Shown here: positions 1 through 25,329 of the stretch, in pieces
Numbering within the stretch: the first letter of the stretch is position 1
How the letters are laid out: every line of letters begins with the position of its first letter
IMG/VR virus record: IMGVR_UViG_3300044647_000668
Location: 1-25,329 of that record
DNA length: 25,329 bases
Reading direction: 5' to 3' (one strand)
From: a virus
Notes under the pieces: model-generated
The model's input: the letters and a program-made list of their open reading frames with translations, nothing else
Told to the model about the DNA's origin: nothing
The model's database searches: none
Program-made: the position numbers and the translations under genes

Positions 1-206
1 TCCCAAACATCGTCCGGGTTGGCGCGGGAGATGACGGGATCGTCGGCGCACCATGCGCTGATACCGGCGACGATTCGGGCACGCTCTTCGTGTGTGACCC
101 GATCCTCGCAGGCACGGAGCCGTTCGCAGATGCACTCAGCCGTGTAGCACAAGCAAGAAGCCTCATCGGTGCAAAGGCACGGGCACTCGGGTAGATGCTC
201 AGTCAT
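1..206 (-). CDS. Cysteine-rich cassette protein, partial (cut by window edge)
   Basis: The reading frame starts at the ATG ending at 206 and runs open off the left edge, giving 68 readable residues. It begins MTEHLPEC, the same N-terminus as the gene starting at 914 and close to MSEHLPEC at 1539. Next come a dense cysteine stretch (about eight Cys in the first 35 residues) and the shared block CICERLRACEDRV. The spacing suggests metal binding, but this is inference and no enzymatic motif is visible. The upstream gene (199..471) overlaps its start by 8 bases, so translation is probably coupled; the leader resembles the repeated GGGAGATCAGCC ribosome-binding cassette, with GGTAATCAGCC in place of it. 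Function is unknown. Confidence is high that it is a gene, because the N-terminus is conserved three times in the window, and low on role. Confidence 0.75.
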   Translation of the reverse strand, partial: MTEHLPECPCLCTDEASCLCYTAECICERLRACEDRVTHEERARIVAGISAWCADDPVISRANPDDVW

Positions 207-471
207 GGCTGATTACCTCAACGCTCTGCTCGTCATCGTCCGTCCACCCATTTTCGTAATCGCCTTCTAGCGGAGGCAGGAAGATTATTTGACGTACTCG
301 GTCCATCAAGTCGTGGGTGTCGCCTTGGTTTTCGCAGAGCATTAGAGAGTTAAGGATCTGCTTGATTTGGGCCACATGATCCGCGTAGGTCACCCATTGT
401 CCATTGCTCGCTGGCTGCAATGTTGCTTCGCTCAAATGTGCATATCGGTTAATTGGTGCGAAAATGGTCAT
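199..471 (-). CDS. Hypothetical phage protein, 90 aa
   Basis: This is a soluble, acidic 90-residue protein with no recognisable domain. The middle part (about residues 16-35, with NGQWVTYADHVAQIKQI) looks like a helix-rich small accessory protein. Its start at 471 directly follows the 17-base repeated cassette at 468-484, which supplies the Shine-Dalgarno sequence GGGAG about 8 bases upstream and overlaps the stop of the preceding gene as ATGA. The C-terminus runs into the start of the next gene (MTEHLPEC, 206). It belongs to the minus-strand accessory operon. No function can be assigned. Confidence 0.75.
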   Translation of the reverse strand: MTIFAPINRYAHLSEATLQPASNGQWVTYADHVAQIKQILNSLMLCENQGDTHDLMDRVRQIIFLPPLEGDYENGWTDDDEQSVEVISHD

Positions 472-484
472 GGCTGATCTCCCT
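468..484 (-). repeat. 17-bp gene-junction cassette, copy 1
   Basis: The minus strand reads AGGGAGATCAGCCATGA. It encodes the C-terminal GDQP and stop of the upstream gene and at the same time supplies the ribosome-binding site and ATG of the downstream gene. Identical copies lie at 1536-1552 and 2213-2229. Confidence 0.85.
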
Positions 485-914
485 CAAACTCGCTGCACGG
501 ACAGTCGGCTCCCGGTCTACCGGGCAGTGCGTGACCGACGCACCCGCTCAAGGTGAGCGCGTGCGCGGCTCTGATGTGGTCACAGTGGAGGCATCGCTGC
601 GAGTAGTAGCCGACCTTCCGCTCCCGCTCGTCCCGCTGGCCCTCTTCATAGCCCTTCTCGCGCTCGGTGATGAGTTCGGTCAGGCGTTGACACGGCAAGC
701 AGTCGGGCTTGCACATGCCAGCAACCGTCCATTCAGTGTGGAGAGCGAACACGTCACGCTGGCCCTGCTCGTACCAATAGGTCGCTTGCGCCACGGTTTC
801 CGGGGTTGCTAGAGCGGTGACCCGATCCGCGCAGGCCCACAGTTCGTCGCATATGCACCACGCGGGAGGATCGCTCTCATGCTTCGCCCAGCACTCGGGC
901 AGATGCTCAGTCAT
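468..914 (-). CDS. Cysteine-rich cassette protein, 148 aa
   Basis: The start chosen is the ATG ending at 914, which gives MTEHLPEC as in two sister genes; the longer frame upstream has no such support. The order is an N-terminal cysteine block with CICDELWACADRV (about residues 20-35), then a block with YEQGQRDVF, MCKPDCLPCQ and YEEGQRD (about residues 46-95), then a second Cys/His part with YYSQRCLHCDHI and CPCSEFEGDQP at the end. CxxC pairs suggest a zinc-binding fold. The middle block is shared with the gene at 2213..2524 through an 89-bp exact DNA repeat, while the flanks differ, so the protein looks assembled from modules. The start overlaps the previous stop by 4 bases. Function is unknown. 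Confidence 0.8.
   Translation of the reverse strand: MTEHLPECWAKHESDPPAWCICDELWACADRVTALATPETVAQATYWYEQGQRDVFALHTEWTVAGMCKPDCLPCQRLTELITEREKGYEEGQRDERERKVGYYSQRCLHCDHIRAAHALTLSGCVGHALPGRPGADCPCSEFEGDQP
629..717. repeat. 89-bp exact direct repeat, copy A
   Basis: This is identical over 89 bases to 2347-2435 and lies in the same reading frame of two different genes (468..914 and 2213..2524). It encodes the block from MCKPDCLPCQ to the second GQRD motif. Similarity continues in diverged form on the side past 717, which encodes the YEQGQRDVF part. Confidence 0.9.
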
Positions 915-1198
915 TGGGTCACCGCCAAGACAATCAGCGGGATGACCATCAGCAACGTGCCAATCGCCCAGCCGATCCAAAGACCTTTTCTCAAACTCTG
1001 CTTCCTGCTCTTCATTTCTGCATCATGCAAGCCCCATGCATATGCAGCATCCCAATTGACTACCGCCATTCCGACGTATCTGTTGCCCTCGTCCTCTCGC
1101 ACCTTGTCGATGGTCGGACAGAACAGGCAGTCATCCGTCATGTCGTCGCGGAAGTGCGGCTTGCCAGTGACCATCGGGCAAAGGCGGTCATGGATCAT
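911..1198 (-). CDS. Small protein with C-terminal membrane helix, 95 aa
   Basis: The first part is soluble and contains a cysteine pair (DDCLFCPTID, about residues 22-31) and an acidic stretch. Residues about 66-92 are a basic run (KSRKQSLRK) followed by a hydrophobic segment (GWAIGTLLMVIPLIVLAV) that would make one membrane helix, with the basic side expected in the cytoplasm. It overlaps its upstream and downstream neighbours by 4 bases (ATGA). There is no known family. The tail-anchored arrangement suggests a membrane-associated accessory protein, but nothing indicates its partner. Confidence 0.7.
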   Translation of the reverse strand: MIHDRLCPMVTGKPHFRDDMTDDCLFCPTIDKVREDEGNRYVGMAVVNWDAAYAWGLHDAEMKSRKQSLRKGLWIGWAIGTLLMVIPLIVLAVTQ

Positions 1199-1539
1199 TT
1201 CTCTTCCTTTCGTATGTCTTCAATCGCATGGACGCAGGTATCCCTCATGGCGTATTCAGGCAGTGCCGCTACTCGTTGCACGGCAGCATCCAAGGCTTCC
1301 CGATGGCCAACGCAGTAGGCGCAGATGTTGTCAGCGAAATAGTGCTGGTCATGCGGAGGTGATGGCTTCCAGTAGAAGAAATTCATCATGGCCGTTTCGG
1401 TTTCCTCCGCTACCCGCTGCTCGCAGTCCCGCAGTTCGTCGCAGATGCACGGCACGTATGGTGCCTCTCGGCTCACGCTTCCCTGCATGAGTTGACTTGC
1501 ATATCTGGGCCACCGGCATTCTGGTAGATGCTCACTCAT
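1195..1539 (-). CDS. Cysteine-rich cassette protein, 114 aa
   Basis: It starts MSEHLPEC at 1539, immediately after the second copy of the 17-base junction cassette, which supplies its Shine-Dalgarno sequence. The block PCICDELRDCEQRVAEE (about residues 30-46) matches the CICDEL/CICERL blocks of the two MTEHLPEC genes. A second cysteine pair, NICAYC, follows near residue 72, and the C-terminus is helical. It lacks the YEQGQRD module. The overlap with the next gene is ATGA. It looks like a paralogue of the genes at 1..206 and 468..914 with a different C-terminal half. Function is unknown. Confidence 0.75.
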   Translation of the reverse strand: MSEHLPECRWPRYASQLMQGSVSREAPYVPCICDELRDCEQRVAEETETAMMNFFYWKPSPPHDQHYFADNICAYCVGHREALDAAVQRVAALPEYAMRDTCVHAIEDIRKEEK

Positions 1540-1552
1540 GGCTGATCTCCCT
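1536..1552 (-). repeat. 17-bp gene-junction cassette, copy 2
   Basis: Same sequence as 468-484: end of one gene (GDQP-stop) fused with the ribosome-binding site and start codon of the next. Confidence 0.85.
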
Positions 1553-1802
1553 CAAGGGCACGCAGGGCGTCGATTGCATCATGGACGTCTGCTGGCTCCC
1601 TAGACTTAGCGAACTCCACCTGTATCGCCTCGATGCACTTGGCGAGCATGTCACTCTGACCTCTGTCGTACGAGACCTGCTCGATGCCGCCGATCATTTG
1701 CTCCATCCCCGACTGGAATGCTGCTGCGATAGCGGCTTCAGCGTCAGCAGCGAGGACATAATCAGGGAACGGTCCTTTTTCCAGTTCTTCAATCTTCATC
1801 AT
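1536..1802 (-). CDS. Small helical protein with YxxGQ module, 88 aa
   Basis: An 88-residue, alanine-rich, largely helical protein. It carries YDRGQSDML (about residues 44-52), a weak match to the YEQGQRDVF motif of the genes at 468..914 and 2213..2524, and it ends with the same EGDQP. It has only one cysteine, so the metal-binding half is missing. The start at 1802 (MMKIEELEKG) lies 14 bases inside the end of the preceding gene. It may be a stripped-down member of the same modular family. Function is unknown. Confidence 0.7.
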   Translation of the reverse strand: MMKIEELEKGPFPDYVLAADAEAAIAAAFQSGMEQMIGGIEQVSYDRGQSDMLAKCIEAIQVEFAKSREPADVHDAIDALRALEGDQP

Positions 1803-2088
1803 GTAGGACTCGTATGGACCCTTCGCGCTTTATCGCAAGGAGTATCCCTCCCGTATCCAATTGGAAGTGCCTGCTAAGCGAACTCAGCAATTCATTCCAG
1901 CGAAGGTGAAAATCCGGGGATGACGGCTGCAGAGGGACAATTACGCTCACATCTGCCCCGGACCATCGCTCCGCGACTTCACCAAGCGATGAAGCAAGGG
2001 CCCATCCTTGCCACTCCAGCCACGAGGCAACTTGGCGAGGACCAATTCCGGAGTCAAGGATCGCAGGCTGTTGCATCAAGTTGTCCAT
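1789..2088 (-). CDS. Hypothetical protein, 99 aa
   Basis: A 99-residue protein without cysteine clusters. Alternating hydrophobic stretches (ADVSVIVPLQ near residue 47, GGILLAIKR near residue 80) suggest a small alpha/beta fold. The start at 2088 lies inside the end of the 46-aa gene 2076..2216, and its end overlaps 1536..1802 by 14 bases, so it is translated within the operon. No family is recognised. Confidence 0.65.
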   Translation of the reverse strand: MDNLMQQPAILDSGIGPRQVASWLEWQGWALASSLGEVAERWSGADVSVIVPLQPSSPDFHLRWNELLSSLSRHFQLDTGGILLAIKREGSIRVLHDED

Positions 2089-2216
2089 CGCGCTGCCTCA
2101 CTCTCCATCAGGTGACGCATTGCGTCCGGTGTGAGTAGGTTCGCGAGAGGGACTCTTAGTCGCACCGTTCGCCTGCTGGTGGGTCTCCGGGAGCCCCACC
2201 GCTGCATGTCTGTCAT
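2076..2216 (-). CDS. Very small basic protein, 46 aa
   Basis: A 46-residue frame starts at the ATG ending at 2216, placed exactly after the third copy of the 17-base junction cassette, which supplies GGGAG with good spacing. The sequence begins MTDMQRWGSRRPTSRR and is arginine-rich in the first half. It ends ARWTT and overlaps the start of the next gene (2088) by 13 bases. Without it there would be a 125-base hole in an otherwise gapless operon that still held a complete ribosome-binding site. Function is unknown; a nucleic-acid-binding peptide is possible from charge alone. Confidence 0.55.
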   Translation of the reverse strand: MTDMQRWGSRRPTSRRTVRLRVPLANLLTPDAMRHLMESEAARWTT

Positions 2217-2229
2217 GGCTGATCTCCCT
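2213..2229 (-). repeat. 17-bp gene-junction cassette, copy 3
   Basis: Same sequence as 468-484 and 1536-1552, at the junction of 2213..2524 with 2076..2216. Confidence 0.85.
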
Positions 2230-2524
2230 TGATTGCGGCGATGAACTCGCGCCGCATTTGATCAATAACTACGCCTACTGGTGCTCCAAGAGGCAGGCTG
2301 TACGGAACTTCAACCGCCTCTACCCGTTGCAGGGCGTCGGCGATGGCGTCCCGCTGGCCCTCTTCATAGCCCTTCTCGCGCTCGGTGATGAGTTCGGTCA
2401 GGCGTTGACACGGCAAGCAGTCGGGCTTGCACATGTCCGTCACGGTCCATTCGGGGTGATAAGCAAATACGTCCCGCTGGCCCTGCTCATATGCGACCCG
2501 GCAGGCGTCGAATGGATCAGTCAT
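2213..2524 (-). CDS. Cysteine-containing cassette protein, 103 aa
   Basis: The N-terminus differs from its relatives (MTDPFDACRVA) and leads directly into YEQGQRDVF, MCKPDCLPCQRL and YEEGQRDA, the module shared with 468..914. The DNA for part of this module is an exact 89-bp copy. The C-terminal half (about residues 60-103) is unique and ends KGDQP in the junction cassette. CxxxCxxC could bind a metal ion. The start overlaps the preceding gene by 8 bases. It is best described as a second carrier of a mobile or recombining domain; function is unknown. Confidence 0.8.
   Translation of the reverse strand: MTDPFDACRVAYEQGQRDVFAYHPEWTVTDMCKPDCLPCQRLTELITEREKGYEEGQRDAIADALQRVEAVEVPYSLPLGAPVGVVIDQMRREFIAAIKGDQP
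2347..2435. repeat. 89-bp exact direct repeat, copy B
   Basis: Identical to 629-717. The two copies lie about 1.7 kb apart in the same orientation. Confidence 0.9.
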
Positions 2525-2705
2525 TGGGAACCACCGTCAGCGGAGGCTTAGTCGCCCCGTAGAGAAGTACGCAATCCCATGAACAAAAATCGCGATGATC
2601 ATCGTAGTTTCCACCGATCATATGCACATTGATGAACCCACAGTCTTCTGGCTTAACCGACCAGGAGTCGCATCCGTTGCGGTCACAGTGCGTTGCGTAA
2701 CTCAT
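2517..2705 (-). CDS. Zinc-ribbon-like small protein, 62 aa
   Basis: Two cysteine groups are seen: CDRNGC at residues 8-13 and FCSWDC near residues 40-45, with the His/Asp-rich stretch GGNYDDHRD before the second. The arrangement (C-x4-C ... C-x3-C) is that of a small zinc ribbon, similar to short host-related zinc-finger proteins common in actinobacteriophages. It overlaps its neighbours on both sides (8 and 23 bases). A nucleic-acid or protein-binding role is inferred only. Confidence 0.7.
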   Translation of the reverse strand: MSYATHCDRNGCDSWSVKPEDCGFINVHMIGGNYDDHRDFCSWDCVLLYGATKPPLTVVPND

Positions 2706-2832
2706 TACTCGCCTCCCGCTGAGCGTTAATGAGGCCCATCGCTTGACCGGCTGACGCTGATAGCTCGAAGATCGCGGCCATGAACGATAGGGCGATCGAG
2801 CACATCGCGGCTTGATGCTCCTCAGTAGTCAT
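2683..2832 (-). CDS. Small helical protein, 49 aa
   Basis: The start MTTEEHQAAM at 2832 overlaps the end of the upstream zinc-ribbon gene by 11 bases (ATGACTACTGA). The longer open frame upstream is rejected because it lies antiphase over that gene. The protein is a single long hydrophobic-to-amphipathic stretch (CSIALSFMAAIFELSASAG, about residues 10-28), which could be a membrane helix or a dimer helix. There is no known family. Confidence 0.55.
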   Translation of the reverse strand: MTTEEHQAAMCSIALSFMAAIFELSASAGQAMGLINAQREASNELRNAL

Positions 2833-3037
2833 CGAACCTGTCCTTCGTGTTGTCCTCATGCTCGTGGTCGCATTTGGGGCACGTCCATGTGGTGAGTTGA
2901 TCGGTGACCCATGCGGTGACCCAGCCGTCGAAGTCGCACGGGTCGTCATCGTCCCGCGGTTCGGTGCATTCGGCCCGCATCTGCTCCTCGTCAGCCTCGG
3001 GAGGCCCGGCGAGTTTCCACGCGTCATAGTCCTTCAT
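2822..3037 (-). CDS. Zinc-finger-like acidic protein, 71 aa
   Basis: It begins MKDYDAWKLAGPPEADEEQM and is strongly acidic. Near the C-terminus TWTCPKCDHEHED (about residues 50-62) forms a CxxC-H-H motif typical of a small zinc finger; a further Cys lies in DDDPCDFDGW near residue 34. The start at 3037 overlaps the preceding gene by 14 bases. This type of short CPKC-containing protein is frequent in actinobacteriophage accessory regions, usually without known function. Confidence 0.75.
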   Translation of the reverse strand: MKDYDAWKLAGPPEADEEQMRAECTEPRDDDDPCDFDGWVTAWVTDQLTTWTCPKCDHEHEDNTKDRFDDY

Positions 3038-3359
3038 TGAATCTCCTCGCGAGTAGGTGTTCGATCGTTGTGAGCATTCGTAGGCCTTGCGCCCGGTACA
3101 TCTTGCGATGCCGGGCGAGGGTCATGGAGTCTTTCTTGTGGCACCGCCACGTCGTGAACCCGCAGTTGTGATCGTGGACGAGGTTCCGGGCGAGGATGAT
3201 CTGCTGACGGTCGGACGCTTCAGCGATCGCGACGAGGGTGATCGCGTCGACGAGTGCTTGGTCAGCGAATCCGGGGTCGACTGCTTGCACATCCGCCCAC
3301 GTTTCGAGATACGTCCGCCGGTAAAGGATCGGGTCGATGTGCAGGTCGGCGAGGCTCAC
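3024..3359 (-). CDS. Hypothetical protein, 111 aa
   Basis: It starts with GTG at 3359, overlapping the previous stop as GTGA. It is a mostly helical protein with the stretch HDHNCGFTTWRCHKKDSMTL (about residues 62-81), which has two Cys and three His and might bind metal. The C-terminus is basic (RKMYRAQGLRM, LLARRFNEGL). It lies directly downstream of the HTH gene and is presumably co-translated with it. No family is recognised. Confidence 0.7.
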   Translation of the reverse strand: MSLADLHIDPILYRRTYLETWADVQAVDPGFADQALVDAITLVAIAEASDRQQIILARNLVHDHNCGFTTWRCHKKDSMTLARHRKMYRAQGLRMLTTIEHLLARRFNEGL

Positions 3360-4144
3360 GATGCGACCCGATTCGCTCGGGAGATGATCGCCGCGACGGC
3401 ATCCCTAGATGCGCCGAGCCTCCACCCGATCTGTTCCGCCGACTCGTAGCCTTGCTGCCGTGCGTCCTCGATGTCCTCAAGGGTGATCCCTGACCCGCCA
3501 CCGGACACGCCGCGACGACGCACATCTTCCGCCTCATGCTCCGGCCGGTCGATCAAGTCGTCATCCCACGCGAGCGCCGGCAACCAGCCCTTGCCCTTCG
3601 CGATCGCTGCGGTGCGCTGGCTCGGTCCTGGCTGATCCCACAGCCGTTCGTACAGGTCGCGGATCGCGTCCATGCTCCGCAGTCGGATCGTTGGTGTCTT
3701 CCCGCTCGCAATGTCCTGCACGGTTGTCGCGTGCTTGTGGCCGAGCTGCGTCGCGAGGTTCCGAGTCGACCAGCCATTCACGGCGAGTGCCTGGAGTCGT
3801 CGACGGCTGCCGGTCGCATCAATGTAGGCGTCCCGCCGGTTGTCCCGTTGCGGGTTGACGGCAAGAATCCGCGCCATCGTCGCCGGCCGGACCCTGCTGC
3901 GCGTCATCGAGTCGGCGAGCGCGTTCCGGCTGGTGTATCCGGCGGTGAGGGAGATCGCCCGGAATGACATCCCGGCGGCCATGAGCATCGCTACGTGATC
4001 CTTCAACGGCTGCGCGTCGACCAGCTTGACGACGCCGAGGTAGTTGTCACGCCTCCACGCCTTCGACGCTTTCGCAGCTGCGGCCCGGCATGGCTCGCAG
4101 CGGCATCCGTGCTTCGCGTAGGAGGTGAGTATCCCGTGCCTCAC
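3356..4144 (-). CDS. Helix-turn-helix DNA-binding protein with N-terminal GCRCxxC motif, 262 aa
   Basis: The start chosen is the GTG at 4144, with GGAGG 8 bases upstream and a GTGA overlap with the 47-aa gene; the 35 extra residues upstream are frame noise. Residues 1-25 hold RHGILTSYAKHGCRCEPCR, a Cys cluster seen at the N-terminus of many actinobacteriophage HTH proteins. At least three helix-turn-helix-like segments follow: MSFRAISLTAGYTSRNAL, WSTRNLATQLGHKHATTVQDI and, at the C-terminus, ESAEQIGWRLGASRDAVAAI. The protein probably binds DNA and acts as a transcription regulator; its target is not known. It is the largest gene of the left operon. Confidence 0.75.
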   Translation of the reverse strand: MRHGILTSYAKHGCRCEPCRAAAAKASKAWRRDNYLGVVKLVDAQPLKDHVAMLMAAGMSFRAISLTAGYTSRNALADSMTRSRVRPATMARILAVNPQRDNRRDAYIDATGSRRRLQALAVNGWSTRNLATQLGHKHATTVQDIASGKTPTIRLRSMDAIRDLYERLWDQPGPSQRTAAIAKGKGWLPALAWDDDLIDRPEHEAEDVRRRGVSGGGSGITLEDIEDARQQGYESAEQIGWRLGASRDAVAAIISRANRVAS

Positions 4145-4284
4145 TTGGTCGCCTCCGTAATGTCTTCTAGGCACGCCTGCGCCGAGTCCAGCCACAGCAC
4201 GTGCGCCCCTGCGTGCGCGATCTCCTCGGGCGTGCTGCCGTCGGCCCATGCGAGGACACGGGCGATATCTTCAACGCTGATCAC
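4141..4284 (-). CDS. Small protein, 47 aa
   Basis: This 47-residue frame has GTG at 4284, overlapping the stop of the GIY-YIG gene (GTGA), and a TGA that overlaps the GTG of the HTH gene in the same way. The protein (starting MISVEDIARVLAWADG) is helical and acidic and its last codons, for ITEATK, contain the GGAGG used by the HTH gene. The double GTGA coupling is strong evidence that it is translated. The pattern VEDIARVLAW...TPEEIAHAG resembles a small HTH or dimerisation fold, but this is only an impression. Confidence 0.65.
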   Translation of the reverse strand: MISVEDIARVLAWADGSTPEEIAHAGAHVLWLDSAQACLEDITEATK

Positions 4285-4943
4285 TTCGCACACACTTCAG
4301 TATCTTGCAAGTAACGATCGCGCTTCATGCCGAGCAACGTGCTCCACGGAAGACCAGTTGCCGTAGGCCATTCGCGGATATTGACCTCTGGAAAATCTGC
4401 CAGCCATTTTTCAAATCTGATCTTGTGATCTTGCACGATCTTCGGAAAGGACTCGTAACCGTACTCAGGAAACGACTCTTCGGTGATCAAATCCGACATG
4501 AGAGTGCCGCGCAATAATCTTTGAAAATGCACTTGTGCGGCATCGACTGAGAAGATTGCGGGATGCTTGATGTCTTTATAGATGCTCTTTCTATCGTTAC
4601 ACCTTGGATTCCACCGTCTTATAAGAATGGTTTCTAGTCGTAGCGCCGTGTTCTTATCAAGCTCTGCGGCCTCAATGCGCCAGTCGAATATTTCCCATGC
4701 AAACTGTGAAGTGCTTATGTGGTTGCCCATCCGGTGCCAAGGGTCATTCGTGATGCCGACGTAGATGCATATCTTGTTGTCATCCCAAAACGAATAGACG
4801 ATATATCCGTTAGGACCCATGCCGTGAGGCTGGATCTGCCACATCTTTGAGCGAGCAACGTTCTCAACACTTGCCTCAAAACGTTCATCATCGGTGCTGG
4901 CGTTGTCCCAGTCGAAATCACACTTGACGTCTTCGACGGTCAC
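4281..4943 (-). CDS. GIY-YIG family endonuclease-like protein, 220 aa
   Basis: The start is GTG at 4943, overlapping the stop of the HTH gene as GTGA. The GIY-YIG core is visible at residues about 47-115: GYIVYSF, then ICIYVGITNDPWHRMGNH with Tyr61-Val-Gly and Arg71, then the catalytic glutamate in ALRLETILIRRWNPRCN (Glu104) with Asn112. The rest (about 120-220) is aromatic and charged and may bind DNA. Base composition is clearly more AT-rich than the neighbours and the codon use differs, which suggests recent arrival. Free-standing GIY-YIG proteins in phages can be homing endonucleases; a nicking or repair role is also possible. It sits neatly inside the operon, so it is not a simple interrupting insertion. 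Confidence 0.8.
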   Translation of the reverse strand: MTVEDVKCDFDWDNASTDDERFEASVENVARSKMWQIQPHGMGPNGYIVYSFWDDNKICIYVGITNDPWHRMGNHISTSQFAWEIFDWRIEAAELDKNTALRLETILIRRWNPRCNDRKSIYKDIKHPAIFSVDAAQVHFQRLLRGTLMSDLITEESFPEYGYESFPKIVQDHKIRFEKWLADFPEVNIREWPTATGLPWSTLLGMKRDRYLQDTEVCAK

Positions 4944-5125
4944 TTCGCGGCCCTCCTGGCGATCCACTGGTCGATGGTGTCGCGTCGCCAGAGTGGTTTC
5001 TGGTCGACGACGTAGTCGGGGTCTGGCATGGCCCCGTCGGCCCGGTGGGTCTTGATTGTTTCGACGCTGAGGCCCATGAGGTCGGCGACGTCGCGCCGGC
5101 TGAGGAGCACGTTCATGTTCGTCAT
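4940..5125 (-). CDS. MerR/excise-type helix-turn-helix protein, 61 aa
   Basis: A 61-residue protein with the pattern LLSRRDVADLMGLSVETIKTHR (residues 7-28, helix-turn-helix), then GAMPDPDYVVDQKPLWRRDTIDQWI, a small wing and the WxxxxIDxW ending. This is the classic winged-helix layout of AlpA/Xis-like and MerR-like small DNA-binding proteins. It is the first gene of the leftward operon and lies opposite the rightward leaderless promoter, so autoregulation or control of the divergent operon is a reasonable inference. The start at 5125 follows AAGGTGAG; ATG at 5116 is an alternative. An excisionase role would need an integrase, which is not in this window. Confidence 0.8.
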   Translation of the reverse strand: MTNMNVLLSRRDVADLMGLSVETIKTHRADGAMPDPDYVVDQKPLWRRDTIDQWIARRAAK

Positions 5126-5151
5126 CTTCTCACCTTATCTAGGGGACTCTC

Positions 5152-5181
5152 AAGGTAGCGGGTGATCGTCGATCGTGTCTA
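5152..5181 (-). promoter_or_regulatory. Possible leftward promoter for the accessory operon
   Basis: The minus strand carries TAGACA (5181-5176), an 18-base spacer and TACCTT (5157-5152), which fits a sigma-70-like -35 and TANNNT -10. Transcription would start near 5145, about 20 bases before the ATG at 5125, leaving room for the AAGGTGAG ribosome-binding site. The match is moderate. Confidence 0.35.
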
Positions 5182-5224
5182 GTCGATGGCCGAAAAAGAT
5201 TTTCCCGAATAGTGTGTAAAGGGC

Positions 5225-5254
5225 TTGACAGTCACCCGGTCAGGGGGTCATAAT
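5225..5254 (+). promoter_or_regulatory. Strong rightward promoter, leaderless type (copy 1)
   Basis: TTGACA at 5225-5230, an 18-base spacer and CATAAT at 5249-5254. The ATG of the next gene lies at 5261, six bases after the -10 box, so the transcript should start at or next to the start codon. The block from TGTAAA to ACAACA is repeated with few changes at 6820-6875. Confidence 0.8.
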
Positions 5255-5260
5255 AAAGAC

Positions 5261-5464
5261 ATGACAACAACCGCCACCACCTCAGCCCGCACCATCAACG
5301 AGGGCGACTCCGTCGTCTACCACGGTTCCATCGCACACCTGAACGGCCTCCTGTTCACCGTTACCTCCATCGAGGGCGAGACCCTCAACCTCGTCCGCGG
5401 CACCATCCACTTCGGGAAGGACACCCTCCGCGGTGTCCGACTCCAGTCGGTCACAAAAAAATAG
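5261..5464 (+). CDS. Small beta-rich protein, 67 aa, leaderless mRNA
   Basis: The start is the ATG at 5261; the longer frame would start inside the -35 box. No Shine-Dalgarno sequence precedes it and the -10 box ends 6 bases upstream, so leaderless translation is expected. Residues about 14-67 (GDSVVYHGS, LNGLLFTVTSIEGETLNLVRG, LRGVRLQSVTKK) alternate hydrophobic and polar residues as in small SH3/KOW-like beta barrels, which often bind nucleic acid. Being first behind the best promoter in the window suggests early, abundant expression. Function is unknown. Confidence 0.75.
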   Translation: MTTTATTSARTINEGDSVVYHGSIAHLNGLLFTVTSIEGETLNLVRGTIHFGKDTLRGVRLQSVTKK

Positions 5465-5468
5465 CTCG

Positions 5469-5512
5469 GCCCGCGCTGACGGTCCCCGTCGAGGTTCGAC
5501 TCCTCGAAGCGC
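5469..5512 (+). ncRNA. tRNA-arm-like structured leader, copy 1
   Basis: The RNA would fold as an outer stem GCGCT (5473-5477) with AGCGC (5508-5512), enclosing hairpin GACGG-TCC-CCGTC and hairpin CGAGG-TTCGACT-CCTCG (5490-5506). The second hairpin has exactly the 5-bp stem and 7-base TTCGACT loop of a tRNA T-arm. A full cloverleaf is absent. It lies between two genes, about 37 bases before the next ATG, and is repeated at 5742-5785. Confidence 0.5.
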
Positions 5513-5548
5513 ACGCAAGGCAAACCAACTCAACAGAGGAGAAACACA

Positions 5549-5737
5549 ATGATCCAGAACCTGATCACCGACCTGGTCTGCATCGACTGCGGAGCGAACC
5601 TCATGCGCGACCTCGCCGAGGACGGCGCACTGTTCGACACCGCTCGAGGCAATGGCGGGACGACATCAAGCGACTCGACTGGCTTCGACTGCCCGACCCG
5701 CATGGACTCCGGCCCGCACGTCATCGACCAGGACTAG
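5549..5737 (+). CDS. Small CxxC protein, 62 aa
   Basis: A clear GAGGAG ribosome-binding site lies 9 bases before the ATG. Residues 11-14 are CIDC, in a context LVCIDCGANLMRDLAEDG typical of half a zinc ribbon; a further Cys (FDCPTRMDSG) lies near residue 48. The middle is glycine/threonine/serine-rich and probably disordered. It is preceded by the tRNA-arm-like leader and followed, after its stop, by the second copy of that leader, so it sits as a bead between two repeats. Function is unknown. Confidence 0.65.
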   Translation: MIQNLITDLVCIDCGANLMRDLAEDGALFDTARGNGGTTSSDSTGFDCPTRMDSGPHVIDQD

Positions 5738-5741
5738 CACT

Positions 5742-5785
5742 GCCCGCGCTGACGGTCTTCGCCGTGGTTCAACTCCCCGGGGCGC
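5742..5785 (+). ncRNA. tRNA-arm-like structured leader, copy 2
   Basis: It starts with GCCCGCGCTGACGGTC like copy 1 and has the outer pairing GCGCT (5746-5750) with GGCGC, an inner ACGG/CCGT hairpin and a T-arm-like GTGG-TTCAACT-CCCC hairpin with one mismatch. The outer stem change from A-U to G-U keeps pairing. GCGCACGCAA follows in both copies, and the next ATG is at 5818 behind the same AACAGAGGAG. Confidence 0.5.
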
Positions 5786-5817
5786 ACGCAACATCCCAAC
5801 ACAACAGAGGAGCAGCA

Positions 5818-5985
5818 ATGAGCAAGAAGAACAGCAAGAGCAAGACGGTCATCTTCGCGTTGACGATGCCGAAGACCGAGATCCCGTTCACCCGGCTCGC
5901 GACCCCGCTGAAGAAGTTCGGGAAGCTGCGGGAGGACTTCGAGACCCTCGGCCTGCGTGTCGAGATCGTCGACTTCAAGAAGTAG
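5818..5985 (+). CDS. Small lysine-rich protein, 55 aa
   Basis: The start at 5818 has GAGGAG 7 bases upstream; the upstream part of the open frame lies in the leader repeat and is rejected. The N-terminus is very basic (MSKKNSKSKTV), then VIFALTMPKTEIPFTRLATP and a helical basic stretch LKKFGKLREDF, ending in the beta-like LRVEIVDFKK. It is the last gene before the terminator at 5999-6022. Charge suggests nucleic-acid binding; there is no known family. Confidence 0.7.
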   Translation: MSKKNSKSKTVIFALTMPKTEIPFTRLATPLKKFGKLREDFETLGLRVEIVDFKK

Positions 5986-5998
5986 CCCGCAGTGAGTC

Positions 5999-6022
5999 AG
6001 CCCCGGCCATCTGGTCGGGGCT
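5999..6022. terminator. Hairpin terminator between converging genes
   Basis: AGCCCCG (5999-6005) pairs with CGGGGCT (6016-6022), extended by three inner pairs around an ATCT loop, and is followed on the plus strand by TTTCTCATTT. It ends the rightward small operon just before the stop of the whiB-like gene coming from the other side. A U-rich tail is present only for the plus-strand direction. Confidence 0.8.
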
Positions 6023-6025
6023 TTC

Positions 6026-6226
6026 TCATTTGTTGAAGTCGACACCGCCCCAGATGCCGTGCCGTTCCCGCCGCTTCCTCGCGACCTTGAGGCACTGCGT
6101 CCTGACTTCGCATTCGCCGCAGATGCGGATCGCCTGGCCGTGCTCGAAGGAATGCCGGTCGGTCGCGAACCACAGCTCGGGGTCGACGTCCCTGCACGCC
6201 GCTAGTTCGATCCAAGGCTTATCCAC
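6026..6226 (-). CDS. whiB: WhiB-family iron-sulfur transcription regulator, 66 aa
   Basis: Four cysteines at residues 11, 36, 39 and 45 (spacing Cx24Cx2Cx5C) are the WhiB ligands of a [4Fe-4S] cluster, and RHGIWGGVDF near the C-terminus is the family's GIWGG turn, followed by few basic residues. WhiB proteins bind the primary sigma factor region 4 and steer host or phage promoters. Here it converges with the small rightward operon and diverges from the transglycosylase gene. The start is uncertain: GTG at 6226 or 6232 fits the family but has no Shine-Dalgarno sequence; an ATG at 6301 would add an unusual Cys/Trp-rich 25 residues. The family identification is secure; the N-terminus is not. Confidence 0.88.
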   Translation of the reverse strand: MDKPWIELAACRDVDPELWFATDRHSFEHGQAIRICGECEVRTQCLKVARKRRERHGIWGGVDFNK

Positions 6227-6305
6227 GGCCACGGCCGGCCATGACGAGGAGCACCACGCAGACGCAAAACTCCAGAAACATGAACCACAGCACGCCATCA
6301 TGCTA

Positions 6306-6324
6306 GGGTCAAAGGAGTTGACCC
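6306..6324. promoter_or_regulatory. Perfect 7-bp inverted repeat between whiB and the transglycosylase gene
   Basis: GGGTCAA-AGGAG-TTGACCC is a palindrome with 7-base arms and a 5-base centre. It lies in the divergent intergenic region, a natural place for an operator. The centre also reads AAAGGAG, a ribosome-binding site placed before a GTG at 6326 whose frame is not that of the transglycosylase. Confidence 0.45.
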
Positions 6325-6389
6325 GGTGAGATTCCGGCTCTTGCGCCCGATGTGTGCGCCGTCCCTGTCCCCGAGTGATCGGACAATCA

Positions 6390-6818
6390 ATGTTAGAGAA
6401 TCTGCTATTCGCTGCGTCAATGATCATCCCCAACGAGCAACCAGCAAGCGCCCAGGCTCGCATCGTTGCGACTGCGGCCCGCATCCCCACCGCGTGGGAA
6501 CCCTTCAGGGATTGCGTGGTGAACCGTGAGAGCCACGGGAACCCGAGGGCACAGAACCCCGTCAGCTCGGCCCAAGGGAAGTACCAATTCCTCGATACGG
6601 CGTGGCGTAGAGGTGCCGGCTGGAACGTCTACTCGCGGCTTAGGGATGCCGGTATGCCGCGACCACAGGCGAGGGCGATCCTGGCTCGACTCCACGTCAC
6701 GCCGATCAAGCGCTGGCGTGAGGAGTACCAGGACGCTGCGTTCGCGTTCGTCATCCTCATCCCTCGCGGCTGGCGTCACTGGGCCGGTGGTCACGGCTGC
6801 GATCGCCTCGTCCCCTAG
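6390..6818 (+). CDS. Secreted lysozyme/transglycosylase-like protein, 142 aa
   Basis: The core at residues about 36-65 (WEPFRDCVVNRESHG, then AQNPVSSAQGKYQFLDTAW) is that of lysozyme-fold transglycosylase domains, with the probable catalytic glutamate Glu47 in RESHG and the GxYQF substrate-groove motif. The C-terminus RHWAGGHGCDRLVP is the usual end of such domains in actinobacterial and phage proteins. The N-terminus MLENLLFAASMIIPNEQPASAQA looks like a weak signal peptide with an Ala-x-Ala cleavage site. The start at 6390 has only GGA as ribosome-binding site; a GTG at 6354 would add a basic n-region. It would cut peptidoglycan glycan strands, acting outside the membrane. It stands apart from the holin/endolysin cassette. 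Confidence 0.75.
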   Translation: MLENLLFAASMIIPNEQPASAQARIVATAARIPTAWEPFRDCVVNRESHGNPRAQNPVSSAQGKYQFLDTAWRRGAGWNVYSRLRDAGMPRPQARAILARLHVTPIKRWREEYQDAAFAFVILIPRGWRHWAGGHGCDRLVP

Positions 6819-6830
6819 TCTGTAAAAGGC

Positions 6831-6860
6831 TTGACACCTACCGTGTCTGGGGGTCATAAT
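6831..6860 (+). promoter_or_regulatory. Strong rightward promoter (copy 2)
   Basis: TTGACA at 6831-6836, an 18-base spacer and CATAAT at 6855-6860, with flanks matching copy 1 at 5225-5254. The position of the leaderless ATG of copy 1 reads ATC here, and the gene starts downstream at 6894 behind GGGAGG. Confidence 0.8.
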
Positions 6861-6893
6861 GAAGACATCACAACAGCAACCGGGAGGCACCAA

Positions 6894-7040
6894 ATGATCA
6901 CCGAAATCCGTACTCGCACCATCGCAGCGAATGACGCCCGGCTTGAGGGTCGGATCAGCCGCGAGCAACACGCCGTCATCATTGCCGGCATCAACGCGGA
7001 ACTGTCCGCCGCTGGGTTCACGTGGGGGGACCTCGCATGA
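6894..7040 (+). CDS. Small helical protein, 48 aa
   Basis: The ATG at 6894 follows GGGAGG with 7-base spacing and about 27 bases of leader from the promoter copy 2. The protein reads as two helices with basic character: ITEIRTRTIAANDARLEGRIS, then EQHAVIIAGINAELSAAGF. The pattern resembles short phage proteins of the form 'arginine-rich helix, turn, helix', possibly dimeric. The stop overlaps the next start (ATGA). Function is unknown. Confidence 0.7.
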   Translation: MITEIRTRTIAANDARLEGRISREQHAVIIAGINAELSAAGFTWGDLA

Positions 7041-7189
7041 GCTACCGCGTGTATCACCTCACTCGCCTTATCCATTCGGCTGCCAGCCGTGACGCTGCCC
7101 TCGGGTTCGTCGCAATGCACAGTGAACTTTGGCAGGAGGACCCCGCAAATTACGAGATCCTCGACCAGTCGGACGAGGTCGCATCATGA
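7037..7189 (+). CDS. Small protein, 50 aa
   Basis: A 50-residue frame (starting MSYRVYHLTR) begins in an ATGA overlap with the previous gene and ends in an ATGA overlap with the next. The second half is acidic (EDPANYEILDQSDEVAS). It fills what would otherwise be a 145-base gap between two genes of one operon, and its GGGGGGA ribosome-binding site lies at 7024-7030. No family is recognised. Pattern RVYHL...AASRDAALGFVAMH...NYEI may be a small alpha/beta fold. Confidence 0.65.
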   Translation: MSYRVYHLTRLIHSAASRDAALGFVAMHSELWQEDPANYEILDQSDEVAS

Positions 7190-7386
7190 ACATCGTTGAG
7201 GCTGCACATCAGTATCACGCCGCGATGCACGTCGCGGACGCATCCCGTGAGAACCTCATCAACACGATGCGGATCTGTAACCAGAACGGGATGAGCATCG
7301 TCGAACTGGCGAAGATCAGCGGTTTCAGCCGGCCGACGGTGATGAAGTACGTCCAGAACACGACTGTAGCCACGCTGGAGGCTTGA
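7186..7386 (+). CDS. Small HTH protein, 66 aa
   Basis: The N-terminal half is a helical stretch (MNIVEAAHQYHAAMHVADAS). Residues about 36-59, MSIVELAKISGFSRPTVMKYV, are a textbook helix-turn-helix (helix, SGFS turn, recognition helix PTVMKYV), like those of Lsr2-like or TetR-type host proteins. It is therefore probably a DNA-binding regulator or homologue of a small nucleoid-type recogniser. It is last in the three-gene operon driven by the promoter at 6831-6860 and is followed by a hairpin terminator. The start at 7186 overlaps the previous stop. Confidence 0.75.
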   Translation: MNIVEAAHQYHAAMHVADASRENLINTMRICNQNGMSIVELAKISGFSRPTVMKYVQNTTVATLEA

Positions 7387-7405
7387 CCCGCTAATCTGGC
7401 ACATT

Positions 7406-7443
7406 GATACGCCCCGCAGACTCCGAAGGCTGCGGGGCGTATC
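7406..7443. terminator. Perfect 14-bp hairpin, likely terminator
   Basis: GATACGCCCCGCAG (7406-7419) pairs without mismatch with CTGCGGGGCGTATC (7430-7443) around a 10-base loop. No T run follows, which is common for actinobacterial terminators. It ends the operon 6894-7386. Confidence 0.75.
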
Positions 7444-7453
7444 TGCGTCTGGG

Positions 7454-7459
7454 TACGAT
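7454..7459 (+). promoter_or_regulatory. Possible leaderless promoter -10 for the kinase gene
   Basis: TACGAT fits the TANNNT -10 consensus and ends six bases before the ATG at 7466, the same geometry as at 5249-5261. No -35 is seen because the terminator stem occupies that position. No Shine-Dalgarno sequence precedes the ATG. Confidence 0.45.
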
Positions 7460-7465
7460 CACGGG

Positions 7466-7972
7466 ATGACCCTGCGGGACGTAACCCTGACGATCATGTG
7501 CGGCCCGCCCGGTGCCGGCAAGTCGTACTGGATCGCGGCGAATCGCACCACCGAGGAACTGCTCAGCACGGAGATGGTTCGTAGGATGTCGGCGATCGGC
7601 CGCCGATCCAGCCCCAACCAGCTCGCGGGGATCAAGCTCCTCGCCCCCGACCTGCTCCGTCGAGGCCAGTCCGTGATCGTCGATGCTTGCTCGACGAAGG
7701 TTCAGGACCGCCGCGACTGGCTCAGCATCGCGAGGTTCGCGTCAGCGCACACTCGCATCGTCATCGTCGACACCGACCTGGAGACTTGCCTCGCCCGGCA
7801 GGCCGAGCGTGGCACTGCTGGAGTGCCCGAGCCGATCATCCGTCAGCACGCCGACAGGATGCCCCACGCGATAACACTCATCCCGCTCGAAGGCTGGGAG
7901 GACATCGTGACGGTCACTGGTCGAGTCGAAGGCTCCCGAACGGGGTCCACGCTGACCAGCCCAAATACTTGA
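7466..7972 (+). CDS. P-loop kinase, polynucleotide-kinase-like, 168 aa
   Basis: The Walker A motif GPPGAGKS stands at residues 13-20, after a hydrophobic strand (VTLTIMC). VIVDACST (about 72-79) fits the second strand with an acidic residue, and IVIVDTDLETCLARQAERG (about 98-116) followed by VPEPIIRQHADRMP is the lid/base-recognition arrangement of the T4 polynucleotide kinase-type and related AAA kinases. It would transfer phosphate from ATP, perhaps to a nucleic-acid 5' end in RNA repair; no ligase or fused phosphatase is seen here. Its last 59 bases overlap the endolysin gene on the other strand. Family-level kinase assignment is secure, substrate is inference. Confidence 0.75.
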   Translation: MTLRDVTLTIMCGPPGAGKSYWIAANRTTEELLSTEMVRRMSAIGRRSSPNQLAGIKLLAPDLLRRGQSVIVDACSTKVQDRRDWLSIARFASAHTRIVIVDTDLETCLARQAERGTAGVPEPIIRQHADRMPHAITLIPLEGWEDIVTVTGRVEGSRTGSTLTSPNT

Positions 7973-8333
7973 CGCCCCACCTCGGGAACTCCCGCGAGCA
8001 CGCGTCGATCATGCCGCGCCTCACGTAGTCGTTCGAGAGGCAGCTGGAGTTCGTGCGCTTCCCGATCGCGATCGCGACATGCCCGAACTGGCCGATGTCG
8101 TAGTACAGGAGTGCGCCCCTCGGTGCATCGGCCGGGTGCGCCGACGGATGCTTCTGCGCTGCTGGGATCTTGCCCCAGGCGATGATCGCTGACCCGGCCC
8201 ACGCCGGCACACCGTACGCCTGACGGCAGTGTGATTGGCAGAGTCCGGTCCAGTCTTGTGTCGGGTCCTTCACCTGATTCCGTGACCAGGTGATGACCTC
8301 GTTCACATTCCTAGGCAGATATTTCTTCGCCAT
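7914..8333 (-). CDS. CHAP-like endolysin, 139 aa
   Basis: The start MAKKYLPRN at 8333 has GAGGAGG 9 bases upstream. Cysteine 32 in TGLCQSHCRQAYG, followed at residue 85 by FGHVAIAIGK, forms the Cys-His arrangement of CHAP/NlpC-type amidase-endopeptidases, and PRGALLYYD lies before the His strand as in that fold. The C-terminus WSAWTPFG is also typical. It would cut peptide bonds of peptidoglycan once the holin opens the membrane. It is short and has no visible cell-wall-binding domain. Its end overlaps the converging kinase gene by 59 bases. Assignment as lysis enzyme is supported by the adjoining holin. Confidence 0.78.
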   Translation of the reverse strand: MAKKYLPRNVNEVITWSRNQVKDPTQDWTGLCQSHCRQAYGVPAWAGSAIIAWGKIPAAQKHPSAHPADAPRGALLYYDIGQFGHVAIAIGKRTNSSCLSNDYVRRGMIDACSREFPRWGVKYLGWSAWTPFGSLRLDQ

Positions 8334-8415
8334 GCTCGCCGTCCTCCTCGATGTCGACGAAGTCGCCGCCGTCTTCCGGCTCAACCGGGACCTGCTCCTC
8401 GAACATGACGCTCAT
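8311..8415 (-). CDS. Acidic micro-protein between holin and endolysin, 34 aa
   Basis: ATG at 8415 overlaps the holin stop (ATGA) and has GGAG 5 bases upstream. The 34-residue product is extremely acidic (EEQVPVEPEDGGD, then EEDGEHGEEISA) and its codons for IEEDGE contain the ribosome-binding site of the endolysin, whose first 23 bases it overlaps. It may serve mainly to couple translation of holin and endolysin, or be a small regulator of either. There is no known family. Confidence 0.5.
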   Translation of the reverse strand: MSVMFEEQVPVEPEDGGDFVDIEEDGEHGEEISA

Positions 8416-8639
8416 GGCTTCTCCTTCAATAGTTGTGCCGTGCCTTTGTCACCGATGCCGGTTGCGACGATCGCGGTGAGGAGCGACATGATGCCAGCGC
8501 CGGCCGCGACGGACAGCATTTGTGCCCAGTCGAGGCCGACGATCCCGAGCGCATCGGTCCCCATCAATGCGAGGAGTGCTTGGGCCATCGTGCGGACGAC
8601 CCGTTCGCCGGCGTCTTCCCAGAACTTCCGTGTGCGCAT
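8412..8639 (-). CDS. Holin, r1t-type, 75 aa
   Basis: The sequence TRKFWEDAGERVVRTMAQALLAL at the N-terminus and GLDWAQMLSVAAGAGIMSLLTAIVA follow the pattern of the r1t holin family: FWxxxxERxxRTxAQ, first hydrophobic helix, GIDWxxxLSVAxxAGxxSLLTA second helix. Two membrane segments at about residues 18-34 and 42-63. It would form holes in the cytoplasmic membrane that time lysis. The ATG at 8639 (GGAG 5 bases upstream, TGATG overlap) is preferred over the GTG at 8642. It lies directly upstream of the endolysin in transcription order. Confidence 0.88.
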   Translation of the reverse strand: MRTRKFWEDAGERVVRTMAQALLALMGTDALGIVGLDWAQMLSVAAGAGIMSLLTAIVATGIGDKGTAQLLKEKP

Positions 8640-8935
8640 CACTTCTCCTTCGCTGTCAGATGATCGCGTACATGCTCATCGAGTCTCGCGTGAACTTTGC
8701 CGACGGAGTTGATGATGCGTTCGGCACGCTCGTCTTCATGCATCCGCAGGTCTTTGATGTCCTGGCGTGTCTCCTGCGCGTCCTTCTCCAGCCGGTTCAC
8801 GGCATCCCTGAGACTAGATCCGCCGTTCGGGGTGAACTGCTTGCTCATGGAGATCTGCGCCTTGATGATCCACGAAAGGCCCGCGAGGAGTGTCGCACTG
8901 ACCGCGACGAACGGCAGGTAATCTTCCACGGTCAT
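8639..8935 (-). CDS. Membrane-anchored coiled-coil protein, 98 aa
   Basis: The ATG at 8935 overlaps the preceding stop (ATGA). Residues about 6-26 (LPFVAVSATLLAGLSWIIKAQ) form one membrane helix, and residues about 40-98 (SLRDAVNRLEKDAQETRQDIKDL onward) are a charged heptad-patterned coiled coil. Short TM-plus-coiled-coil proteins sit next to the holin in many actinobacteriophages and some siphophages (often described as DUF2746-like or a second lysis/spanin-like protein). A lysis accessory role is inference from position. Confidence 0.65.
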   Translation of the reverse strand: MTVEDYLPFVAVSATLLAGLSWIIKAQISMSKQFTPNGGSSLRDAVNRLEKDAQETRQDIKDLRMHEDERAERIINSVGKVHARLDEHVRDHLTAKEK

Positions 8936-9204
8936 GGGGATTCTGGTGCAGCGGTAGGAACGAACACGTCGAGGGCGGGATCGTAGGCGTAGCCGATCCC
9001 TGCGAAGCAACCGCGGAAGGAACCCGAATAACTCGTCTGCTTCCAAACGCCTGCAAGGGCGAGGTTGTCAGGGTGCGGCCCGTTGATGAACGCCTGCCCG
9101 ATGGGTTCGGATGCCGGGAAGTCACCGCCGCCGCAATCAGCGTTGCTGATGACGATGACGTCACGCACAACGTTGAATTGGTCGATCTGCGCAAAATGAG
9201 CCAT
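8932..9204 (-). CDS. Small tail-associated protein, 90 aa
   Basis: The opening MAHFAQIDQFNVVRDVIVISN and the later stretch WKQTSYSGSFRGCFAGIGYAYDPALDVF are a pattern known from many aquatic phages (the 'AHFAxLDxxNxVxxVIVxxN ... WKQTSYxxxFRxxxAGxGxxYD' family), usually next to tail-fibre genes. A structural or tail-fibre accessory role is likely; the precise role in that family is not known to me. It follows the glycine-rich tail protein without overlap and precedes the lysis genes. Confidence 0.65.
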   Translation of the reverse strand: MAHFAQIDQFNVVRDVIVISNADCGGGDFPASEPIGQAFINGPHPDNLALAGVWKQTSYSGSFRGCFAGIGYAYDPALDVFVPTAAPESP

Positions 9205-10323
9205 CTAAACTGCCACCCTCACTATTACGATTCCCGAGCCGCCGTTGCCTCCAGTTGATGCCGCAGCACTGCCGCCGCCGCCGCCGCCCGTGTTCGCCCC
9301 GCCGTTCTGGCCTACCCCAGCGGTTGAGCCACCGCCGCCGCCTGAACCGCCGGTTCCCGTGTCTCGGCCGCCACCGCCACCGCCGAGGGCGTAGTTGCCT
9401 GCCGTGTATGTCGTGGTCGGGAACTGTCCAGCGATGCTGGTCGTGGTGCCTGCGCCGCCGTTGATGTTGGTTGCTGCCGCGCCTGCGCCACCGCCGCCAC
9501 CGGCTGCTGCACCGCCGCCGTTGTAGCCGTCGTTGCCCTGTCCCGAGGTGCCAGAGCCTGCCGTCGCATTGCGTCCGGCCCCGCCCGAGCCCCCTGGCTG
9601 GCCCTTGAACCGGTTGCCGCCAGCGCCACCTCCCCCGCCGAGTCCGTAGAGGATGTCGAGCCGTGATGCGCTCCCATTTGTGCCGCCGTCGACATCGACG
9701 AGTGCCGCCCCAGCGCCCCCCGCGCCCACCACTACCGTCAGGGTTCCCACTGGCAGGTAGACGCTGGTGGCGATGAGGACACCGCCCGCGCCCCCACCAC
9801 CGCCGAGTGTGCTGTTGCCGCCACCGCCGCCGCCGCCCGCTAGGACGATGTCTGCGAACCCGGCCGTCGTGACCGTGAGAGTGCTACTGCCCGACGAGAA
9901 CGTCTTGTACTTGAATCCGGTGTAGGTGCCGGTCGCCGCATCCGAGAAATTCGCCGCGCCGACACCGCTAGAAAAAGGGAGGAACGACCAAGTGTTCGTC
10001 GCCGTCTTGATACAGGTCCCGCCTGCGTTCTGCGCGAGCGTGAGGGTCGCCCCGTTGACAGTGACGCCAGCACCTGCCGTGACCGTGACGACACCGGCCC
10101 CCAGGTTGATGAGGACGATCTTCGTCCCGACCGCGTAGGCCACGGAGGAGTTCGGTGGGATCGTCGACGTGGTCGCGCTGGCGTTCGAGTAGGTCACCCC
10201 GCCGCCGTTGTCGGCGAGCACAAGCGTGTCCGACGTCGATGTGACCGTCCGCAGCGTGAGCGCGTTGAACGCTGTGTTCAGGTTCGCAGCCGTAAGGACC
10301 GACCCTGCCGTGAAAGCAACCAT
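9205..10323 (-). CDS. Glycine-rich tail fibre/adhesin-like protein, 372 aa
   Basis: Residues 1-160 are beta-rich with serine/threonine/valine repeats (e.g. VTVTAGAGVTVNGATLTLAQN). From about residue 165 to the end the chain is a glycine-rich array: runs such as AGGGGGGGN, GGGGGAGG, GGGGGGRDTGTGGSGGGGGS, ending GGSGIVIVRVAV. This arrangement is that of glycine-rich tip proteins in which polyglycine-II helices pack as the receptor-binding end, as in some Gp38-type adhesins. It follows the minor tail protein, as expected for a distal host-recognition protein. GGAGAGG stands before the ATG. The DNA of this stretch is a degenerate GGX repeat and prone to slippage or assembly error. Confidence 0.7.
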   Translation of the reverse strand: MVAFTAGSVLTAANLNTAFNALTLRTVTSTSDTLVLADNGGGVTYSNASATTSTIPPNSSVAYAVGTKIVLINLGAGVVTVTAGAGVTVNGATLTLAQNAGGTCIKTATNTWSFLPFSSGVGAANFSDAATGTYTGFKYKTFSSGSSTLTVTTAGFADIVLAGGGGGGGNSTLGGGGGAGGVLIATSVYLPVGTLTVVVGAGGAGAALVDVDGGTNGSASRLDILYGLGGGGGAGGNRFKGQPGGSGGAGRNATAGSGTSGQGNDGYNGGGAAAGGGGGAGAAATNINGGAGTTTSIAGQFPTTTYTAGNYALGGGGGGRDTGTGGSGGGGGSTAGVGQNGGANTGGGGGGSAAASTGGNGGSGIVIVRVAV

Positions 10324-10335
10324 GCCTCTCCTTCC

Positions 10336-11553
10336 CTAGAATCCTAGAATATCGTCATCGAGGACCCCGAACACGGCATCGTCGAGGATGAATGCTGCGA
10401 GCGTCTCCGACAGGGTGAACGTGACATCATGCCGATCAGGTAACGCCTGGTGACTGATCTTGTCAATGCTGACGATCTGGCTGATCGCGGAGCCGATCGA
10501 CGACGGCGTGAACCCGACCGTAACAACGTCCCCGAGTTCGAGATCCAGCACGCTCGCCTTCTGCCCCGCCGTGATCCCGTCAAGGCTGACGGTGAGCGTG
10601 TCGACCCGGTATTGGGGTTGGGAGTACAGGCCGACGAGCCACGACGACAGTGCGGACGCCTCCACCGAACTCGACAGGATCGTGGCAATCGTCTGGTCGA
10701 TGACGCCGTATGCGGCTTGGGACGCGGTGTCCTCGGCGAGTGCGGTTCCCGCGACGGTCCCGCCAGCGGTAAACGTAACCGAGACGGTGTTCTTCATCTC
10801 CTCCGTACCCCACACGACACTGATGTCACGGTACGGGATACCGGTCGGCCCGAACGTGACCCCAGTCGTGAACGCTTGCAGCTCGGCCCGGTCCCGGAAC
10901 GTGAGCGCCCCTTGCCGGCCGATGAACAGCGCCCCGAACTCGCTCGTCTCCACGAGCTGGAGATACGACAGGACGTTCGTGGTCGCCGAGACGACATCCG
11001 CATCGAGAATTGACTGACCGGGTCCGATGTCGCGCTTCACGCTCGACCAGCCCGCCGCATCGAGGACCGCCGTCACCCGAGGCCCAGACAACTGCGCGAC
11101 CTGCGTCCCCGCCGTCATCGTCTGCTGAGCGAGGATCGTGAACCCATCGGACGCTGACACTTCCGCGACCGCGTCGAACCCGCCCGCCGGATAGGCATAA
11201 TTCCAGTCTTCGACGAACCCGCTGAATATCTCCTCACCGTCCTCGTCGATGACGAGTTGCTTCCTGGGGAGGATCTGCCCGAAGTACGGACCGGGCGCAT
11301 ACGTCGGGTCGAAGATCCGCGTCCGGTTGTCAAGTTCGATGTTCGCCTGCCCGGCCGTGAACTTCTCCAGTGTCCGCGACCTGCCACGATCAACCTGCAC
11401 GCTCCGCAGATACTCCGTCACGTCAATCAGCGTGTCGCCACCGAGGACGTACTCGGTGTTGTCGAGGACGCCCTTGTCGACGTCGTCCAACGTGAAGAAG
11501 TTGACGCCGGTTGTGAGGCTGAGGTCGAAGGCGATCTGGGCGCGGATCGTCAT
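10336..11553 (-). CDS. Minor tail protein, 405 aa
   Basis: Residues about 1-130 contain the pattern LIDVTEYLRSVQVDRGRSRTLEKFTAGQANIELDNRTRIFDP and FSGFVEDWNYAYPA, a layout known from siphophage minor tail proteins that carry a small beta-domain of the distal-tail or hub type. The remainder is beta-rich with alternating hydrophobics and ends VFGVLDDDILGF. It probably makes up the distal tail or hub at the end of the tape measure and supports the glycine-rich tip. Only this one long distal protein is present, so the tail tip is simple. It overlaps the tape-measure stop by 4 bases. Confidence 0.7.
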   Translation of the reverse strand: MTIRAQIAFDLSLTTGVNFFTLDDVDKGVLDNTEYVLGGDTLIDVTEYLRSVQVDRGRSRTLEKFTAGQANIELDNRTRIFDPTYAPGPYFGQILPRKQLVIDEDGEEIFSGFVEDWNYAYPAGGFDAVAEVSASDGFTILAQQTMTAGTQVAQLSGPRVTAVLDAAGWSSVKRDIGPGQSILDADVVSATTNVLSYLQLVETSEFGALFIGRQGALTFRDRAELQAFTTGVTFGPTGIPYRDISVVWGTEEMKNTVSVTFTAGGTVAGTALAEDTASQAAYGVIDQTIATILSSSVEASALSSWLVGLYSQPQYRVDTLTVSLDGITAGQKASVLDLELGDVVTVGFTPSSIGSAISQIVSIDKISHQALPDRHDVTFTLSETLAAFILDDAVFGVLDDDILGF

Positions 11554-13853
11554 GCTGCCCTGAATACCGGCCCGTTGGCCTGCTCGAACTTCTTCACGTA
11601 TTCGACGATCTGCTGTCCGATGGCACGCGGGTCGCCGACGCCTGCGTTCACGTTGATCGTGTACGAGTTGCCGCCCATCGCGTTGTTCGGGACGACGTTG
11701 CCGTTGCTGCCCGGGACGAACAGTTCCGGCCCACGCTCCCCTACGATGATCGGCCGGCCACCCAACACCGGCCCGCCATTCGCGAAGCCCGGGAACAATC
11801 CCTCAGCAACCCCGATACCGCCACCCAGGAAGAAGTCGAGGTTGGCCTGATCCACCGGACTCATAGCCGGAAGCTCGCCGGGCGTAGCGCTGCCATAACC
11901 CGACGACGTCGTCACCACGTTGATGTACGACGTCCGGTTCATTGCGGCCGCGAGATCATCCATCATCGACAGGAGCGCCTTCCGGCCCTTCCCCTTCGAC
12001 CCGATCACCTCCAGCAGCGCCTCGATCATCGACACCGCCATCTGGATGCCAGCGGTCGCGAACTGCTTCGCCGCATCGATCCCGACCTGATCCGCGATCG
12101 ACTTCACCGACCCGACCGCCTCATTCGTCCGTCGGATGTTCTCCTGAATGTTCCCGTCAAGGAACGCGTCAGCGGTCCTAATGCCGTTCTCAAGGTTCAT
12201 TGCGGAGATCTCCCTGAACGATGTCTCGTTCAGGCCGGCCGCGAGGAGCTGCCGCATCTTCGCCCCGAACTCGCTGACCCTTTCCGCCTGCTTCACGAAG
12301 GTGTCGACGATCGACGCGCCGCCCTCCGCTGCTTGGGTCTGCGCCGTCTGGTAGATCGCCTGGAGTTCGGTGACCTTCTTCCTCTCCGCGTCGGTCTGCT
12401 CCGCGGACAGGGTCGCCTGGTAGTCGACGAGATCCTTCAGTGCCGTCTTGACCGCGTCGTTCCGATCCGCGAACAGGGTCGCCGCATCGTCGATTGAGAG
12501 GAGTCCCGTGATCGAGCCGGAGATACTGGACGCGTAGTCGTTGAATGACTTCACTCCGTCATCGGTTGCCTTCTGCGCGGCCTTGATCGCCTCCGCATAC
12601 TTGTCCACCTTGACGGTCGCGCTCGATGCCGATCCTCCGACACTGTCCGAGGCTCCATCCGTCGCCTTGGAGTAGTCATTCATGATCTTCTTGCCCTGAG
12701 TGAGCACCTCCCCGTACACGAGATGCGATTTCGTCGCACCGGTAATCGCGGCACCCGCCGCCAGTGCCGCCGACACCGTCGCAGATGTCGCAGTCTTCAA
12801 CCCAGTCTCGGATGCGAACGCCTTCGTGTACGCCTCAGTCCGAGCGTCCATTGATCTCTTAAGCGCCGCATTCGCCGCCTCCATCGTCGCAGCTGCCCCG
12901 GAGAAATCGCCACTCATCGCCTGACCAGCAGCCTTCAGTGCCGCGACGAGAAGAAGCACCTGATCACGGATCACGGCGAGGTCATTCAGGAAACCCTTAG
13001 CGAACTCCACGATCTTCGGCGTGTTGGCTACCAGGTTGCCGAGTTCCCTCGCGAGATCTTGTATCGCCGGTGTGAGGTCGTTAAGCGTTTGAGTGAGCGC
13101 ATCACCCGCGTCGGTGCCCTCGCTGAAATTGGATGTGACACCCTCCATGAACGCTTCACCGAAGGATTCTTGGAGTTCCCCGAATGCCACGGATACACGG
13201 TCGATCTGGCCCTGAAAGGATGCAGCCTTGACAGCCGCCTGCCCGCCGAACGTGTCCGCGAGCTTCGCGGTAATGACCTCCATGTCGCCGGTCTTCAGTG
13301 TCGCCTTGTCGAGCCCTGCCCCGAGCCGTGACAGTGCGCCCGTTGAGCCGTCATAGCCCTTGGAAATCGCAGAAACGACACTTTCCAACGATTTGCCGGT
13401 GCCGGCGGCAATATCCTGCGATAACTTCAGCATGTCGGTAGCGAGCGAGACGTTATTCGTGCTCCGCAGCAACCGATCCATCGCAGGACGGAGCAGATCA
13501 TCTGCCGTACCCGTCATTCGAGCGAGGCTGTCTATCGTGGTCTCGACCGCAGCGGTTGCGCCCTCCATCCCGAGGTTTTCCATCGTCTTCGCAAGCCGGG
13601 CCGCTGCCGCCTCATCATCGAGGAATGCCTTCACGCCGTCGACGCCGAACGCGATCGCCATCCGTGCGCCCGCAGCTGCCGCATCGATAGCCGCAGCACC
13701 GACCGCCGCACCCATTCCGACACCGATCGCCGACATCTTCGTGAACGCCGACCCAGTGATCCCGGACTGTTTCCCGAGCAGGTCGAGGTCGCGTTGCGCA
13801 CGCTTGATGTCGCGGTCTTTGTAATCCCCCTGGATGAGAATGTCGATTGCCAT
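11550..13853 (-). CDS. Tape measure protein, 767 aa
   Basis: It is the longest gene of the window, alanine/glycine/threonine-rich and mostly helical. Hydrophobic segments near residues 40-75 (GVGMGAAVGAAAIDAAAAGARMAIAFGV) and 285-315 fit the membrane-insertion segments of tape measures. The region SGSSxx/FQGQIDRVSVAFGELQESFGEAF (about 210-235) is the conserved TMP core. The C-terminal motif FANGGPVLGGRPIIVGERGPELF (about 700-722) is a signature of siphophage tape measures. With about 0.15 nm per residue the tail would be about 115 nm long. The start overlaps the gp10-like gene by one base. Confidence 0.88.
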   Translation of the reverse strand: MAIDILIQGDYKDRDIKRAQRDLDLLGKQSGITGSAFTKMSAIGVGMGAAVGAAAIDAAAAGARMAIAFGVDGVKAFLDDEAAAARLAKTMENLGMEGATAAVETTIDSLARMTGTADDLLRPAMDRLLRSTNNVSLATDMLKLSQDIAAGTGKSLESVVSAISKGYDGSTGALSRLGAGLDKATLKTGDMEVITAKLADTFGGQAAVKAASFQGQIDRVSVAFGELQESFGEAFMEGVTSNFSEGTDAGDALTQTLNDLTPAIQDLARELGNLVANTPKIVEFAKGFLNDLAVIRDQVLLLVAALKAAGQAMSGDFSGAAATMEAANAALKRSMDARTEAYTKAFASETGLKTATSATVSAALAAGAAITGATKSHLVYGEVLTQGKKIMNDYSKATDGASDSVGGSASSATVKVDKYAEAIKAAQKATDDGVKSFNDYASSISGSITGLLSIDDAATLFADRNDAVKTALKDLVDYQATLSAEQTDAERKKVTELQAIYQTAQTQAAEGGASIVDTFVKQAERVSEFGAKMRQLLAAGLNETSFREISAMNLENGIRTADAFLDGNIQENIRRTNEAVGSVKSIADQVGIDAAKQFATAGIQMAVSMIEALLEVIGSKGKGRKALLSMMDDLAAAMNRTSYINVVTTSSGYGSATPGELPAMSPVDQANLDFFLGGGIGVAEGLFPGFANGGPVLGGRPIIVGERGPELFVPGSNGNVVPNNAMGGNSYTINVNAGVGDPRAIGQQIVEYVKKFEQANGPVFRAA

Positions 13854-14413
13854 CAGCGTCGCCCCCCCAAGATTCTGTTGGCTTTACGTTCCGCCTCTCG
13901 GATCACTTCCGCGACCTTCTCCTTCGCCTTCGCGACGACCGGCTTATTGTTCGCTGCCTCATTCAACCCGCGGGCATACTTCTTACCGAAACGATTGTTC
14001 ATGTTGTCGTAGAACGACTTGCCGCGATAATTCTCGGACCGTCGTTTCTCGTTCGATCCGGTGAGGGCGAAGATCGCACCGGGCGCCGCCATCGTCGCGA
14101 CCGCGACCTCGAACTTCCCGCCCGTCGACGCCTTCCTCGGCTGCTTCGTGTTGACCTTGATCCCGGTGCGGACCTTCGTCGTGTTGTATGACAGATTCCT
14201 CGTCGTCGCGATGCCGGTCTTGCGGCTCACGTTCGTCGCCGTCCACTTCCCCCAGCCCGACAGCGGAGACGAAATCGGGGTCTTCCTCCGCACCTCGTCC
14301 CGCAGCACCTCACCCGCCTCCTTCAAGCCCTTATCGATCACCTTGAAGTTGTCGCGATCGAATGCTTTCAGCACTGCGATAGCCCGCTGCTCACCCGTGA
14401 CCCGTACTTTCAT
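13853..14413 (-). CDS. HK97 gp10-like head-tail/tail-assembly protein, 186 aa
   Basis: The layout VTGEQRAIAVLKAF, KVIDKGLKEAGEVLRDEVRRKTPIS, then a beta-rich part and a basic C-terminus fits the HK97 gp10-like family (tail-component, 'KxLxxAGxxLxxxxxxxxP'). The ATG at 14413 or GTG at 14416 are alternative starts; AGGAGG lies 11 or 8 bases upstream. The position is unusual: these proteins usually lie between connector and major tail protein, but here the gene lies between the tail chaperone and the tape measure. The protein has an added lysine/arginine-rich tail of about 60 residues. Confidence 0.65.
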   Translation of the reverse strand: MKVRVTGEQRAIAVLKAFDRDNFKVIDKGLKEAGEVLRDEVRRKTPISSPLSGWGKWTATNVSRKTGIATTRNLSYNTTKVRTGIKVNTKQPRKASTGGKFEVAVATMAAPGAIFALTGSNEKRRSENYRGKSFYDNMNNRFGKKYARGLNEAANNKPVVAKAKEKVAEVIREAERKANRILGGRR

Positions 14414-14843
14414 CACTTCGAGCGCCTCCTACCGTCGCCGTGCTGGGTATGCCGCCACCGCAGGTAACGCAACATCGTGATCTGCATCCGATCCGACTCA
14501 GCCAGAATCACTGAAGGAGAAAGTCCGAACTCGTAAGCAAGGTGGACGAGGGCAAAATGGGTGCTTCCTTCTCCAAAGGGCGGATCTCCGTTAGCCCCTC
14601 CGCTTCGTCATCGTCGCCGACACCTGCCACGGTAGGGAGCCACTCCTCGAATGTGCGAGTGACCTTCCCCGTCCGCGTCAACGCCGCCCACGCCAAGAAC
14701 CAGACGTATTCGAGCCGCTTCCCGACCTGATCCATGCCCAGGTCGTACGTCCGCTCGAACGTGATCGAGTCCGCGCCGGTACACAGCGCACGCTCGACCG
14801 TGCCGTCCACATACTCCACCTTCAGTGGGATTCGCTTGATCAT
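14413..14843 (-). CDS. Tail assembly chaperone, long form by -1 frameshift, 143 aa
   Basis: After codon 90 of the short chaperone, a -1 slip on C CCU UUG (14574-14580) moves reading into a frame that codes 53 further residues (starting GEGSTHFALV, then LAYEFGLSPSVILAESDRM, QITMLRYLRWRHTQ) and ends at TGA 14415-14413. EFGxxPSxILxESDRM...L...R is the typical second-frame part of lambda G/GT-type chaperones. The long form normally occurs at a low percentage and binds the tape measure. The stop overlaps the start of the following gene (TGATG). Confidence 0.82.
14508..14843 (-). CDS. Tail assembly chaperone, short form, 111 aa
   Basis: A 111-residue protein lies between the major tail protein and the tape measure, the invariable place of the lambda gpG-type chaperone. 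Residues about 1-65 (MIKRIPLKVEYVDG, ADSITFERTYDLGMDQVGKR, EYVWFLAWAALTRTG) are the conserved fold with a Trp-rich helix. The acidic part DDDEAEGLTE leads to the slippery site at codons 89-90. The stop at 14508 is reached only by ribosomes that do not slip. The start at 14843 has only AGGTGATC as ribosome-binding site. Confidence 0.8.
   Translation of the reverse strand: MIKRIPLKVEYVDGTVERALCTGADSITFERTYDLGMDQVGKRLEYVWFLAWAALTRTGKVTRTFEEWLPTVAGVGDDDEAEGLTEIRPLEKEAPILPSSTLLTSSDFLLQ
14574..14580 (-). other. Programmed -1 frameshift site C CCU UUG
   Basis: The heptamer stands in phase X XXY YYZ with the zero frame (codons CCT 89 and TTG 90). A slip gives CCC TTT, so both tRNAs can re-pair at two or three positions. 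It links the short and long chaperone forms. A second nearby run (GAGGGG, about 15 bases upstream) is a weaker alternative. Confidence 0.75.
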
Positions 14844-14861
14844 CGCAGGTGATCCCCTCGG

Positions 14862-15269
14862 CTAAACGGTGCCGCGAGTGACGGTGCCGGACGTCGGCCA
14901 CGACACGGACAGGGTCGCGAGATCGCCCACCGAGGACGCGAACGGCGTGTACTGGTTGACGAGACACAGCGCCGTGTAGGACGGGTTCGTCGCCGACACG
15001 GTGCCCGACGTCGGAACCATGACTACGGTCGCCAGCGAGTTGATCAGCGGGAACAGGACCGCATCGACCGAAGCCGAACCGAAGTCCTGCATGAAGTCGA
15101 GCTGCAGCGTGCCATCCTTCAAGCCGCCGATGCGGGTGCGGAAGGTGCCACCGAACGCCGTGGTCTCGACGTCATCGGATGATATCTCAAGATTCACCTG
15201 AGCAATGGACTGACTGAAGTCTGTCCCGTTGATGCTCACTTTGTAGTCGGTTGCGACAAACTTTGGCAT
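14862..15269 (-). CDS. Major tail protein (tube), 135 aa
   Basis: The ATG at 15269 (MPKFVATDYKVSINGTDFSQ) has GGAG 8 bases upstream. The protein is beta-rich, with VSINGTDFS, VETTAFGGTFRTRIGGLKDGTLQLDFMQDF and SYTALCLVNQYTPF, the hallmark of siphophage tube proteins (small beta sandwich with a long loop). It lacks the C-terminal Ig-like domain found in longer relatives, so the tube surface should be plain. It lies between tail terminator and chaperone, the expected order. Confidence 0.78.
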   Translation of the reverse strand: MPKFVATDYKVSINGTDFSQSIAQVNLEISSDDVETTAFGGTFRTRIGGLKDGTLQLDFMQDFGSASVDAVLFPLINSLATVVMVPTSGTVSATNPSYTALCLVNQYTPFASSVGDLATLSVSWPTSGTVTRGTV

Positions 15270-15283
15270 TCCGTGCTCTCCTT

Positions 15284-15691
15284 CTATGCGTAGACGATGA
15301 CTGTGAAATCCGCAGTGAGATAGATGGTATCCCCAATCGAGGTCGATCCGTAGGCTGACAACTCGGTGACGCGTAACGTCTGGCACGCCCCGCCGAGTGT
15401 CTTATCCGACTCGATCGCCGTCTTGATCGACCCGGTCCCGGTCGGTGCGCAGTAGCCGTCCATGACGGCTTGACCATTCCGTGCGTCCTGACGGCCCGCG
15501 ATCAACGTGATCGTGAACGCGTACTCGTCGAGTCCGCGCTTGAACGTCCGGTCGAACGTGATCGACGTTGGGAAGATGATCGCCTGCGGTGGGGTCGGGT
15601 TGTCGGGTTGGAACGCGCTCGCCCGCAGCCCCGTGATCGTCGCGAGATTCGTCGCCAGACCGGCCCGCAACGCCCCCACGGTCACGGTCAT
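15284..15691 (-). CDS. Tail terminator/completion protein, 135 aa
   Basis: MTVTVGALRAGLATNLATITGLRAS followed by PPQAIIFPTSITFDRTFKRGLDEYAFTITLIAGR and AIESDKTLGGACQTLRVTELS matches the pattern of the siphophage tail terminator (gpU-like, alpha/beta) found between connector and tube. It would stop tube growth at the correct length and form the interface to the head. It overlaps the connector stop by 4 bases. Confidence 0.7.
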   Translation of the reverse strand: MTVTVGALRAGLATNLATITGLRASAFQPDNPTPPQAIIFPTSITFDRTFKRGLDEYAFTITLIAGRQDARNGQAVMDGYCAPTGTGSIKTAIESDKTLGGACQTLRVTELSAYGSTSIGDTIYLTADFTVIVYA

Positions 15692-16284
15692 GCGACACCG
15701 ACGATCCGCCGGTACGGCTCGACCAGTGCAGCGACATCGGGGTCGAGTGCCCGCGTCACTCGGACAACCCCCATTTCTCCGAAGCCTGCGATCCCCAGCG
15801 GGCTTTGCAATCTGGTGAAGATCCGCGAAGACTGGAGGACGGTCGCCTGGGTGATGACGGTCGGGATCGACGGGAATCCGAACACGCCACGGACCCGCAC
15901 CGTCGCCTCACCGCCGGCCGTCGGCCACAAGTAATCCTGAATGGCCCGGATGCGCGTGAATGGCACCGCCTGCCCGTTCGACACTCCGTTCAGCGGCTCC
16001 AGCTGGTAGTCCGTCGTCTTCCACGTCACATCGAACACGCCATCCGCGCCCGTCGAGGACGTGATCGTGACGGCCGTCCCAGCGATGTCGTCAGTCTGGA
16101 GCACGTAGTCGTCGGCCGGGGCGAACACCCTCGTGACCGTCCCCGACGTGGTGAACGTCCGCCCCGTATATCCCTCGATCAAACCTGAGGCCGCTGTACG
16201 CGCCATCTCCAGCAGTGTGTCGTCCACGGTGTCGGTGATCCGCAGAGCCGCCTTAACCTGCGCTAGCGTCGCGTATGTCGTCAT
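15688..16284 (-). CDS. Head-tail connector (gp6-like adaptor), 198 aa
   Basis: The N-terminus MTTYATLAQVKAALRITDTVDDTLLEMARTAASGLIEGYTGRTF is the usual start of HK97 gp6/gp15-like adaptors: helix, turn, helix with I(D/E)xYTGR. A ring of such subunits sits under the portal. The C-terminal half is beta-rich and longer than in HK97 (about 110 aa), perhaps including the function of the stopper, which is not seen as a separate gene. GAGGAGG lies 6 bases before the ATG. Confidence 0.75.
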   Translation of the reverse strand: MTTYATLAQVKAALRITDTVDDTLLEMARTAASGLIEGYTGRTFTTSGTVTRVFAPADDYVLQTDDIAGTAVTITSSTGADGVFDVTWKTTDYQLEPLNGVSNGQAVPFTRIRAIQDYLWPTAGGEATVRVRGVFGFPSIPTVITQATVLQSSRIFTRLQSPLGIAGFGEMGVVRVTRALDPDVAALVEPYRRIVGVA

Positions 16285-16316
16285 CCTGAGCCTCCTCGGT
16301 GATCATACCGAACAAA

Positions 16317-16985
16317 TCAGCCGTTGATCGTGACTGTCGGCCCCCGGAACCGATGCCCTTCGAGGGCGAGATTCACGAACGGATTCAGGCTCATAACGCC
16401 GACACCCATCGACCGGAGTTTCCTCGCGACCTTCGGGAGCTGCTCCTCCCACACTGCGAGAGGCTTCGGATCACCTGGCGCGTACCCTTCGACCGCATCC
16501 CGATCGTCGAGGGTGCCGCAGTCCGCGCCGACGAGAACAATGAAGCGTGCCCCGAGGTATGCCGCGAAATGCATCCCCATATGAAGCGACGTCGGCCCGC
16601 ACACGAGGTGATCGTCATGCGTCGGCCAATGCTCCGCCGTGTCGAACGACGAGTACATCTGCGGATTCGTCTCGACGAAGAACACATTCGCCTGGTCGGG
16701 TCGTGTCTTCGCCGGGTAGCCGATGCCCTGCTCGACCATCGGCACGATCACCGGAAGATCCGGCCGCGCATCCGCGAGAATGTGCGCGTCCAGGTGGTAG
16801 TGGGTGACGGAGTAGAACTGATCGAGGCCGAGCGCCTCCCCCGCCCGGTTGATGCACACGACGATCTTGTCGTCGAGGAACCCGGACGGTAGATGGTTGA
16901 GGGTCGCACCGGAGCCGACGACGTAGATCGTTGACCCAGCGTGCCGACGTTTGAAGTCCGTGTACTGCTCAGCCATCAGTCCCAC
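16317..16985 (-). CDS. MptE-like/DUF115-type protein, putative sugar-modification enzyme, 222 aa
   Basis: The N-terminal GSTIYVVGSGATLNHLPSGFLDDKIVVCINRAGE (about residues 17-50) is the Rossmann-type nucleotide-binding start of the DUF115/MptE-like family, whose members include motility accessory factors that work on glycans. It continues with HLVCGPTSLHMGMHFAAYLG and FIVLVGADCG, a second beta-alpha unit. In phages such genes travel with glycosyltransferases, as here. GTG at 16985 (GGAGGG 7 bases upstream) is chosen; ATG at 16976 is possible. Substrate is unknown. Confidence 0.65.
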   Translation of the reverse strand: MGLMAEQYTDFKRRHAGSTIYVVGSGATLNHLPSGFLDDKIVVCINRAGEALGLDQFYSVTHYHLDAHILADARPDLPVIVPMVEQGIGYPAKTRPDQANVFFVETNPQMYSSFDTAEHWPTHDDHLVCGPTSLHMGMHFAAYLGARFIVLVGADCGTLDDRDAVEGYAPGDPKPLAVWEEQLPKVARKLRSMGVGVMSLNPFVNLALEGHRFRGPTVTING

Positions 16986-17617
16986 GAGTTGACCCTCCTT
17001 CGTTCCAGACTCCAGCCTCCCGGCCCCGGCTGCGACCGCTTCCCGTTCATGTACTCCGCGTTCGACGCGTACGTGCGGTTGTTGATCTCGCCGAAGTATC
17101 CGATCGTCGACGAATTGTGATGCATGACCGGGATCGTTGACCGCTTCACCTTCACGCCCTCGATCGCGCAGCGCAGGTCGTAATCGTTGTCCTCGAAATA
17201 GGCCGGATGGAACGCCTCGTCGAACAGTCCGACACGCTGCACGACATCCTCACCGACCGCGAACGCACAATACGGCTGCGGAGACTGGGCGAGGAGCACA
17301 TCCTCGCCGCTCGCCTGCTCCGCGAACGCTTGCAGCGACCCGGACGGCCACTCGACATCAAAGTTAGTTATGAGCCACCAGGGGGCGAACGGTGCCGCCT
17401 TAATCCCGAGATTCCACGACCCTGCGACCCCAAGGTTCGCGGGCATCTTGATTATCTTCGTCGACTGGACGTGCTCGACCGGCCAAGGCCCCGAGTAGCG
17501 CAACGCATCCCCGTTATCAATGATGATCAACTTCGCGACCGGGTAGTCGATCGTGTCAAGCATCCGCCGCAAGATGTCAGGGCCGACAAGGATCGGAACA
17601 ATCATGCACGGGATCAT
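16976..17617 (-). CDS. Glycosyltransferase family 2-like, 213 aa
   Basis: The start is the ATG at 17617 in an ATGA overlap with the upstream glycosyltransferase. VPILVGPDILRRMLDTIDYPVAKLIIIDNGD, then KMPANLGVAGSWNLGI and ITNFDVEWP are the GT-A signature: nucleotide-sugar fold, NxGxAGxWNxG, and an FDxE/DxD metal site near residue 85. YFEDNDYDLRCAIEGVKV is the family's acceptor/catalytic loop with the ED base, and HHNSST the closing His. It should transfer a sugar from a nucleotide sugar; the acceptor may be a virion protein or the host wall. Confidence 0.8.
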   Translation of the reverse strand: MIPCMIVPILVGPDILRRMLDTIDYPVAKLIIIDNGDALRYSGPWPVEHVQSTKIIKMPANLGVAGSWNLGIKAAPFAPWWLITNFDVEWPSGSLQAFAEQASGEDVLLAQSPQPYCAFAVGEDVVQRVGLFDEAFHPAYFEDNDYDLRCAIEGVKVKRSTIPVMHHNSSTIGYFGEINNRTYASNAEYMNGKRSQPGPGGWSLERRRVNSWD

Positions 17618-18810
17618 CGCAACTTCTCCATCGCAGGGAGCCAATAATTATTGAACACGAAATCAGCCCCGTACTGGGACGCGAAGTCCTGGGCGACCTG
17701 CGACCGTTCACGGCCCCGAGCGTATGCCGCTTCCATCGCCTCGATGATCGACGGCACCGACGGGGTGACCATCCACGCGCCCTGCATCGCGTCCCACCAC
17801 GGCTGCCCCTCCACCAGCCACCCGTCACCGAGCAGCTCCGGTGACGCTGTCGTGTTGGTGCAGATCACTGGCGTGCCGCACGCCTGGCTTTCTACTTGTG
17901 GAATGCCGAACCCCTCACCCATGCTCGGGATGAGGAGGCAATCGATAGCACTGTAGATTGCTGCGAGGAGATCGTTACCGACGCCGCTGCGGAACACGTA
18001 CTGGTCGACGAACCGCAGTTGATCCGGTTTCAGGTCGCACGCGGCCGCCAGCTCCAGCAGATTGATCCCCGACATCGCGCCCCGGTCCTCGGTGTGGATG
18101 TAGAGGACGGCATCGGGGTGATGCTTCGCGAACATCGCGAACGCCAGGAACGTCTCCGGGAAGCTCTTCCGATTCGGCACCATGCCCTTGTTCGCGGACA
18201 CCATGCCGAACACGAACCTGTCCTCGTCGATCCCCATGAACTCGCGGCCCGTCAACTCCTTACCGCCCGCCGTGATGCTCTTGGTCGGCTTGAAGATCGG
18301 GTCGATGCCGTGCGGGACATAGATCGAGTCGATGCCAGCGTTCGCGAGCATCGCCTCACCGAACCGCGACATCGCGAGCGGGGTGACATTCTTGCGACCG
18401 CACCACGCCGCGACCTTCGGCGGAACCGGGGTGTGATCAATCGGCACCCACGACGCGATCTGCGGGATCGAGTCCCACTGCGGCCCACCGAAGACGTAGA
18501 CGTCGTAGAGGGTGACGAGGAGCGGATCGAGGTCTGGGTTCTCATGCGCCCACGCCTGATAGTGCGCCGGCACGACATCGTTCGAGTGGATATCGAACCC
18601 TCGGGGGTACTGCCTGATCCCATGCCAGTCGAGGGTCGTCCCCTCAAGGCCGTGGTTCGAGGCGACGGCCATCCGGTGCCCTGCGGCTTGCAGCCGGGTG
18701 ATCACCTGGGCAGTTTGTCCACCGTAACCGGACCTTGCCCAAGGGCTGTTGGAGTTCCACAGGATCGCCCGGCTCGCCGAGCGTGGTGCCTTTCGTTTCT
18801 TCTGAGCCAT
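17614..18810 (-). CDS. Glycosyltransferase family 4 (GT-B), 398 aa
   Basis: The N-terminal half begins with ILWNSNSPWARSGYGGQTAQVITRL, the acceptor-side Rossmann domain. The C-terminal donor domain has RFVFGMVSANKGMVPNRKSF and IPSMGEGFGIPQVESQACGTPVI, where Glu299 and Glu307 make the EX7E motif of GT4 enzymes. It is complete in length. It would add a hexose from a nucleotide donor. It lies straight after the capsid gene and is co-translated with the GT2 gene. Sugar-decorated capsids and tails are known in several actinobacteriophages with glycosyltransferases by the structural genes, so virion decoration is likely but not proven. Confidence 0.85.
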   Translation of the reverse strand: MAQKKRKAPRSASRAILWNSNSPWARSGYGGQTAQVITRLQAAGHRMAVASNHGLEGTTLDWHGIRQYPRGFDIHSNDVVPAHYQAWAHENPDLDPLLVTLYDVYVFGGPQWDSIPQIASWVPIDHTPVPPKVAAWCGRKNVTPLAMSRFGEAMLANAGIDSIYVPHGIDPIFKPTKSITAGGKELTGREFMGIDEDRFVFGMVSANKGMVPNRKSFPETFLAFAMFAKHHPDAVLYIHTEDRGAMSGINLLELAAACDLKPDQLRFVDQYVFRSGVGNDLLAAIYSAIDCLLIPSMGEGFGIPQVESQACGTPVICTNTTASPELLGDGWLVEGQPWWDAMQGAWMVTPSVPSIIEAMEAAYARGRERSQVAQDFASQYGADFVFNNYWLPAMEKLR

Positions 18811-18838
18811 CCGCAGGATGCCTTCCTGTTCGCAGGTG

Positions 18839-18883
18839 CCCGACGGCCGGCCCAGTACCTGCGGGAAAGGGCCGACCGTCGGG
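18839..18883. terminator. Long hairpin downstream of the capsid gene
   Basis: CCCGACGGCCGGCCC (18839-18853) pairs with GGGCCGACCGTCGGG (18869-18883) over 15 bp with a single G-U or A-C pair depending on strand and a 15-base loop. On the minus strand it is the first structure after the capsid stop and could be a partial terminator or a 3' stabiliser that lowers expression of the following glycosyltransferases. No U tail is present. Confidence 0.6.
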
Positions 18884-18897
18884 GTCTAAAGGGTGAA

Positions 18898-20100
18898 TCA
18901 GGTTGCAGCGCCCACGAAGTGCTTGATGTGGGACGTCTGCGGGAGGTCACCGTCGACCCGGAACGTGCAACGGAACGTGATGAGATCCGCGCTGAACGCG
19001 AAATCATCGGAACGATCCAGCCGGATGCCGCCGACGGTCCTGACGTAGTACGACGGGAAGTGACCCGCGATGACGGACTTCGCGGATGCACCGATCGCAG
19101 CCATTGCCGGGTTCTCGTACAGCGGGACACCGAGCACACGATCCGGTGTCGACTCCGACATCGAGGGCTGGAAGACGAAGTTGCCCGCGCCATCCTTCAG
19201 GGTACGCATCGCAGCGATTGAGGAACCCTTCGCCATGAAGCCGATTCCGGGAAGCGCACGCGCAGCCGGATCGAGCGAGTAGTACAGGCTGACGAGGTTC
19301 TCGTACGTGAATGCGCCAGTCGTTGCGAGGCCGGTGCCACCGATGAGGGCGGAACCCGACGCCGTGACGACACCATTCGGCTCAGTCGTGTCGGTGCCCG
19401 TGGTGAGCGCCGTATTCACTGCGAAGCCGAGTGCGTTGCCGCAGTTCATGGCGAGCAGATCAAGGATGTTGACCCCTGAGTCTTCGAGAAGCTCGCGGCT
19501 GATCTGGGTGAGGAACCCGTACTTGAACGCGCCGAGGGTGATGAACGCAGAGAATGCGGGATCGGACTCGCCGAGGGTCGCAGCCTGCGCGTTGACGGTG
19601 CCGACCGAGTAGGTGGAGAGTCGAGGGATCTGAAGATTCTCGCCGCCCGCAGTGTTTATGGTCGTCGCCACGTTCAGCATCGGACCAACCGCACGCGCCA
19701 GCATGATCACCTGGTCGTAGAACGACGTCGGAACCGGTGCGCCCGTGGAGGACGTCAGCACATCGCGACGCTCTTGACCGAACTCAGCGGATCGGATCTC
19801 GCCACGGGCGAGGCTGCGGATGGTCTCAACATCGTTGGACGGCTTGACGATCTGGCCGACGGGCCGGATCTGATCCTCTGCACCTTCCTGCGACGCACGA
19901 ACCTCAGCCTCGTGAGCCGACATGCGCTTCAGTTCCTCGATCATCGTCGACCGGCGGGAGAACTCCTCCGTGGTGCGATCGAACGCGATGCGCTCGTCGA
20001 CGGTCATTGCGCGATCCTCCGCGGCGCAGAGATCGACGATCGCCTTCGCGGCTTCGAGATCCTTCGCCCGTGCTTCGTACTGGGCTTTCAGAACGTCCAT
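18898..20100 (-). CDS. Major capsid protein, HK97 fold, 400 aa
   Basis: Residues 1-85 are a charged coiled coil (VLKAQYEARAKDLEAAKAIVD, FSRRSTMIEELKRM), the scaffolding-like delta domain that the prohead protease removes. From about residue 115 the HK97 pattern is present: TGAPVPTSFYDQVI, LNVATTINTAGGENLQIPR, FGFLTQISRELLEDS (here KYGFLTQISRELLEDS), FAVNTALTTG and, near the end, IRLDRSDDFAFSADLITFRCTFRVDGD. It builds the head shell. It lies directly after the protease gene. AAAGG is its ribosome-binding site, with a structured leader upstream. Confidence 0.9.
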   Translation of the reverse strand: MDVLKAQYEARAKDLEAAKAIVDLCAAEDRAMTVDERIAFDRTTEEFSRRSTMIEELKRMSAHEAEVRASQEGAEDQIRPVGQIVKPSNDVETIRSLARGEIRSAEFGQERRDVLTSSTGAPVPTSFYDQVIMLARAVGPMLNVATTINTAGGENLQIPRLSTYSVGTVNAQAATLGESDPAFSAFITLGAFKYGFLTQISRELLEDSGVNILDLLAMNCGNALGFAVNTALTTGTDTTEPNGVVTASGSALIGGTGLATTGAFTYENLVSLYYSLDPAARALPGIGFMAKGSSIAAMRTLKDGAGNFVFQPSMSESTPDRVLGVPLYENPAMAAIGASAKSVIAGHFPSYYVRTVGGIRLDRSDDFAFSADLITFRCTFRVDGDLPQTSHIKHFVGAAT

Positions 20101-20204
20101 TGTGTTGCCTTTCTAGTTGAGTGGGTTGCCGCAGGTGTTGACTAGTGCGGCTCCGCACTCAACCGGTCACGGCTCACGTGGCCCGGCAATAACCGGATGT
20201 TACC
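20101..20204 (-). promoter_or_regulatory. Structured leader of the capsid gene
   Basis: This is one of the few untranslated gaps in the structural operon. It holds hairpin AGTGCGG-CT-CCGCACT (20144-20159), extended by TTG/CAA, and a CCGG-6-CCGG hairpin nearer the protease stop. It may be an mRNA processing, stability or pausing element that raises capsid expression. No convincing promoter is seen. Confidence 0.4.
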
Positions 20205-21803
20205 TCAGGCCTGCATCTCCATCAAGGCTAGGAGCTGCTTCGCGACGATCAGCGAATTGTCGGGCTTGACGTCCTTCGGTGCGAGCTGGTCGACGACACC
20301 GCGAATGAGATCCGCCTGCGCCGCATCCAACTCCTCACCCGACTCCAACGTCACCAGTGCGGCCGCGAGCGTCACCTCGTCGACTGCGACCCGTGCCGCG
20401 AGTTTCCGAACGGAAGCTGTCGTGGCAGCATACGCTGGCTGGCCTGTGACGACCGATATTTCGTGGAGCCTCACTTCTGTCAGGGTGCGACGTGAACCAT
20501 CCGCCGACCACGTGTCGCCACCGCGAGGCACGGAGAACCCGAACGACATCGAGTCGACGATCCGCTGCTCAAGAAGGATCGACATGTTCCGGCCGTCCGT
20601 CGTCATCGGCAGATCAGCGTCCGCGAGCAGACCCTTCGAGTCTTCCTGCAACCGCAGCGTCCCCGACCTCGTCGACGCGAGGAGCTGCGAATCGTTGTGG
20701 TTGACGTACATGCGGATGTTGTTCCGGCTCTTGAGCGTGCGGGCGAACGCCCCGCGCTGGATCCGCTCGATGAACGGCAGCGGCTCACTGTCGCTGTCGA
20801 ACACGGCCGCGTACCCCTTGAACGTCATCTTGTCGCCGACCGCACGGATCTCCATGTCGTCGACGAAGTGTGCCCGAGTCTCCATGACTGTTGTCGCCTT
20901 CCTCGTGGCCGGCGGAAGCTCGCCGACATTGACCGCTGTAATCCCGAGCGCCCGATACATCCGGCGCATTGACGCATTGTTCTCTACCGCGAGGACGACG
21001 TCGTACTCCTCCAGGAGCCGCTGCGCCGTCTCGCGCTTGAAGTTGAGGGTGTCGGACGTCGCGCCTGGGTTCATCAGCAACTCTTCATACTCGACACCGG
21101 CAGCGGCGAGCGCCCGGATTGTTGCCGCCCGCTGGTCCTCGTTGCGGCCCGTCACGATGTAGACGTCTTCCTCAGTCTCCTGGAGGAATGCGACCGTCTC
21201 CGCGATCGGGGTGTCACCGTTGAGGATTGTCCCGTCGATGTCACTGATGATGATCGGTTCCCCGCCAACAATCCGGCTGCTCATCTCGCCCTCTCGAATC
21301 AGTTCCGCTTGCCGGTCGAACCATGCACGAGCCGGAGCAGGATCAACAGGATCAATGCCCCACAAATAATGTGCCACCGCGCCGGGTCCCGGGAAGTTGT
21401 CGTCACCTGCATCATTATTCTGCGGAGCGTCCAGATCGACCTCATGACGTGCCGCCCACGCCGACGTGCGCAGCACCTTGTCGTCACTGATCTGACCGTC
21501 AGCCATCAGCCGGGCTTCCCGCACCGTGCCGGCCGTGACCCCGTCGCCCGCCTCGCCAGCCTCGAACAGTTCGACTCCACGGCTCGCAGCGTCCCGAATG
21601 TAGGCAGGGATCTCGCCCGTGATCCGCTTCCCGGGTGCTGGCGCACGCAACTCGCCACCCGGCTCCATGTCCTCCGCGAGGGACAACGCGACCATCTGGT
21701 CGACCGCGCCCTGCTTCGACTCGTGGCAGGCGATGACCTCACCGTCAGCCTTCACCACCGCCCACGAGGGACAGTCCGTCGCGTCAGAAATAAAGTACGG
21801 CAT
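20205..21803 (-). CDS. Three-part prohead protease with internal HAD phosphatase-like domain, 532 aa
   Basis: Residues 1-50 are a small domain (VVKADGEVIACHESK). Residues 58-172 (IPAYIRDAASRGVELFEAG to LWGIDP) form a helical module often joined to phage capsid proteases. Residues about 183-295 are HAD-like: DIDGT (188-192), VTGR (217-220) and Lys256 in NFKRETA, with a weakened fourth motif VENNAS. Residues about 306-465 are an HK97-type prohead protease with His369 in YVNHND, Ser420 in SMSFGF and ISVVTGQPAY. The rest, 466-532, is helical, like a scaffold tail. The protease should process the capsid; what the HAD domain dephosphorylates is unknown. It stands in the normal protease position between portal and capsid genes. 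Confidence 0.85.
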   Translation of the reverse strand: MPYFISDATDCPSWAVVKADGEVIACHESKQGAVDQMVALSLAEDMEPGGELRAPAPGKRITGEIPAYIRDAASRGVELFEAGEAGDGVTAGTVREARLMADGQISDDKVLRTSAWAARHEVDLDAPQNNDAGDDNFPGPGAVAHYLWGIDPVDPAPARAWFDRQAELIREGEMSSRIVGGEPIIISDIDGTILNGDTPIAETVAFLQETEEDVYIVTGRNEDQRAATIRALAAAGVEYEELLMNPGATSDTLNFKRETAQRLLEEYDVVLAVENNASMRRMYRALGITAVNVGELPPATRKATTVMETRAHFVDDMEIRAVGDKMTFKGYAAVFDSDSEPLPFIERIQRGAFARTLKSRNNIRMYVNHNDSQLLASTRSGTLRLQEDSKGLLADADLPMTTDGRNMSILLEQRIVDSMSFGFSVPRGGDTWSADGSRRTLTEVRLHEISVVTGQPAYAATTASVRKLAARVAVDEVTLAAALVTLESGEELDAAQADLIRGVVDQLAPKDVKPDNSLIVAKQLLALMEMQA

Positions 21804-21812
21804 GAGGCCCGC

Positions 21813-23162
21813 TCACGGATATACGCTCGCCGGATCGGCCGGATTGATCGACGCAACCGACTGGAGCGACGTCACCGGAATGCCAGTGTGAGCGATCGCC
21901 GGCATGTCAAGAGCCTTCAACGCCTCCGCAGGATCGAAGCCGGCCATGATCAACCGCGTCAACATTTGCGTCTTCCGGTCGGTCTCCACAATGTTCGCGG
22001 CCGCGAGGTTCACGTTCGCGAGCGGCACCCGATACTCGTCGCCACCGTCAGCGGGAGGCATATCTTCGAGCCGGTGGATGTCGTTGACGGAGAGGAACCC
22101 AGCGAGCTGCCCCGTCGAGTACGCAGCGAACCTCGTCTGAATATCGCCCCGCAGGATCGCGTCAAGGTTGAACTTCACGAACGCCGGCCCCGGCAGCAAC
22201 GTCGACAACGCCGTCTCAAACTTCGAGATGATCGGCCGGAGCGTGTACTGCGCAAACTGAATCGCGTTCTGCTCCACGCTCGCGTACGACATCGCACCCG
22301 GTGTCGCGACCTGGAGAAGATGCAACGGACAGCGGAAGATCCGGGCGATCTCCTCCACCGAGAACTGACGCGACTCCAACATTTGCGCCTCGTTCGGGTC
22401 GACACCAGTCTTCACGAACTTCGCCCCACCGAACAGGACACCAGGACGATGCGCCCGACGTAGCCCCTTATGGCCTTCCTCGAACCCGTCGGCGAGATCC
22501 TTCGCCTGCTCCTTCGTCAGATTCCCCGGCCACTCGATCAACCCCTGAGTCGTCGACCCCTGCCCGAAGAACCGCGCCGAGAACTCCTCAAGAGCAGACG
22601 CCAGCCCCAACATCTGTTTCACTTCCTCGATCCGGGACACGCCACGCAGCGCACCCGGCCGCCGCAGCTCCGTGATGTGCAGCACCTCCGCAGCGGTGAG
22701 AACCGCACCGGCCGCACCCTCGATCGCATACTCGACCTCGCGGGTCGCCGGATTCCGGCGCACCTCCACCCGAGTGGGATCGAGCACCGTCAGGCTCGTC
22801 ACCTCACCGGCCCGGCCCCTGAAGATCCGAATAAAAACGTTCCCATCGAGGAGCAACGACACCATCGCCTGTTGCAAAAAGTCTTCCCGAGCCATCCCGA
22901 TATCGGGACGCTCCACCCATATCGGCTTCGGCCGGAACACAAGCCGAGCACCACCCTCACGGTAAAACGTGTCCACCGGCAGCGTCGAGATCGTATCCGC
23001 CAGGAGCCGCACGCAGGCGTACACCGTGCCGATCTTCAGGCTCGTGTCGTACGTGACGACAGTGCCCGCGTACGTCTCCCGCGCGAGGTTGCCGCCACTG
23101 GCGAAGATCGTCTGGAACGATACGGCCCGCTCTTCACGCGGTCGAAGGAGACTACCCAGCAT
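21813..23162 (-). CDS. Portal protein, HK97 type, 449 aa
   Basis: The ATG at 23162 with GGAG 7 bases upstream is chosen. KIGTVYACVRLLADTISTLPVDTFYR, then LLLDGNVFIRIFRG and LDPTRVEVRRNP, VLHITELRRPGALRGVSRI, and VEEIARIFRCPLHLLQVA are the conserved blocks of the HK97/phi-lambda-like portal family. A ring of twelve such subunits forms the DNA gate of the head and binds the terminase. Length is normal. The start overlaps the end of the small membrane-protein gene by 11 bases. Confidence 0.92.
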   Translation of the reverse strand: MLGSLLRPREERAVSFQTIFASGGNLARETYAGTVVTYDTSLKIGTVYACVRLLADTISTLPVDTFYREGGARLVFRPKPIWVERPDIGMAREDFLQQAMVSLLLDGNVFIRIFRGRAGEVTSLTVLDPTRVEVRRNPATREVEYAIEGAAGAVLTAAEVLHITELRRPGALRGVSRIEEVKQMLGLASALEEFSARFFGQGSTTQGLIEWPGNLTKEQAKDLADGFEEGHKGLRRAHRPGVLFGGAKFVKTGVDPNEAQMLESRQFSVEEIARIFRCPLHLLQVATPGAMSYASVEQNAIQFAQYTLRPIISKFETALSTLLPGPAFVKFNLDAILRGDIQTRFAAYSTGQLAGFLSVNDIHRLEDMPPADGGDEYRVPLANVNLAAANIVETDRKTQMLTRLIMAGFDPAEALKALDMPAIAHTGIPVTSLQSVASINPADPASVYP

Positions 23163-23307
23163 CAATACGCTCCAAAATGACGCCGACCAGGACGCCCGTC
23201 AGTCCGAGCGCAATCAATCCCGCCGGAATACTCCACACGAACACGCCCACATTCACGAGGAACAGGCCCGCGCCCTGCACGATCACGGCCACTAATGCCC
23301 TCCTCAT
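23152..23307 (-). CDS. Small hydrophobic membrane protein, 51 aa
   Basis: A 51-residue frame (starting MRRALVAVIV) begins in an ATGA overlap with the terminase stop and ends inside the portal start. Two hydrophobic segments (VAVIVQGAGLFLVNVGVFV and IPAGLIALGLTGVLVGVI) predict one hairpin of membrane helices with Arg-rich ends. Codons for ILER supply the GGAG used by the portal. Position between large terminase and portal is unusual for a membrane protein. Similar short hydrophobic proteins occur there in other actinobacteriophages, with unknown role. Confidence 0.65.
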   Translation of the reverse strand: MRRALVAVIVQGAGLFLVNVGVFVWSIPAGLIALGLTGVLVGVILERIDAG

Positions 23308-24821
23308 GTCGCCCAATATCCCGGCGCGACCAATTCTTGCACAAGATTAGACCGCGACGTCGCCCGATCGAACGCAATAACCGCCGCGACCGCAGCATCG
23401 ATCCGCCTCGAAGACTGCCGATGCTCCTTCACGATGCGCGGCCCCAGCCGATCAGTCTTCACCGCACAGTTCCCAATATGCCGCCGAAGCACCGCATCGC
23501 CGTCATGCGTCATCGTCCCGCTCATGACCGAGTCGTAGAACTTCGCACTCGCCGGGACCATTCGTGCAGGACTGCTCGACGCATACTCTGAAATCGGGAC
23601 ACCCGCATCACCGAGCGCCTCCATGGACCGCGCCCAACGATACGGATCACATGCCACTTCGAGGACGTCCAGCTCGCCGCACGCCTGCATGATTCGAGCC
23701 TCAACCTCCTGGATCGGGACACGCCACTCATCAGGATCACCCGGCCCCTTCTCCCACACCTCCACGACCCACACGTACGGGTTCTCCTCCACCGTGCAAC
23801 CGATGAGCGCCGTTGCGTCGCCGGAGAACGACCCGTCGAAGCCGAGGACCACCGGAACGGACCGATCGACGACACGCTCGACCTGCAATCCCTCCCACGT
23901 CGCGGCCGGAAGCCATGCGTGCGACGAGTTCACCCAGCAGTTCATCCGCTTGATCCGGTACTCATTCTCAGGTGTCCGCTTCACCGCGCTCACGAAGTCC
24001 TCCGCGTCGCAAATGTCGCCGTAGCCGGGGTTCGGTGCCCGCCACGACGCCGGGTCGCGATGATCCGCCGTGTCCTCGCCCTTCCACCACGCCATGAAAA
24101 ATGACGGGTCGACGATCTCACCCGTCGCGACCTTCTGCCCGTACAAGAACTGGCGGTACGCCGTCGAGTCCGACCCGGTGACATCCGTTCGGACGCCGGC
24201 CGTCGTCACCGCGATCGTGATCGAGTCAACCCGCGCAGCCTGCGCCAACGTCATCACGTTCCACAGGTCCCCGTTCGGTGCGGAGTGCAGCTCGTCGTAG
24301 ATGACGCACGTCGGAGACAAGCCTTCCTTCGTGTACGCCTCGCTCGATAGGACTCGATAGACCGAGCCGGTCGCGACGACCTCCACCGCATCCCGGTAGA
24401 TCTTGCACATCGCCGACAGTTCCTTGCTCGCCTCGATCATCTTCTTCGCGTCCCCGAACACGATCCGCGCCTGGTCACGATCCGCCGCGCACGAATACAC
24501 CTCGCCGCCGTTCGACCCCAGCATCAGCGCATGAAGCGCAATCCCCGACCCGAGTGCGCTCTTGCCGTTCTTCCTCGCCATGCCGATGATCGCCGTCCGA
24601 TGCTTCCGCCGGCCATCCGCCCGCCGAGCGAACACATCACCCAACAGCATCTTCTGCCACGGCCGCAGCAACAACGGACTACCCGCCCTGCCACCGATCG
24701 AATCCTTCACCTGCACACACAACGACTCCACGAACTCCGCGACCTCGGCCCCGTCACCCGCCGCCCGCTCCGCATCCGTCACCGACGTCAGGATCGACGG
24801 AGGCCAGCCCGCGACCGTCAC
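23304..24821 (-). CDS. Terminase large subunit, 505 aa
   Basis: The ATPase has Walker A in GMARKNGKSALGSGI (residues 82-88) and Walker B in TCVIYDELHSA (173-177), the adapted motifs of phage DNA-packaging motors, followed by ITIAVTTAG as motif III. The RNase H-like nuclease starts at VVLGFDGSFSGDATAL (Asp329, Asp335) with further acids near 400-440. It packs DNA into the prohead through the portal. The GTG at 24821 overlaps the small-subunit stop (GTGA). Length is normal. Confidence 0.92.
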   Translation of the reverse strand: MTVAGWPPSILTSVTDAERAAGDGAEVAEFVESLCVQVKDSIGGRAGSPLLLRPWQKMLLGDVFARRADGRRKHRTAIIGMARKNGKSALGSGIALHALMLGSNGGEVYSCAADRDQARIVFGDAKKMIEASKELSAMCKIYRDAVEVVATGSVYRVLSSEAYTKEGLSPTCVIYDELHSAPNGDLWNVMTLAQAARVDSITIAVTTAGVRTDVTGSDSTAYRQFLYGQKVATGEIVDPSFFMAWWKGEDTADHRDPASWRAPNPGYGDICDAEDFVSAVKRTPENEYRIKRMNCWVNSSHAWLPAATWEGLQVERVVDRSVPVVLGFDGSFSGDATALIGCTVEENPYVWVVEVWEKGPGDPDEWRVPIQEVEARIMQACGELDVLEVACDPYRWARSMEALGDAGVPISEYASSSPARMVPASAKFYDSVMSGTMTHDGDAVLRRHIGNCAVKTDRLGPRIVKEHRQSSRRIDAAVAAVIAFDRATSRSNLVQELVAPGYWAT

Positions 24822-25270
24822 GCCGACGGCCCCGTCCGCCGCTCACGCTTCAACCGCAACTCGTCCAGGACAGAACTCGGCCGCACCTCACCGACCCCCA
24901 TTTTGGTCCGATCAACCGGCGAGAACCCAAGCATCGAATACATCGCCCGGATGTCATGCTCAAGATTCCGCAGCCCCACACGATCACGCCAGTCGCCGCC
25001 CTCGAACACCTGCTTGCGCAGCACCGCCCGCTCATCAACGCACTCACACAACAACTGCACCCAGTCAAGATCCGTCCGGCCAGAAATCCACGTCGCGCCC
25101 GACGACCACAGTCGATCCCACGTCGCACGGCCAACCGGGCCCAGTTCCGCGAGCGGCTCCGGTATCCCCGACACCTGCTCAGCGACGTATTTCGGCTCCG
25201 GCAATGGCTTCGCATGACTCGGCTTGCCGAGCTTCCGCTTCCGCTCAACTGGCACCGCGACCCTAGGCAT
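24818..25270 (-). CDS. Terminase small subunit, 150 aa
   Basis: The start chosen is the ATG at 25270 (MPRVAVPVERKRKLGKPS), basic as usual for DNA-binding terminase small subunits; the longer frame begins 54 bases earlier. The middle (LAELGPVGRATWDRLWSSG, TDLDWVQLLCECVDERAVLRKQVFEGG) is the helical oligomerisation pattern of P27-like small subunits, and the end (VRPSSVLDELRLKRERR) is the basic tail. It recognises packaging sites and feeds DNA to the large subunit directly downstream. Confidence 0.75.
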   Translation of the reverse strand: MPRVAVPVERKRKLGKPSHAKPLPEPKYVAEQVSGIPEPLAELGPVGRATWDRLWSSGATWISGRTDLDWVQLLCECVDERAVLRKQVFEGGDWRDRVGLRNLEHDIRAMYSMLGFSPVDRTKMGVGEVRPSSVLDELRLKRERRTGPSA

Positions 25271-25329
25271 CAGCGACCAACCTGCACAAAAGTCCAGAAA
25301 CGTTCGATTTGGGGCGATATGCAAAAAAT
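25271..25329. other. Right-end segment upstream of terminase
   Basis: About 60 bases with AT-rich stretches (AAAAGTCCAG, GCAAAAAAT). No complete promoter or cohesive-end signature can be recognised, and the edge of the window prevents a decision on whether this is the genome end. Confidence 0.3.

Follow-up and report, generated by a model that had tools for sequence, protein, structure and literature searches.

A conserved HAD phosphatase domain within a viral HK97-type prohead protease and its possible role as head cargo

Why should the protease that matures a phage head carry a phosphatase? The question is raised by one open reading frame in the 25,329 nucleotides of viral DNA analysed here (IMG/VR record IMGVR_UViG_3300044647_000668; the whole stretch is referred to as the window). 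A sequence-only reading of the window had described a 532-aa protein that joins a HAD-like domain to a complete HK97-type protease, and profile searches as well as the predicted fold bore this out. The same reading had placed a single helical module at the N-terminus. A helical part was indeed present there, but it is preceded by a separate cap, so that the region consists of two modules. The features of the locus are as follows.

21813..23165 (-): portal protein, directly upstream of the fusion ORF
20205..21803 (-): whole 532-aa protein, consisting of cap, helical module, HAD phosphatase, S78 prohead protease and C-terminal helices
21648..21803 (-): N-terminal cap, residues 1-52, beta-beta-beta-alpha, kept in most relatives and in split and protease-less forms
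21288..21614 (-): helical 'ARH...WG' module, residues 64-172, phrog_2859-like
20907..21263 (-): HAD phosphatase domain, residues 181-299
20859..20906 (-): disordered linker between HAD and protease, residues 300-315, pLDDT < 50, candidate cleavage region
20406..20858 (-): S78/HK97 prohead protease domain, residues 316-466
20697-20699 (-): catalytic His369
20544-20546 (-): catalytic Ser420
20208..20258 (-): helical tail at the protease C-terminus (residues 516-532), NSLIVAKQLLALMEMQA
18898..20100 (-): major capsid protein (Phage_capsid)

A phosphatase domain inside a prohead protease

The fusion ORF is separated by 9 nt from the preceding portal gene and by 104 nt from the major capsid gene that follows, and this order of portal, protease and capsid is that of HK97-type proteases. 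Residues 317-466 were assigned to Peptidase_S78 (PF04586; E 2.9e-38, 132 bits, cut-off 21) and likewise to an HK97-type prohead protease by PHROGs, and TIGR01543 (proheadase_HK97) scored 103.8 bits (cut-off 59). His369 and Ser420 were found as stated in the sequence-only reading and were invariant in a 21-row alignment. A full-length AlphaFold model (mean pLDDT 73) showed separate domains joined by flexible linkers; pLDDT fell below 50 at residues 53-62, 172-181 and 300-315, and the HAD domain is thus flanked by disordered linkers on both sides. Cap and helical module predicted alone reached a pLDDT of 91.8. A fold search of this part against the PDB gave no match (best E 0.72), and its fold matched only predicted viral proteins, by annotation prohead proteases, XkdF, portal, capsid, HAD-like and Dps proteins. 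An origin of the fusion in an assembly artefact or frame error was ruled out by dozens of independent contigs with several architectures. No description of a HAD/prohead protease fusion was found in the literature collection searched.

The HAD sequence falls between two Pfam families. HAD_PNKP (PF25109) scored 30.5 bits (cut-off 27.6) on residues about 181-299, and Acid_phosphat_B (PF03767) scored 31.7 bits (cut-off 27) with a match to profile positions 121-202 of 230 only. The region was also matched by the polynucleotide kinase family phrog_415 (E 7.9e-15), and its best profile match in the PDB was Pnkp1 (E 2.1e-7). In a Foldseek search with the HAD model, T4 Pnkp and bacterial Pnkp1 ranked first. 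VIA-align gave a Z of 17.9 with the T4 Pnkp 3'-phosphatase (1rrc; 1.9 A, 119 residues) and of 17.4 with Pnkp1 (4xru), followed by Nir2 (14.8) and lipins (12.7). Structure prediction and profile search, the checks suggested for this segment by the sequence-only reading, therefore both returned a HAD domain, and the proposed resemblance to the phosphatase half of polynucleotide kinase/phosphatase enzymes was confirmed with T4 Pnkp as the closest fold.

The model and a set of 38 divergent relatives showed all four HAD motifs in a Rossmann-type fold. The motif residues of the window domain are D188, D190, T218, R220, K256 and E274-N275. Among the 38 relatives, which are mostly about 30-45% identical, D188, D190, T192, T218, R220, K256 and N275 were invariant, and position 274 of motif IV was D in 20 and E in 18. 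The fourth motif (ENN) had earlier been taken for weakened and the domain for possibly inactive. This view did not hold: as D and E alternate next to an invariant N, ENN is the norm of the family and no defect, and motifs I-III are invariant, so that inactivity owing to ENN was rejected. The median omega (Nei-Gojobori) of the HAD domain was about 0.10, compared with 0.11 in the helical module and 0.06 in the protease, and the HAD domain is under purifying selection. Acid_phosphat_B matched all 38 domains (partial profile) and HAD_PNKP 29 of them (E 0.01 or better). Judged by its motifs, the window protein is a real prohead protease with a conserved, catalytically intact phosphatase domain.

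With T4 Pnkp and bacterial Pnkp1 the window domain shares the whole-domain fold, the DxDGT, T-G-R and K motifs and the lack of a large cap. It differs in that it has no kinase, is shorter after motif I and is built into a prohead protease; moreover, where a profile alignment shows DD in motif IV of Pnkp1, N275 is invariant in the 38 relatives, so that the second acidic residue is absent throughout. Class C acid phosphatases have a D-N pair at motif IV, as does the HAD family described here. However, the match to class B/C acid phosphatases covered mid-profile positions only, and the window domain has neither their signal peptide nor their cap region. Motifs I and II are 28 residues apart and motifs II and III 38 residues, which leaves little room for a HAD cap domain. 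A capless HAD layout suits large substrates such as nucleic-acid ends and proteins.

Exchangeable modules among related proteases

Relatives of the fusion protein were encoded on 54 viral contigs, and a HAD-based scan gave at least 423 viral contigs with relatives. The HAD domain was present in 82 of 147 non-identical complete S78 ORFs, a collection that is biased towards HAD. For a further sample we picked 52 complete ORFs solely by the protease domain of Pontimonas phage phiPsal1 (MG835450), the nearest cultured relative. The helical module was found in 50 and the cap in 44 of these, Tudor in 14, 4-Cys modules in 12, HAD in seven, DUF5824 in five and a Dps-like ferritin in two. The earlier statement that prohead proteases normally stand alone does not apply to this clade. 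Between the conserved cap and the protease lies a slot whose content and order vary: HAD, Dps-like ferritin, 4-Cys, Tudor, DUF5824 and helical modules occur there, as in the following architectures.

Window: cap-helical-HAD-protease
L038: cap-HAD-helical-protease
L041: cap-HAD-protease
L157, L159: two HADs flanking the helical module, in 648-aa ORFs
L044, 462-2498: HAD and Dps-like ferritin (PF00210, E 3.3e-11) in a prohead protease
L045, L057-L064, L253: also a Dps-like ferritin adjoining HAD in a prohead protease
L035, L042, L043: Tudor-like region, not HAD

Like other HK97-type prohead proteases, the window protein has the same His and Ser and the same gene order, and to these it adds an N-terminal slot with swappable enzymatic modules. 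The phage phiPsal1 agrees with the window in gene order including the glycosyltransferases, and in cap, helical module and protease; its slot, however, is occupied by a 4-Cys module and not by HAD. Comparison of the window with locus L001 gave a pS of 0.02 in the helical module versus 0.41 in HAD, from which we conclude that modules were swapped by recombination. The 4-Cys modules (CxxC...C...C) lie at 1645-2001 in L116, at the C-terminus of an ORF in L040 and at residues about 57-113 of the phiPsal1 protein (L056); they possibly bind metal or Fe-S. They recurred as passengers of proteases and as a free gene with a protease-like tail. In ORFs of about 700 aa from other aquatic phages (L069, L070, L072, L079 and L083), Dps, Cys-rich and DUF5824 modules of the same pool were chained.

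Among GenBank phage records, 482 matched the fusion protein, mostly via the protease. With HAD as the query, annotated PNK genes were the only ones among the matches listed, unannotated records aside. A profile scan of the genome_contigs collection yielded six loci; half of these came from a Microbacteriaceae MAG (L162-L164), and no HAD was found in these three.

Shared tails, split forms and internal starts

The HAD domain was not confined to fusions. At eight loci of one lineage (L153, L155, L160 and L168-L172) HAD has a gene of its own (135 aa), which overlaps with the end of the protease gene, and the capsid gene follows it at the three loci where the next gene was read (L153, L155 and L160). 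The C-terminus of the free HAD (SRCLHLSLARAIARRV) resembled that of the protease (SRGIDLSLARAKARRI) at 11 of 16 residues. This shared tail scored 46 versus 26 for the runner-up among 2837 ORF tails, and the comparison was repeated against 7795 tails. The same codon was used at only 1-2 of the 11 shared residues. As the codons differ, the tail is kept by selection on the protein; a recent DNA duplication as the source of the likeness was ruled out, codons differing at nearly all shared residues. At L116, the gene immediately following the protease encodes a small 4-Cys protein, whose tail was the best match of 7795. The window tail (NSLIVAKQLLALMEMQA) corresponds in position to the tail that protease and free HAD have in common at the eight loci. 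The lineage with the clearest shared tail differs from that of the window, however, and its tail sequence is not that of the window (SLIVAKQLLALMEMQA); no other ORF of the window was found to carry SLIVAKQLLALMEMQA.

A split form was encoded at L040, where an ORF with cap, HAD, helical and 4-Cys modules is followed by a separate protease ORF that starts at a Met homologous to an internal Met of fused relatives. In L122 and L125 the block of cap, HAD and helical module was joined to a C-terminus without protease, which in L122 had a weak match to a minor head protein. By eye the C-terminus of these ORFs (L122 3337-4998, L125 4636-6291) is like an ADP-ribosyltransferase, in the place where relatives have the protease. 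The next protein in L122 is Zeta-toxin-like (PF06414, E 3.3e-17). Free HAD genes outside the head region were found in L133 and L150. The same HAD module is thus found in fusions, in a split form and as a free gene that bears a protease-like tail.

Two possible internal starts in the window ORF coincide with domain boundaries.

21282..21296 (-): possible internal start M174 at the HAD boundary, SD-like GAGAGGG, SD pairing stronger than at any other of the 36 in-frame start codons
20883..20903 (-): possible internal start M307 of a free protease, AGGAAGG then ATG, second strongest SD of the 36

In 37 divergent ORFs, the start and SD signal at the protease boundary had a mean of 3.31 versus 1.86 (p < 0.0002), and the SD was above threshold in 32% versus 12%. 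This enrichment makes it probable that many members produce the free protease separately as well; several proteases lacked any signal for an internal start. For the HAD boundary the same 37 ORFs gave no SD enrichment (p = 0.24), and an internal start there as a family-wide feature was not supported. The sequences point to a separate HAD start in the window's subclade only.

Cargo, alternatives and host

What might a phosphatase do in such a position? We lean slightly towards the HAD domain being an enzymatic cargo, carried into the prohead by the protease and afterwards set free, because disordered linkers flank the domain, because modules swap in one slot, because a split form exists (L040) and because the free HAD gene carries the C-terminal tail of the protease. 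The fusion would enter the assembling prohead since the protease does, probably via the C-terminal helical tail. During maturation the protease might then cut the flexible linkers. Once free, the phosphatase would remain with the DNA and be active in the virion or after entry into a new cell; phosphorylated ends of DNA or RNA, or nucleotides, would be plausible substrates. The second start codon would probably yield a passenger-free protease and so let the doses of enzyme and cargo differ. Against this reading, cargo freed in the prohead could exit via capsid openings or be degraded.

A different partner for the phosphatase had been suggested from the window sequence, namely a PNK-like kinase lacking a phosphatase, and this ORF was confirmed on the plus strand.

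7466..7972 (+): Pnkp-like kinase without phosphatase

The HAD domain and this kinase might be the two halves of a split polynucleotide kinase-phosphatase acting jointly in end repair, and phrog_505 is indeed matched by both ORFs, at its kinase half (3-143) by one and at its phosphatase half (193-291) by the other. We regard this as highly improbable: unlike the linked 5'-kinase of Pnkp, the kinase is not fused to HAD, motif IV is [DE]N where Pnkp has DD, and a homologue of the kinase was present in only one of 20 contigs with this protease family, several of which are fragments, and that one is a near relative. The pairing of the two proteins was thus not upheld. Nor do we think it probable that the modules including HAD have a purely structural, non-catalytic part, as spacers or as scaffold mass by which the prohead core is shaped or filled. 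Such a role would fit with a helical module and cap that are near-universal (50 and 44 of 52) and with module contents that vary, but the catalytic HAD residues would hardly be invariant in 38 relatives at mostly about 30-45% identity, and the major capsid protein already has an N-terminal extension resembling a helical delta-type scaffold of its own.

Somewhat more weight, although we still consider it unlikely, should be given to a cytoplasmic HAD acting late in infection, for example in the cleaning of DNA 3' ends before or during packaging or in nucleotide recycling. The fusion would then provide no more than co-expression with the head genes, HAD would be trimmed or made separately, and its packaging would be incidental. 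The Pnkp-like fold, the start with a preceding SD that the window's subclade has at the HAD boundary and the free HAD genes outside the head region (L133 and L150) are all in line with this. However, co-expression alone does not require that the protease-adjacent free HAD keeps the protease tail under selection, the Dps-like, 4-Cys and Tudor slot-mates have no common cytoplasmic role, and the HAD-boundary start is not enriched family-wide.

The reading of HAD as cargo might extend to a general way of cargo loading, which we put forward tentatively and with some doubt. The protease of aquatic actinobacterial phages would be a carrier with an exchangeable slot for enzymes such as phosphatase, Dps-type ferritin, 4-Cys and Tudor modules. 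Its tail would be a tag for import into the prohead, transferable and also acquired by free cargo genes, and proteolytic maturation would free the enzymes into the head for delivery with the genome. To our knowledge, packaged phage enzymes have so far been separate proteins, each with its own targeting peptide. If the cargo reading is confirmed, a capsid protease itself would bear interchangeable enzymes. If true, the protease tail would further represent a short natural tag to load proteins into small siphophage heads, and certain 30-kb phages, whose genomes can hardly take up additional genes, would deliver enzymes at infection.

Comparison with known systems suggests that the fusion is a variant on a known theme of head-packaged phage enzymes. 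P1 DarA/DdrB are processed and packaged, and T4 Alt is injected (PMC5512222). For T4 Alt and the internal proteins, P1 DarA/DdrB and the SPN3US ejection proteins a like logic may be proposed, in which a targeting peptide leads into the prohead, the protease cuts and the protein travels with the DNA; here, in contrast, the protease itself would be the carrier, and the proposed C-terminal peptide would be shared with the protease. The C-terminal domain of the SPN3US protease was proposed to package this protease into the prohead (PMC7411985), and by analogy the tail common to protease and free HAD resembles this proposed targeting signal. Polyvalent proteins (Iyer et al. 2017, PMC5512222) are also mosaic multidomain phage proteins with head loci and effector-like enzymes. 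The architecture described here would fit this class if its modules act as effectors, and the ORFs of L122 and L125 join the same HAD to a minor-head-like C-terminus. The main text of that paper contains none of the terms 'phosphatase', 'ferritin', 'Dps', 'S78' and 'polynucleotide kinase'.

The probable hosts are members of the Microbacteriaceae or related actinobacteria, because of the host of phiPsal1, the MAG contigs L162-L164 and a WhiB-like ORF. The latter, 6026-6490 (-), ends by eye in a WhiB-like Cys-rich domain as in phiPsal1, which hints at an actinobacterial host. Past the capsid gene, three genes at 16317-18810 (-) encode a GT4 glycosyltransferase, a second glycosyltransferase (phrog_29879) and an MptE-like protein, and phiPsal1 has a similar glycosyltransferase block in the same place. 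A further ORF at 4281-4967 (-) contains a GIY-YIG nuclease domain (PF01541, 24.2 bits, cut-off 22.6) and is possibly a homing endonuclease.
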